This document shows, in pieces, positions 1-64,000 of a stretch of DNA of 64,000 bases; the first letter of the stretch is position 1; each line of letters opens with the position of its first letter. The translations under genes and the position numbers were made by a program. This stretch comes from Chloracidobacterium thermophilum B. Lineage in GTDB: Bacteria > Acidobacteriota > Blastocatellia > Chloracidobacteriales > Chloracidobacteriaceae. The DNA lies in NCBI RefSeq assembly GCF_000226295.1, contig NC_016024.1:1967501-2031500 (forward strand). Direction: 5' to 3'. The notes below the pieces were generated by a model. It did no database searches. It had not been told where the DNA came from and saw nothing but the letters and a program-made list of their open reading frames with translations.

Positions 1-1130
1 TGGAAGTCGCCGCCATTCGCATCCGGCAGGGACAGGAAACGGAAGCCTACAGCCAGCTCGTCCGGCCGGCCCTGGAGCCAATCTCCGCCGAAGCCGAGAA
101 GACCCACCACATCAGCGCGGAGATGGTGGCCGACGCTCCCACCTTCGAGGCAATCGCACCGGCGCTGCATGCCTTTCTGGGACAGGATTTGCTCGTCGCG
201 CACAACGGGCTGGCCTTTGATTTCAAGGTTCTCCGGCGTCGCTTCCGGGATGTCGGGCTGAAATTCGACCACCCGTTCTTTGACACCCTGCTTTTCGCGC
301 GGCAGCTCTACGCTGATCACCCAAGCATCAAACGTTGCCGTCTGGAAGACCTGGCGCAGGCGCATGGCATCGAGATAGGCACGGCGCACCGCGCGCTTGA
401 CGACACCCGTACGCTGGCGGCGGTGTTTCAGGCCATGCAGAGGGACTACCAGGAACAGCGCGCTGCGACCCTTGGCGCAGAAACACTGGGTATCCTGGCG
501 CTGGCGATGCTGCTGGAGATGTCCGAAGCCGAAGCGGCCGCCTCCAGCCTGTTTCAGGCCGGCGTGAGTCTGTGGAAAACAGCCACGGATGACTGGCTGA
601 TGTCGCGCCTGGAGACCGAGCCGGCGGCAGCCACGGCCGCGGCTGTCTGGAGAAGAAGGGTCGGCAGTGACCCGCCGGAAACAGACCACCAGACGCCGGA
701 GGTGTTGGCCGCCCTGGCCAAACGCTACGATGACCTTCCGACCCGTGAAGGGATGCAGGCGCTGCTTGACTTTACCCGCCTGATGACGGCGGCTGATCAC
801 TGGCGCGACTGTGAGGCCGTCACGCTGATGACCATTCACGCCGCCAAGGGGCTGGAATTTTCCCACGTCTGGCTGCCGGCATTGGAAGAATCCTCCCCGG
901 TGTCAGGCAGTCCGCCACCGGCAGCCAACCCGAACCACTCCCATGACCGGTTGGAGGAAGAACGCCGGCTGCTGTACGTCGGATTGACGCGCGCCCAGGA
1001 ACAGGCCGTCTTGTCGTGGGCAAAAACCAGGGACGGGAACTCCAGGACCCACCTCCGCTTCCTTGCCGACCTTGGTCAGTTGGTTTTGGCAGGCGAAAAT
1101 GGTTCCGCCCTCTCCCCTGACATGGCGTAA
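1..1130 (+). CDS. DnaQ-like 3'-5' exonuclease fused to UvrD-type helicase C-terminal motifs (5' partial)
   Basis: The frame is open from base 3, so the gene starts upstream of the window. The first part is a DEDDh exonuclease domain: the VAHN...FDF segment lies near 192-220, and the HRALDD motif with catalytic His and Asp lies near 387-405. About 130 residues follow without a clear domain. Then come two superfamily 1 helicase motifs: [10 protein letters not shown] (near 830-860, motif V) and [11 protein letters not shown] (near 963-995, motif VI). Proteins with an exonuclease domain placed inside or ahead of UvrD helicase parts exist, so the upstream part probably carries the Walker A and B motifs. 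Repair or replication-linked unwinding and trimming is inferred. The role is uncertain because the ATP-binding half is out of view. Confidence 0.8.
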
Positions 1131-1174
1131 CATCCACTGCTGCAAAACGTCCGCCCCTCCCGCTCATACGTGCC

Positions 1175-2413
1175 ATGTCTCATGCCGAAATCATTGCCAT
1201 TGGCTCGGAACTGCTCACGCCTTTCCGTAGCGACACCAACTCCCTGTGGTTGACTGCCGAACTCAACGCCCTGGGCATTGCCGTCCGCCGCAAGACGGTC
1301 GTCGGCGACGACGAGTTGTTTCTGGAAGAAACGCTCCGGGATGCCCTCCGCAACTCGCCGGTTGTCATCACCACCGGCGGACTGGGGCCGACCGAGGATG
1401 ACATCACGCGGAAGGTCGTGGCGCGTGTGACGCAGCGGCCGCTTGTGCTTCAGCCGGAGCTTCTCGACCGCATCCGGCATCAGTTTGAAAGCCGTGGACT
1501 GAAGATGGCCCCTAACAACGAACGACAGGCGCTTGTGCCGCGCGATGCTGAGGCGCTCCGCAACGAATACGGCACGGCGCCGGGCATCGTGATTGCGGAA
1601 GGCGACCGGCTGCTCATCCTGCTGCCCGGACCGCCACGCGAAATGCGGCCGATGTTTACGGCGTACGTTCGCCCCAAACTGACGCCCCTGGCCGGCAGCG
1701 CGCGCCTCCGCACCCGGACGCTACGGGTGGCCGGCATGGGCGAGTCTCAAGTGGATGACCTGATTGCCCCGATTTATACGCGCTACACCAACCCCACCAC
1801 GACGATCCTGTTCAACAACACCGAAGTCGAACTGCATTTTACTGCCAGCGCACCCTCGGATGCCGAAGCCGAGGCGCTGCTCGATGAGGTCGTCGGGCAA
1901 GTTGAGGAGGTGCTTGGCGTCAATGTGTTCTCACACCGTGGTGAGACGCTGGAGCAAATTGTCGGGCTGCGGTTGACGCTGAAGGGCTACACGATTGCCA
2001 CGGCTGAAAGCTGTACGGGAGGGCTGCTGTCCAAGCGCCTTACCGATGTGCCGGGCAGCTCGAAGTATTTTTTGGAAGGCGTCATTGCCTACACCAACGA
2101 GGCCAAAACCCGCCTGCTGGGTGTTCCGGCCGAACTCATTGCCGAACACGGCGCGGTCAGCGCCGAAGTCGCCGAAGCCATGGCAACTGGCATCAAGGCG
2201 CGCGCCGGAACGACGATTGGCGTTGGGATTACGGGCATTGCCGGCCCCGATGGCGGGACGGATGAAAAGCCGGTCGGGTTGGTCTATGTCGGCGTCGCCG
2301 GCGACTTCATCGTGACGCACCGGAAGTTCATCCTGCCCGGCGACCGCGACCGCATCCGCCACCTGGCTTCGCAGGTGGCGCTTGATCTGGTCCGGCGGAC
2401 TTTTCTGCTGTAA
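1175..2413 (+). CDS. cinA: CinA: competence/damage-inducible protein, nicotinamide-nucleotide amidase type
   Basis: The 412-residue protein has the full two-domain CinA layout. An N-terminal MoaB-like domain (about 1-170) carries the GGLGPTEDD nucleotide-binding loop near residue 68. A C-terminal CinA/PncC domain (about 250-410) carries TAESCTGG near residues 275-283, with the serine and threonine of the amidase site. Members hydrolyse NMN to nicotinate mononucleotide, or ADP-ribose in the first domain, in pyridine nucleotide recycling. The ATG lies 44 bases after the previous stop. The gene runs convergently with purS, with about 30 bases between the stops. Confidence 0.95.
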   Translation: MSHAEIIAIGSELLTPFRSDTNSLWLTAELNALGIAVRRKTVVGDDELFLEETLRDALRNSPVVITTGGLGPTEDDITRKVVARVTQRPLVLQPELLDRIRHQFESRGLKMAPNNERQALVPRDAEALRNEYGTAPGIVIAEGDRLLILLPGPPREMRPMFTAYVRPKLTPLAGSARLRTRTLRVAGMGESQVDDLIAPIYTRYTNPTTTILFNNTEVELHFTASAPSDAEAEALLDEVVGQVEEVLGVNVFSHRGETLEQIVGLRLTLKGYTIATAESCTGGLLSKRLTDVPGSSKYFLEGVIAYTNEAKTRLLGVPAELIAEHGAVSAEVAEAMATGIKARAGTTIGVGITGIAGPDGGTDEKPVGLVYVGVAGDFIVTHRKFILPGDRDRIRHLASQVALDLVRRTFLL

Positions 2414-2444
2414 GGCCCTCACTGGCTCCCCGGACAGCTCAGGC

Positions 2445-2687
2445 TTACGGAAACTCTATCCGGTAGTCTTCAATAACCGGGTTGGCCAGCATCTCACGGG
2501 CAAACCGTTCCAGTTCGGCGCGGGCCGCTTCGGTGTCATCGCCGTCGGCCAGCTCGACCTCGAAGAACTTGCCCTGCCGAACATCCCGAATGCGGGTGAA
2601 GCCAAGGGACTCACTGGCGCGCTGAATGGTTTGCCCCTGCGGGTCAAGTACCCCCGGCTTGAGGGTCACGTGCACGGTGGCTTTCAT
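2445..2687 (-). CDS. purS: PurS, small subunit of phosphoribosylformylglycinamidine synthase
   Basis: The 80-residue protein matches the PurS family in length and pattern: MKATVHVTLKPGVLDPQG at the N terminus, then SLGF, the RQGKFFEVEL strand and a terminal DYRIEF segment. PurS bridges PurL and PurQ in the fourth step of purine synthesis. The open frame extends 26 codons further upstream into rplI, but the methionine at 2687 matches the family start and leaves a 25-base gap after rplI. No purQ or purL is adjacent, so the subunit is probably co-transcribed with the ribosomal genes upstream. Confidence 0.9.
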   Translation of the reverse strand: MKATVHVTLKPGVLDPQGQTIQRASESLGFTRIRDVRQGKFFEVELADGDDTEAARAELERFAREMLANPVIEDYRIEFP

Positions 2688-2712
2688 GAGTTTCTGGCGG
2701 TGCCGGGCAGGG

Positions 2713-3246
2713 CTACTCCGCTGCCGGCGTTGTGGCCGGAGCAGGTGTATCCGTAGGGTTGGCAACCGGTGTGGCGGGGGACGCTGCCGCCGGCGCGTCG
2801 GAGACCACGACGACCTTGAGCGCCACGGTCACATCGCGGTGCAGCTTGACCGGCACTTCATATTCCCCAAGCGCCTTGATGGGTTCCTTGAGAACAATTT
2901 GCCGCCGCTCGACTTCGAGCTGCTGGGCCGCCAGTGCCTCGGCAATGTCCATCGAAGTCACCGAACCGTAGAGCGTTCCTTTCTCGCCGGCCTTGCGCGG
3001 GAACGTCAGCGTCAGGGCGGCGAGCTTCTCGCTCAGCGAGCGGGCGGCGGCGAGTTCGGCTTCGGCCAGCTTGATCAGACGCTGCCGCTCGCGCTCGATG
3101 AGCTTGATGTTGGCACGGGTCGCCATGAGCGCCAGCCCTTTGGGAATCAGATAGTTGCGCCCATAGCCGGCGCGGACCTTCACGATGTCGCCCCGGATGC
3201 CCAGGTGTTCGACATTTTCCTTCAACAGCAGTTCCATCATCGCCAT
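2713..3246 (-). CDS. rplI: Ribosomal protein bL9
   Basis: The N-terminal rRNA-binding domain is typical (ELLLKENVEHLGIRGDIVKVRAG, quoted in part, then GYGRNYLIPKGLA), followed by the long central helix and C-terminal domain. The frame opens at a GTG at 3255, but the ATG at 3246 has an AGGTG six bases upstream and gives the family N terminus. The last 30 or so residues are an Ala/Pro/Thr-rich tail beyond the usual end of L9. rpsF lies 29 bases upstream. In most bacteria rpsR sits between rpsF and rplI; here it is absent. Confidence 0.96.
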   Translation of the reverse strand: MAMMELLLKENVEHLGIRGDIVKVRAGYGRNYLIPKGLALMATRANIKLIERERQRLIKLAEAELAAARSLSEKLAALTLTFPRKAGEKGTLYGSVTSMDIAEALAAQQLEVERRQIVLKEPIKALGEYEVPVKLHRDVTVALKVVVVSDAPAAASPATPVANPTDTPAPATTPAAE

Positions 3247-3275
3247 GGTCTTCACCTTACCTTTCGTCTGAAGGA

Positions 3276-3698
3276 CTATTCCTCTTCCTCTGGCTCAGCG
3301 CCTGTGTTGTTCGCCGCCTGACGCGCGGCCCGTATTGCCATCCGCCGTTCCCGGCGCGCCTTGATTTTCTGAGCGCGTTTGAGGTCTTCATCCACGCGCA
3401 CGGTCAGAAAACGGATGACCGGATCGAGTACCCGCAACCGACGCTCGATTTCGGCAATTTCCCGCCCCGTCCCGCCGACGTGGAGCAGAATATAAAAGCC
3501 TTCCTGAAACTTGCGACTTCCCTTGCGGATCACGTAAGCCAGCCGCTGCCGGCCGATCTTTTCAACCTTGTTGACGACCCCGCCCTGGCTGCTGATTTGC
3601 GTGGAAAGGGATGCCACCATGCTGTCCATTTCCTCTTCAGGCAGGTCAGGATCAACGACAAACATTACTTCATACAGACGATCACACTTGGTATTCAC
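3276..3698 (-). CDS. rpsF: Ribosomal protein bS6
   Basis: The 140-residue protein starts on GTG with an AAAGGAG seven bases before it. The S6 fold pattern is visible: YEVMFVVDPDLPEEE, a GGVVNKVEKIGRQRLAY strand region, then the FYILLHV strand. The C terminus is basic and then ends in an acidic EPEEEE tail. S6 binds S18 on the 30S platform, so the missing rpsR next door is notable. This is the first gene of the rpsF-rplI-purS unit. The 113 bases upstream, before pth, hold its likely promoter, but I see no clear hexamers. Confidence 0.96.
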   Translation of the reverse strand: MNTKCDRLYEVMFVVDPDLPEEEMDSMVASLSTQISSQGGVVNKVEKIGRQRLAYVIRKGSRKFQEGFYILLHVGGTGREIAEIERRLRVLDPVIRFLTVRVDEDLKRAQKIKARRERRMAIRAARQAANNTGAEPEEEE

Positions 3699-3811
3699 TC
3701 GTTATGCTCCTTTCGGACTCAGTCTCACGACTGACGCCTCCACTCCCGATTGAGGGAAGCAAGGGAATAGTGGCGTTACCGGAACGCCAGGCAGGGGTTG
3801 TCCCCCGGAGA

Positions 3812-4375
3812 TCAGGCATTGAACCGCGCCATCGCCAGCTCGATGCCATGGCACACCCAAGCTTCGACGGCATCGGCAGCACGCGCCGTCAAGGCTGGCA
3901 ACTCTGACTGTTCCGCCGCCGAAAAACGGCTGAGGACGAAATCCGCCAGGTTCCCGACGGGGTGCGCCGGGCCGATGCCCACCCGAAGGCGGGCATAGTG
4001 CTCGGTCTTGAGCTTTGCATTCAAGGACTTCAAACCGTTGTGACCACCGGCGCTTCCTTTGGCGCGCAAGCGCAGGCGGCCAAAAGGCAGGGCCACGTCG
4101 TCCACAACGGCCAGCAGGTCGTGCTGTGGGTTACAGTCATACTTGGCGCACAGCAACGCCACCGCCTGTCCCGAAGCATTCATGAAGGTCTGCGGCTTGG
4201 CGAGCAGGACAACTTCGGTTCCCAAGGTGATGCGACCGGTCAGGGCTTCGCACTCCGCCAGCTTGATGGGCCGGCCGGCACGTTCCGCCAGTGCATCCAC
4301 TACCAGAAAGCCGATGTTGTGGCGCGTCAGGGCATAGGTTGCGCCGGGATTGCCAAGTCCCACGACACACTTCAC
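3812..4375 (-). CDS. pth: Peptidyl-tRNA hydrolase
   Basis: The protein has the Pth signature KCVVGLGNPGATYALTRHNIG near its start with the catalytic His, then KPQTFMNASG, the VVDDVALPFGRLRL strand and GSAGGHNGLKSL. It frees tRNA from dropped-off peptidyl-tRNA. The open frame extends 41 codons upstream over the end of rplY, but those residues do not look like Pth. The GTG at 4375 gives the family N terminus (187 residues). It begins seven bases after the rplY stop, so the two are almost certainly co-transcribed. Confidence 0.95.
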   Translation of the reverse strand: MKCVVGLGNPGATYALTRHNIGFLVVDALAERAGRPIKLAECEALTGRITLGTEVVLLAKPQTFMNASGQAVALLCAKYDCNPQHDLLAVVDDVALPFGRLRLRAKGSAGGHNGLKSLNAKLKTEHYARLRVGIGPAHPVGNLADFVLSRFSAAEQSELPALTARAADAVEAWVCHGIELAMARFNA

Positions 4376-4382
4376 AGCGGGA

Positions 4383-5000
4383 CTACTTCTTGCCCTTCTT
4401 CGGCGCTTCACCTGCGGCCGCAGCCACGGCTTCAGCAGAAGCGCGCGTGCCAACCAGCGAAACAATGAGCTGGGTTGGTGGCGAGAGCAACTGGACACCT
4501 TCGGGCAGTTTCACATCCTGCGCATAGATGCGCCCGCCGATCTTCAGGTCGGCGATGTCCACGACGATCTCCTTGGGCAGTTGTGCCGTCAGACATTTGA
4601 CGGTAAGCGTACGCACCCCACGCTGCAACACCGCTCCCTGCTTGACCCCCAGCGGCTCGCCCTGCAAACGCAGCGGAACAGCCGTTTTGACCGGCTCATC
4701 CATGGCCACGCGCAAAAAGTCCAGGTGCTCGATGGAACCGCGTACCGGGTGCGTTTGCACTTCCCGGATGATGACCGGCACGAGACCTTCTTCCGGCAGG
4801 CTGATGTTGAACACCGTAGCCCGACTTACCCCCTTGCGCACGAACGCTGCAAACGCTTTGCGGTCCACCAGACCATGGAATGACGGACGTTTGCGCCCAT
4901 AGACATTGACCGGAATGGCCCCGGCCCGGCGACAGCGCCGCGCTTCGTTGGAACCAAGCTTCTGCCGCGCCTTCACTTCAATCACGGTGTCAGCAATCAT
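4383..5000 (-). CDS. rplY: Ribosomal protein bL25, long CTC form
   Basis: The 205-residue protein has the N-terminal 5S rRNA-binding L25 domain (about 1-95) and the beta-rich CTC C-terminal domain (about 100-190), ending in a lysine-rich tail. It begins on ATG at 5000, with a run of pyrimidines on the plus strand just beyond the start that reads as a purine-rich leader on the coding strand. It sits between prs and pth in the widely conserved prs-rplY-pth order. Confidence 0.94.
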   Translation of the reverse strand: MIADTVIEVKARQKLGSNEARRCRRAGAIPVNVYGRKRPSFHGLVDRKAFAAFVRKGVSRATVFNISLPEEGLVPVIIREVQTHPVRGSIEHLDFLRVAMDEPVKTAVPLRLQGEPLGVKQGAVLQRGVRTLTVKCLTAQLPKEIVVDIADLKIGGRIYAQDVKLPEGVQLLSPPTQLIVSLVGTRASAEAVAAAAGEAPKKGKK

Positions 5001-5080
5001 GACGACTTACCTTTCTTCTCTGCTCTGAATCCTGTCTTGCTCCGCCGACGAAACCCAATCACCAACAGAACGAAAACAAC

Positions 5081-6019
5081 CTACACAAAAAGCCGACTGA
5101 CCGACGTGGCGGTGTGGATCGAACGGATGGCTTCCGCCAGCAATCCTGCCACACTCAACACCCGAATCCTGGACAAGGCCAGGTTCGGATGCGGAATGGT
5201 GTTCGTCACCACAAGTTCTTCAATCGGAGAGTCGGCAATCCGCTCCAATGCCGGGCCGGAAAGCACGGCATGGGTACAGCAGGCATAGACGGCTGTTGCC
5301 CCCTTGTCGGCAATGGCCTGAGCAACCTGCGTCAGTGACCCGGCCGTATCCACCATGTCATCCACAATGAGGGCGGGCCGGCCTTCGACCTGTCCCACGA
5401 TGTTCATCACCTCGACGGTGTTGGCCCGCTCTTTGTCGCGCCGCTTGTCGGCCAGGGCCAGGTCGGCGTCCAGCCGCTTGGCGTAGGCCCGGGCGCGCTC
5501 GACGCCGCCGGCATCCGGCGCCACAACAACGAGGTTTTCCAGCTTTTTCTTGGCAAAGTAATCCAGCAGCACCGGCGCAGCGTAGAGGTGATCCACCGGA
5601 ATGTCGAAAAAGCCCTGAATCTGCCCGGCGTGCAGGTCCATGGTCAACACCCGCGTCGCCCCGGCAGTGGTGATGATGTTGGCCATGACTTTGGCTGAAA
5701 TCGGCACCCGTGGGCGGTCTTTCCGGTCCTTGCGGGCATAGCCAAAGTAGGGGATGACCGCCGTGATGCGTTCTGCCGAGGATCGCCGGAAGGCATCCAG
5801 CATGATGAGCAGTTCAACGACGTGGCTGTCCACTGGCGGGCAGGTCGGTTGAACGATGAAGACATCGGCCCCCCGGACGTTTTCGTTGATCTGGTAGTTG
5901 AACTCGCCGTCGCTGAAACGGGTGGTGTTGGCGTCGCCGAGCTGAATACCAAGGTAGCGACAGATTTCCTCCGCCAGGGGACGATTGGCGTTGCCACAGA
6001 ACACGCGCATCCCGCTCAT
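5081..6019 (-). CDS. prs: Ribose-phosphate pyrophosphokinase
   Basis: The enzyme makes PRPP from ribose 5-phosphate and ATP. Visible signatures are RFSDGE with [10 protein letters not shown], the [11 protein letters not shown] flexible loop, the [20 protein letters not shown] segment (quoted in part) and the PRPP-binding VVAPDAGG and [12 protein letters not shown] loops. The frame could begin 21 codons earlier, but that TTG lies inside a terminator hairpin. The ATG at 6019 gives the family start [10 protein letters not shown] and a normal 312-residue length. The gene lies just below tRNA-Gln and its terminator. Confidence 0.95.
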
Positions 6020-6049
6020 GGTGTTGCTGACCTCATCCCCCCACGGACG

Positions 6050-6090
6050 AACAAATGCGACGCCCTGCGGTTTTCCAGGCAAGGCGTCGC
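6050..6090 (-). terminator. Hairpin terminator after tRNA-Gln
   Basis: An 8-bp perfect stem (bases 6057-6064 with 6083-6090) plus inner TGC/GCA pairs lies about 20 bases below the tRNA 3' end. On the minus strand it is followed by an AUUUGUU tract. It probably ends the ispE/tRNA transcript and sits only about 35 bases ahead of the prs start codon. Confidence 0.6.
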
Positions 6091-6109
6091 CGGTGATGCA
6101 TCACAAAAG

Positions 6110-6183
6110 TGGCTGGCAGACAAGGACTCGAACCTTGATTCAGCGCTCCAAAGGCGCTTGTCCTACCATTGGACGATCTGCCA
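6110..6183 (-). tRNA. tRNA-Gln (anticodon TTG)
   Basis: The reverse strand folds into a full cloverleaf. The acceptor stem is TGGCAGA/TCTGCCA, the anticodon stem is AGCGC/GCGCT around loop CTTTGGA (anticodon TTG), and the T arm is AAGG-TTCGAGT-CCTT. The discriminator is G and CCA is encoded. It lies 17 bases below the ispE stop, in the ispE-tRNA-Gln-prs arrangement known from many bacteria, and may be processed from an ispE read-through transcript. Confidence 0.95.
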
Positions 6184-6200
6184 GCAAACTCGACATCAGT

Positions 6201-7100
6201 TCACCACGCCAGTCCGGTCATCGTGCCCTTCAGGCGCTCCGCATAAACTTCACGGCTCACCGAGGATACCAGCCACGCCTGCCATCCGGCGTTCAGACAA
6301 GCCTGCCGCGCCGCCTCCCCGGCCTGTGCATCCCCGAAGAGACCGAACACCGTGCTGCCGCTGCCTGACATGCGGGCCACCTGAGCGCCAAGGGCGAACA
6401 ACCGGTCGCGCACTTCCCGTACCAGAGGGAAAGCGTCAAAAACGGTCGCTTCGAGGTCATTTCCAGTTGCCAACCAATCCACCCGGCTTGGTAAGCAAGC
6501 CGCCAGTTTACGGACGGTCTCTGCGTCTGTCAACCCTGCGTTCAGACGCTGAAACACCAGGCCGGTCGGAATCGCCAGTCCCGGATTGACGACCACAATA
6601 ACCGGCAGGTGAACCTCCGGCAGGGGGGTAATGTCATCCCCGCGGCCCAGGCCGAGTGCGGTGCCGCCGGTCAGAAAAAAGGGCACGTCCGCGCCCAACG
6701 CGGCGGCCGCACGCTGGCACGCCGCCACCGGAAGGGCAACGCCCCACAGGCGTTGCAGCGCCAGAAGCGTCACAGCCGCATTGCTGCTTCCGCCGCCCAA
6801 TCCAGCCTGCATGGGGATGCGCTTCCGCAGGTGCAGGCGTGCTCCCTGCCTCACCCCCGTCGCCGCCTGAAGCCCCCGGGCCGCCCGCACGACCAGATTC
6901 CGCTCGTCGCAGGCCAGTGTCGGTTCATCGCAGGTCAGCGAGATGGCCGGCTCGTCCGTGATGTCAATTTCCAGCCAATCGCAGAGGTCAATCGTCTGAA
7001 AGACCGTTCGCAGTTCGTGATAGCCGTCGGGCCGCCGGCCGATGACTTCCAGCGACAGGTTGATCTTGGCAAAGGATGGAAACACAACGGGCATGGGCAT
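6201..7100 (-). CDS. ispE: 4-diphosphocytidyl-2-C-methyl-D-erythritol kinase
   Basis: This is a GHMP-family kinase of the MEP isoprenoid pathway. It shows FAKINLSLEV and RPDGYHEL at the N terminus, the ATP loop MQAGLGGGSSNAA, then LGADVPFFLTGGTALG and the C-terminal MSGSGSTVFGLF motif. The frame is open to 7208. The methionine at 7100 (or the one at 7094) precedes the family start, and no convincing ribosome site separates them. The decayed IS607 element ends about 110 bases upstream and may have displaced the original promoter region. ispF, which acts later in the pathway, is also in this window. Confidence 0.93.
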   Translation of the reverse strand: MPMPVVFPSFAKINLSLEVIGRRPDGYHELRTVFQTIDLCDWLEIDITDEPAISLTCDEPTLACDERNLVVRAARGLQAATGVRQGARLHLRKRIPMQAGLGGGSSNAAVTLLALQRLWGVALPVAACQRAAAALGADVPFFLTGGTALGLGRGDDITPLPEVHLPVIVVVNPGLAIPTGLVFQRLNAGLTDAETVRKLAACLPSRVDWLATGNDLEATVFDAFPLVREVRDRLFALGAQVARMSGSGSTVFGLFGDAQAGEAARQACLNAGWQAWLVSSVSREVYAERLKGTMTGLAW

Positions 7101-7214
7101 CCGTGGGCCGTCTGAACCGGCCCGGTCAACCGGCCGCATCCGGCACTCGTTTCCGTAGCTTGGCGAAACCGGCCGGAAACGACAAGCCGTTCTGTCAGAC
7201 TTACTCATTCCTGC

Positions 7215-8447
7215 TCAAGCAGGAACAAAGCTGACTTCCTGCTTCGTTGAGGCCGGTTTCACAACCGCCTTGCGGCCGCCGCCAGAGCCTTCCTCTCCAC
7301 AGGCTTGACATCCGGCGGAACTCGCCGTAGAGCCGTTCAGGACGGCCAGACCATACGCCAACAAATTCCGCGCCGCATTCACATCCCGGTCGTGCAGGAT
7401 GCCACAGGCCCGGCATCTCCACCGGCGCACTGACAGCGGCAACACCTCCAGTTGGTGTCCGCAAGCCGAACACGTCCGGCTGCTGGCAAAGAAGCGGTCG
7501 GCGGCCACCACCAGCCCGCCACGCCTTGCCGCCTTGTACTCCAGTTGCCGCCGGAACTCACCCCACCCCATGTCGGCAATGGAGCGGGCCAGTCGCCGGT
7601 TGGCCAGCATGCCACGCACATTCAGGTCCTCAATGACAATGGTATGAAACCGGCGCGTAAGCTCGCTGGTGAGCTTGCTGGTGAGCTTGTGCAGGGCATC
7701 CTGCCGGATGTTGGCTGTCCGCGCGTGCAGCCGTGCCAGCTTCCGGCGGGCCCTGGCGCGGTTGCGTGACCCCTTCTGCTTTCTGGACAGGCTTCGCGAC
7801 AGCCGGCGCAGGCGTTTGAGCAGAGCGGTGTGTGGTTTGGGGCCGGGAATGGTCTCTCCCGTCGAGAGCGTCGCCAGCGCCGCCACACCCACATCCACCC
7901 CCACCACGCCTTGGTTCTCGGCGGGGCGTCTGGGCGGATCGTCGGTGTCAACGGTGATGCTGACAAACCAGCGGTCGGCGGTGCGGGAGACCGTGGCTGA
8001 CATGATCTTGCCGGAAAAGCGCAATGGCTCGCGCATCCGCACCCAGCCCAACTTCGGAATGCGAATGTGTGAGCCGCTGACTTTCACCTAGTCATTGCTG
8101 AGCGTGAAACGATCATCCACGCCCTTCCTGCGAAACTTCGGATACCGGGCGCGACCGGCAAAGAAATTCCCGAACGCCCGCCCCAACTGCATAATCGCCA
8201 TCTGCGGGGCGCACTTGGTGACCTCCAGCATCCAGGGGAACTGTTCGCGCTTGATGGCGTTGAGTTGGCGGCGCAGGGCCGCCTCAGACGGCCTGGGCCG
8301 GCGGTTGTCAGCCTTCCATGCCGCATACTGCCGTTGCCACTCGTCCAGCGCCCAGTTCCAGGCAAAGCGCGCCGTGCCGGCCGCACGGGCCAGCCAGGTG
8401 GACTGCCGGTTGTTCGGATCAAGCGCAATCCGATGAGCCGTCAACAT
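7215..8447 (-). pseudogene. tnpB: TnpB RNA-guided nuclease with a single in-frame amber codon
   Basis: Two open frames (8447 to 8091 and 8087 to 7215) are in the same frame, parted only by TAG at 8088-8090. Together they give about 410 codons, the normal TnpB length. The first part ends FTLSND and the second resumes KVSGSHIRIPKLGWVRM, the continuous family sequence, so the stop most likely replaced a CAG. RuvC residues are intact: GVDVGV, VIEDLNV and DRDVNAARN. The zinc knuckle CSACGH...CRACG is also present. A GTG directly after the amber could start a C-terminal product. Inactivation is the simplest reading; read-through or split translation is possible. Confidence 0.85.
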
Positions 8448-9056
8448 ATCTGTGCCTCGGCGACGGCCTGCTTCACGCCGTCAATAAGTTTCCGGTTCCG
8501 GTGTGACCGGCTGCCATAAAGCCGGGTGCTGAAGACGGTGCTGATCTCCAGAACGTCCTTCGCCAGGTCTTCCTCAAACGTCGTGTCCTCACCCTGGTTG
8601 AGCATCACCACTTCAACGTTTTTGGCCTCGCCAATGGCAAACACCAGTCCGGTGCCAAAACAAAGCCGCCGGTCCTGGTGCGTGATGACCAGCCGCCCGG
8701 CTTCTCCGGCCAGGATGGACTCCAGCCAACGCCTCAGTCCTTTCTTGTGGTCGTTCATGCCGGAGCCAAGGTCGGCAATGATCCCGAACGTCCAGCCCGG
8801 TTGGGTGCAGTACAGTTCAGGAACCTGCTTTTGCCGCTCCAGACCGTCTTTCTGGTCATGACTGGAAACACGGGCGTCAGCGATGGTGCGCCGCGCCGTT
8901 TCCCGGCCGCGGAACGACGCGGGACACAGCCGGGTCATACCGCCGGCGCCCACCCGGCGTGCGTTCGTCGGGCAAAAGCCGCCCTTCGCGTTCCCAGCGT
9001 CGCAGGGTCTGAGCTGAAACACCCAGCAACTCGGCCGCTTTGTGGATACTGACCAT
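8441..9056 (-). pseudogene. tnpA: IS607-type TnpA serine recombinase, frameshifted
   Basis: The first 43 codons from ATG 9056 encode a MerR-like HTH (MVSIHKAAELLGVSAQTLRR, then RTPGGRRRYDPA). The frame then runs into a stop at 8877. The recombinase domain continues in another frame from about 8930 to 8441 (RRTIADARVSSHDQKDGLER, GEDTTFEEDLAKDVLEI). The break lies near 8925-8937. An ancestral YDPARL reading would need five more bases, consistent with loss of one CCCGG copy. The usual DRLxRFG motif reads DRRLCFG, another sign of decay. Confidence 0.8.
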
Positions 9057-9212
9057 CCGGCGTGACAGATGCAAATTGTAGATAAATAAGCATAAATGTG
9101 CAACTACTGCGTCAGCAGTAAAAGCCCGGACGGAACGCCGGCCCGTGGCGCTTCCGATGGTTGGCGTTCTCCCGCCTTTTCCGGGATAATCGTCCACCGT
9201 AAGGAGCAGGGC

Positions 9213-10079
9213 ATGTTTCCCGAACTGTTCGAGATTCCCGGCACAGGCTTCATCATCAACACCTACGGCGTGTTGCTCGCCATTGGCTTTCTCAGCGGCA
9301 TGTGGCTGGCCGGACGGTTTGCCGTTGCCGATGGTCTGCCCCGTGGTGAGGTGCTGGACATCGTGCTGTATGCGCTCATCGCCTCGCTGGTCGGGTCGCG
9401 GGTGCTGCTCGTCGTGGTCGAATGGGAGAGCTTTCACAGGGACTGGCGGGCCATCTTCTCGCTCGATGTGCTGCGCTCCGGCGGGGTCTTCTACGGCGGA
9501 CTGCTGGCGGCAATTGCGGCCAGTCTGTTGCTTGTCCGGTGGCGCGGACTTGACTGGTGGCGGGTGGCGGACGCCTGTGCGCCCGGCATTGCCCTGGGGC
9601 AGTTCTTCGGCCGCCTGGGATGTTTTGCCGCCGGCTGCTGCTGGGGACGGCCTACCACCGCCTGGTGTGGGGTGCGCTTCTCTGAACGCGGGCATGAACT
9701 GACCGGCGTGCCCTACGGTATCCCCCTCCATCCGACCCAACTCTACGAGAGCGTGGCCACACTCGGCCTCTGCCTGGCGCTGGGCTGGCTTTTCCACCGG
9801 CGGCGGTTTCGCGGGCAGATCATCCTGGCGTACCTGTTTGGCTATGCTGTCATCCGGTTCGTGATTGAAATCTGGCGTGACGATCCGCGTGGCGCTATCG
9901 GGCCGTTTTCCACTTCGCAGGCCATTGCCCTGGGCTGCGCTGCCTTTGCCGTCGGGGCCTGGCTGGTCCGGCGGCGGCAGGCAGCAACGGCCACCGATGC
10001 TGACGCGGCTGCCGTGCCGTCATCGCTTCCGCCAGCTTCACCGCCGTCGTCACCGTCCTTGCTTCCCCCCGAATCCTGA
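9213..10079 (+). CDS. lgt: Prolipoprotein diacylglyceryl transferase
   Basis: The integral membrane enzyme adds diacylglycerol to lipobox cysteines of prolipoproteins. It shows IPGTGFIINTYGVLLAIGF, GGVFYGGLL, the core GQFFGRLGCFAAGCCWGRP and HPTQLYES, with about seven hydrophobic spans. The open frame begins at 9096, but the ATG at 9213 follows an AAGGAG six bases away and gives the family start. The last 25-30 residues are an Ala/Ser/Pro-rich tail. A lipoprotein substrate, the BMP-type binding protein, lies in the same window. Confidence 0.95.
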   Translation: MFPELFEIPGTGFIINTYGVLLAIGFLSGMWLAGRFAVADGLPRGEVLDIVLYALIASLVGSRVLLVVVEWESFHRDWRAIFSLDVLRSGGVFYGGLLAAIAASLLLVRWRGLDWWRVADACAPGIALGQFFGRLGCFAAGCCWGRPTTAWCGVRFSERGHELTGVPYGIPLHPTQLYESVATLGLCLALGWLFHRRRFRGQIILAYLFGYAVIRFVIEIWRDDPRGAIGPFSTSQAIALGCAAFAVGAWLVRRRQAATATDADAAAVPSSLPPASPPSSPSLLPPES

Positions 10080-10106
10080 GTCACCGTCGGTATCCAAACA
10101 TTTGTC

Positions 10107-12056
10107 ATGTCCACGGCACGCGCGGCTTCGACCGCACCACTCGTTTCTGCCCCACAAAAGGAAAAATTCGACAAAAAGGCGGCGGCCAGAGACACCGCCC
10201 GGCTCATGGCGAAGTATGGCGCGCCCTATCTGCCCTACTTTGCCCTGGCGTTCTTCTGTCTTCTTGGGGCAGGCAGCCTGGCGCTCATCTACCCGCTGTT
10301 TGTCGGCACGCTGTTTGGTTCGATCTTTTCACCCGACAAACCCTCGGCGCTCGCACCGCTGCTGAATCTTGTTTCAGGCTGGCTGACGGCGTTGTTTCCC
10401 GGCTACCGCCTCTCGCCGCTCGATCCGGTGTTGGCCCTGCTGACAGGCATTCTGGTGGTGCAGTCCGTCCTGAGTTTTGGCCGCACCTATCTGCTCAACT
10501 ACGTGGGGGAAAAGCTGGTCGCCGACGTGCGCCGGGACCTCTACCGGCATCTGCTTTCGCTGGACATCACGTTTTTCGCCAACCGGCGCACCGGCGAACT
10601 CACCTCCCGGATTGCTTCGGATGTCACGGCCATTCAGAACAGCGTCACGCTGAGCCTGGCGGAAGCCCTGCGGCAGGTCATCGTGTTCACCGGGGGAACG
10701 GCATTTCTGTTCTGGATTGACTGGCGTCTGGCCAGCCTGCTGCTTGCGCTTATTCCGGTGCTCGTGGTGAGTTTCGCCTTCTTTGGGCGCAGCATCCGGC
10801 GGCGCAGCACGCGCGTCCAGGATGCCCTGGCCGAGGCCACGGCCATTCTCGAAGAAACCATTGCCGGTATCCGCACGGTGCAGTCCTTCACCCGTGAGCC
10901 TTATGAAGTCAACCGCTACGAATCACATATCACCCGCTCGCTCCACGAGGCCCTGGGTCGCGCCCTGGCCCGTGGACTGTTCAATGCGGCAATTGTGTTT
11001 GTGCTGTTCGGCGGTTTTGTCGGGCTGCTCTGGTACAGCGGCAATCAGGTTCTGGAAGGCAAGCTCACCGCCGAGCAACTCATCCAGTTTTTGTTTTACG
11101 CCGCCTGGGTTGGTGGGGCGCTGGGAACGCTCGCCGAATACTACGGCGAGTTCAATCAGACCATTGGCGCGTCGCGGCGCGTCGTCGAACTCTTTGACAC
11201 CAAACCTGTGATTAGCGACGCCCCCGATGCCCGTTCCGTGCCGGAAGTCCGGGGACTGGTTGAAATCAGCGAAGCTCGTTTCACTTACCCCGGACGGACG
11301 GAACCAGCTCTGGATGGCATCAGCATCACGGCCCGTCCCGGTGAAGTCATCGCGCTGGTGGGGCCAAGCGGGGCTGGCAAATCCACCCTGATTGCGCTCA
11401 TCCCCCGGTTTTATGACCTTACCTCCGGCAGCATCCGTGTGGACGGCCTTGACGTACGGCAGTGGAAACTTGCCGACCTGCGCGCCAACATTGGCGTCGT
11501 CCCCCAGGAAACGACGCTCTTCAGCGGGACGGTGTATGACAACATCACCTATGGCAAGCTGGATGCGACGCCGGAGGACGTGGAGCGTGTCGCCCGCGCT
11601 GCGCATGCCCACGAGTTCATCACGGCGTTTCCCCAGGGGTATCAGACCATTGTCGGTGAGCGCGGGGTCAAGCTTTCCGGCGGACAGCGGCAACGGATTG
11701 CCATTGCGCGGGCGCTGCTCAAGGACCCACGGATTCTCATCCTCGACGAGGCGACGAGTTCCCTGGATTCGGAGTCGGAACACTACGTTCAGGCGGCCCT
11801 CGATGTCCTGATGGAAGGGCGTACGACCTTTGTCATTGCCCACCGGCTGTCCACGGTCCAGCGGGCCACGCGCATTGTCGTCATGGCGCATGGGCGCATC
11901 GTGGAAGAAGGCACGCACAAGGAACTGCTGGCGCGCGAGGGGATATACAAAAAGCTCTACAAACTTCAGTTCCGCGATGTGCCCGAGTGGATTCTGCAGG
12001 AAGCCGGGCTACCGGAAACGCCGGTATTGGAATCCACCCGGGCCGCTCTGCGGTAG
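10107..12056 (+). CDS. MsbA-like ABC exporter (fused TM and ATPase domains)
   Basis: The 649-residue half-transporter has about six membrane spans (residues 45-355) and one ATPase domain. That domain carries Walker A GPSGAGKST near 418-426, signature LSGGQRQR near 523 and Walker B ILILDEATS near 543-551. The family exports lipid A core, lipids or drugs as a homodimer, and the closest likeness is MsbA/BmrA-type lipid flippases. The substrate cannot be told from sequence. It lies 27 bases after lgt, so both may form one envelope-biogenesis transcript. It ends convergently with the alcohol dehydrogenase gene nine bases away. Confidence 0.88.
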   Translation: MSTARAASTAPLVSAPQKEKFDKKAAARDTARLMAKYGAPYLPYFALAFFCLLGAGSLALIYPLFVGTLFGSIFSPDKPSALAPLLNLVSGWLTALFPGYRLSPLDPVLALLTGILVVQSVLSFGRTYLLNYVGEKLVADVRRDLYRHLLSLDITFFANRRTGELTSRIASDVTAIQNSVTLSLAEALRQVIVFTGGTAFLFWIDWRLASLLLALIPVLVVSFAFFGRSIRRRSTRVQDALAEATAILEETIAGIRTVQSFTREPYEVNRYESHITRSLHEALGRALARGLFNAAIVFVLFGGFVGLLWYSGNQVLEGKLTAEQLIQFLFYAAWVGGALGTLAEYYGEFNQTIGASRRVVELFDTKPVISDAPDARSVPEVRGLVEISEARFTYPGRTEPALDGISITARPGEVIALVGPSGAGKSTLIALIPRFYDLTSGSIRVDGLDVRQWKLADLRANIGVVPQETTLFSGTVYDNITYGKLDATPEDVERVARAAHAHEFITAFPQGYQTIVGERGVKLSGGQRQRIAIARALLKDPRILILDEATSSLDSESEHYVQAALDVLMEGRTTFVIAHRLSTVQRATRIVVMAHGRIVEEGTHKELLAREGIYKKLYKLQFRDVPEWILQEAGLPETPVLESTRAALR

Positions 12057-12065
12057 GGCAATTGG

Positions 12066-13112
12066 TCAGGCCGTTCCGTTGAGACCAACGTTGAGCACCA
12101 CCCGCCCGTTGATTTGACCATGCTTCATCCGCTCGAACACGTTATTGACCTGCTCCAGCGGCTGGAGTTCGATGTTTGGCTTGACCTTCCCCTCGGCGGC
12201 GAATTGCAGGCTTTCCTGCAAATCCTTGCGCGTTCCGACAATTGAGCCGCGTATGGTCAGGCGGTTGAGCACCACGTCAAAAATCGGCAGAGGAAAATCC
12301 CCCGGTGGTAGCCCGACCATCGAACATGTCCCGCCGCGCCGGAGCATACCAACAGCCTGACGGAAAATGGCGGCTGAGACAGCAGCAACGACAACACCAT
12401 GTGCTCCACCACCGGTCTGACGCTTGATAGCTGCCACCGGGTCTTCTTCTTTGGCGTTGACCGTCACTTCAGCACCAAGCTGCCGGGCCAGTTCGAGCTT
12501 GTCGGAGGCAATATCCACCGCCCCGACGTGCAGCCCCATGGCCTTGGCATACTGCACCGCCATGTGTCCAAGGCCGCCCACGCCGATGACGACCAGCCAT
12601 TCACCCGGACGCGCCTGGGTTTCCTTGATGGCCTTGTAGGTCGTCACCCCGGCGCACAACACCGGTGATGCCGTAGCGAAATCAAGATTGTCCGGGATGT
12701 GTCCGACATAGGCCGCTGGTGCCAGGACATATTCAGCAAAGCCGCCGTCCACGGAGTACCCTGTGTTGTGCTGGTGCTCGCACAGCGTCTCCCAGCCGGT
12801 CAGGCAGTAGTCACACAGCCCGCAGGCGTCGTGCAGCCAGGGCACACCCACCCGGTCGCCTTCCTTGACGGAAGTCACCTGATCGCCAACAGCCGCCACA
12901 TAGCCAGCCCCTTCGTGACCAGGCACCAGGGGAAGTTTTGGCTTGATGGGCCAGTCGCCATCGGCGGCGTGCAAATCCGTGTGACAGACTCCGCTAGTGA
13001 CGACCTTGATCAGCACTTGTCCGGGCCCTGGACGGGGCACATCCATTTCTTCAATAGCCAGGGGCTTTCCAAACTCGTGAACCACAGCAGCACGCATTTT
13101 GTTTGGCAGCAT
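12066..13112 (-). CDS. Zinc-dependent alcohol dehydrogenase, AdhP type
   Basis: The 348-residue medium-chain dehydrogenase shows the catalytic zinc site ([24 protein letters not shown]) and the structural zinc cluster CGLCDYC...C (near 92-106). The NAD-binding [17 protein letters not shown] loop follows. It probably oxidises primary alcohols or reduces aldehydes with NAD. The gene is single, with 225 bases upstream before gpsA that contain no gene I can support. A transcript start there is likely, but no clear promoter was seen. Confidence 0.92.
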
Positions 13113-13337
13113 GCGTCAAAACCTCCATGTACCGAAACTCAACACCCACTCCTGACACACCTGTGGCCAAACCGGTCACCGAAGGACTCTGCCTGGCTGA
13201 TGGCGCATCCGTAAGGGAACGAGCGTTGTTTTGGGAAGTAAAGTTGGGGGGCGCAGAAGTGTGATGTTCAATACACTAGCCGAAATGACGCACCTTGGCA
13301 AACCGGATTTTGCTTTTGGAATGATTTTTTGGGCTGG

Positions 13338-14366
13338 TCAGTACTCGCGCCGCAGCGGACGCCCCATGATTTCGGCCATGGCGTCCTGGACGCTGCGGCC
13401 TTCGTACAGCACCTGATACATGCCGCGTGTCATGGGCATATCTACCCGATGCTTCTGCGCCAGGGCATGGATGGCTTTCGTGGTTTTGACGCCTTCGGCC
13501 ACATTGGTCATACCGGCGAGGATGTCATCGAGGTGGCGTCCCCGGCCGAGTTCGACGCCAACGTACCGGTTGCGGGAAAGCGCGCCGGTTGCTGTCAGAA
13601 AGAGATCGCCGACTCCGGCCAGGCCGGACAGCGTCTCGACCCGCGCGCCAAGCGCCACGGCTAGGCGCGTTATTTCCGCCAGTCCGCGGGTGATGAGCGT
13701 GACGACGGTGTTGTGGCCGAAACCCAGCCCCACCATGACGCCGGCCGCCATGGCAATGACGTTCTTTGACGCGCCGGCAATCTCGACGCCGGTGATGTCC
13801 TGGTTGTAGTACAGGCGGAAGTTGGGCGTACTGAGTTCGCTCTGGACATACTCCCCCCAGCGGGGCGCAAAAGCCGCGACGACGGTCGCCGTCGGATCGC
13901 CCTTCGCCACCTCGTAGGCAAAGTTGGGGCCGGAAAGGGTGACGTAGCGCGGCTCGAAAAGGTCATGCCAGACATCGAAAGCCACTTCCGACATGCGCAT
14001 CAGGGTGTCCGTCTCGATGCCCTTGGTGGCACTGACAAATACCATGGTGGGTGTGATGTGGGGGCGCATGGCCATCAGGACGCTGCGTGTGACGTGCGAT
14101 GGCACGACGAGCAGGACAATCTGGGCGCCATCGAGAGCTGCCGCCAGCTCGGCTGTGGGGAGGATGTTTTCCGGCAACCGAAAGCCCGGCAGGTAGGGCT
14201 GGTTTTCACGGGTGGCACAGAGGGTGGCGATGTGTTCCGGGCGATGCCCCCAGAGGGTGACGGTACGGGGCGTGCCATCGGAGGCCGGACGCGCGGCCGC
14301 GACCAAAGCCAGCGCCGTTCCCCAACTTCCGGCGCCAATCACGGCAATTCGCTGGGCAGGATACAT
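13338..14366 (-). CDS. gpsA: Glycerol-3-phosphate dehydrogenase (NAD(P)+)
   Basis: The enzyme makes sn-glycerol 3-phosphate from dihydroxyacetone phosphate for phospholipids. Motifs are the Rossmann loop IAVIGAGSWGTALA at residues 7-20, VVPSHVTR, SATKGIE, the LSGPNFAYEVAKG active region and VEIAGASKNVIAMAAG with the catalytic Lys. Length 342 is normal. It is divergent from the HAD phosphatase gene, with a 144-base shared upstream region. Confidence 0.95.
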   Translation of the reverse strand: MYPAQRIAVIGAGSWGTALALVAAARPASDGTPRTVTLWGHRPEHIATLCATRENQPYLPGFRLPENILPTAELAAALDGAQIVLLVVPSHVTRSVLMAMRPHITPTMVFVSATKGIETDTLMRMSEVAFDVWHDLFEPRYVTLSGPNFAYEVAKGDPTATVVAAFAPRWGEYVQSELSTPNFRLYYNQDITGVEIAGASKNVIAMAAGVMVGLGFGHNTVVTLITRGLAEITRLAVALGARVETLSGLAGVGDLFLTATGALSRNRYVGVELGRGRHLDDILAGMTNVAEGVKTTKAIHALAQKHRVDMPMTRGMYQVLYEGRSVQDAMAEIMGRPLRREY

Positions 14367-14510
14367 AGATACATCCGTTGGCGGGAAAAGCTTTCCACAG
14401 GACAGCCCTGATTCGGGTTACGATAGTCGAGACCCATCCGGCCGGACAATCCGGTTGGTAAGTTCCACTGACTTGCTGGCAGAGTCAGGCTCGTATTTAT
14501 TTCCAGCGTT

Positions 14511-15170
14511 ATGAAGTTGAGCGATTTTGCAGCGGTCATCTTCGATATGGATGGCCTGCTGATTGATACGGAAACCCTGTACTGCCAGTCGTGGCAGCGG
14601 GCGGCGGCAGATTGTGGTTTTGTCATTACACCACACTTTTATGAACAGCTCGTGGGACGTTCCCGTGCCGATGCCCTTCAGATTGTGCTGGAGCATTTCG
14701 GCGATCAGGTTCCGATGCCGGATTTTCACGAGCGCGTGCTGCACTACGAGACGGTCTGCTTTGCCGAAGCGCCCATTCCTGTCAAGCCGGGCGCGTGGGA
14801 GATGATCGCGGCCGTGGATGCCCAACTGTTGCCCAAGGCGCTGGCGACCTCAACGCACCGCCCGGCAGCCCGGCAGCGTTTGGCGCGCACGGGGTTGGAT
14901 CGGCACTTTCACATTATTGTGACTGGCGACGAGGTACCACGTCCCAAACCGGCGCCGGACATTTACTTGGCAGCCTGTGAACGGCTGGGTGTATTGCCCC
15001 GGGATGTGCTGGCTTTTGAGGATTCCGAACCGGGTGTCCAGGCAGCCTATGCTGCCGGTGTCACGGTCATCATGGTGCCCGACTTCAAGGCGCCATCACC
15101 TGAAATTCAAGCTCGCACCGCCCGCATTTTTCCGTCGCTGACACTGGCACTTGACTCCCTGTGTGGATAG
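14511..15170 (+). CDS. HAD-superfamily phosphatase/phosphomutase, subfamily IA
   Basis: The 219-residue protein has HAD motif I FDMDGLLIDTE at 11-21 with the nucleophile Asp, a helical cap (about 20-85), motif II ATSTHRP, motif III lysine in PRPKPAPDIYL and motif IV FEDSEPGVQAAYAAG. This pattern resembles beta-phosphoglucomutase and GS1/pseudouridine-phosphatase relatives. The substrate cannot be predicted. The first GT-C-like gene follows after a short gap, so the two could be co-transcribed. Confidence 0.9.
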   Translation: MKLSDFAAVIFDMDGLLIDTETLYCQSWQRAAADCGFVITPHFYEQLVGRSRADALQIVLEHFGDQVPMPDFHERVLHYETVCFAEAPIPVKPGAWEMIAAVDAQLLPKALATSTHRPAARQRLARTGLDRHFHIIVTGDEVPRPKPAPDIYLAACERLGVLPRDVLAFEDSEPGVQAAYAAGVTVIMVPDFKAPSPEIQARTARIFPSLTLALDSLCG

Positions 15171-15235
15171 CTTAAGAGGTGCCATTGGCTTCCGAAAATA
15201 AAGCTGAATTCCCCCAAATTGAACGTTCTGGACCA

Positions 15236-16783
15236 ATGACGCCGACTGCGCCTGACGCACTGTGCCTGTCCCCGGTCTGGAAACAGCACGTGTGGTTTGG
15301 TCTCATCGGGTTGGTTGGCACCGGCTGGCTATGGTTTGCCATGTCCCGGCACGGGATCGGGCTTTCACCAGATTCGGTAGGCTATCTGGCAGTTGCCCAG
15401 CACCTGCTTGAAGGTAAGGGCTTTCTCTCCTACCGGGGTGAGCCTTTCGTCCTCCAGCCACCACTGTATCCTTTAGTAATCGCCACAATAAGTTTCCTGC
15501 TTGGCTCCACCCCGGCGACATCGGCTCTCCTGATCAACCTTCTCCTTTTCGTCGCCGTTGCCTACTTCTCTGGCCGGCTTGCCATCCTGATCACAAAATC
15601 CTTTCCTATCTCAATCGCCGTTTGTATCTCGGTTATCCTGGGTGTACCAATCACTTGGGTTTCTGTTTTCGCCTGGAGTGAAATACTTTTCATTCTCCTT
15701 ACAATTCTGGCATTCCTGAACCTGATTGGCTTTGTCTCATCCAAGGATAAAAAAGACTTACTAGTATGCTCTCTTTATCTAGCCTGTTCGTGCATGGTTC
15801 GTTACGCGGGACTTTTTTCTGTTTTTTCATTTCTATTATTTCTGATTCTAATGCCGGGTGAAAGATTGCAGAAAAAAACATATCGAATTGTTGCTTTTTT
15901 ATACATCTCATCCTTGCCTATATCTCTTTGGATACTGAGAAACTACATTCTATCTGGTACTCCTTTTGGCCCAAGAACCATGGCTTCTCTGAGACCGAAT
16001 GAGATTATTTTTCTATTTTTTGACACCTTTTCCGGTTGGTTCATTGTCCAGACAGATGCTTTGCAAAATGACATTATCTTAATCCTGATACTTATTTTTT
16101 TGACCTTTGCAGTTTCCACTGCGTGTATCTATCAGATAAAAGATACCAATATATTGTCTCTTGTAATCTTTGTTTTCACATATTCACTTTTTGTCTTTAT
16201 TTCTTCCGTGCGTTTTGCATACGATCCAATTGACAACCGCTTGCTCTCTCCAGTTTTTATACCTTTGGTCATCGTCTTGTTAAACTTTTCAAACAAGGTG
16301 CTCTACCCATATCTAAAAAGCAAGGTCTCCAGTAGTGCACAATCCCGGCTCATTATCTTGGGAGCAGTGATCTGGTTTACCCATCCGGTACTTTCTACAC
16401 TGACACTTGGATTTGAGGTACGCCAAGAAGGCAAGGGCTACCACGCCATTTACTGGCAGACCAGCCCGACCCTGGCTCAAGTCCGCCAGGCGCGTGAGCG
16501 ACTCATCCGGCTACCCATTTATACCAACGACCCCGAAGGACTGTACTTTCTGGCCCACATCCGGGCCGAGCACCTTCCCTTTCGGTTTCGTTCAACCTGG
16601 CCGGAGTCAGGGCAGGCGTACCTGATTCGCTTCAAGCATGCCTACCGTGGTGGGTGCTTGGACATCATCGAAGGACTCCGCCAGGCGGCCGACATCAAGC
16701 CACTGGCCCAGTTTTCCGACGGTGAAATCTATCTGGTGACACACAAATCCCTTCTTGCATCTCCAACATTGGTGCCTCATTAA
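15236..16783 (+). CDS. GT-C-like membrane glycosyltransferase, tandem copy 1
   Basis: A polytopic protein of about 515 residues. After the first membrane span comes HGIGLSPDSVGYLAVAQHLL and GKGFLSYRGEPFVLQPPLYP, which matches the acidic first loop of GT39/ArnT-like lipid-linked-sugar transferases. About ten hydrophobic spans follow, then a soluble C-terminal part ending LAQFSDGEIYLVTHKS. A GTG at 15179 is in frame, but ATG 15236 aligns with the starts of copies 2 and 3. The ends of the gene are GC-rich like the genome, while the middle is AT-rich. The sugar donor and acceptor are unknown. Confidence 0.75.
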   Translation: MTPTAPDALCLSPVWKQHVWFGLIGLVGTGWLWFAMSRHGIGLSPDSVGYLAVAQHLLEGKGFLSYRGEPFVLQPPLYPLVIATISFLLGSTPATSALLINLLLFVAVAYFSGRLAILITKSFPISIAVCISVILGVPITWVSVFAWSEILFILLTILAFLNLIGFVSSKDKKDLLVCSLYLACSCMVRYAGLFSVFSFLLFLILMPGERLQKKTYRIVAFLYISSLPISLWILRNYILSGTPFGPRTMASLRPNEIIFLFFDTFSGWFIVQTDALQNDIILILILIFLTFAVSTACIYQIKDTNILSLVIFVFTYSLFVFISSVRFAYDPIDNRLLSPVFIPLVIVLLNFSNKVLYPYLKSKVSSSAQSRLIILGAVIWFTHPVLSTLTLGFEVRQEGKGYHAIYWQTSPTLAQVRQARERLIRLPIYTNDPEGLYFLAHIRAEHLPFRFRSTWPESGQAYLIRFKHAYRGGCLDIIEGLRQAADIKPLAQFSDGEIYLVTHKSLLASPTLVPH

Positions 16784-16973
16784 GTAACTTTTTACACCGA
16801 TCAACTACTACAATGATGTGTAGCCTATCAGGAAGACAACTCATAAAAGAGCAAAACCTCATCAATATAGCACTGGTCTCTTAGGCGTGAGGTCAGCTTT
16901 CGGTTCTGATCTAACGTCCTGTAAGCAGGCATCCTTTTATGTGATTCTTGGGTTTGGGGAGTGATTAAGCGAC

Positions 16974-18521
16974 ATGATAATATCTACAGAATCCAGTCTA
17001 CTAAACTCACAACTTAACTGGAAACAACAAGTTTGGTTTGTATTCATCGGTTTAATTGGTTCTTTCTGGTTGTGGTTTGCTACATTTCGGCATGGGATTG
17101 GAATCTCACCGGATTCAGTAGGGTACATGGCAGTTGCCGAAAACCTACTCAAAGGGAAAGGCTTTATCTCCTATAACGGCGAGCTTTTTATCGTGCAGCC
17201 ACCAATGTACCCTATAGCTATAGCCGCTTTTAGTTTTTTCTCTGGATTAAATCCTGTTAAGTCTACTTTACTGCTTAATCTTTTACTTTTACCTCTTACT
17301 ACTTATGTATCTGGGAAATTAGCATTCTTAATTACAAAATCATTTTTAGTATCACTATTCGTCTGTTTTTCAATAGTATTTGGAGTACCAATAAATCATG
17401 TATTTACTTATGCTTGGAGCGAACCACTTTTTATATTTTTGTTGACCTTTGCCCTCCTTTACATGGTGAAATTTATTGATTCTGATAAGAAAAAATATCT
17501 GGTAATTTGCTCAATCTCTGTTGGTTTTTTGACTATAACCCGCTACGTAGGCATTTTCATAATAATAGCGTTTCTCATGCTGCTACTTCTCGCCATTGAA
17601 AAGAAAGTTATAAAAAGAAGAAATGAAATATACTTGTTTTTATTCATTTCCTCTTCTCCAATTTGCTTTTGGGCTGTGAGAAACTATAATCTCTCTGGGT
17701 CTTTCTTTGGTCGCTCGAATAGATCACTTTACGGCATAGGTGAACACGCCTTTGGTTTTAGTGAAGCCATAACCAGTTGGTTTATTCTCCCTGTAAATTA
17801 CTTCCAGAATAAAATACTGATTTTTCTGATAGCAATTGCACTACTATCCTCTATACTTTCTATCACCGCACTGAATCATGGCAAGAATCTAAAAACTCTT
17901 GCCTTAGTAATACTTGTTTATGTTTACTCTCTCTTTCTATTTATTACCTGCGTGAACACCCAGACAGATCTAATAGGTAATAGACTGCTTTCGCCTATTT
18001 TTATTCCACTAGCAATCGTACTACTAGATATATTCTACCATCGAATCTACATACGAGTAGTAAATAAGATACCCAAGAAAATGCATTTTTTACCGACCGC
18101 TTTGAGTTATGTAATCTGGTTTACCTATCCTATAGTTTTCACACTGGCACTCGGACTCGAGTCTTACCGAGAAGGGCTGGGCTATCATGCCACTCACTGG
18201 CAACAAAGTGAAACGATAGCCTATGCTCGCCAAGCCCACAAACATCTCGTACAGCTACCCATCTATACCAACCAACCCGAGGCAGTGTATTTTTTTGCGC
18301 AAATTCAAGCTGGACGTCTAAGATGTGTGCAATCTAATCTGATAGCTTATACCAGCGATCCAACTTGGTTAGAAGCAGAACAAGTGTATCTGATTTGCTT
18401 CAAGGAGGACTACCTCAGTGACTGCTTAGGTACTCTTAAATCAGCCTATAATCCTGACATCAATCTAATAGCCGAATTCTCTGATGGTGCAATCTATCTG
18501 ATGACACGGAGAAAAATCTAG
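16974..18521 (+). CDS. GT-C-like membrane glycosyltransferase, tandem copy 2
   Basis: A 515-residue paralogue of copies 1 and 3, with the same N-terminal core (WKQQVWFVFIGLIGSFWLWF, GIGISPDSVGYMAVAENLLK), the same span pattern and the same C-terminal ending EFSDGAIYLMTRRK. It is AT-rich throughout, with many A/T-ending codons, unlike its neighbours. The C-terminal domain departs most from the other copies, with an extra loop near 1840 in the aligned region (YTSDPTWLEAEQ). It is preceded by 190 bases without a gene and followed by the dead ATPase fragment. Function as for copy 1, uncertain. Confidence 0.75.
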   Translation: MIISTESSLLNSQLNWKQQVWFVFIGLIGSFWLWFATFRHGIGISPDSVGYMAVAENLLKGKGFISYNGELFIVQPPMYPIAIAAFSFFSGLNPVKSTLLLNLLLLPLTTYVSGKLAFLITKSFLVSLFVCFSIVFGVPINHVFTYAWSEPLFIFLLTFALLYMVKFIDSDKKKYLVICSISVGFLTITRYVGIFIIIAFLMLLLLAIEKKVIKRRNEIYLFLFISSSPICFWAVRNYNLSGSFFGRSNRSLYGIGEHAFGFSEAITSWFILPVNYFQNKILIFLIAIALLSSILSITALNHGKNLKTLALVILVYVYSLFLFITCVNTQTDLIGNRLLSPIFIPLAIVLLDIFYHRIYIRVVNKIPKKMHFLPTALSYVIWFTYPIVFTLALGLESYREGLGYHATHWQQSETIAYARQAHKHLVQLPIYTNQPEAVYFFAQIQAGRLRCVQSNLIAYTSDPTWLEAEQVYLICFKEDYLSDCLGTLKSAYNPDINLIAEFSDGAIYLMTRRKI

Positions 18522-18565
18522 GATTCTAGGCTGATCACCACAATCAACTTGGGTTAGCCTTGGTC

Positions 18566-18829
18566 TTAGCGTACCATAGGCCGGAGCTGCTCAATGTGCT
18601 GGCTGATTTCCGCCGGCGAAAGATGCCGGGAGGCTTCCGGCAGCATGTCACGTGAGGTCGCTTCCCGTAAGGCAACCAAGGTTTAGTACTCGATGGCCAC
18701 TTCATCCCGGGCCGGGGTAAATTCCTGGGCTACAGCACGTACGTCTTCCGGGCTAACTTCCTTGCGCCCAGCTTGCCGCGCCACCCGGCAGCGGATGAGA
18801 ATAGGCTCAATATCCGCCCCTGAAAGCCT
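18566..18829 (-). pseudogene. Duplicated 3' fragment of the AAA+ ATPase gene
   Basis: About 264 bases match the last 267 bases of the intact ATPase gene (20574-20840) on the same strand. They include the end EQLRPMVR and the segments PAEISQ, RDEVAIEY and the GRKEVSPEDV region. The copy carries an in-frame TAA where the intact gene reads CAA (EYQTLVA) and a three-base loss in the CRRVAR stretch. The bases between glycosyltransferase stop and ATPase stop are also alike in both places. The fragment is therefore the scar of a tandem duplication that copied a glycosyltransferase gene plus the end of its convergent neighbour. Confidence 0.9.
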
Positions 18830-18901
18830 CCTCTGTTTTTTTGCAATACTAACTATTCAATATGCTGGTCGGTAGAATAATCCATAGCAATGGTGTTTTT
18901 C

Positions 18902-18930
18902 TTGACAGTACCTGCTCGTTTGATTACCTA
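18902..18930 (+). promoter_or_regulatory. Possible sigma-70 promoter of tandem copy 3
   Basis: A consensus TTGACA at 18902-18907 is followed after 17 bases by TACCTA at 18925-18930, about 55 bases before the ATG. The second hexamer is weak. The 18830-18988 stretch has no other gene-like content and is AT-rich. Confidence 0.3.
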
Positions 18931-18988
18931 TGTACACAACTTCAGAGAATGCTGCCTTCCCGAATCAAGCCAAATTCTCAAAGGTTAC

Positions 18989-20545
18989 ATGATTGACGTG
19001 ATAACATCCGAAGCACTCTCCGTACCCCATCCGCGACTTGGTTGGAAACAGCAAATATGGTTCATGCTCATTGGCCTGCTTGGCGCTGGCTGGCTATGGT
19101 TTGTTATGTCTCAGCACGGGATTGGACTCTCACCGGATTCAGCAGGATACTTGGCAGTTGCCGGTAACTTACTTGAAGGAAAGGGCTTTATTTGTTACTC
19201 AGGTGAACCTTTCGGTGCACAACCACCACTATACCCTTTGGCTGTTGCCACTTTGAGCTTCTTGCTTGGTTTAGACCTAAAAACATCTGCGTTATTTCTT
19301 AATCTTCTAATTATAGTCTTTGCTACTTTTATATCTGGAAACCTTACATTCTTAATTACAAACTCTTTTCCAATTTCGCTGTTTGTTTGCTTTTCGATTA
19401 TATTTGGGATACCAACCTTTCAGACATTTGTTTATGCTTGGAGTGAGCCTACCTTTATACTCTTCCTAAGTGTCGCTTTTTTTTATATGCTCAAGTTTAT
19501 TGACTATGAAGACAAAAAATACTTATTAGTATCTTCTTTTTTTATTAGTCTCGCTTGTATGACACGTTACGTAGGTATTTTCGCTTTAATTTCATTCCTA
19601 AGTTTATTGATTTTTAAAGCTAAGGAAGATATAGTAAAAAAAAGGAACGAAATATATACATTCTTGTTTATCTCTTCTTTCCCACTTTACCTATGGGGAA
19701 TGAGGAACTATATACTTTCCCGAACCTTCTTTGGTCGTTCAGGAAATCCTCTTCACAGCTTTAGTGAACACAGCTTAGGTTTTGTCAATGCTGTTACTAG
19801 CTGGTTTATTTTTCCAGTGAACTACTTCCAAAATAAAACTCTCTTGTTCTTAGTTGCGTTTCTGCTAATCTTCATACTTCTTGTTATCGGCGTAAAAGAA
19901 ATTACGAATTTAAAAGTTTTGTCACTAGTAGTTTTCATTTTTTTATACTTATTACTTCTCTTCATTGCATGCGTGAGTACCCACCAAAATCTAATTGACA
20001 ATAGGCTACTTTCACCTATCTTCATCCCTTTGGGGATTGTGCTAATAGATTTCTTCTATCGTCGAATTTATCTCCAATTAATGGACAAAATCTCCAAGCG
20101 AGTCCGGCCTTGGCTAGTTGTTCTAGGACTGATAGCCTGGTTTACTTACCCAGCGATCTCCACATTGAAATTTGGACTCGAGGTTCGCAAAGAAGGCTTA
20201 GGCTATCAATCTGTTCACTGGCAAACCAGCGAGACTCTTGCCTACGTTCGTCAAGCACGCGAGGAATTACTCCAACTACATGTCTATACTAATGACCCTG
20301 AGGGACTATACTTCCTTACCAAAATCCGGGCTGGACGCCTGTCTATTCAGTTTCACCCGAACTGGCCAGAAGCAGGAAGAGCATATCTGATATGCTTTAA
20401 GCAAGGCTATCTTGGTGACTGCCTGGAAATTCTTGACAGACTACATCAGAATCCTGAAATCAGGCCAGTAGCTGAGTTTTCAGACGGCACAATCTATTTG
20501 GTAACGCGCAGAAATCTTCAAGTCCCCAGCCCCGGCAACCACTAG
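18989..20545 (+). CDS. GT-C-like membrane glycosyltransferase, tandem copy 3
   Basis: A 518-residue paralogue of the two preceding genes (WKQQIWFMLIGLLGAGWLWF, GIGLSPDSAGYLAVAGNLLE, GEPFGAQPPLYP; ending EFSDGTIYLVTRRN). The frame opens at 18890, but ATG 18989 matches the paralogue starts. Most of the gene is AT-rich. It ends 28 bases before the stop of the convergent ATPase gene. The conserved SPDS motif in the first loop fits the metal- or lipid-phosphate-binding acidic residue of GT-C enzymes. That reading is by family likeness, and the substrate is unknown. Confidence 0.75.
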   Translation: MIDVITSEALSVPHPRLGWKQQIWFMLIGLLGAGWLWFVMSQHGIGLSPDSAGYLAVAGNLLEGKGFICYSGEPFGAQPPLYPLAVATLSFLLGLDLKTSALFLNLLIIVFATFISGNLTFLITNSFPISLFVCFSIIFGIPTFQTFVYAWSEPTFILFLSVAFFYMLKFIDYEDKKYLLVSSFFISLACMTRYVGIFALISFLSLLIFKAKEDIVKKRNEIYTFLFISSFPLYLWGMRNYILSRTFFGRSGNPLHSFSEHSLGFVNAVTSWFIFPVNYFQNKTLLFLVAFLLIFILLVIGVKEITNLKVLSLVVFIFLYLLLLFIACVSTHQNLIDNRLLSPIFIPLGIVLIDFFYRRIYLQLMDKISKRVRPWLVVLGLIAWFTYPAISTLKFGLEVRKEGLGYQSVHWQTSETLAYVRQAREELLQLHVYTNDPEGLYFLTKIRAGRLSIQFHPNWPEAGRAYLICFKQGYLGDCLEILDRLHQNPEIRPVAEFSDGTIYLVTRRNLQVPSPGNH

Positions 20546-20573
20546 ACTGATCCCAAGTTTGACTTACCTCAGC

Positions 20574-22457
20574 CTAGCGCACCATGGGACGAAGCTGCTC
20601 AATGCGCTGGCTGATTTCCGCCGGCGAAAGATGCCGGAAGGCTTCGGGCAGCATGTCGCGCGAGGTGGCCTCCCGGACGGCAACCAGAGTTTGATACTCG
20701 ATGGCGACTTCGTCCCGGGCCGGAGTGAATTCCTGGGCCACAGCGCGGACATCTTCCGGGCTGACTTCCTTGCGCCCGGCTTGCCGCGCCACCCGTCGGC
20801 AGCGGATGAGAATAGACTCAATATCCGCCCCCGAAAGCTTCAGATCACTTTTTGTAATCGGCGACCAATCGGTAACATGATGGGCAATCCGGTTTTTCCT
20901 GACCATAGCCTCAATAATAGCCAAGCGATCGGCTTCAGACTCTGGGTAAAACAGCGAGATATGCTCCTCACACCTTCCCTGCCGCTTCAGGTCAATGGGA
21001 AGCAGGTCAGGCCGTGAGGTCATCAATATCCAGAGAATGCGTCCGCGATTGTCTGTGTCTCCCATCGCGGCTGCAATCTTGGAAAAGATGCGCTTGTCCA
21101 CGCCGCTGTCTCCGCCACTATCCCGGTTCCCCAGTGTAGCATCAGCCTCATCAATCAAGACAACAATTGGTGCCAGCGTCTGGATGAGATTGAGAATCTT
21201 TTCAAGATTGGATTCCGAAGAACCAACCCACTTGTCCCGGAAGTTCTTGAATTCGACGACGTTCAGCCCACAATCCTTGGCAAAGGCTTCTGCCAGAAAG
21301 GTTTTTCCAGTTCCCACCGGGCCGGAGATAAGAATCCCCATGGGAGCTTCTTCGGTTTCGCCGTTGCGGATGACTTCAGCGATGTTGCGGAGATACGCCT
21401 TGGCTTTCTCGAAGCCACCAACATGGTCAAGCCCGTATTTCGGCGTCACAAACTCAATCAGACCGACACACTCAGCCTCGATGATGGATTTTTTCTTGGC
21501 ACGTACCAGATCAATCGTCAACCCCTCGTCACTGAGCGTTGCATTTTTGAGAATAGAGGAGATGTGAACCCGGTTCAGACCGGAAGTCAGGTGAGCAAGC
21601 TGCTCATCGCTGATCTGCATTTTGAGACCAAGGACACTGTTCCCCAGCTCGGCTTTCATCTTCTCAAGCTGCTCATTGAACTTTTTGGTTTCTTCGTTGA
21701 GCCGGTCAACGCCTTCCTCGCGCAAGATACGTTCGGCCTTGGCTTTGAAATCAGCTTTGAGCTGTTCGATTTCTTTTTCGGAGCGGCCATTACGTCGTTT
21801 GGCAATCTCCGCCAGCTCGTAGCGGATGTAATCAAGCCGTTCCGCGTGATCCGGGTATGGAACGCGAATGATTGTCAGCCGCGAATTCTCACGGAATCGC
21901 TGGGCCACATCTGACAGGTTTTCTGTGATGAACAAAACGATGTTATCAGAATTGAGCAGACGGGAACTCGTCAGCCATCGCTGAAACATCACAAGCAGGT
22001 TTCGCTCATCACTGCTCAGGTGAGTCATTTCGCCGGCCGGTACAAGCGTCTCCAGAAAGTTGATGATGACCGCCACCTGATCACCAGCGTAGAGAAACCG
22101 CTCAATCAACCCCAGCGCCGGCACTGGATCACGCGGGAGCGTCGTCAGGGTCTTCGTATCCGCAAGGGGGTTGGCAACCCGCAAGGTTGCCAGAAACTGG
22201 CGTTCGGCTTCCTGTGAGCCAAAGGAAATTCCCTCACTGCGGTTATAGAGCACGATGTGTTTGTTCCCCAGCATCTCCTGCTGAAGAAAAGTCACCAGTC
22301 CAACATAGCCACGCTTGGCGCGTGCCAGGTCATAGACGTTGTGGTGCAGCAGGAAATGGCTCGCCTCGCCGGAAAAATACTTGCGCCCCATTTCAGCCGC
22401 CCAATGCGGAAGCTGGCTGAGTTCATCGAGCGTCAGCAGGTGACGGGTGGCAGACAT
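20574..22457 (-). CDS. AAA+ ATPase of unknown function, single C-terminal AAA module
   Basis: A 627-residue protein. Residues 1-210 look like a degenerate ATPase-like domain without Walker motifs (HIVLYNRSEGISF, VAVIINFLETLVP, NIVLFITENL). Residues 210-290 are a charged coiled coil. The AAA domain has Walker A GPVGTGKT near 379, Walker B VVLIDEAD near 431 and a sensor region ILWILMTSRPDLLP. A helical lid follows. The layout resembles Ycf46-like ATPases; the role is unknown. The start has an AAGGAA eight bases upstream. It is the last gene of a run with ispF and tdk. Its 3' end was copied into the glycosyltransferase array. Confidence 0.8.
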   Translation of the reverse strand: MSATRHLLTLDELSQLPHWAAEMGRKYFSGEASHFLLHHNVYDLARAKRGYVGLVTFLQQEMLGNKHIVLYNRSEGISFGSQEAERQFLATLRVANPLADTKTLTTLPRDPVPALGLIERFLYAGDQVAVIINFLETLVPAGEMTHLSSDERNLLVMFQRWLTSSRLLNSDNIVLFITENLSDVAQRFRENSRLTIIRVPYPDHAERLDYIRYELAEIAKRRNGRSEKEIEQLKADFKAKAERILREEGVDRLNEETKKFNEQLEKMKAELGNSVLGLKMQISDEQLAHLTSGLNRVHISSILKNATLSDEGLTIDLVRAKKKSIIEAECVGLIEFVTPKYGLDHVGGFEKAKAYLRNIAEVIRNGETEEAPMGILISGPVGTGKTFLAEAFAKDCGLNVVEFKNFRDKWVGSSESNLEKILNLIQTLAPIVVLIDEADATLGNRDSGGDSGVDKRIFSKIAAAMGDTDNRGRILWILMTSRPDLLPIDLKRQGRCEEHISLFYPESEADRLAIIEAMVRKNRIAHHVTDWSPITKSDLKLSGADIESILIRCRRVARQAGRKEVSPEDVRAVAQEFTPARDEVAIEYQTLVAVREATSRDMLPEAFRHLSPAEISQRIEQLRPMVR

Positions 22458-22485
22458 GGTGTATTTCCTTCAGACAGATTTGAGG

Positions 22486-23004
22486 TTACGTATGTGCTGT
22501 GGCATCCACGGTTTCGCTGCGCTGTGCCACCAGGACAACCGCGTGGACGGCAATGGCCTCCCGCCGGCCAACAGCATCCTGCCCCTCATTCGTTTTTGCC
22601 TTGACGCTGACCGCATCACAGGGCAGGCGGAGGACAGCCGCCAGACGCTCCCGCATGGACTGGATGTAGGGCATCAGCTTCGGGCGCTCGGCCAGAATGG
22701 AGGCGTCCACATTGACCACTTCAAAGCCACGGGAAGCCACAAGCGCCACGGTCTGGTGCAGCAGCGTCAGGCTGTCAGCGCCGGCCCACTGTGGGTCAGT
22801 GTCCGGGAAATGCGTACCAATATCACCCAGCGCCAGCGCCCCCAGCAGGGCATCAGTGATGGCATGCGCCAGCGCATCGGCATCTGAATGACCGAGCAAC
22901 CCGCGCTCATAGGGAATAGTCACACCACCCAGAATCAACGGGCGACCTTCCACCAGACGATGGATGTCATAACCCATCCCGACCCGATACGCGCCAGACT
23001 GCAT
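22486..23004 (-). CDS. ispF: 2-C-methyl-D-erythritol 2,4-cyclodiphosphate synthase
   Basis: The 172-residue trimeric zinc enzyme of the MEP pathway. Seen are [11 protein letters not shown] (zinc ligands Asp and His), the [16 protein letters not shown] loop with the third ligand, [13 protein letters not shown] and the KTNEG-like segment [20 protein letters not shown]. The C-terminal tail of about 10 residues is longer than usual. It lies seven bases after tdk, with the ATPase gene 28 bases beyond. ispD and ispE are not adjacent, although ispE is 15 kb away. Confidence 0.95.
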
Positions 23005-23011
23005 CGTGCCT

Positions 23012-23617
23012 TCAGCTATCCTTCGTCGTTTCCCAGGTTACGGCTTCCGAGGGGCGCACCGGATAGGGGACAAAACACCGGCGACAGCGCGCCTCGTACA
23101 GCCCTTCCGCCCCAACAACCACCCGCCGCTCGTCGGCGATGAGCCGCTGGGAAAAGTTGGCCGGGTGCCCGCAGACGACGCAGATTGCCTGTGGCTTGCT
23201 CACGTATTCCGCCATTGCCAGCAAATGGGGAATTGGCTCAAACGGCTCCCCACGGTAGTCCAGGTCCAGAGCTGCCACAATGACCCGCCGCCCTTCCTGG
23301 GCCAGTTGATGACAGACGGACACCAGCCCTGCCCCCAGAAATTGCCCCTCATCAATGCCCACGACCTGGGTTTCCGGCCGCAGACACTCCAGAATGTCCT
23401 CGGCGCTTTCGACGACCTGGGTTTCGATGCGCAGGCGGCTGTGCGACACGATGAAGTTGGCTTCATACCGATCATCGAGCCGGGGCTTGAACGCCTGGAC
23501 AGTCTGCCGCGCAATCAGCGCCCGCCGCAGACGTGTGATGAGCGCCTCGGTTTTCCCGGAGAACATCCCGCCAGCAATGACTTCAATCCATCCGCGCGGA
23601 CGTGCCGACCACTCCAT
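23012..23617 (-). CDS. tdk: Thymidine kinase
   Basis: The type II thymidine kinase has P-loop [12 protein letters not shown], the DEGQFLG motif, [14 protein letters not shown] and the zinc-binding pair CVVCGHPA and CRRCF. It salvages thymidine to dTMP. The frame is open up to 23809, but the upstream residues overlap the preceding gene's end and look non-coding. ATG 23617, with an AGGA upstream, gives the usual 201 residues. It lies 44 bases after a small membrane-protein gene. Confidence 0.93.
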
Positions 23618-23661
23618 TGACGCTGCTTCCTGCACGTTTCGGCTGGCCTCCAAAAGTCCCG

Positions 23662-24033
23662 TTACCGCCGGGTGGGTGGGGGCAGGGTCGGCGGTTTGGG
23701 CGTCGGAGAAACAAACGACACAATCACCACCGCTGCCACCGCCAGCAACAGAGTAACAACAAACCATACAACATACCTGCGGACAAACTGGCGCAGGCGT
23801 ATCCGCCACCGGCGCGGCAGCCTTGGAAACCCGGAAGGCTCTGGGGGCGCGACCGGTTCAAACTCAAAGACTGGTGCCTCTGCCACCAGTGGAATCCGCG
23901 AGCGCACCTGGTTGTCTCGCGCCACGGCGTCCGGGAACATAAGCTGCCGCCGGGCCGTCACCCCGGTTGGATGCTCGTCAGGCGGCTGATCACTTGGGTC
24001 TTCGCGTTCAGGAGAGGCCGGCCGGTCAGGCAT
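23662..24033 (-). CDS. Hypothetical single-span membrane protein
   Basis: A 123-residue protein not recognised by family. The first 75 residues are polar and proline-rich, followed by a basic stretch ([17 protein letters not shown]) and one hydrophobic span (about 88-108). It ends in a short Pro/Thr tail outside, so a cytoplasmic N terminus is likely. It sits between asd and tdk on the same strand with 44-50 base gaps. Codon use looks normal for the region, which supports it being real. Confidence 0.6.
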
Positions 24034-24083
24034 AGGTTTATCGCCAGTTTGGTAAAAGATACAGCCCGCGCCGTCTGACTACT

Positions 24084-25136
24084 CTAGGTGAAGCAGCCCG
24101 TTGCGGCCAAGAACTCGGCGTTGAGTACCGCGGCGCCAGCCGCACCGCGTACGGTATTGTGGCCGAGAATCGTCAGTTTGATGTCCAGCAGCGGGTCAGG
24201 ACGCACCCGTCCCACGATGCTGGCCATGCCGCGTTCCAGATCGCGGTCCAGGCGGGGCTGTGGACGGTCCGGCTCACGCCGCAGCACGATGGGACGCGCC
24301 GGTGCGCTGGGCAGCGCCGCAACTTCCGCCGGCCCGCGAAAAGCCTCCAGAGCCGCACCGACTTCATCCACAGTTGCCGGCTGCCGGAGCTTGATGGAAG
24401 CAGCGCAGAGATGTCCGTCGGTCACGGCCACGCGGTGGCAATGGGCACTGAGCCGCAGCACCGCCGGCTCAATCCGGTCACCGACAAGCTGCCCCAGGAT
24501 TTTGCGCGGCTCGGACTCCACCTTGTCTTCTTCACCGGCGATGTAGGGAATGACATTGTCCACAATGTCCAGCGACGCCACCCCGGGATAGCCAGCCCCC
24601 GAAATGGCCTGCATCGTTGACACCACAACCATCTCCACCCCAAAAGCCCGTTCCAGCGCCGCCAACGGAAGCACCAGCGCCAAGGTCGTGCAGTTGGGAT
24701 TGGTGACGAGAAAACCGCGCGTCCAATCCCGACGCTGCTGCTGGAGCGGGATGAGACGCACATGTTCGGGATTGATTTCCGGTACGAGCAGCGGCACATC
24801 GGGGGCCATGCGGTGGGCGCTTGAATTGCTGATGACCGGGTAGCCGGCAGCAGCAAAAGCCACTTCTGTTTCCGCAGCCATATCACCCGGCAGGCTGGAG
24901 AACACCAGGTCGCAGTCCAGCGGCGGCCGGCACGGCGCCAGGGTCAGTTCCGCAATCCGCGCCGGCAGAGGCGTCGGAAGCTTCCAGGCAACGGCATCTC
25001 CATACCGCTTGCCTTCGGAGCGGTCCGAAGCCGCAACAGCCGTGATGGTAAACCACGGATGCTGCTCCAGAAGTTGAACGAAACGCTGCCCAACCGTGCC
25101 GGTCGCGCCCAGAATACCTACCCGCCAGTGTTTCAT
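24084..25136 (-). CDS. asd: Aspartate-semialdehyde dehydrogenase
   Basis: The 350-residue NADP enzyme of the lysine, threonine and methionine pathway. Motifs are GILGATGTVGQRFVQLL at the N terminus, the catalytic Cys149 in NPNCTT, ISGAGYPGVASLDI and the His-containing VAVTDGHL segment. Its pattern is closer to the archaeal/fungal-type branch than to the E. coli type. The start overlaps the WecG-type gene stop by four bases, placing asd in a sugar-nucleotide operon. Confidence 0.93.
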   Translation of the reverse strand: MKHWRVGILGATGTVGQRFVQLLEQHPWFTITAVAASDRSEGKRYGDAVAWKLPTPLPARIAELTLAPCRPPLDCDLVFSSLPGDMAAETEVAFAAAGYPVISNSSAHRMAPDVPLLVPEINPEHVRLIPLQQQRRDWTRGFLVTNPNCTTLALVLPLAALERAFGVEMVVVSTMQAISGAGYPGVASLDIVDNVIPYIAGEEDKVESEPRKILGQLVGDRIEPAVLRLSAHCHRVAVTDGHLCAASIKLRQPATVDEVGAALEAFRGPAEVAALPSAPARPIVLRREPDRPQPRLDRDLERGMASIVGRVRPDPLLDIKLTILGHNTVRGAAGAAVLNAEFLAATGCFT

Positions 25137-25942
25137 GATGTTTTCTCCCCTGATGGCTGGCCTACGGATAACCGGTTGGCCAATTGCCGGTCTGCTGCCC
25201 GTCGGCGCTCACGCCGAAGAAACCCCAGAAAGGCCAGATTGCCAATGAGATACCGCCGCCACAGCCGTCGTGGCTCCTGCATCAGTCGAAAGCTCCACTC
25301 CAGGCCACAGGACTGCATCCAGCGCGGCGCACGCTTGCGTTTTCCGGCCAGAATATCGAAGTAGCCGCCGACGCCAAGCGCAAACCGTACCCCGGTCTGC
25401 GGGCCGTAACGGGCCAGCCACAACTCCTGTTTGGGCGAACCCATAGCGACAAAAAGCACGTCAGCGCGGGCACTGCGGATGGCCGCGGCCACGGCGGACG
25501 AAGCAGCTTCCGGGAAGTAGCCATCCTGCGCGCCGGCAATGGACAAGGTGGGAAAACGCTGCTGCAACCGCTCACAGACGGCCGTGACGACTTCCCCCGT
25601 GGCACCAAGCAGGTAGATGCGCTGTCCATGGTGCGCACACCAGGCGAGAACCCCCTCCATGACCTCGGGCGCCGCCACCCGCGCCACCAGCCGCCCGCCC
25701 AAAAAAGGCAACCACCACGTGGCCCATACAACCGACATGCCATCGGCCGTCACCAGATCAGCCGTGGCGAGGGCCGTCTGAAACCCGGCATCGCGCTCGA
25801 CATCCAGCAGAATCGCGGCATTGACCACTGCCATGCGGCGAAAATCCGGCTCCTGCAGCCAGGTGGCAACCTGGGCCAAGGTTTCATCCAGCGTGAGGTT
25901 GGCCACCGGCACACCGGCAAACACTGGCGTCGGACGCTTCAT
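25133..25942 (-). CDS. WecG/TagA/CpsF-family glycosyltransferase
   Basis: A 269-residue cytosolic GT26-type enzyme. Family marks are [26 protein letters not shown] with the catalytic-type Asp, [26 protein letters not shown] and [18 protein letters not shown]. Members add N-acetylmannosaminuronate or N-acetylmannosamine to lipid-linked GlcNAc in surface polymers. The donor here is unknown. It overlaps rfbC upstream and asd downstream by four bases each, so translation is likely coupled. Confidence 0.9.
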
Positions 25943-26499
25943 ACGCCGTCCGGCGCTTGTTGCAACTGCTGCACGAGCGTGCGCAAGGTTGGCAGCCGCC
26001 GGTCCTTTTCCGACAACAACGGCGACTCAATCCCCCAGTCAATGCCAATTTCGGGATCATTCCAGATGACGCCAATCTCATCACCGGGGTCATAGAGCGC
26101 CGTGCACTTGTAAAGGACTTCCGCCATGTCACTCACCACGCAAAACCCATGGACAAAGCCCTGTGGAACATAGAGTTGGCGAAAGTTTTCAGCCGACAGG
26201 CGCACGCCCAGCCACCGTCCAAAGGTCGGCGAATCCAGACGGATGTCCACCACGACATCAAAAATTTCCCCCGCAATGACCCGGACGAGCTTACCCTGCG
26301 GCCGCCGCCACTGGGCATGAAGACCGCGCAGCGTGCCCTGCACCGAACGCGAGTGATTGTCCTGGACAAAGGTCACATCCAGGCCGGCCTGGGCAAACTT
26401 GGCCGCATGGTAGGTTTCCAGGAAAAAACCACGTTCGTCCCGGAAGACCTTTGGCTCAATCAGGATGACACCCGGTAGCTCCGTCGGAATGAAGTTCAT
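25939..26499 (-). CDS. rfbC: dTDP-4-dehydrorhamnose 3,5-epimerase
   Basis: The 186-residue cupin enzyme shows [20 protein letters not shown], then [16 protein letters not shown] with the catalytic His, [14 protein letters not shown] and [12 protein letters not shown]. The frame opens at 26607 but the methionine at 26499 gives the family start, two bases after the rfbA stop. It makes dTDP-4-dehydro-L-rhamnose. rfbB and rfbD are not in the window. Confidence 0.94.
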
Positions 26500-26501
26500 G
26501 G

Positions 26502-27236
26502 TCAGTGTGGGGCGGCGGCCAGGCGCATCGCCGCGACAAGATTGGAGGCAAGATGCAGGCTCTCGAAAGTTCCGGCATCGGTCCACCAGCCATCGAGGAC
26601 TTCCCAAGTGAGTTCTCCACGCGCGATGTAGGCGTTGTTGACATCTGTGATTTCAAGTTCCCCCCGCTGGCTTGGCGTGAGCGTGCGGATGATGTCAAAG
26701 ACGGTGGCATCATACATGTAAATGCCGGTCACAGCGTAGGGCGATGCCGGTTGCGCCGGCTTTTCGTCAATGCGCACAACCTGCGAGCCCTTCAGGGTGG
26801 GTACGCCAAAACGCTGTGGATCGGGAACTTCCTTGAGCAGAATCCGGGCCCCGCGCCCCTGCTCCCGAAACCGTGCGACCGGGCCGGCAATGCTTTTCTC
26901 AATCACATTGTCACCCAACATGACAACAATGGGACCGCCGTCGGCAAAGTCTTCCGCCAGCGCCAGGGCATCGGCAATGCCGCCTTCACCCTGCTGATAG
27001 GTGTAGCTCAACCGCTTGAGACCATGTTCCTTGCCGTTGCCCAGCAGTTGCAGAAAGTCGCCGGCCTTGTTGCCGCCCGTCACCAGCAGGACATCATCCA
27101 CACCGGCTTCAACCAGTGTCTGAATCGGGTAGTAAATCATCGGCCGGTCATAGACCGGCAGCAGGTGCTTGTTTGTTACCTTGGTCAGCGGATACAGCCG
27201 CGTCCCAAGTCCACCGGCCAGGATTACGCCCTTCAT
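26502..27236 (-). CDS. rfbA: Glucose-1-phosphate thymidylyltransferase, short form
   Basis: The 244-residue nucleotidyltransferase has the activation loop [20 protein letters not shown] and DRPMIYYP, the sugar-binding EGGIADAL segment and the metal-binding LGDNV motif. ITDVNNAYI and GWWTDAGT follow near the end. It lacks the C-terminal dimer extension of the 290-residue enterobacterial RmlA, as do many archaeal and bacterial short forms. It is first in the rfbA-rfbC-wecG-asd unit. A T-rich run on the coding strand lies just upstream (about 27255-27265). Confidence 0.93.
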
Positions 27237-27352
27237 GGCAAAACTTTCCCCCTGTTCAAAAAAAAACGCTTGTATTCAAAATGCGCGTCACAGACGGCGG
27301 ATAATGCCGCAAATGCCTGGCGAAGGAAATGACTCCGGAAAGCCCGGACTGG

Positions 27353-28798
27353 CTAGCCGGGTGGCGTCGGGCGATGGGGAAGCGTCACGGTGAAGGTTGT
27401 CCCCTGCCCTGGCGTGCTTTCGACGGTAATCGTGCCGCCGTGATCCAGGATGATCTGGCGCGTTACGGCCAGCCCCAACCCGATGCCGGTGTCTTTGGTC
27501 GAAAAGTACGGGTCAAAGATGTGCTCCAGATCATTGGGCGCAATCCCCAGCCCGCTGTCCCGTACCTGAACCGCCTGCCCGGTGGCCGTGGGTGTAATGC
27601 GCAGATGCAGTTCGCCGCCGTGAGGCATGGCCTCGATGGCATTGATGACAAGGTTCGAGAAGCACGATTTGAGCGAGTCGGCATCCGCTTCGATGGGCAT
27701 CCCGCCGGTTTCATCCACACAGGTCAGGGAGACCTGCTGGGCCTCGGCTTTGGAGCGAACCACGTCGAGTACGGCCGCAATCAATTCGCCCAGCCGGACC
27801 GGACGCAGTGAAAGCGTAGCCGGACGGCCAATGCGCAGCACATTCGTCACCAGCGTGTTGAGGCGCGCAATCTCGTCCTTGACGGCTGCGGTCAGCCGCT
27901 CGAAGGTGGCGCGTTCGGCCGCATCGGAAGGTGCATAGCGGGTGCGAATGTGATCCATGGTGAGGTTGATGAAGTTGAGCGGGTTGCGGATTTCGTGGGC
28001 AATGCCGGAAGCCAGCCGGCCGACGACGGCCGCCCGTTCGGCCTGATTGAGACGTTCTTCCAGCTCCCGGACTTCGCGCAGGCGCACCACCATGGCATTG
28101 AAGCGCGCTGCCAGCAGGCCGATTTCGTCCCGTCGGTTGAGCTGCAGTTGCACCGTCAGGTCGCCAGCTTCAATCCGGCGCGTGGCCGTCACAAGATCGC
28201 CAATCGGCTGCGTGAAGCGCCACACCAGGGCAACCGCGACAACCAACGCGACCAGGAGCGCCGCACCGGTGGCCAGCAGCCGCTGGCGCGAAGTCGTGGC
28301 AATGGTCTCCGCCAACGTCTGGGCTGAAATCGTCACCACCACGTAGTTGCGCTCCGGCGCCCCGTCTTTGCCCAGGGCCTGAAAAGGAATGAACACCGTT
28401 CTGGCCAGACTGTTTTCTGTGGTGTTCGCCGCCAGCGGATCGCCTTCCTGTACCAGGCTTTCATCGGTCGGGAGTGCTAGCCGCTGTCCGCGCTCCGCCC
28501 GCAGGGTGCTGTCTGTTACCAAGCCATTCGCGTCCACGATGGCAATCCGCCGGATACGCTGGAGCTGGCTGGGCGTCAGGCGGCGTGACCGGATGAAATC
28601 ATCCAGGTAGTCGCTTGTGCTGATGCTCTGCAGGCCGACTTCCAGCGCCGTCGTCAGTTGTGCAGTCTGGGCTTCGACCTGTGCCAAAATCTGGCGTTCA
28701 GCACGGCGGTTGAGTTCATACAGCACCGCCACCATGCCAATGATGACAATGGAAAGCAGGGCAGCCAGCCGAAAGCGAAGATCGAGATAACGCGGCAT
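27353..28798 (-). CDS. Membrane sensor histidine kinase
   Basis: A protein of about 481 residues with a membrane span near 8-28, an extracytoplasmic sensor of about 150 residues and a second span (LLATGAALLVALVVAVALVW). A HAMP domain follows, then a phosphoacceptor H in ASGIAHEIRNPLNF (near 268) and a HATPase domain with DSGLGIAP and TGIGLGLA. ATG 28798 avoids a TTG start abutting nuoH. No response regulator is adjacent, so the partner is elsewhere. The H-box resembles NtrB-type kinases. The signal is unknown. Confidence 0.88.
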   Translation of the reverse strand: MPRYLDLRFRLAALLSIVIIGMVAVLYELNRRAERQILAQVEAQTAQLTTALEVGLQSISTSDYLDDFIRSRRLTPSQLQRIRRIAIVDANGLVTDSTLRAERGQRLALPTDESLVQEGDPLAANTTENSLARTVFIPFQALGKDGAPERNYVVVTISAQTLAETIATTSRQRLLATGAALLVALVVAVALVWRFTQPIGDLVTATRRIEAGDLTVQLQLNRRDEIGLLAARFNAMVVRLREVRELEERLNQAERAAVVGRLASGIAHEIRNPLNFINLTMDHIRTRYAPSDAAERATFERLTAAVKDEIARLNTLVTNVLRIGRPATLSLRPVRLGELIAAVLDVVRSKAEAQQVSLTCVDETGGMPIEADADSLKSCFSNLVINAIEAMPHGGELHLRITPTATGQAVQVRDSGLGIAPNDLEHIFDPYFSTKDTGIGLGLAVTRQIILDHGGTITVESTPGQGTTFTVTLPHRPTPPG

Positions 28799-28846
28799 CC
28801 GTGGAGACCTGCCAGGCCGGGCACCTGAACACGAGTGGGGAGACAA

Positions 28847-29869
28847 CTAAAACCATAGTCCCAGCGTGGCCGACAGAACGACATTGACCAGAGCCAGCGG
28901 GAGCAGGAACTTCCAGCCAAAATTCATCAACTGGTCATACCGCAGGCGCGGCGACGAAGCCCGCAGCCAGACATAGAGAAACAAAAACAGGGCCATTTTC
29001 AGTACGAAGTACACCGGCCCCAACCACGGTATCTGCGCCACGCCCGGCCCCTGCCAGCCCCCCAGGAACAGGGTCGTGGCCATGGCCGCTGCCGTGACCA
29101 TGTTGGCGTACTCCGCAATGAAGAACATGGCAAACTTCATGGAGCTGTATTCGGTGTGAAAGCCCGCCACAAGTTCACTTTCGGCTTCGGGCAAGTCAAA
29201 GGGGGCGCGGTTGGTCTCCGCAATCATGCTGATGAGGAACACGAAAAAGCCGATCGGTTGAAACCAGAAGACGTGCCAGCCCAGCCCCCACGCGCCGCCC
29301 TGCCGTTCCACAATGGTGACGAGATCGAGCGAACCGGCCTGAATCAGCACCCCGATGATGGACAGAGACATCGCCAGCTCATAGCTCACCAGTTGCGCCG
29401 AGGAACGCAGCCCGCCGAGCAGGCTGTACTTGTTATTCGAGGCATAGCCGGCCATGACGATGCCATAGACCCCCATGCCCGTCATCGCCAGCACGGCCAG
29501 CAAGCCCACATTGATACTCGTGACGTAGAGCGTTATGGGCCGGTCCAGAAAAGGCACGGTCACTTCCCCACCGACTGGAATCAGCACAAAGGTCATGAGC
29601 GCCGGCACCAGCGACAGTGCCGGAGCCATAACGTAAAGAAACTTGTCGGCATCCAGTGGAATAACATCTTCCTTGAAAATGAACTTCAGCCCATCGGCGA
29701 TGGGTTGAAACAGCCCGAACGGCCCGACCCGATTGGGACCATAGCGCATCTGAATGAAGGCCAGCAGTCGGCGCTCGATGAGCGACAAATAGGCCACCGT
29801 CGTCATGAGCAGGACGAAGCCGATGGCGATTTTCACACTCCAAGCAAGCAGTTGCTCAAAAGGCACCAT
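28847..29869 (-). CDS. nuoH: NADH-quinone oxidoreductase subunit H
   Basis: The 340-residue protein has about eight spans and the NuoH marks YLSLIERRLLAFIQMRYGPNR, GLFQPIADGLKFIFKED, SSAQLVSYELAMSL, ETNRAPFDLPEAESELVAGFHTEYS (quoted in part) and the terminal LRYDQLMNFGWK. It forms the quinone-site side of complex I's membrane arm. No other nuo gene lies next to it: a kinase follows and a zinc-ribbon protein gene is divergent. The enzyme therefore depends on genes elsewhere. Confidence 0.95.
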   Translation of the reverse strand: MVPFEQLLAWSVKIAIGFVLLMTTVAYLSLIERRLLAFIQMRYGPNRVGPFGLFQPIADGLKFIFKEDVIPLDADKFLYVMAPALSLVPALMTFVLIPVGGEVTVPFLDRPITLYVTSINVGLLAVLAMTGMGVYGIVMAGYASNNKYSLLGGLRSSAQLVSYELAMSLSIIGVLIQAGSLDLVTIVERQGGAWGLGWHVFWFQPIGFFVFLISMIAETNRAPFDLPEAESELVAGFHTEYSSMKFAMFFIAEYANMVTAAAMATTLFLGGWQGPGVAQIPWLGPVYFVLKMALFLFLYVWLRASSPRLRYDQLMNFGWKFLLPLALVNVVLSATLGLWF

Positions 29870-30032
29870 GGGGTTTGACCAGTGACCAGCGTCTCCGTTG
29901 CAGCCGGATGCAACGGTTTATGTATGCTGGCGTACCCTATCATTGCCAACCGGCGCTGCAAACCCTTCCCAAACCAGCGACCGATTCGGCACACTGCCCC
30001 TTACAGACCTTGCCCACGGAGCGACTGAGTTC

Positions 30033-30461
30033 ATGCCACGTTCCAGCTTTTGCCCGGCCAACTTTTGCCCGGCCTGTGGTGAGTCCTTACCGTTGCCGGC
30101 TGACGGGCAGCGTGCGCGTGGGCGGGAGACACTGCGCGGCCGCCGTTGCGCCGCTTGTGGTTATCGCATTGGTGGTTTTCACTGGAAAACCTTTGGGTTA
30201 GGCGTCTGTCTGGGACTCTCGCTGGGTGCCGGACAAGTGGTTTGGCAGGCCGTTCAACCGCCACCGCCCCTGCCGCCGCTCACCACGGCGCAGGCACTTA
30301 CCGGCAGCCCCCCGGTTGGCCCGGAGACCAGTCGGGAAACCGCTGGTACAACCCTTTCCCGCGAGCGCCACCGCTGTGGTGCTCCGACCAAAAAAGGCAC
30401 CCCCTGCCAGCGGTGGGTCAGTGGTGCCACGGGCTACTGCTGGCAACACCGGAAAGACTGA
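30033..30461 (+). CDS. Zinc-ribbon, membrane-anchored hypothetical protein
   Basis: A 142-residue protein. An N-terminal zinc ribbon (CPACGES... RCAACGYR, about residues 11-48) precedes one hydrophobic span (about 58-75) and a Pro/Thr linker. A C-terminal motif RCGAPTKKGTPCQRWV...GYCWQHR follows, a Cys/His pattern recurrent in small bacterial and phage proteins. The frame opens at 29898; ATG 30033 has GGAG 11 bases upstream and starts directly before the ribbon. The stop lies one base before the rnhB start. Function unknown. Confidence 0.65.
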   Translation: MPRSSFCPANFCPACGESLPLPADGQRARGRETLRGRRCAACGYRIGGFHWKTFGLGVCLGLSLGAGQVVWQAVQPPPPLPPLTTAQALTGSPPVGPETSRETAGTTLSRERHRCGAPTKKGTPCQRWVSGATGYCWQHRKD

Positions 30462-30462
30462 A

Positions 30463-31095
30463 ATGGCACACCGGGCGTACCCGACCACTGAGTTTGAAGC
30501 GCCCTACTGGGCCAGGGGACTGAACCATATTGCCGGTGTGGACGAAGCCGGGCGTGGCGCCTGGGCCGGCCCTGTCGTCGCCGCGGCCGTGGTGCTCAAC
30601 CCGGAGACCATCCCGGCCGGGCTTCAGGATTCCAAGCAACTGACGCCAGCGCAACGGGAACGGCTTGTCCCCCGGATCGAAGCCGCGGCCTATGGCATCG
30701 GCATCGGTGTCGTGGAGGCGGCGGTCATTGACCGCATCAACATCCTGGAAGCCACCCGGCAGGCCATGCAGCAGGCGCTGGCGGCGCTGTCTTCCCGACC
30801 GGATGTACTGCTCCTCGACGCCCTCTCCCTTCCGAACGTCCCCATCCCTCAACAGTCGGTCGTGCAGGGCGACGCGCGCTCCGTCTCGATTGCCGCCGCT
30901 TCCATCATCGCCAAGGTGTACCGTGACCGGCTCATGGAGAAGCTTGATGCCCAATACCCCATGTATGGTTTTTCACGTCATAAAGGGTATGGGACGGCCT
31001 ACCATCAGCAGCAACTTCGCCGTTGTGGCCCCAGCCCCGTTCACCGGCTGACCTTTCGGGGCGTCGTCCCCGCCTCCCCTGAAACCAATCCTTAA
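30463..31095 (+). CDS. rnhB: Ribonuclease HII
   Basis: The 210-residue enzyme removes RNA from RNA/DNA hybrids, including single ribonucleotides. It shows HIAGVDEAGRGAWAGPVVAAA (quoted in part, with Asp and Glu), DSKQLTPAQRERL, LLLDAL, GDARSVSIAAASIIAKVYRD and YGFSRHKGYGT. The open frame starts earlier, over the zinc-ribbon gene, but ATG 30463 has GGAAAG six bases upstream and gives the family start. It is translationally close-coupled to the gene before it. Confidence 0.94.
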   Translation: MAHRAYPTTEFEAPYWARGLNHIAGVDEAGRGAWAGPVVAAAVVLNPETIPAGLQDSKQLTPAQRERLVPRIEAAAYGIGIGVVEAAVIDRINILEATRQAMQQALAALSSRPDVLLLDALSLPNVPIPQQSVVQGDARSVSIAAASIIAKVYRDRLMEKLDAQYPMYGFSRHKGYGTAYHQQQLRRCGPSPVHRLTFRGVVPASPETNP

Positions 31096-31145
31096 CTTTT
31101 TGATTCCAGACAAGTTAGAATAGATCACCCCCAACTTTCCGGCGT

Positions 31146-31174
31146 TTGACACGGTATATTCTTTGTGATACCGT
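31146..31174 (+). promoter_or_regulatory. Promoter-like site with inverted repeat upstream of the TPR gene
   Basis: TTGACA at 31146-31151 is followed after 17 bases by a weak TACCGT. Overlapping it is a perfect 7-bp inverted repeat, ACGGTAT (31151-31157) and ATACCGT (31168-31174), parted by 10 bases. This could be a repressor site or a leader hairpin. A second candidate, TTAACT with TAGAAT 18 bases on, lies about 50 bases upstream. Confidence 0.35.
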
Positions 31175-31248
31175 CACCCACCTATCAGCCTTGAGCTTCT
31201 ATCGTCGCAATATCTTTCAGCGGCGTTTACCGCGACGGGAGCCACGCC

Positions 31249-34200
31249 ATGTCCTATACAAAAGCCAACGATTTACGAAAAGCCGAGAAGCTCGTTCAAC
31301 AAGGCAAAGTCAAGCTTGCGATCAAGGAGTATGAAAACCTGGTCGCATCGAATCCGGGCGACACCAATTTGCTCAACATTCTTGGCGATTTGTATGTCCG
31401 GGACGGGCGGAATGACGATGCCATTATCACCTTTGTCAAGTTGGCTGAAGCGACGCTGCGCGATGGGCACACGCCGCGGGCAATTGCGGTGTACAAGAAA
31501 ATCTACAAACTGGCTCCCGGTAACGCCGATGTCGCGCTGAAGCTGGCGGAACTGTACATTCGCCAGAATCTGATTGTCGAAGCGCGCAAGCAGTACCTTG
31601 AACTGGCCGATTACTACACCAAAAATGGCCGCAGTCAGCAGGCGCTTGAACTCTTGCAGCGCGTTGCCGATCTCGATCCCGAAAATGTCCCTGCCCGGTT
31701 GCGCCTTGCCGAGAATTACCAGCGGGAAGGTATGACGGAGAAGGCGATTGAGGCCTACATTGCAGCCGGCTCACAGCTTATTCGCAAATCCAGCTTGGCT
31801 GAAGCCCAGCAGGTTTTCCAGCGCGTCCTCGAACTCAACCCCATGAGCACCCCTGCCCTCAACTCTCTGGCTACGATTTACATCAAGCAGGGTGATCCCG
31901 GCCGGGCGGTTGAGCTGCTCGACAAGGTGGTGCGACAACGCCCGGACGACACCGACCTGCTCATCCTCAGCGGACGCATCTACCTTCAGGCCGAGTTGCT
32001 GGAAGAGGCTGAAAAAGCGCTGCTCAAGCTCCTCAAAGTGGATAAAACCCGCTTTGAATACGTTTTGACACTGGCCCAGAAATTCGCCGAACGCGGTTAT
32101 CACGACCGGGCTGTAAGCCTGATCGAGCAGTGCGTTGAGCCGATGGTCACCCGGCGGCAGGAAACGCGCGGCGTGGAACTGCTCAAATCCATTCTTGAAA
32201 CTGAGCCATATCACGTTGCGGCTCATCAGTGTCTGGTGCTGCTCTACAAGCGACTCGGCGAAAGCAATGAGCTGTTGGGAGCACTCAAAGCCTTGGCCCA
32301 TGCAGCTCGGCACCATCACAAGCGCGACATCGCCGAACAGGCACTTAGGGAACTCATTGAACTGGAGCCGAATGAGCCAGCCCATCTGGAACTGATGCAG
32401 GCCTGGGGCTTCACGAGCACGGTCAGCCCGACCATCGCTGAACGGGACCGTTTGATCAACGCTCCGGTGTACGCCGGTGGCGTTGGACAGCGCGTGGAGT
32501 TCGTTGATATTCCGACGGTAAATCAACCCCTTACACCAACCGCCGGACCAGCGAACGACTTTGGCTACACCTCCGGGTCAGGTTTTCAACCCCAAGAAAC
32601 ACTGGCCTACCATCCGTCTGGAGCACCTGGCTTTGGCTTTGGTGGGACGACTGGTGGTTGGACGGACTTTACTTCGCCAGCTTCGGGAAACTTTACCCCA
32701 CAAGCGCCGGGAACCGGCTTTGAAAGCGGGTTCAACGGCATGCAAAGCGGCGGTTTTGGCGTGCAGGGCAGCAGCGGCATGGGGACTCCGGGCGGCAGCT
32801 TCGGGCCATTTGGCACGCCTCCACCGCCGGTCGGCGGCTATGTCCCACCCGCAACTGAGGTGCTCCCGGAAGAGGCGCGGCGGCTCAAAGGCGATGCCGA
32901 GCGTTTTGCCAACCTGGGTATGCCGGATCAGGCTATCCACCTGCTTCACGAAGCCGTCCAGCAGGCACCACACAGCATTGAGCTGCGGCTGCTTCTCAAA
33001 CAGCTTTACACCGACATCGGACAGCCACAGGAAGCTGCCCAACAGGCGACAGTCCTCGCCTCACTGTATGCCCAACAGGGGGATTACGCCCAAAGCCAAC
33101 GTTTCCAGCAGGAAGCCCAGCAGGCAGCCGGTTCCATCCCAGCCGGAGGGAGCTTTGACCTGTCATCCGCAACTGTCAGTTCACCACCGCCATCAGGTGG
33201 GGATGAAGTCGAGATAGACATCAGCGGCGAGGTACAGGCCCCGGCACCGGCCCCCTTCGCCGCCTCAGCCCCGTCCAGCACCAGCAGTCCGGCCGGCAGT
33301 GATTTTGGCTACACGAGCGGCGATGGCTTCGTCATTCCGACTGACGCGATTTATTCCGGCCCAGCCCATTTTCCGGCAACGCAGCCGCCGGAAGAACCAT
33401 TCACGGTTCAGGTTCCAACCTTTGACCTGCGCAAGGATCAACCCGGCGAAGTTTCTGTCTCCATGACAGAAGAAAAATTGCGTGAGCAGTTGGAGGGCGT
33501 GAACTTTTACATTGAGCAGGGGTTCTATGACATTGCCCGCGACAATCTGACCAAGCTGAGTTTGGACTTCCCCAACCACCCTGAAATTCTTGCCCTTCTC
33601 GCCAAAGTTCAGGCCCCCGTGCAGCCCAAGGCGTCCGAGCCAACACTGAAGAGCCTGGCCGTTCCGACGGATGCGCCTGCCGAAGTTCCCGTCTCCAAAC
33701 CGGAATCCATCGGGTCGCTGATGAACGGACTGGTGAGCGAACTCGAAAAGGCTCTCGAAGAACTCGAAATGGGCCACTTCGATGCACCGGCCGTCACCAA
33801 TCTGTCAACCAAACCCGAAGCTGCAACCGACAAGACGCCGACCGGTCCGCTCTTTTTGGGCGAGTCCGGGCTTCAGGATGTCTTTGACGAATTCAAGCAA
33901 AGTGTGGAAGTGGATACCGAGGCCACGCCAGACTTTGAAACCCACTACAACCTCGGTTTGGCTTACAAGGACATGGACCTCTTTGATGAGGCTATCGAGG
34001 AGTTCCAGACCGCTTTTCGCGGCACCGACCCTAACTCTCCTGACCCCCACTACTTCCAAGTCTGTAACATGCTGGGGCTGTGCTTTATGGCCAAAAACGA
34101 ACCACAACTGGCCACGGTGTGGTTCAAGCGTGGCGTCGAAGCCCCCGGCCGGACAGAAGATGAATACCAGGCGATGCGGTATGATCTGGGGCTGGCCTAT

Positions 34201-34320
34201 GAGCAGATGGGACGCTACGACCAAGCCCTCGAAGTCTTTGAAATGGTCTATGCTGTGGACATCAACTACCGCGAAGTCGCCGAGAAACTCGCTGAACTCC
34301 GGCGACGTGTCAAACATTGA
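31249..34320 (+). CDS. Large tetratricopeptide-repeat protein
   Basis: A 1023-residue cytoplasmic-looking protein with no signal peptide or membrane span. TPR arrays fill about residues 5-390 (for example DTNLLNILGDLYVRDGRNDD), 540-625 and 900-1015. Between them lie Gly/Pro/Ser-rich linkers (about 430-540 and 625-720). A ten-residue motif DFGYTSGxGF occurs twice, at 437 and 685, once in each linker. The last TPR block follows an acidic segment and ends RRRVKH. It is probably a scaffold; partners are unknown. rnhB upstream and a small membrane protein downstream give no clue. Confidence 0.85.
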   Translation: MSYTKANDLRKAEKLVQQGKVKLAIKEYENLVASNPGDTNLLNILGDLYVRDGRNDDAIITFVKLAEATLRDGHTPRAIAVYKKIYKLAPGNADVALKLAELYIRQNLIVEARKQYLELADYYTKNGRSQQALELLQRVADLDPENVPARLRLAENYQREGMTEKAIEAYIAAGSQLIRKSSLAEAQQVFQRVLELNPMSTPALNSLATIYIKQGDPGRAVELLDKVVRQRPDDTDLLILSGRIYLQAELLEEAEKALLKLLKVDKTRFEYVLTLAQKFAERGYHDRAVSLIEQCVEPMVTRRQETRGVELLKSILETEPYHVAAHQCLVLLYKRLGESNELLGALKALAHAARHHHKRDIAEQALRELIELEPNEPAHLELMQAWGFTSTVSPTIAERDRLINAPVYAGGVGQRVEFVDIPTVNQPLTPTAGPANDFGYTSGSGFQPQETLAYHPSGAPGFGFGGTTGGWTDFTSPASGNFTPQAPGTGFESGFNGMQSGGFGVQGSSGMGTPGGSFGPFGTPPPPVGGYVPPATEVLPEEARRLKGDAERFANLGMPDQAIHLLHEAVQQAPHSIELRLLLKQLYTDIGQPQEAAQQATVLASLYAQQGDYAQSQRFQQEAQQAAGSIPAGGSFDLSSATVSSPPPSGGDEVEIDISGEVQAPAPAPFAASAPSSTSSPAGSDFGYTSGDGFVIPTDAIYSGPAHFPATQPPEEPFTVQVPTFDLRKDQPGEVSVSMTEEKLREQLEGVNFYIEQGFYDIARDNLTKLSLDFPNHPEILALLAKVQAPVQPKASEPTLKSLAVPTDAPAEVPVSKPESIGSLMNGLVSELEKALEELEMGHFDAPAVTNLSTKPEAATDKTPTGPLFLGESGLQDVFDEFKQSVEVDTEATPDFETHYNLGLAYKDMDLFDEAIEEFQTAFRGTDPNSPDPHYFQVCNMLGLCFMAKNEPQLATVWFKRGVEAPGRTEDEYQAMRYDLGLAYEQMGRYDQALEVFEMVYAVDINYREVAEKLAELRRRVKH

Positions 34321-34360
34321 CGGTCAAACACTACCCCCACACACCTGACGCCTTTGCCCC

Positions 34361-34621
34361 GTGTCCGTCAAGCTGACCGCCATTCTCTTCATTGCCCTGT
34401 GTTTTGAGGTTGGGCTGCTGCTGGCCATCATCCCGTGGACGAACTACTGGGAAAACAACTTCTTTCTGTTCTGGTTGACGGCCCGTTTCCCAGGCAGTCA
34501 GCTTGCGGCCATTGTCCAGAGCGGTTACGTGCGCGGCGCGGTCACTGGCATCGGGCTGGTCAACCTTGCCCTTGGCTTCCTCGAAATCACAGGTTTTCGT
34601 CGGCTTCCCACTGAGGCATAG
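34361..34621 (+). CDS. Small two-span membrane protein
   Basis: An 86-residue protein starting on GTG. Two hydrophobic segments (about 5-25 and 58-78) flank a polar loop with NYWENNFFLFWLTARFP. The family is not recognised with certainty. It follows the TPR gene by 40 bases and ends convergently 12 bases from the cytochrome gene stop. No strong ribosome site is visible, which keeps the start uncertain. Confidence 0.6.
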   Translation: MSVKLTAILFIALCFEVGLLLAIIPWTNYWENNFFLFWLTARFPGSQLAAIVQSGYVRGAVTGIGLVNLALGFLEITGFRRLPTEA

Positions 34622-34633
34622 CCAGTCCAACGC

Positions 34634-36448
34634 CTACTCGCCAATGTCAATGGCCTCGGTTTTGCCCAGTTCAGCGCGGAAAGCCGCGAGTCGGGCGGCT
34701 GGAATCTGCCAGTTGGTATCAAGGGGTACGCTGGCCGGGCGAACCCAGTCCGCCCCTTTGGGCAAGGTCCGCCACCACGCGGCGTACCGCGCAATGACCG
34801 CCTCCCGATCACGTTCATCGGCCAGGTAAAAGAATCCGAAGTCTTCCCCTGAAACACTGCGCAGGGCATCGTAGGCGAAGTACCGGACGGCCGGATAGCG
34901 GTCGCGCAGCGCCTCAATGAGAAAAGGAATCGCCCATTTGCGATCACGGGCGCGCCCATCAGCACCGCTCGTTCCCAAAGCCCACGCAGCCGTGATCCGC
35001 GCCGAGGGGTCACGGCTGAAGAGTTCCCGTACGATTTCCGCAATCCTGGCTTCCGGGCGTGCCGCATTTGCGGCAGAGAGCGCATACCGGGACCCGTACC
35101 ACTGCGTCATGTAGCGCGCCGCCCAGTCGGCACTTTCGCCCGGATGACACATGTTGCACCCGTTCGGCATGTTGGTCGAAAGGCTCTTGTCCGGCTCAGG
35201 GTTCAGAATGCGGTGGGTTCGTTTGGCAGTGAGCAACCCAAAGGAAATACGCGGCCGGTGGCATTCGTAGCAGGCGCTGCCGCTGCTGTCGGCCCGGTGA
35301 TGCGTGTGGGCTTCAAGGTTGGCGGCAATGCTGGCATGGCACTGGGTACAGGACTTGTTCCCCCGCATCTCATCGTGCATCAGGGATTGCTGGCGTCCTT
35401 TGTGAACATCGTGGCAGCTCACACAGGTCATGTTGCCTTCGGTGTGGCACTTGCTCATCAGCAGCCCCTGATACTCGTAAGCTGTCAGGCGCGGCGTGCC
35501 GTCGGGATAGAAACGTGGTGCAAAACTGTAGTTGCCGACTTTGGCTGTGATGTCCAGCGGGCGGTAGTATTTCGACAAATCCTCACCGGGCGTGTAGGGA
35601 TCGCCTTTGGCCATAATTTCCCGGATGTTGTTGATCTCGACGGGCAGCCGTTGCCCATGGCAGTGACCGCACACCTGGGTGTTGGTGTGCTTGTCCCGCT
35701 TCGCCTGGTTGACAATCGTCGGATCATCTGCCCGTGCCTGCCGGCGTAGCCAGGTCCAGCCAAAGGACTGATTTTTTTCAACGTGCAGCTTTCCGGGGCC
35801 GTGGCACGCTTCGCAGCCGATGCCCAGTTCCTCGACACTGGTGTTGGTAAACTGCCCGGTTTTCAGGTCCATGCCGGGCCTGCCCTTGACGTTGTGGCAA
35901 AAGATGCAGTTGTTGTTCCACACACTGGTGTGGCGGCTGAAATCGGGCAAATCCGGGTGCAGAAACAGCCCCTGCAGGTTGAACCAGTATTTTTTCTCGA
36001 TGTTCCAGGCAATAGGCAGGCGGTAAAAGGTTGTCCCGACTTGGGTGACATACTGCTGGAAACGACGCGACCCGATGGTGCGAACGATTTTTGCCACGCC
36101 CATGCGGCCGCTCGGATCGAGCGTTTCCATGAAAAATTCATCACCCTGCCGGAACATCCGCGAAGTAACCCCCTGATAGGTGTAGGTGGCGTTGTTGAAA
36201 TCACCCACCACAGTTTCCGGGGTCGCCGGTTGCGTCATTTTGTGGTGATGCGATTGTGACCAGTGGGCAAACTGGTCCTGGTGACAGGCCCGGCAGCTTT
36301 CCGATCCCACATAAGCCACCTGCGACAGGTCTGGGGCGTAGGTGCGCAGTTCGTCCACCTGCCGTTGCCAGACCCACCACACCAAGCCGGCCAGCAGAAT
36401 ACAGCCGAGTAGGACGCCGATTTTGAGTGCAGCCGATTTCGAGACCAT
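34634..36448 (-). CDS. Membrane-anchored octaheme c-type cytochrome
   Basis: A 604-residue protein with an N-terminal span (about 8-27) and eight CXXCH haem-binding sites, at residues 52, 181, 212, 260, 342, 367, 393 and 431. Additional His residues can supply sixth ligands. After the haem region, about 470-600 is helical and HEAT-like (DPSARITAAWALG, YPAVRYFAYDALRS). This protein should sit on the outer face of the inner membrane and pass electrons among quinol, periplasmic or extracellular partners. The substrate is not known. It shares a strand with the pseudo-peptidase and UbiD genes, 26 bases from the former. Confidence 0.88.
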   Translation of the reverse strand: MVSKSAALKIGVLLGCILLAGLVWWVWQRQVDELRTYAPDLSQVAYVGSESCRACHQDQFAHWSQSHHHKMTQPATPETVVGDFNNATYTYQGVTSRMFRQGDEFFMETLDPSGRMGVAKIVRTIGSRRFQQYVTQVGTTFYRLPIAWNIEKKYWFNLQGLFLHPDLPDFSRHTSVWNNNCIFCHNVKGRPGMDLKTGQFTNTSVEELGIGCEACHGPGKLHVEKNQSFGWTWLRRQARADDPTIVNQAKRDKHTNTQVCGHCHGQRLPVEINNIREIMAKGDPYTPGEDLSKYYRPLDITAKVGNYSFAPRFYPDGTPRLTAYEYQGLLMSKCHTEGNMTCVSCHDVHKGRQQSLMHDEMRGNKSCTQCHASIAANLEAHTHHRADSSGSACYECHRPRISFGLLTAKRTHRILNPEPDKSLSTNMPNGCNMCHPGESADWAARYMTQWYGSRYALSAANAARPEARIAEIVRELFSRDPSARITAAWALGTSGADGRARDRKWAIPFLIEALRDRYPAVRYFAYDALRSVSGEDFGFFYLADERDREAVIARYAAWWRTLPKGADWVRPASVPLDTNWQIPAARLAAFRAELGKTEAIDIGE

Positions 36449-36474
36449 AGGGACTTCAGAACAAACCGGAGCTT

Positions 36475-38655
36475 CTATGGTTCGGGGCGGAACGGCCGTT
36501 CAAGATACTGCTGGGCCTGCTGACGGGCAGCCGCGTCATCACCGTCTTCAATGACCTTCTTGTACTCGGCCACGGCACGGTCGCGCTGTCCCAGCGCATC
36601 GTACGCATTGCCCTTCTTGAGCGCTGCCCATGACTCAACCCACCGTGGACGCAAATCGCCATCAAGCGCCTCATCAAAGGCATCGCGGGCTTTTTCATAG
36701 TTTCGCTGGCTTAGATACAGCAGGCCAAGATTGTACCATGCCCAACTGCTGCGGCGATTGACGCGAATCGCCGCCTCGAACTGCTGCTGGGCTTCGGCCA
36801 GCTCGCCATCTTCGATGTGCTGGATGCCACGCCGCACAACAACCGCCACGCGCAGTTCATCAGAAGTGCGGAGAATCTTCACATCCGGGTCAATCAACAG
36901 GTCACGCGGCTCAGAAGTGGAGGTCAGACTGAAGCTGGCTTCCCGTCCGTCAAACTGGAGCGTGGCCCGTTCCGCGCTGCCCTTGGTCTCCAGTGTCACC
37001 TCAACCGGCATGCGAAAGCCTTCCAGCTTTTGTTCAAGCGTACCGCGCATGCGGTAGGTGCCGCCCGGAATCCGCAGAATCTTGTAATCAGGGACGAATT
37101 CGGGAACACCCGTCGAATCCACCCACAGGGCAAAGAACCAGCGCAGGTCCTGTCCGGCCGTCTGCGTGGCAAGGTTTTCAAAATCGCTCAGGCTGATGTT
37201 CCGGCCGAGATACTGGGTGTAACAGGTTGCCAGCAACCGGAAGAACGTTTCATCACCCAACAGGACGCGCAGCATCCGAAAGACAAACGCCCCCTTGTAA
37301 AACATAATCGAGCGATAAGCCGCCGACTGGTCATCGAGTTCCGCCGGTGCGCGCCGCAGCGACGACTGTGATTCAAACGCCAGCGCGCGTTCCAAAAAAT
37401 CGCGGACCAGTTCGCGGAATTCCGCGTTGTTGCGCCGGGTTTCCTCAACCAGCAGGTAGGCGTAGGTGGCCAATCCCTGGGAAAGCCAGGCGTCGTCAAA
37501 CGATTTGAGCACGACGCCCTGCCCCCACCACTGGAACGCCACTTCGCGGCAGAGCAGTTCACGGGGCAGCTCACGGGTCCGAAACAGCCGGGAAGCCAGC
37601 AGGGTTACACCGGCGCTGGTGGAACTCTCCAGACTTTCGTCGTCAATTTCCGCCATCGCCAGTGTAGGCCCGAAAGCATAGGGGCCGAAGCTCCGTTCGT
37701 AACGCTCAAGCGCCTGCACAGCGATGTCGGCATACTCGGCAGCACGGGCTTCATTACCGGGACGGACATACACCCGGATTTCCGTCTCTCCCTGCTGCCG
37801 GGTCTGCACCTGGTAGCGACCGACGGCCAGATTCCCGAACAGGACACTTTTGGCCGAAGCAAACGACCAGCGGGTGCGCGGCCCCGTCCCGGCGGGCAAT
37901 GTCGGCGCGGCTTGTGGCACATCGGCTCCGCGCATGGCAACCGGAAGGGACGGCAAAAAGGCATTTGACGGCCGCCGTGGGCGCGGCCGCGGTGATGGGC
38001 GCGGGGACGGACGCGGTGTGGCCGGCGCCGGAGCGGGACGCCGCTCCGGTTCCAGGGACGGCACTCCCGGCCCTGTCACCGGCTGTTTCGCCTGAAATCC
38101 GTAACCCACTACCGTCAATCCATCGGGAACGGTCAGGTTCAGCGTAAAGGTTGCCGTATCGGCCGCATAGCCGTGGAAGGGGAACCAGCGTCCGCCGTAG
38201 AGCAGATAACTCGCCCCGTCCTGACCAACGTAGGCCAGGCGCTTGCTGGTCAGGACGCCGCCTTCGGCCGACAAAAGCTGCCCGGCATACTCGACAATGA
38301 CGACGAACGGTGTACCGGGTGTGGTTGCCCGTGGGAGCGCAATCCGCAGATCGAGATCGCGGAGCCGGTCCTGGGTAAACTGAAGCGGCTGCAGGTTCTC
38401 ATCCAGAACGCGCCGGACTTCCAGCGCTCCATTGAATTCAAACACGACCGACTGCACAGGGCGCCGGGTATCCATCCTGACTTTGGCGCGGGCGACAAAG
38501 GTTTGCGTGGCGGGAATGATCTCGGCATCAATCTGGTAGTCGAGAACATCCAGCGGGTCATCGGCCGGAGCCGCCCAAGTTGTCAGGCAACTCACCAGAA
38601 CGGCAAGCAGCCACGGCACCGGACGCCGGGCTACTTCCCAAAAAGCGTGCGCCAT
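36475..38655 (-). CDS. M1-peptidase-like secreted protein with degenerate zinc site and C-terminal TPRs
   Basis: A 726-residue protein with a signal peptide (about 1-28) and an M1-type N-terminal beta domain. A Pro/Arg-rich low-complexity insert follows (about 200-235), then a peptidase-like domain. The place of HExxHxWxG reads CREVAFQWWG (about 366-376), lacking both zinc-binding His residues, and the GxMEN loop is replaced by IDDESLESS. After a beta domain come TPR repeats (about 620-715). It is therefore probably a non-catalytic binding protein. It overlaps the ubiD-like gene by 25 bases and lies next to the octaheme cytochrome gene. Confidence 0.85.
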   Translation of the reverse strand: MAHAFWEVARRPVPWLLAVLVSCLTTWAAPADDPLDVLDYQIDAEIIPATQTFVARAKVRMDTRRPVQSVVFEFNGALEVRRVLDENLQPLQFTQDRLRDLDLRIALPRATTPGTPFVVIVEYAGQLLSAEGGVLTSKRLAYVGQDGASYLLYGGRWFPFHGYAADTATFTLNLTVPDGLTVVGYGFQAKQPVTGPGVPSLEPERRPAPAPATPRPSPRPSPRPRPRRPSNAFLPSLPVAMRGADVPQAAPTLPAGTGPRTRWSFASAKSVLFGNLAVGRYQVQTRQQGETEIRVYVRPGNEARAAEYADIAVQALERYERSFGPYAFGPTLAMAEIDDESLESSTSAGVTLLASRLFRTRELPRELLCREVAFQWWGQGVVLKSFDDAWLSQGLATYAYLLVEETRRNNAEFRELVRDFLERALAFESQSSLRRAPAELDDQSAAYRSIMFYKGAFVFRMLRVLLGDETFFRLLATCYTQYLGRNISLSDFENLATQTAGQDLRWFFALWVDSTGVPEFVPDYKILRIPGGTYRMRGTLEQKLEGFRMPVEVTLETKGSAERATLQFDGREASFSLTSTSEPRDLLIDPDVKILRTSDELRVAVVVRRGIQHIEDGELAEAQQQFEAAIRVNRRSSWAWYNLGLLYLSQRNYEKARDAFDEALDGDLRPRWVESWAALKKGNAYDALGQRDRAVAEYKKVIEDGDDAAARQQAQQYLERPFRPEP

Positions 38656-40079
38656 TTTTCATCCACCTTGCGCTGAATCTCGGCCGTCATACGGTTTTCC
38701 CGCGGCCAGGGGCGGGTAAAGCCCTCACTCGGCCACTTGCGTGTGGCGTCAATGCCCATCTTCGAGCCGTAGGCCGGCAACCGGGAAGCATGGTCGAGGG
38801 CGTCCACCGGGCCGAGGGTAAACTGGATGTCACGCTCCGGGTCAATGTTGTTGAGGACGTACCACGCCACATAGCTCGGGTCCTGAACCGGCACATCGTC
38901 GTCCACCACGATGACAACCTTCGTAAACATAAGCTGCCCGGTTCCCCACAGGGCATTCATGATTTTGCGGGCGTGCCCCGGATAGGCCTTCTTGATGGAA
39001 ACAATTGCCAGGTTGTGAAACACGCCCTCAAAGGGCAGGTGCATGTCCACGATTTCCGGGAACTGCCGACGCAGCACCGGCTTGGCAATCTCGCCGACGG
39101 CTTCCCCCATCCAGCAGTCTTCCATCGGCGGCCGTCCGACAATCGTCGTCTGGTAAATCGGACTGCGGCGGTGGGTGACACAGGTGACGTGAAAGACGGG
39201 ATAGTTGTCTGCCTCCGTGTAAAAGCCGGTGTGATCGCCAAAGGGCCCTTCAGTACGGAGTTCCTGCGGGTCAACGTAGCCTTCCAGAACGATTTCCGCC
39301 GTGGCCGGGACTTCCAGATCATTTGTCAGGCACTTGACCATCGGCACCGGCTTTCCGCGCAGGAAACCGGCCAGCAGCATTTCATCCACATCATCCGGCA
39401 ACGGGAAAATGGCAGCAAAGGTCAGAATGGGGTCGCCGCCAATGGCCACAGCCACGGGCATGCGTTCACCGCGCTCCAGCGCCGTGCGCCAGTGCGAAGC
39501 GCCATGCTTGTGAATCTGCCAGTGCATGCCGGTCGTACAGGCGTCGTACAGTTGCATGCGGTACATCCCGACGTTGCGCCGTCCTGTGACGGGGTGGGAC
39601 GTAAACACCAGTGGGAAGGTGATGAAGCGGCCGCCGTCTTCGGGCCAGCACTGGAGCACGGGCAGGCGGCGCAGGTCGAACTCGCCTTCCTGCAACACGA
39701 TTTCCTGACATGGCCCACGCTTCACCCGTTTTGGAAAAACCGCCCCCAGTTCAGCAAACTTCGGCAACAGCTTGACCTTTTCCAGAATGCCCTGTGGCGA
39801 TTTGAAATCCAGAATCTCGTTGAGGCGTCCGGCAATGTCGGCGTAGCTCTCGACTCCCAAAGCCATAAGCATCCGCCGCCGGCTGCCGAGGGCATTGATG
39901 AGCACTGGAATGGGCGACTCCTCGACGTTCTCGAACAGCAGCGCCGGCCCACCGACCTTCGATATGCGGTCCGTGATTTCGGTAATTTCGAGGTGGCAGG
40001 ACACTGGTGTTTTGATGCGCTTGAGTTCCCCGGCCTGCTCCAAATCCCGGATAAACTCGCGCAGGTCTTCATAGGGCAT
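38631..40079 (-). CDS. UbiD-family prenylated-FMN decarboxylase
   Basis: The 482-residue protein matches UbiD along its length: MPYEDLREFIRDLEQAGEL, LLFENVEES, GMYRMQLYD, the WRTALERGERMPVAVAIGGDP segment (quoted in part) and LEGYVDPQELRTEGPFGDHTG (quoted in part) with the Glu-Asp pair. Members remove CO2 from aromatic quinone precursors, using prenyl-FMN made by UbiX. Whether it serves menaquinone or ubiquinone cannot be told here. The frame extends to 40184, but ATG 40079 fits the family. Confidence 0.9.
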   Translation of the reverse strand: MPYEDLREFIRDLEQAGELKRIKTPVSCHLEITEITDRISKVGGPALLFENVEESPIPVLINALGSRRRMLMALGVESYADIAGRLNEILDFKSPQGILEKVKLLPKFAELGAVFPKRVKRGPCQEIVLQEGEFDLRRLPVLQCWPEDGGRFITFPLVFTSHPVTGRRNVGMYRMQLYDACTTGMHWQIHKHGASHWRTALERGERMPVAVAIGGDPILTFAAIFPLPDDVDEMLLAGFLRGKPVPMVKCLTNDLEVPATAEIVLEGYVDPQELRTEGPFGDHTGFYTEADNYPVFHVTCVTHRRSPIYQTTIVGRPPMEDCWMGEAVGEIAKPVLRRQFPEIVDMHLPFEGVFHNLAIVSIKKAYPGHARKIMNALWGTGQLMFTKVVIVVDDDVPVQDPSYVAWYVLNNIDPERDIQFTLGPVDALDHASRLPAYGSKMGIDATRKWPSEGFTRPWPRENRMTAEIQRKVDEKWRTLFGK

Positions 40080-40238
40080 GGTGAGACAACAACCCAGTCC
40101 GTCACACTGAGAAAATGACGCCGCGCCACTAAACGGTCTCCGCGACCGCGCGGCTCGGCGTGAAACTACTGCATGTCTGTCCACAACCAGAAATGGTTTT
40201 GGACCGAACCACTTTGATGCAGCAAAGATTCGGGCACG

Positions 40239-40271
40239 AAAAAAGGCAAGCGAGCAGTCAACTCACTTGCC
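40239..40271 (-). terminator. Rho-independent terminator after tRNA-Ala
   Basis: On the minus strand GGCAAGTG (40271-40264) pairs with CGCTTGCC (40252-40245, with one G-U), followed by six T (40244-40239). It starts ten bases below the tRNA CCA end. Confidence 0.8.
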
Positions 40272-40280
40272 TTTCTTGAT

Positions 40281-40356
40281 TGGTGGAGGTAAGCGGGTTC
40301 GAACCGCTGACCTCTGCAATGCCATTGCAGCGCTCTCCCAGCTGAGCTATACCCCC
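40281..40356 (-). tRNA. tRNA-Ala (anticodon GGC)
   Basis: The reverse strand gives a 76-base tRNA with encoded CCA. The acceptor is GGGGGTA/TACCTCC (with one G-T), the D arm GCTC-AGCTGGGA-GAGC, the anticodon arm CTGCA-ATGGCAT-TGCAG (anticodon GGC), and the T arm GCGG-TTCGAAC-CCGC. A terminator follows and a promoter precedes it, so it is its own transcription unit. Confidence 0.95.
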
Positions 40357-40396
40357 ACAAGTCCGAACCAACACAAAGTTGGCTCGCAACGTGCAA

Positions 40397-40423
40397 ATTA
40401 TCCAAGCCGCGTCCTGCCGTCAA
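40397..40423 (-). promoter_or_regulatory. Sigma-70 promoter of tRNA-Ala
   Basis: Reading the minus strand, TTGACG (40423-40418) and GATAAT (40402-40397) are parted by 15 bases, each five of six to consensus. The start would lie about 35 bases ahead of the tRNA. The leader contains a small CCAAC/GTTGG hairpin. The -35 box overlaps the rsmA stop codon. Confidence 0.55.
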
Positions 40424-41295
40424 GCCCCCTCCTGCGATGTGCCAGCAGACGGCAGCCTTGCCGCCAGCTCCTGTGCTATACGCACGAACGTCTCGACAGA
40501 AAGCGTTTCCGGGCGTCTCTCCGGCGCAATGCCGGCCCGGGCAAGTCCTTCCAGCAAGTCTGTACGTGAGAGGCCAAGCCGCATCAAACTTCCACCCAGC
40601 ATTTTGCGCCGCTGCTCAAAAGCAACACTGACGACCCGGCAGAAATACGGCATCAACTCCGGCGGCATGATGGCCACCGGGCGCGGTGTCAGGCGGACAA
40701 CCGACGACATCACCTTTGGCGGCGGGTGAAAAGCGCCCGGCGGAACGTCAAACAACCGTGTCACTTCACAGGCCGCCTGCACCACGACGGAAAAATAACC
40801 ATAGTCTTTCGTGCCAGGCGCGGCCGCCAGCCGCCACACGACTTCCCGCTGGAGCATGAGCACAATGTCCGTCCAGAGGTGACGCGCGGCCAGCAGCTTC
40901 TCTACGATTGGCGTTGAAAGGTTGTAAGGCACATTGGCCACGACCTTGACGGGTGCTGAAGTGAGACCCCACGCTGCACCGGCTTCGGTCACACAGGCCG
41001 CCAGGTCAGCCTCCAGAACATCGCCGACGTGCAGACGCCAGCGCCGGTCGGCAAACCGCACAGACAGCCAGGCCGCCAGATCGCGATCAAGTTCAAAGGC
41101 GATGACGCCAGCCGCCCGCTCCAGCAGCACTTCCGTCAGGGCCCCGCGTCCGGGTCCGATTTCCACCACCAGGTCATCCGGGCCGACTTCCGCTGCCGCG
41201 ACGATGCGGGCCAGAAGGTGTCTGTCACGCAGAAAATGCTGACCGAACCGCTTGCGCGGCGGCGGCAGCGAGGGCAGGACGTCAGGGACGGTCAT
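40420..41295 (-). CDS. rsmA: 16S rRNA dimethyladenosine transferase
   Basis: The KsgA-type methyltransferase modifies A1518 and A1519. It shows KRFGQHFLRD, the SAM loop VEIGPGRGALTEVLL, the NVPYNLSTPIVEKLL motif and FHPPPKVMSSVVRLTPR. The open frame extends far upstream over the nuclease gene, but ATG 41295 gives the normal 291 residues and overlaps the nuclease stop by 14 bases. Confidence 0.94.
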   Translation of the reverse strand: MTVPDVLPSLPPPRKRFGQHFLRDRHLLARIVAAAEVGPDDLVVEIGPGRGALTEVLLERAAGVIAFELDRDLAAWLSVRFADRRWRLHVGDVLEADLAACVTEAGAAWGLTSAPVKVVANVPYNLSTPIVEKLLAARHLWTDIVLMLQREVVWRLAAAPGTKDYGYFSVVVQAACEVTRLFDVPPGAFHPPPKVMSSVVRLTPRPVAIMPPELMPYFCRVVSVAFEQRRKMLGGSLMRLGLSRTDLLEGLARAGIAPERRPETLSVETFVRIAQELAARLPSAGTSQEGA

Positions 41296-42265
41296 AGAGC
41301 TGGTTGAGCAGAGCCGCCAGCCGAAAGCCGGCCAGGCGTACCCGTTCCCGGGCCGCAGTATGCGCTCTGGACTTGTAGGCGTCGGAAAGCACCGGCGGCT
41401 CCGGGGTGTCGTCCTGTCCGGCTTGATAGACAAGGTCCCGCGCCAGTTGGGTACTTTCATCCAGCCAGCGTACCGGCGGCGCAGCGATCTGCTGCCGTGA
41501 CGGACGCTTCCGGCTGAGTTCCTGCGCCAGTGCCTGGATTGCCGGGAGGGAAAAGGTGTCGAGGGCGGCATTGTCCCAGAACGCATGCAGGTTGGGCTTG
41601 CGCGGCCCATCCAGCGGCGTCCCGGCCGTGGGACGCACGATGAACAGGTTGCCCCCCTGGTCTCCCTGGGGATTGTTTTTTGAGCAACGCGCCACCGTAT
41701 GGAGTGGCTGATGGACATCCCCTACCAGGTGAATCAGCCAGGCCAGATAGTAGGCTTGCCGGGGACTGTCAGGGGGGCTATGCCGCAGGATGTCTTCGAT
41801 TTCGACGATTTTCCCCAGCGCGCCGCCATCCGGGGCGACGATCTGAAAGTCGGGCGGAATGGTGACACCCGGCGCTGCCAGCGGACGGTTGACGTAGTGC
41901 CATGTCCCGTGAACCCGCATGTCCGGGTATGCCGGATGGGTGCTCGGCGGCGGCTCGCGGTCGGAAAAGCCCTGCCGCTGGTCAAATTTGATGTCATCCA
42001 CCCAGTAGGAAGCACTCAGGAAGGCAATGAAGGGAGCCTGTTCGGGCAGTACGTCCCGCGTCCACTCGGCATATTCCGGGTGTTGCCTGAGAATCGCCGC
42101 CACCCGCACCCGGGCGCGGGGCTGCAACTGTCCATAAGCAATTGCAGCGACAGTGGCATGCCCGGCCTGGTTCCAGGCGAGTACCGGCGTTGTCCCCAAG
42201 GCAAACCAACACACCCCAACCCACAACCACCATCCACTCCGACACGCTTTCTGGCGAATGAGCAT
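41282..42265 (-). CDS. Secreted S1/P1-type zinc nuclease
   Basis: The 327-residue protein has a signal peptide (about 1-30) ending before WNQAGHATVA. The mature N-terminal Trp is the P1 zinc ligand. Further ligand motifs are YWVDDIKF, HGTWHYVN and WLIHLVGDVHQPLHTVA, then the GGNLF and LHAFWDN segments. Such enzymes cut single-stranded DNA and RNA in the periplasm or outside. The frame reaches 42463, but ATG 42265 starts the signal peptide. It is upstream of, and overlaps, rsmA. The 207 bases before it hold the terminator of the next gene. Confidence 0.92.
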   Translation of the reverse strand: MLIRQKACRSGWWLWVGVCWFALGTTPVLAWNQAGHATVAAIAYGQLQPRARVRVAAILRQHPEYAEWTRDVLPEQAPFIAFLSASYWVDDIKFDQRQGFSDREPPPSTHPAYPDMRVHGTWHYVNRPLAAPGVTIPPDFQIVAPDGGALGKIVEIEDILRHSPPDSPRQAYYLAWLIHLVGDVHQPLHTVARCSKNNPQGDQGGNLFIVRPTAGTPLDGPRKPNLHAFWDNAALDTFSLPAIQALAQELSRKRPSRQQIAAPPVRWLDESTQLARDLVYQAGQDDTPEPPVLSDAYKSRAHTAARERVRLAGFRLAALLNQLYDRP

Positions 42266-42406
42266 GACAGCCTGTACCTGGTTACGAAGTTTCCCCCAGC
42301 ACTTCTCTGGCAGACAGCCGGGGCTGCACGTCAAAACGATAGCCCAATCGAACGGCCGGCCCCAAACGCCACCCAAAAGCCAACGCTCAGGCAAAAGCCC
42401 ACCAAG

Positions 42407-42436
42407 CAAAAAGCACCGACCGGTTAGGTCGGTGCT
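42407..42436 (-). terminator. Rho-independent terminator of the CLNCGA-protein gene
   Basis: A perfect 10-bp stem (42412-42421 with 42427-42436, five-base loop) is followed on the minus strand by a T tract (TTTTT from 42412 down). It lies about 36 bases after the stop of the small zinc-protein gene. Confidence 0.85.
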
Positions 42437-42472
42437 TAGTGGTTTGCCACCTGGTGGCGGCAAGCTGTTGTC

Positions 42473-42832
42473 TCAGGCCGCGCGCCGCAGATGACGGCGA
42501 CTGGCAGGTAGCTGATCGACCGTTGTCACGGCTGGCGATCTGACCGGTGCCAATGTCGGACGGTAGATGGTTTTGGTGGAAGGACGCCGGACGTAGTAGG
42601 GTCCAACCATCTTCCACTGCTGGGTGTCGAAGGCCCGGTGCGCGCCACAGTTGAGGCACATCCGGTAGGTCTCTTGGTCAATTGTGAAGGGGCGGCTCAT
42701 ATTCGTGTGCCAGCACCCAAAGATACGATGATAAGTGTTTTCAATAAACTCGATGGCACGCTGGAAAGCTTCCTTCGGCCACGTGATCTCAGGCAGTTGT
42801 GGAAATGTGAATGTCAGCGACTTGACTTGCAT
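42473..42832 (-). CDS. Small hypothetical protein with CLNCGA zinc-like motif
   Basis: A 119-residue protein with the pattern IFGCWHTNMSRPFTID, YRMCLNCGAHRAFD and GPYYVRRP. Similar proteins with CWH...SRPFT and C-x-x-C-G-A are, to my knowledge, frequent in Acidobacteriota, but no function is established. The Cys/His set could bind one zinc ion. A purine-rich GGGGGAAT precedes the ATG. The gene is alone between a strong terminator and a divergent SDR gene 214 bases away. Confidence 0.75.
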   Translation of the reverse strand: MQVKSLTFTFPQLPEITWPKEAFQRAIEFIENTYHRIFGCWHTNMSRPFTIDQETYRMCLNCGAHRAFDTQQWKMVGPYYVRRPSTKTIYRPTLAPVRSPAVTTVDQLPASRRHLRRAA

Positions 42833-43046
42833 AGCGGATTCCCCCTTTCATCAACAACCTGGAAGCCCACCACCCATAGGTGCTGACCGTGGGTGCTGGT
42901 TAGAACCTGCCCTGCGCAGAAACGCCGGCATCTTTTCAGGACGCCGGAAGACACCAAAAGGTTCACCCGTTTTGCCGAGTCGTTGCCGAAGCACAAGCTT
43001 CTAAAAATCAACTTGCGGTTATTCACCTCCAGACCAATCTCCCACG

Positions 43047-43805
43047 ATGATGCAGACATTTTACAACACCTCTGTTCTCGTTACAGGCGCGGCATCCGGC
43101 ATTGGGCGGGCCACGGCCTTGGCTTTTGCGGCGGCTGGCGCTAAGGTGCTTGTGGCTGACCGGCAGGCCGAAGGCAGCGCCGAAACGGTGTCCCGGATTG
43201 AAGCCGCCGGCGGGCAGGCCATGTCTGCCGTCGTGGATGTCACTGACGCCGTCGCCGTCGCCGATCTGGTCAAAACCGCCGTACACGCCTTCGGCAGCCT
43301 GGATGTTGCCGTCAACAATGCCGGCATTCTGGGCGCACCGGCCCCCCTGCACGACACCGACGAAGACCGCTTCGACCAGGTGCTGAACATCAACCTGCGC
43401 GGTGTCTTTTTGTGTATGAAGTACGAAATCCGCCAAATGCTCAAACAGGGCGGCGGGCGGATCGTCAATGTCGCTTCACTGGCAGGACTCGTGGGCTTTT
43501 CGGGCTTTGCTCCCTATGCCGCCAGCAAGCATGCCGTACTCGGTCTGACCAAGACGGCGGCGCTGGAGTATGCCAAGTCCAACATCCGCATCAATGCCGT
43601 GTGCCCGTCCATCATTGAAACGCCAATGACGACTGGCGAGCACATTCCGCCCGACCTGCTGGCCAAGTATCTCCGCGCCCACCCCATGGGACGGGCTGGC
43701 AAGCCAGAAGAAGTCGCTAACGCCATCCTGTGGCTCGCTTCCGAAGGCGCATCCTTCATCAATGGCGTCGGCCTCACCGTGGACGGCGGTGCATTCGTCC
43801 AGTAA
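43047..43805 (+). CDS. Short-chain dehydrogenase/reductase
   Basis: A classical 252-residue SDR: TGAASGIGRATA cofactor loop, DVTDAVAVADLV, VNNAGILGAP, catalytic Ser in VASLAGLVG and YAASKHA (Tyr and Lys), then GRAGKPEEVANAILWLAS and the GVGLTVDGGAFVQ end. Asp after the second strand (VLVADRQ) suggests NAD preference. The substrate is unknown. It lies alone, with a 214-base upstream gap that has no gene I can support. Confidence 0.92.
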   Translation: MMQTFYNTSVLVTGAASGIGRATALAFAAAGAKVLVADRQAEGSAETVSRIEAAGGQAMSAVVDVTDAVAVADLVKTAVHAFGSLDVAVNNAGILGAPAPLHDTDEDRFDQVLNINLRGVFLCMKYEIRQMLKQGGGRIVNVASLAGLVGFSGFAPYAASKHAVLGLTKTAALEYAKSNIRINAVCPSIIETPMTTGEHIPPDLLAKYLRAHPMGRAGKPEEVANAILWLASEGASFINGVGLTVDGGAFVQ

Positions 43806-43860
43806 GGCCTGCGGGTTCGCCCGGCGTGAACGTCCCACCCAGCTTTACAAACGGGTTTGG

Positions 43861-46281
43861 CTAGTTGCCCAAAACATCGAGCGGAACTTCCCGGCTGGCG
43901 ACATTGTGGGCAAAGTCTTCCGCCGTCACAAGCAGGACGTACCGCCCAGCAGGCAGCCCCGGCGGCAGCCGTAACACCCCGACGTTTGTCTTGCGCTGGG
44001 CGTCCCACCTGACCGGTACGGGCAACCCACCGGCCAACCGCGCGGCAATGCGCCGGGTATCGGCATCGGCCGCCACCAGAACCTCGATGTCCTCACCGGC
44101 GCGGGCCGGCGTCGGCTTGGTGGTCACCTGCAACTGCGGCGGACGGCTGTCAATTGTAAAACCTTTTTCCTCCTGGAAGACCTGTCCGTGGGCATCGGTC
44201 AGCACCAGCCGACAGCGGTAACGCCCATCCTGCATCGTCTTCGGAGCAAGAAAACGGGTTTCCCACACATCTTCCGAAGCGAGATAGGTCAGCGGTTTGA
44301 CCAAGCCAAAGGGAAAGACGGCGACCACCGAGCGAATCGAAGCGTCTGTCCGTACGCGCAGCACCGGATCACCCGGCTTGATGACCCGTGGGCGCAGCAG
44401 CGCCCGTGGCGCGGCCAGAAAAGCCGTGTACGGTGTGACGATGTTGTACTTCTTCGAGAGCGCAATGACCTCAGCAATGAGTGCCTCGTCTTCGCCATCG
44501 AGCGCCATCCGGCGCAGCAGGGCGCTGATACGTTCCTGCGCCCACAGCCGGGGCAAGTGGCTGTGTGTGGCATCGCGTTCCGGCAAGGCCCCGGTTGCCG
44601 TCGCCGTGACTGACCGGCCAGCCTGGGTGCCGCTGACCGTACATTCCACCTGCGCCACCGGTCGCCGATAGCGCCCTATGAAGCTGACCCGCGAGCCGTC
44701 ATAACCGGTTGTTTCCTCGGCAGGGTACACCGCGTAGGCATTGTCCGGGTCACTCAGGCGCAGCTTGAGACCCTCAACCGGACGCTGCCCGACCCTGGCA
44801 AAGAAGGCATCCAGCCGGAAGGTCAGATCGTCCGTTTCACGCCCGAACTCACTGACGCCCCGGCTGACCCGCGCCAGTTCACTGAGAAATTCCCGGTTGG
44901 CGTCCGCGCCCACGCCAAAGGCAAAGACCCGCACCGGTGCGCCTCCCCTGGCATTGGCTTCGGCAAAGTCCCGGATGAGCTTGTTGCCGCGCGTGGTTGT
45001 CAGCGTCGGATTGCCGTCTGTAATCAGGATGAGGGTGCGCTCATCCCCCGGCAGAGCCTTCGCCAGCGCCAGTCCGCGCTGGAGCGCTTTGGCAAAGTCC
45101 GTCCCACCGCTCAGGTAACTGCGCCGGATGAAATCCAGCGCCCGCGCCGTGTTTTCTGCCGTTCCGGTCTGGGGTGTCTCGGAAAAGGCCTGTACGTCGT
45201 CGTTGAACAGCACGAGATTGAAGCGGTCTTCGGGGCGCAGCGACTTCAAAAAGAGACTACAGGCTTCATACGCCCGGTCGAGCTTTTCAAAGTTCATCGA
45301 AAGCGACGTATCCAGCATCACCACGACCGACCGTGGCGGCGCTGGCGTGCGCCCGAAGTCACTGACCGGTTGCCCCCGCTCGTTGAACAGGGCCGACACT
45401 TCAAAGTAGCCATCCTCATCTGGCTTCGTCCGATTGGGATCACGCAGGTCATAGGCCAGCAGCGGCTCCGGCGAACGATAGGCAATGAGACTGGCGCTGG
45501 TGCGGGACACATCGAGTCCGTAGTCAAAGGCCAGGTCCTGGGTCAGCGCCACGCCTGCGCCCTGATATTCGGCCACCACACGGTTGACGCCCATCGGCGT
45601 GACCTGAAGCGGGTAAGCCGTGTCGCGCTGCCGGAATCCCACCAGTGGGAAACCGCTGGTGATGTCCACGCGAATAGACAGGCTGCCAACAGCTTGCTGG
45701 CCGTACTGGGAAGGTTTGAAGGGCAACGAAAAGAACGACCGCAATCCGGCAACCGGCACGGCCTCGACATATTCCAGCTCAACGCGCTTGGTGCCGTAAG
45801 CCGGAATGGGCACGAGACGGACGGTAAAGGCCGTGGCCCCACCGGCTTCGTCCTCCTGTGTGACCAACCCCGGATCAATGGCCTGCCGTTTGAGTTCGGC
45901 GTAAACTTCCTGGGCACGCGGCAGTTCGAGCATCACGCCCGGAATCCGCACATCACCATCCCAAACAGCAAAATCGGCAATGGCTCCACTCGTCGGCAGC
46001 CGGAAGATGTACTTCCCTTCCAACGGCTGATTTGTCCGGTTGGCATAAATCTGGACAATGCGCACCCGTGCGAACTGTTGATCAATGCGGATGTCCACCC
46101 GCATGTCATCCAAGGCGATGCGGGTCGGATCGGGCCTGGCTTCATCGCCGGGCAGAACGACGCCCGACTGGGCTGCCGCCGGAAGCCCTCCACCGGCAAT
46201 GACCAGCCACAGGACAGGCAAAACCCAACGTGCCCAGCCGAGCAGCCGGACCCAGTGCAGATGGTAAACGTGTGGGAGCAT
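43861..46281 (-). CDS. Secreted VIT and von Willebrand A domain protein
   Basis: An 806-residue protein with a signal peptide (about 1-38) and a VIT domain (about 45-170: VDIRIDQQFARVRIVQIYAN, quoted in part, EGKYIFRLP). A VWA domain follows (about 320-500) with an intact metal site, DTSLSMN, and SGGTDFAKAL. Residues 590-640 include the KYNIVTPYTAFLA segment seen in inter-alpha-trypsin-inhibitor-like bacterial proteins. A C-terminal beta region finishes it. It probably binds a protein ligand in the periplasm or cell surface. It is preceded on its strand by a secreted basic protein 112 bases away. Confidence 0.85.
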   Translation of the reverse strand: MLPHVYHLHWVRLLGWARWVLPVLWLVIAGGGLPAAAQSGVVLPGDEARPDPTRIALDDMRVDIRIDQQFARVRIVQIYANRTNQPLEGKYIFRLPTSGAIADFAVWDGDVRIPGVMLELPRAQEVYAELKRQAIDPGLVTQEDEAGGATAFTVRLVPIPAYGTKRVELEYVEAVPVAGLRSFFSLPFKPSQYGQQAVGSLSIRVDITSGFPLVGFRQRDTAYPLQVTPMGVNRVVAEYQGAGVALTQDLAFDYGLDVSRTSASLIAYRSPEPLLAYDLRDPNRTKPDEDGYFEVSALFNERGQPVSDFGRTPAPPRSVVVMLDTSLSMNFEKLDRAYEACSLFLKSLRPEDRFNLVLFNDDVQAFSETPQTGTAENTARALDFIRRSYLSGGTDFAKALQRGLALAKALPGDERTLILITDGNPTLTTTRGNKLIRDFAEANARGGAPVRVFAFGVGADANREFLSELARVSRGVSEFGRETDDLTFRLDAFFARVGQRPVEGLKLRLSDPDNAYAVYPAEETTGYDGSRVSFIGRYRRPVAQVECTVSGTQAGRSVTATATGALPERDATHSHLPRLWAQERISALLRRMALDGEDEALIAEVIALSKKYNIVTPYTAFLAAPRALLRPRVIKPGDPVLRVRTDASIRSVVAVFPFGLVKPLTYLASEDVWETRFLAPKTMQDGRYRCRLVLTDAHGQVFQEEKGFTIDSRPPQLQVTTKPTPARAGEDIEVLVAADADTRRIAARLAGGLPVPVRWDAQRKTNVGVLRLPPGLPAGRYVLLVTAEDFAHNVASREVPLDVLGN

Positions 46282-46393
46282 GGTCTTGAACGGCCGGAGC
46301 AGAATTTCTGGATGCGGCGCTACATTACACCTTCACGCCTGTGGCCGGCTACGTTCAAGCTAAAAAGTTTTTCTTGAATCTGTTTCGCCTTGC

Positions 46394-47089
46394 TTAGCGC
46401 GTTATGCCGGGCTGATGATCGCCAAACTCCACAACTTCAACGGCCGGCTCGGCCGGCGGGGCAAACTCATCCCACCCGGCGATGACCACGCCCAACCCAC
46501 CGTCAGGAAAACGCTCCATCATCCGGGCAATGTCAGGCATCGGTTCGGCCGAAGCTTCCGTGACGGCGCTGGCCAGCAGGTTTCCGGTAGTTTCCACCCA
46601 CACGTGCTCCCAGTTCTCACCGAACTTCATGCGTCCAACGTAGGCGTAGGGAGAATGTACCGTGTACTCGCGGCTGCGCCACATCCGGGCCGGTGTGCCG
46701 TCTGCCGTCGCCACATAGCCGGCCAGATCATACTGCACCTGCTCGGTTGTCGCCGTTGGCGCTTCGCCGGTCAGGTGAGCCGCAGCCAGGGCGGTGGTGA
46801 CTTTCGGCGTCGCCACGGCAACGCCCGTCGGGGTTTTGCCAGACCGGATTCGGGCAACCGGCTGTGAACCGAAGGTGGCCTTTCGTACGGCTTTCCGCCC
46901 ACCGTTGCGCATCATCCGGCGGCGGACCTTTTTCCGTACCGTTTTCTTGCCGGAGACTTTCCCGGAAGTCTTCTTCACCGTTCCGGTTGGAAGGACAGAA
47001 CCGGAACCGGTCTGCGCCAGGGCATCCACGTTCAGAACAGCCAGCAGGACAAGCAGGATGAGGAAGGTACGGCGAAACAGCGCAATCAC
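46394..47089 (-). CDS. Secreted basic hypothetical protein
   Basis: About 231 residues if read from GTG 47089, which starts a clear signal peptide (ALFRRTFLILLVLLAVLNV). A Lys/Arg-rich stretch follows (KKTSGKVSGKKTVRKKVRRR), then a domain of about 110 residues with YDLAGYVATADG and WRSREYTVHSPYAYVG. No family is recognised. The frame is open to 47374, but upstream residues look non-coding. The start is uncertain, with no strong ribosome site. Confidence 0.55.
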   Translation of the reverse strand: MIALFRRTFLILLVLLAVLNVDALAQTGSGSVLPTGTVKKTSGKVSGKKTVRKKVRRRMMRNGGRKAVRKATFGSQPVARIRSGKTPTGVAVATPKVTTALAAAHLTGEAPTATTEQVQYDLAGYVATADGTPARMWRSREYTVHSPYAYVGRMKFGENWEHVWVETTGNLLASAVTEASAEPMPDIARMMERFPDGGLGVVIAGWDEFAPPAEPAVEVVEFGDHQPGITR

Positions 47090-47412
47090 GGGAAGTACAG
47101 CCTCGCGGTGGGTGATGACGTTCCTGCCCTTGAGCTGGGGCAAGTGGCGTGCCAGACCTGTGGCGGCTTTGTATGGACAACCTAAATTCTTGAAAAGAAA
47201 AATCTTGGCTACACTGTAAGGCCAACTGACACCAGCCTTCGCCCGGCTTCCGGCGTTCAGCACCCACACAGCCGATGCGTAACCTGACAGTGCCGAAGGT
47301 GTGATGCCAGTGCCAGCGCCAGCAATTTTCGGGAACCTTTTGCGCCCAAAGGTGTCAACGCCATTGCATTGCACCCAAGGCTGGCTGCCAGCACTTCATT
47401 TGGAGCGCTTCC
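47090..47412. other. Intergenic region between secreted protein and ECF sigma gene
   Basis: A divergent 323-base gap. The right end carries the ECF-type promoter described separately. The remainder has no open frame I trust and no clear RNA gene. The promoter of the minus-strand gene should lie near 47100-47230, where I see no clear hexamers. Confidence 0.6.
47332..47359 (+). promoter_or_regulatory. ECF sigma-factor promoter of the sigma gene itself
   Basis: GGAACC (47332-47337) is followed by a 16-base spacer and GTCAAC (47354-47359), the classic RpoE/ECF-type -35 and -10 pattern. A start would fall near 47366, about 47 bases before the sigma-factor ATG. This suggests autoregulation. Confidence 0.6.
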
Positions 47413-48075
47413 ATGTCATCGGCTTCCGAACTTCCGCTCCCACTTTCACTGCCAGCAGACACGGTGGCCACAGGGTCATCGGAAACCGCCCGGCCGCTTT
47501 CCACGGCGGAAGGTGAGTTGCTGGATGGAATTCGCGCCGGCTCACACGCCGCGTTTGAAGTGCTGGTGACGGCGCACCAGAAGCCCCTTTACAACCTGCT
47601 CCTGCGGGTGCTGGGCAACCCCGATGACGCGGCCGATGTCCTGCAGGAAACCTTCCTCAGCGCCTATCGCGGCGCCGGCAGCTTTCGCGGAGACTGCGAC
47701 ATCCGCACCTGGCTCTACCGGATTGCCATCCGCCGCGCTGCCAACCATCGCCGGTGGTGGCGGGCCCGGCGACAGACAGCCACGGTTTCGCTCGATGCCG
47801 AAACCGAAGCTTCGACGCCGTCACTGTCTGAAACCCTTGTTGCCCCCAATGCCGACCCGGAACAGCAGGCCCTGTGGCGGGAGCGTCAGGCGCAGGTGCT
47901 GGCGGCGTTGGCCCGGCTCAAGTTTGACTTCCGGGTGGCGGTGGTCATGCGGGACATCCGTGGCATGAGCTACGAAGACATTGCCGCAGCGTTGGAAATC
48001 TCCGTCGGCACGGTCAAATCACGCATCGCCCGGGGCCGCGCCATGCTCCGCGCGGCACTCAACCTTCCGGCTTGA
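47413..48075 (+). CDS. ECF RNA polymerase sigma factor, RpoE-like
   Basis: A 220-residue factor. About 35 residues of Ser/Thr/Ala-rich leader are followed by sigma region 2 (YNLLLRVLGNPDDAADVLQE, FLSAYRGAGSFRGDCDIRTW) and a linker. Region 4 comes next (YEDIAAALEISVGTVKSRIARGR). It directs polymerase to stress or envelope promoters. The next gene begins 17 bases after its stop and is probably its membrane-bound regulator. A matching ECF promoter lies upstream. Confidence 0.93.
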   Translation: MSSASELPLPLSLPADTVATGSSETARPLSTAEGELLDGIRAGSHAAFEVLVTAHQKPLYNLLLRVLGNPDDAADVLQETFLSAYRGAGSFRGDCDIRTWLYRIAIRRAANHRRWWRARRQTATVSLDAETEASTPSLSETLVAPNADPEQQALWRERQAQVLAALARLKFDFRVAVVMRDIRGMSYEDIAAALEISVGTVKSRIARGRAMLRAALNLPA

Positions 48076-48092
48076 AGGAAAACGGCAAGCAC

Positions 48093-48698
48093 ATGACGAA
48101 CGATACACCCACCGATCTCGATGCCCTTCTGTCTGCCTTGCCCGAAGTGACGCCCCCGGCACACCTTCACCGGCGCATGGTGACGGCGCTTGACGTGGAA
48201 GCAACCCGCCGCCGGCAGCCGGGCAAATGGCCCCTGTGGCTGACCGAACACCCCCGGCTCATCGGCTACGGACTGGGGCTGGCGGTGGCCACGTTCCTGT
48301 TTGGGAGCCTGTCCATCCGGGTCTGGCAGCCGCTCCACTACCTCACAACCGAACCGGACTACGCCCTCGTGTATGTCCCCCACAAGGCAAACCACCGCTT
48401 CGTCGGCGACCTCACCCCAACCGCCACACGCCCCTACCTCACCAGTGGCAAGGGATTTGACACGCTGCCAGCCCGTCTGGCCGGTCAACCGGAGGGCATG
48501 CTCGTCATCGCCGAAATCTCCCCTTCCGGCGAAGCCCGCTGTGTGGATGTCGTTGAACCCGAAGCCGATGCGTCACTGGTGGCAGCCGTCAATCAGGCCC
48601 TGCGCAGCATGACGTTCCGCCCGGCGACCCGGGCCGACGGCCGTCCGGTTGCCGCCCGCATTGCCCTCTACCTGGAGCAGATAGCTGTCCGGGGTTAG
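48093..48698 (+). CDS. Probable membrane anti-sigma factor with TonB-like C-terminal domain
   Basis: About 201 residues from ATG 48093 (a TTG at 48072 is also in frame; AAGGA lies 13 bases before the ATG). The cytoplasmic N terminus is short (about 1-70), followed by one span (LIGYGLGLAVATFLFGSLSI). The periplasmic domain ends in a TonB_C-like pattern (GMLVIAEISPSGEARCVDVV, then LRSMTFRPA). No zinc-finger HxxxCxxC is seen in the N terminus. Assignment as the anti-sigma factor rests on its position after the sigma gene and its topology. Confidence 0.65.
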   Translation: MTNDTPTDLDALLSALPEVTPPAHLHRRMVTALDVEATRRRQPGKWPLWLTEHPRLIGYGLGLAVATFLFGSLSIRVWQPLHYLTTEPDYALVYVPHKANHRFVGDLTPTATRPYLTSGKGFDTLPARLAGQPEGMLVIAEISPSGEARCVDVVEPEADASLVAAVNQALRSMTFRPATRADGRPVAARIALYLEQIAVRG

Positions 48699-48765
48699 GA
48701 ATGGGGAATGGTGAGTAGCGAATGGCGAGTGGTAGGGGCAGTGAACTGCCCGTACTGGCGAGTGG
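48698..48765. repeat. Heptamer repeat array with embedded palindrome
   Basis: Five 7-base units in a row (GGAATGG, GGAATGG, TGAGTAG, CGAATGG, CGAGTGG; 48698-48732) precede a hairpin GGGCAG-TGAA-CTGCCC (48736-48751). Another CGAGTGG copy follows at 48759-48765. The first unit overlaps the last base of the anti-sigma stop codon. It resembles short tandemly repeated repetitive sequences known in cyanobacteria and others. Confidence 0.7.
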
Positions 48766-48777
48766 GGTGGCTGACGC

Positions 48778-49230
48778 CTACGGCAGCGATGGGCGAACGC
48801 CTTCCACCCACACGTCGCCATCCTCAAAGTATTCGTGCTTCCAGATGGGCACGGTTGTCTTGATGCGGTCAATGCCAAAACGGCAGGCGTCAAACGCCAC
48901 GGCTCGGTGCGCAGCGGTCACCACCACCAGGACACTGGTCTCCGAAACATGCAGTCGCCCGATGCGGTGGATGAGTGCCACACGGTCAATGTCAGGAAAC
49001 TTGACATGCGCTTCCGCAGCCACCCGGCGTAGCATCTTCACCGCCATCGGGATGTAGGCTTCATAGTCAAGGTGGCGCGTCCGCCGTCCGTGCAGGTTGT
49101 CCCGCACAACGCCTTCAAACGTCACGACCGCGCCGGCACATTCGCGCACCAACTGCCGGACGACCGCCTGGGTCTCGATAGGTTCCGCCACGATTCCGAC
49201 GAGATCGCCATTATCCAGATGTTCGATCAT
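48778..49230 (-). CDS. moaE: Molybdopterin synthase catalytic subunit
   Basis: A protein of about 150 residues with CAGAVVTFEGVVRDN, HLDYEAYIPMAVKML, HRIGRLHVSETSVLVVV and the active-site lysine region IDRIKTTVPIWKHEYFEDG. It makes molybdopterin with MoaD as sulphur carrier. A TTG at 49242 overlaps the moaD stop, but GGAGG lies 12 bases before ATG 49230, which fits better. It is the last gene of the long overlapping minus-strand operon. Confidence 0.93.
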   Translation of the reverse strand: MIEHLDNGDLVGIVAEPIETQAVVRQLVRECAGAVVTFEGVVRDNLHGRRTRHLDYEAYIPMAVKMLRRVAAEAHVKFPDIDRVALIHRIGRLHVSETSVLVVVTAAHRAVAFDACRFGIDRIKTTVPIWKHEYFEDGDVWVEGVRPSLP

Positions 49231-49238
49231 CCCGGCTT

Positions 49239-49496
49239 TCAACCTCCGGCAATGGGTGGGAAAACGGCCACGTCATCCCCGGCGCGAATGGGGGTGTCGG
49301 GCCGTGCATACTCCTCATTGACGGCGACGAGCAAACTGCCCTCAAACGGCGCAAGCTGCGGATACTGCCGGCAGACCGCAGCGAGGACCGCGGCTGCCGT
49401 CGTGGGTACGCTGACCTGTACCGAGGCCGTTGGCTGACCAATCAGCGCCCGGCACTGACCAAACACAGCGATGTCAAGCCTTGTGGAGACGGTCAT
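49239..49496 (-). CDS. moaD: Molybdopterin synthase sulphur carrier subunit
   Basis: An 85-residue ubiquitin-like protein ending VFPPIAGG, with the C-terminal Gly-Gly that is thiocarboxylated. LLVAVNEEYARPDTPIRAGD matches the family. The start ATG overlaps the rsmE stop by four bases (ATGA), so translation is coupled. Confidence 0.92.
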   Translation of the reverse strand: MTVSTRLDIAVFGQCRALIGQPTASVQVSVPTTAAAVLAAVCRQYPQLAPFEGSLLVAVNEEYARPDTPIRAGDDVAVFPPIAGG

Positions 49497-50239
49497 AGCG
49501 GCTGACCTGCAACATCACCAAAGGTTGTCTGGAGTAAGCCCACGGCCAGTATAGCAGCCGTTTCAGCCCGCAGGATGCGCGGCCCCAGCGTGATGCCGTG
49601 CGCTCCCTGCGCCTCAGCCAATTGCCGCTCGTCCTCGCTCCAGCCACCCTCCGGGCCCACCAAGGCCACAACCGTTGGCAGATGACCCGGAAACCGGCTG
49701 ACGACCGCAGCCCAACCATTTCCCTGCCGTTCGGTGAAAAAGAATTTGACACCTCCCGACAAAAGCACATCTGTAACCGGCTGCGGTGGCAGAATGGGCG
49801 TCAGGTAGCCCCGTCCGCACTGCTTTGTGGCTTCACGACTGATGCGTGACCAACGCTCAAGTTTTTCTGAAGCGCCACGAATCAAACCCGGTTCAACATG
49901 GCGCGTCACCAGCGGAACAATACGGGTGACGCCAAGTTCAACCGCCTTTTGGATGACCCACTCAAACTTGTCCGCCTTGAGCAGCGCCACACCCAAGGTC
50001 AGATCAAGTGGGGATTCGCCAAGCGCCGGGAGTGGCGCATCCAGCGCCAGCCGTACGCCACGCTTTGAAGCCTCGGTCACTGTCGCCTGAAACACCTGCC
50101 CCTGCCCATCAAAGACCGTTACCACCTCGCCCACTCTGATGCGCAGAACATGGACAGCATGGTGCGCTTCATCCTCCGCCAACTGGACGGAAGTCGCCGT
50201 AAAGTTTTCTGACGGTGCATAGAAACGATGTCCCGGCAC
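49493..50239 (-). CDS. rsmE: 16S rRNA m3U1498 methyltransferase
   Basis: The 248-residue SPOUT enzyme shows HRFYAP at the start, HHAVHVLRIRVGEVV, FEWVIQKAVELGVTRIVPL, SREATKQCGRG, the VGPEGGWSEDE loop and LGPRILRAETAAI knot. It methylates U1498 in 16S rRNA. It lies 21 bases after the permease gene and overlaps moaD. Confidence 0.94.
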   Translation of the reverse strand: MPGHRFYAPSENFTATSVQLAEDEAHHAVHVLRIRVGEVVTVFDGQGQVFQATVTEASKRGVRLALDAPLPALGESPLDLTLGVALLKADKFEWVIQKAVELGVTRIVPLVTRHVEPGLIRGASEKLERWSRISREATKQCGRGYLTPILPPQPVTDVLLSGGVKFFFTERQGNGWAAVVSRFPGHLPTVVALVGPEGGWSEDERQLAEAQGAHGITLGPRILRAETAAILAVGLLQTTFGDVAGQPL

Positions 50240-50260
50240 AGTCCAGCTCCACTGAAGACG

Positions 50261-51274
50261 CTAGGCGGCAACGTCACGCCGTCCGGCGAGAATGACGGCC
50301 AGCATGACCAATGCCTCGATGACGCCGGCCAACCCGGCCGACACCCCAACGGCCCGTTGCAAACCAGCAGCGCCGACTTCCAGCGCCCCAAAGGCCACAG
50401 CAGCCGGAATCACCCCCAGCGGATGCTGGCGGGCCAGCAGGGCCACAGCTACGGCCATGTAGCCATACCCCGGCGAAAACTGTTCATAGAGACGGTGACT
50501 GACGCCGAGCACTTCCACCCCGCCGGCCAACCCGGCGCACCCGCCGCCCACAGCCAACGCCAGCCAGGTCATCCGGTGCAGCGCAATGCCTGCCGTCGCA
50601 GCGGCCACCGGGCTGCTTCCGGCCACCCGCAAGCGCAAGCCGGTTGGAGTGTAAAAAAGCCAGACATAACCGACCACGGCCAAAACCAGCGCCCACAGCG
50701 TACCGCTGTGCAGACGGGTCGGGGGCAACCAGCGCGTCAGCCACAGGGCTTCGGACACCAACTCTGTCTGCGGATACCCTTTCGAGGCTTCCTGAAGCGG
50801 CCCGTGAACCAACCAACTCACCAGCCAGAAGGCGATGAAGTTGAGCATCAGCGTTGAGATGACTTCATTGACGCCGCGCGTGGTCTTGAGCCAGGCCGCC
50901 ACGAGTGCCCACGCACTTCCGGCCAGGATGGAGGCTGCCAGCACCGGCCCGATCGCCCACGGCGTTTCCAACCGCACGCCTAGAAACACTGCTGCCAACG
51001 CACCGAGCAACATCTGCCCCTCGGCGCCAATGTTGAACTGCCCGCCCCGAAAGGACAGCGAGACGCCCAGCCCGCACAGAGCCAGTGGCGTGGCTTTGAC
51101 CAGCGTATCAGCAACGGCAAACGGGCTCCCGAACGCCGACTGGAACATCACCTGCAGGGCCGGCAACGGCGCGTAGCCGGCTACCCGCAGCACGAGCATC
51201 CCGGCGGCCAGAGCCGCCAGCAGCGCCAGAACTGTCCGCCCCACCGGATGCCACTTCTCAATCCCGGCAGCCAT
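50261..51274 (-). CDS. BMP-type ABC importer permease
   Basis: A protein of about 337 residues with some nine hydrophobic spans. The BPD_transp_2 pattern is visible: LGVSLSFRGGQFNIGAEGQMLLG, GVNEVISTLMLNFIAFWLV and GYGYMAVAVALLARQHPLG. It belongs to guanosine/nucleoside uptake systems (YufP type). ATG 51274 overlaps the ATPase stop by 17 bases. The second permease usual for the system is not next; rsmE follows. Confidence 0.88.
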   Translation of the reverse strand: MAAGIEKWHPVGRTVLALLAALAAGMLVLRVAGYAPLPALQVMFQSAFGSPFAVADTLVKATPLALCGLGVSLSFRGGQFNIGAEGQMLLGALAAVFLGVRLETPWAIGPVLAASILAGSAWALVAAWLKTTRGVNEVISTLMLNFIAFWLVSWLVHGPLQEASKGYPQTELVSEALWLTRWLPPTRLHSGTLWALVLAVVGYVWLFYTPTGLRLRVAGSSPVAAATAGIALHRMTWLALAVGGGCAGLAGGVEVLGVSHRLYEQFSPGYGYMAVAVALLARQHPLGVIPAAVAFGALEVGAAGLQRAVGVSAGLAGVIEALVMLAVILAGRRDVAA

Positions 51275-52766
51275 AGCGTTCCCATGTCGGACCGTCGCCG
51301 GCCATGAGCCGGCCCAGGTCAGCCGGTGGGATGTCAAATGTCAAAGAGGTTGACAGTCGCCCTCGGTAAAGCACAGCAAACCGCTGACAGAGTGCCTGGA
51401 TTTCGTCGAGTTCGTTTGACATCAGAACCAGCCCCAGCCCCTGCCGGCAGGCCCCGCGCAGGGCCCGGTGAATCGTGGCCACTGAGGCCACATCAACGCC
51501 CCAGGTCGGATTGACGGCCACCAGAACCCGTGGCCGCGGAGCCAGTTCCCGCGCCACAAGCAGCTTCTGCTGGTTGCCGCCGGAAAGCGCCGCCGCCGGA
51601 GCATCGGCATGTGGGGTGCGGATGTCGAAGTCACGGATGAGCGTCCCGGCATACTGCCGCAGGGCGGCTCGGTCGAGCAGCACGCCCCACCGGCGCCAGT
51701 CCGGTGCGAGTTCGTCTCCCAGAATGACGTTTTCGGCCACCGACAGCTCAAGCGCCAGACCAGCCTGCCGCCGGTCGGGCGGGATGTACCGCAACCCGGA
51801 CGCCAGGCGCGCCCGGCGTCCGGCCGGTAGCGGACGACCATCCAGCCACAGGTTTCCCTGCATCGGGCGCAAACCTACCAGGGCTTCGGCAAGTTCGGTC
51901 TGCCCATTGCCATCCACACCCGCGATGCCGAAGATTTCGCCCTCCCGTACCTCGAACGAAATCCGGTGCAGGGCTGTCCGGCTGCCGTCAGCCGGTACGG
52001 TCAGGTTTTCGACGCGCAAGCGCACCGTTTCTGCCGGTGGCGCTGTGGCGCTATGACCCAGGGCGGCTGAAGCCAGGTGCTCGCCCACCATGGCGGCTGC
52101 CAGCACATCGGCTGTCACCTGGGATGCCGGATATTCGGCCACTACCCGCCCCTGCCGCAGCACGGTGATGGTATCGCACAGCTCCAGCGCCTCACGGAGC
52201 TTGTGGGTAATGAAAACGACGCCAGCGCCGGCCGCGCGCAACTCGCGCAGCAGGTCAAACAGCGTCTCCACTTCGGGCGGCGTCAGAACGGCCGTCGGTT
52301 CATCGAGCAGCAGCAGCGTGGCCTGGCGATAGAGCGCCTTCAGAATTTCAACGCGCTGCCGCACGCCCACCGGCAGCCCGCCGACGGCGACATCAAGCAC
52401 CTCCCACAGCCCCAGCCGTGCTGCCAACCGGTCCAGGCGCGGACGGTCTGGCGTCCGTTCACCGAGCAGGACGTTTTCACGCACCGTAAAGCTGTCAACC
52501 AGGTGGAAGTGCTGGTGAACCAGACCAATCCCGGCAGCAATCGCCAGCCGGGGCGAAGTCAGCCGGAGCGGACGGCCATCCCGCTCAATCCGCCCCCGGT
52601 CCGGCTGAACCGCCCCGAACAGGATGTTCAGAAGCGTGGATTTTCCGGCGCCGTTTTCGCCCAGAATGCCGTGAATCTGTCCTAGCCGGAGCGTCAGGGA
52701 AACCCCATCCAGCGCCGGCACGGTTCCGTACCGCTTGGAGATGTCGTGAAGCGCAAAGGCGGCCAA
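51258..52766 (-). CDS. BMP-type ABC importer ATPase with two ABC domains
   Basis: The 502-residue protein has an N-terminal ABC domain with Walker A GENGAGKSTLL near residue 36 and LLLDEPTAVLTP. The second ABC domain has the degenerate P-loop GVDGNGQTELAEAL and SGGNQQKLLVAREL. This is the layout of sugar and nucleoside MglA/YufO-type ATPases. It ends FDIPPADLGRLMAG. It lies three bases after the binding-protein gene. Confidence 0.92.
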   Translation of the reverse strand: MAAFALHDISKRYGTVPALDGVSLTLRLGQIHGILGENGAGKSTLLNILFGAVQPDRGRIERDGRPLRLTSPRLAIAAGIGLVHQHFHLVDSFTVRENVLLGERTPDRPRLDRLAARLGLWEVLDVAVGGLPVGVRQRVEILKALYRQATLLLLDEPTAVLTPPEVETLFDLLRELRAAGAGVVFITHKLREALELCDTITVLRQGRVVAEYPASQVTADVLAAAMVGEHLASAALGHSATAPPAETVRLRVENLTVPADGSRTALHRISFEVREGEIFGIAGVDGNGQTELAEALVGLRPMQGNLWLDGRPLPAGRRARLASGLRYIPPDRRQAGLALELSVAENVILGDELAPDWRRWGVLLDRAALRQYAGTLIRDFDIRTPHADAPAAALSGGNQQKLLVARELAPRPRVLVAVNPTWGVDVASVATIHRALRGACRQGLGLVLMSNELDEIQALCQRFAVLYRGRLSTSLTFDIPPADLGRLMAGDGPTWERYGCRD

Positions 52767-52769
52767 CGG

Positions 52770-53831
52770 CTACGGCTGCTCCTTGAAAACGTCAATCTCG
52801 CCTTTTTGAATCGCCAGGGTCAGACCGTTGAGCTTGCCTTCGATTTCCTTTGGAATGAAGCCTTTCTTGATGGCAAAGCCAACGGCGTTGTCCCGAATGC
52901 CCAGATGGACGACTTCGCCCTTCTGTTCTTTTTGCAGGATGCGGCGGACAATTTCGGCCAGCCCCTGCGGGTTGCTGGTCGGACTCCCCACGATGTGGTC
53001 CGGCGCCAGATGGGACTGGTCTTTCTGCATCCCGAAGGCGCGGATGTTACGCTCCTTGACGGCCTGAAAGACACCGGCCGCAGCGGCATCGCAGTCGTGA
53101 ATGAGAAAATCCGCCCCTTTGTCAATCATCGCCAGAGCCTGCTGGCGCGCGGCAGCCGTATCCGTCCAGCTTCCAATGAAAGCAATCATCACATCTATCT
53201 TGGGGTTGATGGCCCGCGCTCCGTTGCGGAAGGCATAGAGGTTGCGCGCCGAAGCCGGAATGTTCTGTCCACCAATGGCCCCGATGCGCCCCGTTTTGGA
53301 CATCATCGCGGCAATGGCTCCGGCCAGATAGGAAGCCTGCCCAGTGTCGAACACGACGCTCACGACATTCGGTGCGGCTTTGTCGCCGGCCGTCACCACG
53401 AAGGTTGTCCGGGGAAAGTCTTTGGCAACCGCGAGGGCCTGATCGGTGAACTCGCCGCCGTGGCCGATCACCACGTCAAAGCCTTCCTGGGCAAAGGCCC
53501 GGAAGCCCTGCTCGCGGTCGGCTGGACTGTCATTGACCTGCTGCTGGCGCACTTCACAACCCAGCTCTTTCTCGATGATCTTGAGGGCGTCGTACCCAAA
53601 GGCATTCCACCCGTCATCGCTGATGGGGCCGGGACTCAGAAGCGCCACACGCGGTTTCTTCTCACCGGAAGTCGTCGGTGCAGCCGGTTGGGATGCAGGA
53701 GTTGAAGCCGGTGTATCCGGCGCTTTGCCGCCACAAGCAGCGCCCACGATGAGCCAGAGGAAACCGGCGATACCAGGCAGCCAGGAACGTCGCCGATGGT
53801 GAAAAAAAACGAAAGGGGTTGAGACACTCAC
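52770..53831 (-). CDS. BMP-family substrate-binding lipoprotein
   Basis: A 353-residue protein with an N-terminal lipobox (VGAACGG, Cys near 33) and a Thr/Pro-rich linker. The BMP fold shows ALLSPGPISDDGWNAFGYDAL, FDVVIGHGGEFTDQA, IGAIGGQN and DFLIHDCDAAAAGVFQAVKE. It binds a purine nucleoside or similar and delivers it to the permease. It starts on GTG overlapping the DedA stop by four bases. As a lipoprotein it depends on Lgt, encoded at 9.2 kb. Confidence 0.92.
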   Translation of the reverse strand: MSVSTPFVFFHHRRRSWLPGIAGFLWLIVGAACGGKAPDTPASTPASQPAAPTTSGEKKPRVALLSPGPISDDGWNAFGYDALKIIEKELGCEVRQQQVNDSPADREQGFRAFAQEGFDVVIGHGGEFTDQALAVAKDFPRTTFVVTAGDKAAPNVVSVVFDTGQASYLAGAIAAMMSKTGRIGAIGGQNIPASARNLYAFRNGARAINPKIDVMIAFIGSWTDTAAARQQALAMIDKGADFLIHDCDAAAAGVFQAVKERNIRAFGMQKDQSHLAPDHIVGSPTSNPQGLAEIVRRILQKEQKGEVVHLGIRDNAVGFAIKKGFIPKEIEGKLNGLTLAIQKGEIDVFKEQP

Positions 53832-54535
53832 GGTACTCTTTCAGAAGAAGCCAGCGGGGTGGTCGTCGGGGGGGCTTCGGCTGCCGGGCGCGGTCTCCAT
53901 CGCTCGCGCAGCACTTCAATGACAGCCGGCAGCACCGATACGACGATAATCCCCAGAATGACGAGTGAAAAGTTCTTCCTGACGAACGGGATGTTGCCAA
54001 AGGCATAGCCAGCGTAGGTCAGCGAGGCAATCCACAACACACCGCCGATGACGTTGTAGATGAGAAACCGTGGATAGTGCATGGCGCCAATGCCGGCGAC
54101 GAAGGGGGCAAACGTCCGTACGATGGGGACGAAACGGGCGATGATGATGGTCTTCCCGCCGTATTTGGCATAGAAGCGCGCCGTACGGTCAAGATGCCGC
54201 CGGTCAAAAAGGCGTGACGTGTCGCTGCGGAAAACGGCCGGCCCAACCCGTTTGCCAATCCAGTAGTTGACCGTATCCCCCAGCACGGCGGCGACACTCA
54301 GGGCCACCACCACGAGGTGAACATCGAGCACGCTGCCGGGTGTCGCGGCCAGGGCGCCGATGGCAAACAGTAACGAATCGCCGGGCAGAAAGGGCGTCAC
54401 CACGAGGCCGGTTTCGCAGAAAATCACCAGAAACAACAGGACGTACAACCAACCGCCAAGCTGACCGCCCAGGGCGTTGAGGTGTTTGTCGAGGTGCAGG
54501 ACGAGATCGAGGAGGTATTTGAGCAGTTCCATCAT
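53828..54535 (-). CDS. DedA-family membrane protein
   Basis: A 235-residue protein with about five spans and DedA marks FCETGLVVTPFLPGDSLLF, GDTVNYWIGKRVG, ARFVPIVRTFAPFVAGIGAM and NVIGGVLWI. DedA proteins take part in lipid-carrier or phospholipid flipping and envelope homeostasis. The substrate is not set by sequence. It lies between a two-span envelope protein gene and the BMP lipoprotein gene. Confidence 0.92.
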   Translation of the reverse strand: MMELLKYLLDLVLHLDKHLNALGGQLGGWLYVLLFLVIFCETGLVVTPFLPGDSLLFAIGALAATPGSVLDVHLVVVALSVAAVLGDTVNYWIGKRVGPAVFRSDTSRLFDRRHLDRTARFYAKYGGKTIIIARFVPIVRTFAPFVAGIGAMHYPRFLIYNVIGGVLWIASLTYAGYAFGNIPFVRKNFSLVILGIIVVSVLPAVIEVLRERWRPRPAAEAPPTTTPLASSERVP

Positions 54536-54553
54536 CGGGTCTGGTGCGCGGGT

Positions 54554-56347
54554 TCAGCGTTGCCGGTTCGGCGCAGTGGGCGTGGCAGTTGCCGGTTTGG
54601 TCTCGGCTTCGCCCGACGGGGTAAACGTTCCCTGGATGAAAACAGCCGGGACTTCTTTCATGTCCTTACCGTCGCCGGTCACGATCCGTTTAAGCGACGA
54701 CTGGCGATATTCCGCATCAGCAACCGTCAGGGTGTAGCGCCCTTCCTGCTGGGGTTCAAGCCGGTTGGGGACAAGGTAGATGGTGCGGCGTTCCGGGGGT
54801 GCGCCTTCCGGCTGACGGGGATACAGCTCAATCTCGGCCCGCAGTTCATAGAGCGTCTCGTTGGTGATGTTTTTGACGAGACCGGCAATCGTGACCATAC
54901 GGACGACTTTTCCTCCAGCTCCCTTCGGCGCGGAAGAATAGGCGTTGGCATACTGGCGCACTTCCACCTGCTTGACCGGAAGCGGCGGCGGAGGCGGCGA
55001 CTCAAGCCCCAGGGCGCGTGGAATGGCGGCCAACCGCTCCGCCCAGGCTGGAGGCAGCAGCCAATTGCGTACGGTGGGGAAAAAGACGACCACCAGCCCA
55101 CCCAGCACGACGGCATACACCACCAGACTCACCCCAAGCCAGGCTGCCTCGCGCCGAATCCCGGTCGGGCGGTCATCGGCCAGAAAGCGCGGTGGCGCAA
55201 CTGAAGACGCGGACGGCGACCCGGCCGGTGGCAACGTCCCGGCCGGTGGTTGCGGGCGTACGGCCGGCACCTGCTGCACGGGCAGCGGTAGCGGCGGGGC
55301 GGGCGGCGCCCCCGCCGGAGCGGAAACCTCGGGGTGGGACGGGTCTGTGACCGCCGAAGCCTTGGCTTCCCGGCCCAGGGCCACCGTTTCCGCGGCCGCA
55401 ATGACGGCCGTGGTCGCGGCCGAGGTCGCTGGCGTCACAGGTGCCGGCTTCGGGGGGGCTGCCGCGTCTGGCGTTGCCTTCGGTGCCGCTGCCGGTGGGC
55501 GCAGGGACTTCCGCTGGACGGGAAGCCGCTCGGTCAAACCGGCGCGCGGAGGATTCGGTATGGTTTCCGGCTCAGGCGCGGGTGGCACAGGTGGCGGAAG
55601 CAATGAACCCGTCGGGCGGCTGCCCAGCGGGCCCGTTGTCTTTGGGCCCATTGTCTTTGGGGAAGCCGGAGGTGGTGCGGGTGACGGTGCCAGTCGCGCC
55701 CGGATGTCCTCGGCAAGCAAACCCGATGGGGTGGAGGAAGGTTCAGAGGTGGAAGCCCCGGCCACGGGTGCAGGCGTCAGGGGCGTTGTGGCCGCGTCCG
55801 GGTCAGGCAGGGGAGCAGGGTGGACGCCGCCTTCAGACGCTGGGGCCGGTGGGCGCACAGGCTGGTCATTCGTGGCCTTCGGGCGGATTGCAACCGGGAG
55901 AACCGGCGCGGCGTGAGGCGCCAGCGAGGACGTTGCCGGGGCGGACGAAGCGTTTTCTGATCCTGACCAGTAGGCGGCAATGTCTTCTGCCACAGCTTCC
56001 GGCGGCGCTGGCACTGGAGCTGAAGCCGGGGTAGAGTGCAGGGCAGGCGATGGTGCTGCCGGAGCGGCTGGGACGGGTGCGACCGGTGGGACAGACAACG
56101 GAGCCCCCACAGGAGTCTCGGCGACAAGCGTCGGCGCGGGCGGTGCCTCACTGGAGACGATTCCAAGCAATCCATCATCGCCAATGTCCCGCTGGTCAGG
56201 GGCAGCCCGCAGGCTCTGCCAGGCCACCCACAGCAACACCAGAGCCAGCAGGACAAAGAACACTATCAGCGTCACGCCGGCAATAAACCACCACTGGGCG
56301 GCCGGCATGAGGAAACCAGGGCTGACGAGGGCTTTGAGTACAAACAT
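54554..56347 (-). CDS. Proline-rich two-span membrane protein with FxLYD-like end
   Basis: A 597-residue protein. The first span lies near 18-42, followed by about 330 residues of Pro/Ala/Thr-rich disordered sequence and a second span (GVSLVVYAVVLGGLVVVFF). The extracytoplasmic C-terminal beta domain (about 460-575) has GLVKNITNETLYELRAEIEL and VPNRLEPQQEGRYTL, like FxLYD domains. The long linker lies in the cytoplasm if both spans are as seen. Its start overlaps the previous stop by one base (TGATG). Function unknown. Confidence 0.75.
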   Translation of the reverse strand: MFVLKALVSPGFLMPAAQWWFIAGVTLIVFFVLLALVLLWVAWQSLRAAPDQRDIGDDGLLGIVSSEAPPAPTLVAETPVGAPLSVPPVAPVPAAPAAPSPALHSTPASAPVPAPPEAVAEDIAAYWSGSENASSAPATSSLAPHAAPVLPVAIRPKATNDQPVRPPAPASEGGVHPAPLPDPDAATTPLTPAPVAGASTSEPSSTPSGLLAEDIRARLAPSPAPPPASPKTMGPKTTGPLGSRPTGSLLPPPVPPAPEPETIPNPPRAGLTERLPVQRKSLRPPAAAPKATPDAAAPPKPAPVTPATSAATTAVIAAAETVALGREAKASAVTDPSHPEVSAPAGAPPAPPLPLPVQQVPAVRPQPPAGTLPPAGSPSASSVAPPRFLADDRPTGIRREAAWLGVSLVVYAVVLGGLVVVFFPTVRNWLLPPAWAERLAAIPRALGLESPPPPPLPVKQVEVRQYANAYSSAPKGAGGKVVRMVTIAGLVKNITNETLYELRAEIELYPRQPEGAPPERRTIYLVPNRLEPQQEGRYTLTVADAEYRQSSLKRIVTGDGKDMKEVPAVFIQGTFTPSGEAETKPATATPTAPNRQR

Positions 56348-56892
56348 CAGGATTCGCCGTTGAGGTGTTTGATGATGGCTTCGAGGATTTCATTTTCCTT
56401 GATGCCCTTGGATGGGCATTCAACCCAGACGCCACCGGTTTCCGTCTGATACTCCCCTTCGATGCGGGCATAAACTGTCAACTGGGTGCGCTGGGGATCA
56501 AGCGGCAGGGCTTCCAGTTCCAAGGCGTAGCGCCCGCGTACCCAGGTGAAGTTCCCTCCACCGGGACGGCGCGCGATGAACTCCAGGTTGGCGCCGGAAG
56601 TCAACGCGCCACGGGTGAAAATGACCGGTTTGGTCACAAGGCGTCCGGGCTTTTCGGCGCTCAGTTTTTCATCCAGGACAAGTTCGCGGTCACTGAGCAC
56701 CTGCCGGATGGCATCCAGCAGCGTATCGCGCGGCACGTTGAAGGTGTAAGGGTTGGGCAGCATGGGCTTTCTTTCCTTGCCCCGCCCCCAACTGATCTGC
56801 CCTGTGGCCGGGGCGCACCACCCGCCGGCGAGAACCCCCAGCAGCAGTCCCACGGTGAGTACCCATCCCTGGAAGTTTGTCGTCCTGGTCAT
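56347..56892 (-). CDS. Secreted hypothetical protein
   Basis: A 181-residue protein from ATG 56892, with AGGGGG five to six bases upstream. A signal peptide (about 1-30) is followed by a small alpha/beta domain: VPRDTLLDAIRQVLSDRELV, YALELEALPLDPQRTQLTVY. It has a beta pattern like small periplasmic DUF proteins but no recognised family. It is the first gene of the nine-gene operon that runs to moaE. Confidence 0.7.
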   Translation of the reverse strand: MTRTTNFQGWVLTVGLLLGVLAGGWCAPATGQISWGRGKERKPMLPNPYTFNVPRDTLLDAIRQVLSDRELVLDEKLSAEKPGRLVTKPVIFTRGALTSGANLEFIARRPGGGNFTWVRGRYALELEALPLDPQRTQLTVYARIEGEYQTETGGVWVECPSKGIKENEILEAIIKHLNGES

Positions 56893-56978
56893 CCGAACCC
56901 CCTTTGTGCCCGCCGGCACGGTAGATGTCTGGCTGGCATTGCCTCAAATCCAGCCCCAGCATAGGGTGACACCAAACG

Positions 56979-58061
56979 CTATGGTAGCATTTCACGGCGG
57001 CTGGCGGCCTTACGTTCCAGCGGACGTTCCCACGCCGTGAAATGTTTTCCCAACGAAGAAACATCATGACCGACCATTTTTCTGTTGCTGATTTTCAGCG
57101 TGAGGCTGACCTTGCGTGGATTCTGGAAAACTGCCGCCGGATTGCGGTCGTCGGGCTGTCGTCCAAACCCGACCGCGCCAGTCATGGCGTGAGCCGGTTC
57201 ATGCTCGAATGGGGTTACGACATCATCCCGGTCAACCCCATGGAAGTCGCGGTTTTCGGGCGTCCGAGCTATCCCGATCTTGCTTCCATCCCCGGTGAGG
57301 TGGATTTGGTCAACGTTTTCCGGCGCTCGGAAGATGTGCCGCCGATTGTCGAAGCCGCTATTGACAAGGGTGCCAAAGCCCTGTGGCTCCAGCTTGGGGT
57401 TGTTCACCCCAGCGTCCAGCGGGCGCGGGAGGCCGGTCTGCGCGTGGTTGTGGATCGCTGCCTGATGATTGAACGGCAGCGCCTGGGCTGACCCCGGTGG
57501 TTCGAGCAGGGTGAAGGTTTCAAAGAACCGCTGCACGTCGTCCCGGTCCAGCTCGATGGGAAAGGTTGTGATGACGGCCAGTTGGTAAAGGCGTGGCGCA
57601 GCAAAGATGAAGTCCACGCGGCCAAAGATGGCCTTGTCATCGCGCATACCACCGAAGAAAACGGCGCGCGCCGGATGGCCCTGAACGATGTAGCGGTCTT
57701 CCTGCTCGATGGCTCCCTTGTACGGGCGCAGCAACGCATCCCGCGCCGCATCCATGACCTGATCCGGCGTGGCGTCTTTCAGTTCCAGGCGGGTAAAGGT
57801 TCTGACGGCCACGCTGCACAGGGTTTCATTGGCCGACAGGCTGGTGAATGCAATGACGGAGCCGTTGGCGCTGTCCTCACGCTTGGGCTGCTCGAAGCCG
57901 CGCGGCAGACGGACGCGGAAACCGCCGTCGGTTGAAACGAGTTCAAAACCGGTGCGGGGCTTATCATCCGGGCGTTCCCGCTGCCGTCCGCTCTGGGCTG
58001 GCACAGCCCCGACCGCGGCCATCAACCAGTACACCGTCAGGAATACAACACACCACCTCAT
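56979..58061 (-). CDS. Secreted hypothetical protein with antisense-overlapping tail
   Basis: The first 190 or so residues look real: signal peptide (about 1-22), then FELVSTDGGFRVRLPRGFEQ, VAVRTFTRLELKDATPDQVM and FIFAAPRLYQLAVITTFPIE, ending FFETFTLLEPP at about 57500. The frame then continues another 170 residues across the antisense of the CoA-binding gene, with no repeated structure or domain. The original stop probably was lost, or the tail is an accident of frame. The C-terminal half is doubtful. No family recognised. Confidence 0.5.
   Translation of the reverse strand: MRWCVVFLTVYWLMAAVGAVPAQSGRQRERPDDKPRTGFELVSTDGGFRVRLPRGFEQPKREDSANGSVIAFTSLSANETLCSVAVRTFTRLELKDATPDQVMDAARDALLRPYKGAIEQEDRYIVQGHPARAVFFGGMRDDKAIFGRVDFIFAAPRLYQLAVITTFPIELDRDDVQRFFETFTLLEPPGSAQALPFNHQAAIHNHAQTGLPRPLDAGVNNPKLEPQGFGTLVNSGFDNRRHIFRAPENVDQIHLTGDGSKIGIARTPENRDFHGVDRDDVVTPFEHEPAHAMTGAVGFGRQPDDRNPAAVFQNPRKVSLTLKISNRKMVGHDVSSLGKHFTAWERPLERKAASRREMLP
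57066..57491 (+). CDS. CoA-binding-domain protein, YccU type
   Basis: The 141-residue Rossmann-like protein shows IAVVGLSSKPDRASHGVSRF, IPVNPMEVAVFGRPSYPDL, DLVNVFRRSEDVP and KALWLQLGVVHPSVQRAREA. Family members bind CoA or a related nucleotide; no reaction is known. ATG 57042 is in frame, but 57066 gives the family start. The entire gene lies antisense inside the long minus-strand frame 56979-58061. Confidence 0.88.
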   Translation: MTDHFSVADFQREADLAWILENCRRIAVVGLSSKPDRASHGVSRFMLEWGYDIIPVNPMEVAVFGRPSYPDLASIPGEVDLVNVFRRSEDVPPIVEAAIDKGAKALWLQLGVVHPSVQRAREAGLRVVVDRCLMIERQRLG

Positions 58062-58133
58062 CGCCCTAACCTCACCTGATGCACTCTCCCACGGCGGCCG
58101 CTTCCAACCCGGACTGGCATCCCTGGCGCCCCG

Positions 58134-60872
58134 TCACCAGACACCCGTGCGGCCGGCGTAAGTTGCAACGCGCAGGATGTCGCCATTCGTTTCAAACGTC
58201 ACCGCACCGTCCCGTCCGGTATGCCACTGCGCGGCCCGCGGCAGAAGTGCCGCATAGCGATTCACCACCTCCGGGTGGGGATGCCCAAAGGGGGACTGTC
58301 GCGGCACGCTGAAAACCACGTGCGCCGCCTGGGTGGCCCGGATGAAGTCAACTGAACTCGAACTGCGGCTGCCATGATGGGGTGCTTTCACGACATCGCA
58401 GGTGAGGTTGGCTGGTTGGGCCACAAGCTGGCGTTCCGCCGCAGCTTCGATGTCGCCCGTGAGAAGGAAGGTGCGCCGGCCGTACTCGACCCGCAGGACG
58501 ACGGAATCATCATTGGCGCCGGTCGGGACCGCTCCGGCCGGCGGCCAGAGAAAAGTCAGGGTGACATTGCCAAGCTGAAGGCGCTGACCAGTGCCAACGG
58601 CCTGGCGTGGAATAGCCCGGCGATCAAGTGCCTGCACCAACCGCCGAAATACCGGGTCATCCAGGCGCGCTGGCCCGTGCCAGACTTGGCCCCATTCAAA
58701 ACTGTCCACCAGCGGAATAAGTCCCCCGATGTGGTCGGTGTCGGGGTGCGTGGCCACCACGGCGTCAAGCCGTCTGATACCACGCGCCCACAGGCAGCGG
58801 GCAACGACGCGCTCACCGATGTCCAGGTGGTCTTCACGAAAGCCATCCGGCCGGGGGCGGCGGCTGTCGGACTGTCCGCCGCCATCCACGAGGATGCTTT
58901 CACCGGTTGGGAACTCCAGCAGGATGCTGTCTCCCTGCCCGACATCCAGGAACGTCACCCGCAGCCAGCCGGCCGGCGGCATGCGCCAGGCGCGCGGCGG
59001 AGCCACACTCAGCCAACCGAAAACGACACACAGCGCAGCCCCCAGAATGACCGGGGCCACCTCGTGTCGGCGGCCGGAAGGCGGCACCAGCGGTTGCCAC
59101 CGCTCAAGCGCCACAACCAGCAGGAGACACCCCAGGGCAAAGCCGCCATACAGCGCAAGCCCCCACCCTTCCCAGTGTGGCACCCGCCAGCTTCCCCATC
59201 GGCTTCCCACTTCGGCCACCCGGACGAGTCCGTGAACACTCCCGGCGACCAGCCATTTGACAAGCGCGGCACCCGGCGGGAAGACCACCAGCAGGGCAAA
59301 GTACGCCAGCGTGGACAACAACACGACACTCATCATGAGTTCTGCCACCAGTGTCGCCACCCCGCCGCCCGGCGTGAGACGGTTGAAGTAGAAGAGGTTG
59401 AGGGGCAACAGGACGATTTGCACACAGGTACTCGCCAGCAGCAGCCCAAAAGCCCACCGCAACCCGGTTTGGAGGTTCCAGTCGCCAAATCCGAGGCGTT
59501 CGAGCCGCGCTGCCCAAGGGGATTTCTCCAGACGGTACGTCACCGGCTCACCCCGCATCCGGGCCTGAAACGCCGAAGGTCGCCAAAAGAGGGCCTCGGC
59601 CAGACGGCGGATGAAACGCGGCGCATGGGGCGGATAGGGACTGGTACGTTTCGGCTGCCAGGCACCAATGGCCCGCAAACGGGCATGGATGGGCGCGGCC
59701 ACGCCGACGAGCGCCAGGACTGCGCCGAATGTCAACTGAAAACTCGCGGCAAAAAGATTCGAGGGCTGCGTCACCAGCAGCACGCAAGCGCAGGCTCCCA
59801 GAATGTTCAACCAGTGCGGCCGGCGATACCACAGACCGACGAACTGCCAGATGGAAACCGCCACCACGGCCCGCCAGACCGGCGGATCGAGGCCGACCAA
59901 CAGAGCGTAGCCCCACGCCGCAGCCAGTACTGCTAGCGCCACGGCCCAGCGGTGGATACCAAAACGGGTCAGTATCCAGGCCATGAGTCCGGCGACCAAG
60001 GCAAAATGCGAACCCGAAATGACAAGCAGGTGAAACGTCCCACTTTGACGGAATGCGTCAGCCCAGGTGGCATCCAGAAAGCGCTCACTCCCCAGCACGA
60101 CTCCCGCCAACAACCCGGCGGTGCGGGCGTCGAAGTCCCGCTGCAACTGGTAGATGGCATGCAGCCGCAGTTTTTTCAGCCACGAGCCAGCCGGTGAAGC
60201 CGTGGGGCGCAGGCGCGTCAGGGTAATGATCTGACCCTGAGCATCATAGCCGCGCCAGTCGAGATAGTCGCCGACCGCGTAGCTTCCCGGATTGGCGTAG
60301 CGGCCCCGGCGACTGAGGGTGGCGGTGACAGCAAGCAGGTCGCCTGGCGTCAGGGTTGCCTGCTCCCATTCGTGGACATGCTCGGGGCGGGTCAGCGGCA
60401 GCACCAACCGTACCCGTCCGCGTGCCGGGACAGGAACTGACGACGGTGTTGACTGGAGGGTGGCGACATCCACATCGAAGGACAAACGTCCGACGGCCGG
60501 TTCAGGCCAGTCGGCAAGCTGGCCTGTCAGCCGAAGCGAGGTATCCGGCGGCAAGGTCCGCAGCCGGACGCGCACCCGGTCAGGGGCTTCCCGTGCCGCC
60601 TGCTCCAGGGAAGCACACCAGGCTCCGCCCAGTACTGTACATACAGCAGCCAATCGCAACCCGGATTCCGGGAAAAAGCAAGGCTGCCGTCGCTGGCTGG
60701 CCCACAACAGCCAGACGCTGAAACATCCCAGTCCCCACCACCAGGGCGAGGTTTCAGGTAGCCAGGACGCAAGCAGGATGCCGCCGCTCAGCCAGACCGC
60801 AGCCCAAAACATTGGGCAGTGACGACAGGCACTCGGCTGCCTGAAGCTCTGGCTTGACATGCTTGCAACCAT
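58134..60872 (-). CDS. comEC: ComEC/Rec2 DNA-uptake channel protein
   Basis: The 912-residue protein has N-terminal spans and an OB-like extracellular domain (about 75-190), then the Competence domain with many spans (FHLLVISGSHFALVAGLMAW). A C-terminal metallo-beta-lactamase-type domain follows, with FLDVGQGDSILLEFP, ATHPDTDHIGGL and KAPHHGSRSS. It carries single-stranded DNA into the cytoplasm in natural transformation, and the nuclease-like domain may degrade the other strand. pilB lies divergent 118 bases away. The start may be residue 1 or 5. Confidence 0.92.
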   Translation of the reverse strand: MVASMSSQSFRQPSACRHCPMFWAAVWLSGGILLASWLPETSPWWWGLGCFSVWLLWASQRRQPCFFPESGLRLAAVCTVLGGAWCASLEQAAREAPDRVRVRLRTLPPDTSLRLTGQLADWPEPAVGRLSFDVDVATLQSTPSSVPVPARGRVRLVLPLTRPEHVHEWEQATLTPGDLLAVTATLSRRGRYANPGSYAVGDYLDWRGYDAQGQIITLTRLRPTASPAGSWLKKLRLHAIYQLQRDFDARTAGLLAGVVLGSERFLDATWADAFRQSGTFHLLVISGSHFALVAGLMAWILTRFGIHRWAVALAVLAAAWGYALLVGLDPPVWRAVVAVSIWQFVGLWYRRPHWLNILGACACVLLVTQPSNLFAASFQLTFGAVLALVGVAAPIHARLRAIGAWQPKRTSPYPPHAPRFIRRLAEALFWRPSAFQARMRGEPVTYRLEKSPWAARLERLGFGDWNLQTGLRWAFGLLLASTCVQIVLLPLNLFYFNRLTPGGGVATLVAELMMSVVLLSTLAYFALLVVFPPGAALVKWLVAGSVHGLVRVAEVGSRWGSWRVPHWEGWGLALYGGFALGCLLLVVALERWQPLVPPSGRRHEVAPVILGAALCVVFGWLSVAPPRAWRMPPAGWLRVTFLDVGQGDSILLEFPTGESILVDGGGQSDSRRPRPDGFREDHLDIGERVVARCLWARGIRRLDAVVATHPDTDHIGGLIPLVDSFEWGQVWHGPARLDDPVFRRLVQALDRRAIPRQAVGTGQRLQLGNVTLTFLWPPAGAVPTGANDDSVVLRVEYGRRTFLLTGDIEAAAERQLVAQPANLTCDVVKAPHHGSRSSSSVDFIRATQAAHVVFSVPRQSPFGHPHPEVVNRYAALLPRAAQWHTGRDGAVTFETNGDILRVATYAGRTGVW

Positions 60873-60990
60873 TCACTTAGTTTCCATACCAAACTGGAGA
60901 AAAGCCAACCTCGTACAGCTCCTGCAAGCTGAGCTTTACACGTAAGCGTTTCTGGTCAGTCTCGACCTCTTACCGCAGGGTATTCGGAAA

Positions 60991-62835
60991 ATGTCAGCAA
61001 AACTTGGTGAAGTCCTCATCAAGGAGGGACTAATCACACCCCAGCAGTTGAAGGAAGCGCTTGACTACCAGCGGGCTCATGGTGGTCGGCTTGGCTCCAT
61101 TCTTGTTTCGCTGGGGATAGTGCAGGACGAGGCCATCACAGCCGTTCTGAGCCGGCAATACGGTGTTCCGGCCGTCAACCTCGATCTTTTTGACGTTGAC
61201 CCGAATGCCGTCCGGCTCCTGCCCGAAGAAACTGCCCGCAAGTACATGGTCCTGCCATTGGCGCGCAATGGTTCGACGATGACGCTGGCGATGGTGGATC
61301 CGGCCAATGTCTTTGCCATTGACGACATCAAGTTCATGACGGGTCTCAACATCGATCAGGTCGTTGTTTCAGAGCTTTCGCTTGAACGTGCCTTGGCGCG
61401 CTACTACGCCCCGGAAAAGGGACTTGTTCTGGCGGAGAAGATGAGTGAGTTCTCGGCCGGCCTCAACGACCAGTTCAGCCTCAGCAACCTCGTCGGCACC
61501 AACTCGCCCACTACTACAGCGCCTGTTAACCTCGAAGAGGCTATGCAAGAGATTAGCGAGGCGCTGGGTGAAACCGATCTGGAGGTTAGCGAAACCGAAG
61601 AAGATGTTCTCGATCTCAGCGCGGCCTCAGCCGATGAAGCGCCGGTCGTCAAGCTGGTCAATATGATCCTGGTCAGCTCGCTGGAATACGGGGCAAGTGA
61701 CATCCACATCGAGCCGTACGAGAAAGAGTTTCGTGTCCGCTTCCGCGTGGATGGTCTGTTGCGGGAAGTTATGCGCCCACCGCTGAAAATGCGTGCCGGG
61801 CTGACCTCACGCATCAAGATTATGGCCAAACTGGATATTGCCGAGACCCGGCTGCCCCAGGACGGACGCATCAAAATCAAACTCAAACGCGACACCGGCG
61901 TGCGCGACCTGGATTTCCGCGTCTCGACGCTGCCCACGATCTGGGGCGAAAAAATCGTGCTTCGGCTGCTCGACAAAGAGAAGCTGATGCTTGATATGAC
62001 CAAGCTGGGGTTTGAGCCGGAAAGCCTCGAAAAATTCAAACGCCAGATTGCCAAACCCTACGGCATGGTGCTGGTGACGGGGCCGACGGGATCGGGAAAA
62101 ACCAACACGCTCTACTCGGCACTGGCCAGTCTCAACACGCCGGACACCAACATCATGACGGCAGAAGACCCGGTCGAATTCAACCTGACTGGTATCAACC
62201 AAGTGCAGATGAAAGAACAAATCGGGTTGAATTTTGCGGCTACGCTGCGCTCATTCCTGCGCCAGGACCCCAACATCATCCTCGTCGGTGAGATTTGTGA
62301 CTTTGAAACGGCGGAAATCGCCGTCAAAGCGGCCCTCACCGGGCACCTGGTGCTCTCCACCCTGCACACGAACGATGCCCCTTCGACCGTCAGCCGCCTG
62401 ATGAACATGGGGATTGAGCCGTTTCTGGTTGCCACTTCGGTCAACCTTATTCAGGCACAACGACTTATCCGGCGCATCTGTACCGAGTGCAAGGCCCCGG
62501 CCAAAATCCAGCCGCCGGCTCAAACGCTGATCGAGCTGGGCTTTACTCCGGAAGAGGCCTCGAAAGTCGTCATCTACGAAGGGACTGGCAAAACCAAGGA
62601 CGGGCGGGAGTGTCCGAAGTGCAAGGGTTCGGGTTACAAGGGCCGGGTTGGTCTTTACGAGGTGATGGAAATGAATGATGAGTTACGTGAACTCATCCTC
62701 ATCGGCGCCTCGGCCTTGGAGTTGCGCAAAAAGGCGATTGAGCACGGGATGCTCACACTGCGGCGCAGCGGATTGCGAAAAATTATGGATGGGATCACCA
62801 CCATCGAAGAAGTGGTGCGGGAGACGGTTCTGTGA
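60991..62835 (+). CDS. pilB: Type IV pilus extension ATPase PilB
   Basis: The 614-residue ATPase has an N-terminal MshEN domain (two motifs: KLGEVLIKEGLITPQQL and RLGSILVSLGIVQDEAI), a known c-di-GMP-binding type. The ATPase core follows: GPTGSGKTNT Walker A near residue 366, EDPVEF and the GHLVLSTLHTNDAPST segment. A zinc CxxC pair (CTECKAP, CPKCKGSGYKGR) follows. The usual GEIRD reads GEICDFETAEIA, a Cys for Arg. It probably acts with pilT downstream in pilus extension and DNA uptake. Confidence 0.94.
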   Translation: MSAKLGEVLIKEGLITPQQLKEALDYQRAHGGRLGSILVSLGIVQDEAITAVLSRQYGVPAVNLDLFDVDPNAVRLLPEETARKYMVLPLARNGSTMTLAMVDPANVFAIDDIKFMTGLNIDQVVVSELSLERALARYYAPEKGLVLAEKMSEFSAGLNDQFSLSNLVGTNSPTTTAPVNLEEAMQEISEALGETDLEVSETEEDVLDLSAASADEAPVVKLVNMILVSSLEYGASDIHIEPYEKEFRVRFRVDGLLREVMRPPLKMRAGLTSRIKIMAKLDIAETRLPQDGRIKIKLKRDTGVRDLDFRVSTLPTIWGEKIVLRLLDKEKLMLDMTKLGFEPESLEKFKRQIAKPYGMVLVTGPTGSGKTNTLYSALASLNTPDTNIMTAEDPVEFNLTGINQVQMKEQIGLNFAATLRSFLRQDPNIILVGEICDFETAEIAVKAALTGHLVLSTLHTNDAPSTVSRLMNMGIEPFLVATSVNLIQAQRLIRRICTECKAPAKIQPPAQTLIELGFTPEEASKVVIYEGTGKTKDGRECPKCKGSGYKGRVGLYEVMEMNDELRELILIGASALELRKKAIEHGMLTLRRSGLRKIMDGITTIEEVVRETVL

Positions 62836-63022
62836 CCACCCGACTCTGGTCCATCAGCCACCAACCCTGACATAGTGCGGATGTCAATGCTGACGCAGGG
62901 GCTATGGTATCAGGCCGGGGACACCAACCTGAGTTACTCCTACCGACGCACACACTGCGTCTGAACCCTAGACACGCGGGCAATGCGCCTGCCACAAGCG
63001 CCAACCCAGGGAGGGACCTGCC

Positions 63023-64000
63023 ATGTCGTCAAACCTCGTGCTGAGCGACCTGCTTCGGAAAATGATCGAGCTGGGCGGCTCAGACCTGCACATCACCACC
63101 AACTCACCACCTCAGGTCCGCGTTCACGGGCATCTGCGTCCGCTGGACTACCCGGAACTGACACCAGCAGACACCAAGCAGTTGGCGTATTCCGTATTGA
63201 CCGACGCCCAGAAGCACCGTTTCGAGGAGACACTCGAACTCGACTTCTCCTTTGGCATCAAGGGCCTGTCCCGCTTCCGGGCCAACCTCTTCAACCAGCG
63301 CGGCGCTGTGGCAGCGGTCTTCCGGGCTATCCCCTACGAAATCCGTACCTTTGAGGAGTTGGGCCTGCCGCCGGTGGTCAAGAAGCTGTGTGAAAAACCA
63401 CGGGGTCTCATCCTCGTCACTGGGCCGACCGGTTCCGGCAAGTCCACAACCCTCGCGGCCATGATCAACAAGATCAACGAGGACCGGCACGAACACATCA
63501 TCACCATTGAAGACCCCATCGAGTTTCTCCACCCGAACAAGAACTGCCTCGTCAACCAGCGTGAAGTCCACGCCGACACGCACAGTTTTGCCAACTCCCT
63601 GCGCGCTGCCCTGCGGCAGGACCCTGACGTGGTGCTTATCGGGGAGATGCGTGACCTGGAAACGGTTGAAACGGCGCTGCGCATCGCTGAAACCGGGCAC
63701 CTGACCTTCGGCACGCTTCACACAAACTCAGCCTACTCGACCATCAACCGGATCATTGACATCTTTCCAGCCCACCAGCAATCGCAGATTCGGACGCAAC
63801 TCAGCCTGGTTCTTGAAGGCGTGCTGTGCCAGTCGCTGCTTCCTAAAGCCAACGGACAGGGACGCTGCATGGCGCTCGAAATCCTTGTTCCAAACTCGGC
63901 CATCCGCAACCTCATCCGGGAAGACAAAATCCACCAGATTTACGGAATGATGCAAACCGGGCAGGACAAATTCGGGATGCAAACCTTCAATCAGTCATTA
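63023..64000 (+). CDS. pilT: Type IV pilus retraction ATPase PilT (3' partial)
   Basis: The frame runs off the window after 326 codons. ATG 63023 follows GGGAGGGAC by six to seven bases. Features: GGSDLHITTNSPPQVRVHG, RFRANLFNQRGAVAAVFRAIP, Walker A GPTGSGKSTT near 133, IEDPIEFLH, AALRQDPDVVLIGEMRDLETV and the AETGHLTFGTLHTNSA motif. It drives pilus retraction for twitching and DNA uptake. It lies 187 bases after pilB; that gap holds no gene and no riboswitch I recognise. Confidence 0.94.
   Translation, partial: MSSNLVLSDLLRKMIELGGSDLHITTNSPPQVRVHGHLRPLDYPELTPADTKQLAYSVLTDAQKHRFEETLELDFSFGIKGLSRFRANLFNQRGAVAAVFRAIPYEIRTFEELGLPPVVKKLCEKPRGLILVTGPTGSGKSTTLAAMINKINEDRHEHIITIEDPIEFLHPNKNCLVNQREVHADTHSFANSLRAALRQDPDVVLIGEMRDLETVETALRIAETGHLTFGTLHTNSAYSTINRIIDIFPAHQQSQIRTQLSLVLEGVLCQSLLPKANGQGRCMALEILVPNSAIRNLIREDKIHQIYGMMQTGQDKFGMQTFNQSL

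Follow-up and report, generated by a model that had tools for sequence, protein, structure and literature searches.

Homology-facilitated illegitimate recombination, one described process to which the locus reported here can be compared, is known from S. pneumoniae, A. baylyi and P. stutzeri, and it usually deletes resident DNA and leaves microhomology of 3-10 bases (PMC3240628). The other familiar process to be considered is tandem duplication in which a truncated piece of a neighbouring gene is left at the junction. Within Chloracidobacterium, strains B/D have an average nucleotide identity of about 93.7% to the 2/A/E/N/S group (PMC8245765). The window analysed here, by which we mean the whole stretch of 64,000 nucleotides from Chloracidobacterium thermophilum B, belongs to a genome of 3,695,372 bases in two contigs, the larger of which (2,683,362 bases) carries it. 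Over its entire 64 kb it aligns to the nearest relative, G001, at 93.4%, a value that suggests, without proving, that G001 belongs to the 2/A/E/N/S group.

Gene content of the locus in the window and in related species

Between a HAD-type hydrolase gene and a convergent AAA+ ATPase gene, the window carries three homologous genes in tandem, designated GT1, GT2 and GT3. The preliminary description of this DNA had recognized the adjacency and homology of these glycosyltransferase (GT) genes, and it had also placed, with correct coordinates, a dead copy of the ATPase 3' end between the second and third copies, in the same orientation and setting as the live end. Both observations were borne out, and the parts of the locus are as follows.

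14511..15170, plus strand: HAD-superfamily (beta-phosphoglucomutase-like) hydrolase gene, with NCBIfam HAD-IA and PGMB matches; flanks the locus on the left in each of the seven species
15236..16783, plus strand: GT1, a likely GT-C-like glycosyltransferase of ancestral type, orthologue of the G001 single copy by amino-acid identity (85%) and tree
16784..16973, no strand: GT1-GT2 spacer, unmatched elsewhere in the genus; similarity to G001 ends at 16754
16974..18521, plus strand: GT2, diverged AT-rich copy, sister of GT3 by identity, dS and tree
18566..18829, minus strand: dead ATPase 3' end, comprising the last ~264 bases, with an in-frame TAA, a 3-base deletion and its own stop TAA
18830..18988, no strand: spacer upstream of GT3, unmatched elsewhere in the genus; a possible, unproven remnant of the HAD 3' end
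18989..20545, plus strand: GT3, diverged AT-rich copy, sister of GT2 by identity, dS and tree
20574..22457, minus strand: intact AAA+ ATPase gene (627 amino acids, AAA domain), convergent with the GT array
20574..20780, minus strand: last 207 bases of the intact ATPase gene, a probable imported tract, identical to G001, compared with a dS of 0.48 for the rest of the gene

The start of GT3 was set at 18989, which matches the starts of GT1 and GT2, rather than at 18890, where the mechanical open reading frame begins. The nearest relatives of the ATPase gene are those of Chloracidobacterium. Promoter and terminator scans gave nothing above chance, and a mobile-element origin of the two spacers was not supported, both being unique in the genus.

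Each of six other Chloracidobacterium species has a single GT copy, compared to three here. The adjacency of the HAD and GT genes is kept in all six, while that of the GT and ATPase genes is found only in G001 and G006; in G001, the single GT directly adjoins the ATPase gene. The additional ~3.8 kb, containing the further GTs and the fragment, is specific to this genome among the seven species compared. Relative to G001, the window has two insertions longer than a few hundred bases, one extending from 16755 to the ATPase stop and the other at 7189-9121. The flanks of the latter are contiguous in G001, and it contains a TnpB-like gene (7215-8447, minus strand), with an in-frame stop after SND, beside a serine-recombinase-like frame, an arrangement resembling that of IS607-type elements.

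Identical runs of at least 200 bases make up 10% of the alignment to G001, the longest being 553 bases (54072-54624). Judging from the alignment, the import of G001-identical tracts looks common, and frequent recombination between this species and that of G001 is suggested. Identity to G001 is also strongly mosaic across the window, moving between about 80% and 100% from one 100-base bin to the next. Divergence peaks locally at 15100-15300, on the left edge of the locus, across the HAD 3' end and the HAD-GT intergenic region, where identity is 71-73% compared to 83-98% for most of the surroundings.

Divergence of the glycosyltransferase copies and of the ATPase fragment

Amino-acid identity is 46% between GT1 and GT2, 51% between GT1 and GT3, and 55% between GT2 and GT3. 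It had been proposed that the three genes share the same core and C-terminal end; the sharing is real, but it is not confined to those parts, as the genes can be aligned end to end, with similarity highest in the first and last quarters. In the GT tree, GT1 pairs with G001 and GT2 with GT3 (100% support), with G006 and the rest outside. The dS between GT2 and GT3 is near saturation (1.7-2.0), compared to 0.23-0.31 between GT1 and G001. Both GT2 and GT3 are altered at eleven residues that are invariant in seven single-locus orthologues, and at seven of the eleven the replacement is the same in both (F145Y, P246R, R247S, L260G, P331L, R465C and A485P), indicating that GT2 and GT3 descend from an ancestor that had already changed; GT1 retains the ancestral residues. 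GT2 and GT3 represent an old and diverged branch of the single-copy GT, a type that the six other species lack. The values between the two copies (dN/dS 0.32/1.96) indicate purifying selection, and both genes look functional on this measure. The GC content is 38% for GT2 and 40% for GT3, and the middle third of the family is AT-rich across most of the genus (28-42% GC; 54% in G005).

All three genes have weak profile similarity to the putative glycosyltransferases of the PMT_2 (PF13231) and LA_3751-LA_3752 (NF047440) families. They score far under the curated cut-offs, which none of the three reaches (12.6-19.8 bits against 26.1 for PMT_2, and 28.7-42.5 bits against 200 for NF047440), and no solved relative was found by sequence. 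Since these matches are weak and below the cut-offs, the label GT-C-like is likely but unproven; the three proteins presumably act as membrane-embedded sugar transferases of the GT-C type, with GT2 and GT3 shifted in function. A conserved SPDSxGY motif is found near the N-terminus, and its Asp is invariant in all nine sequences. The fold predicted from the three sequences is mostly helical, although with a mean pLDDT of only 42.9. The GT family is closely knit in this genus alone: a single-sequence search found no relatives in the rest of the order, and a profile search returned only distant ones within the class.

When the ATPase end was searched against the DNA of the genus, the fragment was matched over its whole stretch, and the alignment of 18566-18829 with 20574-20840 is far above chance (88% identity, E = 1e-91), as the homology first proposed would lead one to expect. 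The same search found the fragment as an independent gene in none of the six other Chloracidobacterium species. The two ends also appear as direct repeats, 18567-18792 with 20575-20800 at 87% and 18786-18847 with 20797-20858 at 84%. Beyond 18829, 11 of the next 20 bases match, after which similarity falls to near the chance level. Both marks of decay previously ascribed to the fragment are present, namely a premature TAA, at codon 50 of the last 88, and the loss of one triplet; its own stop is retained as TAA. A second ATPase remnant was sought after GT1, and none was found.

Over 261 bases, the fragment and the intact ATPase end differ by 24 synonymous and 6 nonsynonymous changes (dN 0.029, dS 0.48). 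Neutral decay would be expected to produce about 29% synonymous changes, which the observed counts reject (P = 1.5e-8), indicating that the fragment diverged mostly under coding constraint and died recently. The 6 nonsynonymous differences, over roughly 180 nonsynonymous sites, would put its time as dead sequence at about 0.03 substitutions per site. If only four-fold sites are counted, identity is 64% for the fragment compared to 48% for GT2-GT3, which is not a significant difference (Fisher P = 0.08), and the age argument therefore rests mainly on the nonsynonymous sites.

Origin of the two ATPase ends and assembly of the array

The relationships among the fragment, the intact gene and G001 bear directly on how the array arose. 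Between the intact ATPase gene and G001, dS is 0.045 over the last 88 codons, compared to 0.48 over the rest of the gene. From the stop codon at 20574 to 20780 the two are identical (207 bases); beyond this identity is about 90%, and dense divergence is back by about 20844. The dS of the fragment is 0.54 to G001 and 0.48 to the intact end, which is the ordinary distance between the two species, the latter value being equal to that between the window and G001 over the rest of the ATPase gene. Just past the stretch of identity, two sites show a state common to the fragment and the intact gene but missing from G001 and all five outgroups, and these sites tie the fragment to this lineage. Given this dS pattern and the two shared sites, the fragment is most simply read as the native end, and the present end as G001-like. 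Additionally, the fragment breaks off at 18829, corresponding to 20840, no more than about 60 bases from where divergence in the intact gene is back at its normal level (20780-20844), as might be expected if a single exchange gave rise to both.

The array was probably assembled by recombination between diverged copies, not by one recent tandem duplication, and we give about an even chance to the explanation in which the fragment is the displaced native ATPase end. The ancestral locus would have consisted of the HAD gene, one GT and the convergent ATPase gene, as it now does in G001 and G006, and the diverged GT copies would have been alleles of co-resident relatives or older paralogues. The stretch at 18566-18829 would most likely be the former ATPase 3' end of this lineage, and the incoming segment would have carried an already diverged GT3 together with a G001-like ATPase 3' end. 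A homologous crossover within the ATPase gene, some 204-270 bases short of the stop, would have joined one side of this segment, with the other side joined without long homology; the incoming end would have restored a full-length ATPase gene, and the displaced end would have started to decay. A linear piece of a relative's DNA, joined homologously at one side only, would yield the observed layout, and we infer both that GT3 and the ATPase tract were imported as one event and that this was the mechanism. Counting against this explanation, the two shared sites are few, and the G001-identical tract, unremarkable by itself given that a tenth of the alignment consists of identical runs of that size, may reflect an independent conversion. 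A donor in which GT3 adjoins a G001-like ATPase end was not found among the six relatives or the viral contigs; G001 has a GT1-type gene in that position, and the viral contigs searched contained no relatives.

Of the alternatives, the one that survives best, although we consider it unlikely, is an old tandem duplication, possibly of a unit comprising the HAD end, a GT and the ATPase end, that took place in an ancestor and was lost in G001, with the fragment refreshed by conversion from the intact gene, which lies 2 kb off, and G001-like DNA subsequently written over the intact end. The fragment stands in the same place relative to GT2 as the live end does relative to GT3, and a weak gapped similarity between 18830-18988 and the HAD 3' end plus HAD-GT intergenic region would fit a larger duplicated unit; under lenient scoring its score is 47, a value that 2 of 3818 controls attain. 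However, this similarity fails under strict scoring and was not found by nhmmer, and the explanation requires conversion over practically the whole fragment in addition to the loss in G001.

It is distinctly improbable that a third, unsampled Chloracidobacterium lineage contributed GT2 together with its own ATPase 3' end, now the fragment, to a genome in which GT3 was already present. Over most of its length the fragment does lie apart from the intact end and G001, which group together (22 fragment-derived differences compared to 5 derived in the intact end and G001), and none of the six other species has the GT2/GT3 type, but the two derived states that the fragment and the intact gene have in common, against G001 and all outgroups, argue for a native origin, and neither the six relatives nor the viral contigs yielded this donor.

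Finally, the one-step event originally proposed, a single tandem duplication, in this lineage, of one GT plus the ATPase end and then decay of the duplicated ATPase piece, is very improbable even though the layout, orientation and distance of the fragment match those of the live end, since the parts of such a unit differ greatly in age, and a fragment duplicated at the GT2-GT3 split would be worn almost beyond recognition instead of 88% identical. These ages led us to reject a simple unit duplication, which would hold only if the fragment had been renewed by conversion or if a later replacement had affected one of the GTs. By the same measure, to call the locus an expanding array in action was too strong, as the copies are old and only the junction looks recent.

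Returning to recombination between diverged copies, a broader interpretation can be offered only tentatively. Possibly, diverged GT types are exchanged among hot-spring Chloracidobacterium through their conserved flanks, which would make the GT locus between the HAD gene and the ATPase gene a trans-species polymorphic site; the types could then accumulate in tandem, with each exchange leaving a displaced gene end behind as a dated footprint.

Comparison with known recombination events

The locus is a real, readable footprint of local recombination and is ordinary in kind. No closely comparable case emerged from a literature search. In Chloracidobacterium, the footprint points to a glycosyltransferase locus that is restricted to the genus and evolving fast; it may serve a surface glycan and could differ between strains sharing one mat.

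As in homology-facilitated illegitimate recombination (PMC3240628), one end would have been joined by homology and the other without it, with foreign DNA inserted beside a homologous anchor. The candidate foreign tract beside the anchor is the ATPase end, with its 207 bases identical to G001 compared to about 90% identity beyond, and such tracts are common in the window. In contrast with that process, no deletion of resident DNA is seen here, two copies of a short part of the resident gene are present, and the mechanism is reconstructed from its product alone. A tandem duplication with a truncated neighbour at the junction has in common with this locus the gene repeats in direct orientation and the partial flanking gene between them, but the age of the repeated genes here far exceeds that of the partial neighbour. 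The locus illustrates clearly how a dead piece of a gene can carry an age different from that of the copies on either side, so that an arrangement with the natural look of a tandem duplication is better interpreted as the product of recombination between diverged copies.

Follow-up and report, generated by a model that had tools for sequence, protein, structure and literature searches.

A zinc-site-less M1-family protein with C-terminal TPRs in Chloracidobacterium thermophilum, and its wider family in the Acidobacteriota

We analysed a 64,000-nucleotide stretch of the Chloracidobacterium thermophilum B genome (the window) and found that a gene on its minus strand (36475..38655) encodes a 726-residue M1-like protein with TPRs in which all three zinc ligands of the peptidase site have been replaced. 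We consider it very likely that this is a dead, ancient and selected M1-TPR protein. Homologues are found in nearly every genome of two Acidobacteriota classes and, because the gene adjoins outer-membrane genes in many of these relatives, its work may lie in building the envelope rather than in cutting proteins. The complete explanation that we favor, a periplasmic pseudopeptidase that serves as an adaptor or chaperone in outer-membrane/LPS biogenesis, has in our estimate about an even chance of being right. A sequence-only reading of the window had described an M1 fold with an erased zinc site joined to TPRs and had tentatively linked it to the octaheme cytochrome encoded next to it. The description is correct and applies more widely than first claimed; a link to the cytochrome finds no support as a role of the family.

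The gene is a single open frame, and its product belongs to peptidase family M1 by both sequence and fold. Peptidase_M1 (PF01433) matches residues 365-511 with an E-value of 6.2e-17 (62.4 bits against a cut-off of 27.7 bits), and Pfam TPR models match at about residues 610-713. A Pfam scan at E ≤1 returned M1 and repeat families of the TPR, HAT and ARM type and no M48 domain, and no named NCBIfam family lies above its cut-off among the matches listed (25 of 27). The AlphaFold2 model, built with 44 sequences, has a mean pLDDT of 88.1 and a pTM of 0.83. All 50 Foldseek matches listed for this model are M1-family peptidases, with a best E-value of about 1e-30, and a second aligner superimposes it on tricorn factor F3 (Z 38.5, rmsd 6.1 over 553 residues) and on the two-domain Deinococcus M1 structure 6ifg (VIA; Z 37.4, rmsd 2.9 over 405 residues).

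Following a putative Sec signal peptide (about residues 1-31; 38563..38655; all features of the gene are on the minus strand), the N-terminal beta domain of the M1 fold covers residues 34-190 (38086..38556), as delimited by DSSP on the model and by the ranges aligned to M1 structures. A Pro-rich variable linker (residues 196-258; 37882..38070), with pLDDT of 43-54 over residues 201-250, leads to the thermolysin-like, catalytic-type M1 domain (residues 260-520; 37096..37878), which is defined by PF01433 and the fold matches. Beta domain III (residues 521-590; 36886..37095) was placed by DSSP, and the TPR helices (residues 599-719; 36499..36861) by the Pfam TPR models, the helices of the model and column entropy. 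The protein thus carries C-terminal TPRs on a metallopeptidase-type domain, and its N-terminus points to secretion: the putative signal peptide holds a hydrophobic 12-mer (score 2.4), with pLDDT of 41-49 over residues 1-30. Across the family, 113 of 116 rows open with such a hydrophobic stretch, their starts, set at the first ATG (or GTG/TTG), being approximate. The protein is therefore likely periplasmic, as the sequence-only reading had suggested with its secreted or periplasmic binding protein. We rejected a lipoprotein reading of the family, a lipobox pattern occurring in just 3/116 rows.

The erasure of the zinc site is seen in the aligned site columns. At columns 370, 371, 374, 393 and 452 the window protein has R-E-F-Q-F, where 11 of 11 rows of ordinary M1 proteins from this phylum have H-E-H-E-Y. 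The former HExxH (residues 370-374, R E V A F; 37534..37548) has thus lost the first His to Arg370 and the second to Phe374, and the third ligand, Glu, is Gln393 (37477..37479) within SQGLA at the NEGFA position, a loss that the sequence-only reading had passed over; the catalytic-Tyr position is Phe452 (37300..37302). The earlier report of CREVAFQ in place of HExxH was read correctly, although the erasure concerns the ligands only: E371, in the catalytic-Glu column, is still there, and QWWG follows directly after residues 370-374. The HExxH-x18-E, GxMEN and catalytic Tyr of an active M1 zinc aminopeptidase are all missing, and from its sequence the protein probably neither binds zinc nor acts as a peptidase.

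The loop at the GxMEN position (residues 336-349, EIDDESLESSTSAG; 37609..37650) bears out the claim that this motif is gone, and an M-E-N motif is absent from all 116 family rows. GxMEN is variable even among ordinary M1 proteins, because their aligned loops read G-G-M-E in 8/11 rows and a complete M-E-N in 4/11. The genome that encodes the pseudopeptidase also has an M1 protein of the ordinary kind (L001, G000:C1:1756971-1757588), which reads H-E-H-E-Y at the site columns and has GGMEN, so the pseudopeptidase is not that genome's sole M1 protein.

The loss is fixed in the window's class. All but one of the 10 genomes of the family have a homologue, as do 138 of the 147 of the class. The best-scoring loci, found by whole-protein comparison, gave 30 class rows with the window's own, in which Arg370 is found in 30/30, Glu371 in 29/30 and W376, W377 and G378 in 30/30 each, confirming both the fixation of the loss, for which an alignment of homologues had been proposed as a check, and the conservation of the adjacent WWG. 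No His occurs at either His column in any of these 30 rows. Residue 374 is Tyr in 18, Phe in 11 and Val in one; residue 393 is Gln in 27, His in two and Leu in one; and residue 452, in 22 class rows, is Phe in 13, Tyr in seven, Ser in one and Leu in one. A contig scan, partly selected by a pattern that contains the block, yielded 60 class-type loci among 68, and Arg replaces the first His in all 59 that cover the site, the 60th being a fragment without it. The peptide patterns of the scan (A[YF]QWWGQ and W[VI]DSTGVP) were shaped by the window's class, so it says nothing on the absence of the M1-TPR family from other phyla. One contig titled Gammaproteobacteria (L057) carries a class-type M1-TPR gene and is probably a mislabelled bin; its downstream open reading frame clusters with those of L071, L073, L075, L078, L079 and L096. 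Loss in every class orthologue read rules out a recent point mutation, and recurrence of the block in seven genomes of the genus and in the 30 orthologues rules out a sequencing or frame error.

The replaced block is under purifying selection, and nonsynonymous change is low within the genus. Between the window protein and its relative in genome G003, dN is 0.127 over the whole gene (dS 1.37, near saturation), 0.038 over residues 366-400, 0.033 over the TPRs and 0.365 over the Pro-rich linker, making the replaced block and the TPRs the most constrained of the regions measured in this pair. In five of six pairs the dN of the block falls below that of the gene as a whole; the exception is the closest pair, window and G001, with 0.012 against 0.007 and few changes. 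Column entropy within the class is 0.58 for the former zinc block against 1.21 for the TPRs and, because it is lower than that of the TPRs, we conclude that the replaced site is held fixed within the class. Random decay of the block is disfavoured by dN and dS, and the proposal of domain re-use instead of decay holds up.

Homologues beyond its class place the window protein in a wider family. A second class has them in 118 of its 121 genomes; we take it to be Terriglobia by its named members (L105, L106 and L110, contigs titled Terriglobia, share the protein with members of that draw), and 30 loci plus 40 more were taken from the 118 genomes with a match. A draw across the phylum gave a match in 64 of 80 genomes, of which about 24 are M1-TPR proteins as judged from coordinates and the rest other M1 proteins; further families in this draw have the same architecture, TPR block included. 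After omission of fragment loci (L096, L107, L109, L111, L112, L113 and L115) and of the duplicate L147, the large alignment holds 116 family rows, just 22 of them from the window's class; with seven duplicate pairs, the 116 rows represent 109 distinct proteins. Ten positions are invariant in all 116 rows (W157, P159, K454, G538, P590, W672, G682, D686, R691 and Y698). Among the regions compared, mean column entropy is at its lowest in the TPRs (1.61 versus 1.75-2.47 in the other structured regions).

The zinc site is intact (H-E-H-E) in 9 of the 109 distinct proteins; at least one His is lost in 97 and both are lost in 66. H-E-H-E together with the catalytic Tyr is found in 3/116 rows. These intact sites are confined to distant orthologues outside the window's class, and the close relatives with HExxH that would have spoken for a recent mutation did not appear. 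The replacement states vary by family and include N-T-H-N, N-Q-R-N, R-K-Y-E, K-R-R-E and Q-E-Q-H, among others. A separate case is family f52 (L213-L216, L227 and L253), in which the second His and QWF are kept and the first His and the catalytic Glu are lost in 4/4 rows.

We addressed the history of the site on a tree of 92 of 127 rows built by a quick method (LG+G4) with the zinc-site columns removed and with long outgroup branches. The larger families form clades on this tree. The intact or lost state requires at least 8 changes by parsimony when gains are allowed and 15 losses under Dollo, where regain is forbidden. The Dollo count includes E-to-D and E-to-N changes as losses (L105 and L151 alter the third ligand only), and it is generous because zinc may still be bound at some sites with an E-to-D change. 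As far as parsimony on these sequences goes, the ancestor may instead have been without a zinc site that was later regained. Since a minority of relatives have a complete zinc site, the family may include some enzymes. On the simplest reading, the function that its members share has been independent of the zinc site always, or from early on.

What this function might be is suggested by gene neighbourhoods in the relatives. Clustering of neighbouring open reading frames without prior choice, in the 40 longer loci from 26 families, gave one standout cluster, found in 23 loci of 14 families, which Pfam identifies as LpxB and which lies just upstream of the M1-TPR gene on the same strand; the next clusters reach seven families at scattered positions. 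Outside the window's class, tblastn places lpxB upstream of the M1-TPR gene and in the same orientation at 28 of 30 loci, representing 17 of 18 families, at up to 0.7 kb from the M1 match in 27 loci and 1.6 kb in one, distances being between tblastn matches and not annotated gene ends. Family f52 is the sole sampled family outside the class without lpxB nearby (2/2 loci). Terriglobia-type contig loci have LpxB upstream in six of eight, the others being L102, which has a 1.2 kb flank, and L104. At one locus the stop codon of lpxB shares an ATGA with the start codon of the M1-TPR gene (L233:1454-1457), a sign that translation of the two is coupled.

A different envelope context is found in class-type contig loci, where LpxI lies within 2.6 kb downstream on the opposite strand (convergent) in 11 of 60, accompanied by LpxA in nine, FabZ in eight, OmpH in eight and BamA in six. 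In one further locus, L056, there is no LpxI, and LpxA lies downstream in the same orientation as the M1-TPR gene, bringing the class-type loci with a tested gene to 12/60. None of the 60 has lpxB and 48 are without any tested envelope gene; with at least 3 kb on both sides the count with a tested gene is 7/34. None of the 10 whole-genome loci in the class has any tested gene nearby, lpxB included. The lpx linkage is thus absent from the window's own lineage, and the linkage evidence stems from its relatives. Sixteen contig loci (for example L115:4179-5654) share a cluster of 27 open reading frames that are encoded close to the M1-TPR gene on the other strand; the representative of this cluster is an M16-family peptidase by Pfam.

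We hypothesize that the M1 body has been retained as a peptide- or protein-binding module and that the C-terminal TPRs would dock it to a partner, the two together forming a periplasmic adaptor or chaperone for outer-membrane/LPS biogenesis. Substrate binding and the outer-membrane role are suggested by fold and linkage, respectively, and linkage is not function: the adjacency to lpxB could be inherited gene order. Alternatively, the protein may be a periplasmic scaffold whose conservation has nothing to do with the outer membrane, the order next to lpxB being inherited and nothing more. That the gene is retained although most loci of the window's class are without the linkage, the protein surviving its loss, fits such a scaffold. 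We nevertheless regard it as somewhat unlikely, as distinct envelope contexts recur (lpxB upstream; a convergent lpxI-lpxA-fabZ-ompH-bamA group; lpxA downstream) and LpxB, in the 40 loci, far exceeds every other neighbour cluster both in the families it covers and in how constant its position is.

In Chloracidobacterium itself the M1-TPR gene lies between ubiD and a cytochrome gene without lpx linkage, so the role there could have drifted. The start of the gene overlaps by 25 bp the gene for a UbiD-family decarboxylase (38631..40184, minus strand; Pfam UbiD), and a 26-bp gap separates it from the gene for a 604-residue octaheme c-type cytochrome with HEAT-like repeats (34634..36448, minus strand; eight CXXCH motifs and Pfam). 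The window's genome has its lpxB at a distance of 1.2 Mb from the gene, and its LptD match is weak but above its cut-off (23.5 bits versus 22.4). Beyond the two adjacent genes, the window encodes a 1023-residue TPR-rich protein with a Gly/Pro-rich middle (31249-34320), a relative of which is near the M1-TPR gene in 1/68 contig loci, and an 806-residue protein with VIT and VWA domains and a hydrophobic N-terminus (43861-46281). Several neighbours were rejected as conserved partners: RnhB, KsgA, the SDR, the S1/P1-type nuclease, NuoH and the 42473 open reading frame have matches in genus contig loci only, and the VIT and 46394 proteins have none in 68 loci. For a histidine kinase there is an additional weak match in L103, and for a sigma factor in L065 and L102; we take these to reflect large families.

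This gene order raises the possibility that the protein is a partner-specific pseudopeptidase whose partner in Chloracidobacterium is the octaheme cytochrome, which it might, for instance, help to assemble or dock in the periplasm. The one-strand order ubiD, M1-TPR and cytochrome with its 26-bp gap, found in 7/7 genomes of the genus, speaks for such a role. We consider it improbable, as the family-wide linkage expected of a maturation or docking factor is not seen: by tblastn, the cytochrome and ubiD lie near the M1-TPR gene in 3/68 contig loci, all of them Chloracidobacterium, and no cytochrome homologue was found at the 65 contig loci outside the genus, some of which have short flanks. Neither gene was seen at L013, L014 and L050 of the same family, L013 and L014 having short flanks, and the M1-TPR protein is far older than the Chloracidobacterium gene order. 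It is more improbable still that the window protein remains an enzyme, binding zinc differently or using Glu371 and its neighbours for another hydrolysis: E371 in 29/30 class orthologues and the full zinc site in 9/109 distinct relatives speak for it, and against it stand the replacement of all three ligands with no His at either column in the 30 class rows, the Phe in place of the catalytic Tyr, the missing MEN motif and lost states that differ between families.

Returning to the reading we prefer, an envelope adaptor or chaperone, the M1-TPR protein is a candidate envelope factor, and a near-universal gene that often follows lpxB and has kept the full zinc site in 9 of the 109 distinct copies read amounts to a natural experiment in turning a peptidase into a pure binding module. 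To our knowledge, few bacterial pseudopeptidases have been described and outer-membrane assembly in the Acidobacteriota has been little studied. The fold is known; a description of the M1-TPR combination or family was not found among the matches listed in the open-access literature, as far as the available text of those sources goes.

Among known systems, the M1 aminopeptidases (6ifg, 6a8z, ERAP1 and tricorn factor F3) share the order of N-terminal beta domain, thermolysin-like domain and further beta domain, and the QWW, KGA..ML and W..GxP blocks of ordinary M1 proteins align with the window protein; the window protein differs in missing the zinc ligands, the catalytic Tyr and GxMEN. Longer M1 proteins have a helical domain where the window protein has TPRs, and the alignment with ERAP1 (6ryf) reaches residue 721. 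An M1-like fold serves as a scaffold in TAF2, a subunit of the eukaryotic nuclear complex TFIID. In yeast, the M1-family nascent-chain binder Tma108 may act non-enzymatically, by binding, according to the portion available of a review of M1 pseudopeptidases that names Tma108 and, in that portion, no bacterial example (PMC11266112). Tma108 resembles the window protein in being an M1 protein with a possible binding role; unlike it, Tma108 is eukaryotic, keeps all active-site residues but one and, in the same portion of the source, has no TPR fusion.

The closest likeness by description is to BepA (YfgC) of E. coli, a periplasmic M48 metallopeptidase with TPRs that contacts the BAM complex and LptD and combines protease with chaperone-like functions, the latter partly kept by the protease-dead E137Q variant, according to the part of the article available (PMC8423444). 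BepA and the window protein both have a metallopeptidase-type domain followed by TPRs; they differ in that BepA is M48, not M1, and retains HExxH and proteolysis. Any of the five M48 matches in the window's genome could already fill a BepA-like role there. We tentatively propose, with somewhat less confidence than in an envelope role as such, that the M1-TPR protein is a factor for outer-membrane biogenesis that is specific to this lineage and occurs almost throughout two Acidobacteriota classes, with a zinc site lost repeatedly and TPRs and fold fixed, and the M1 counterpart of the chaperone/adaptor half of BepA only. It would be used like BepA with the protease half given up, a likeness of action and not of family membership.
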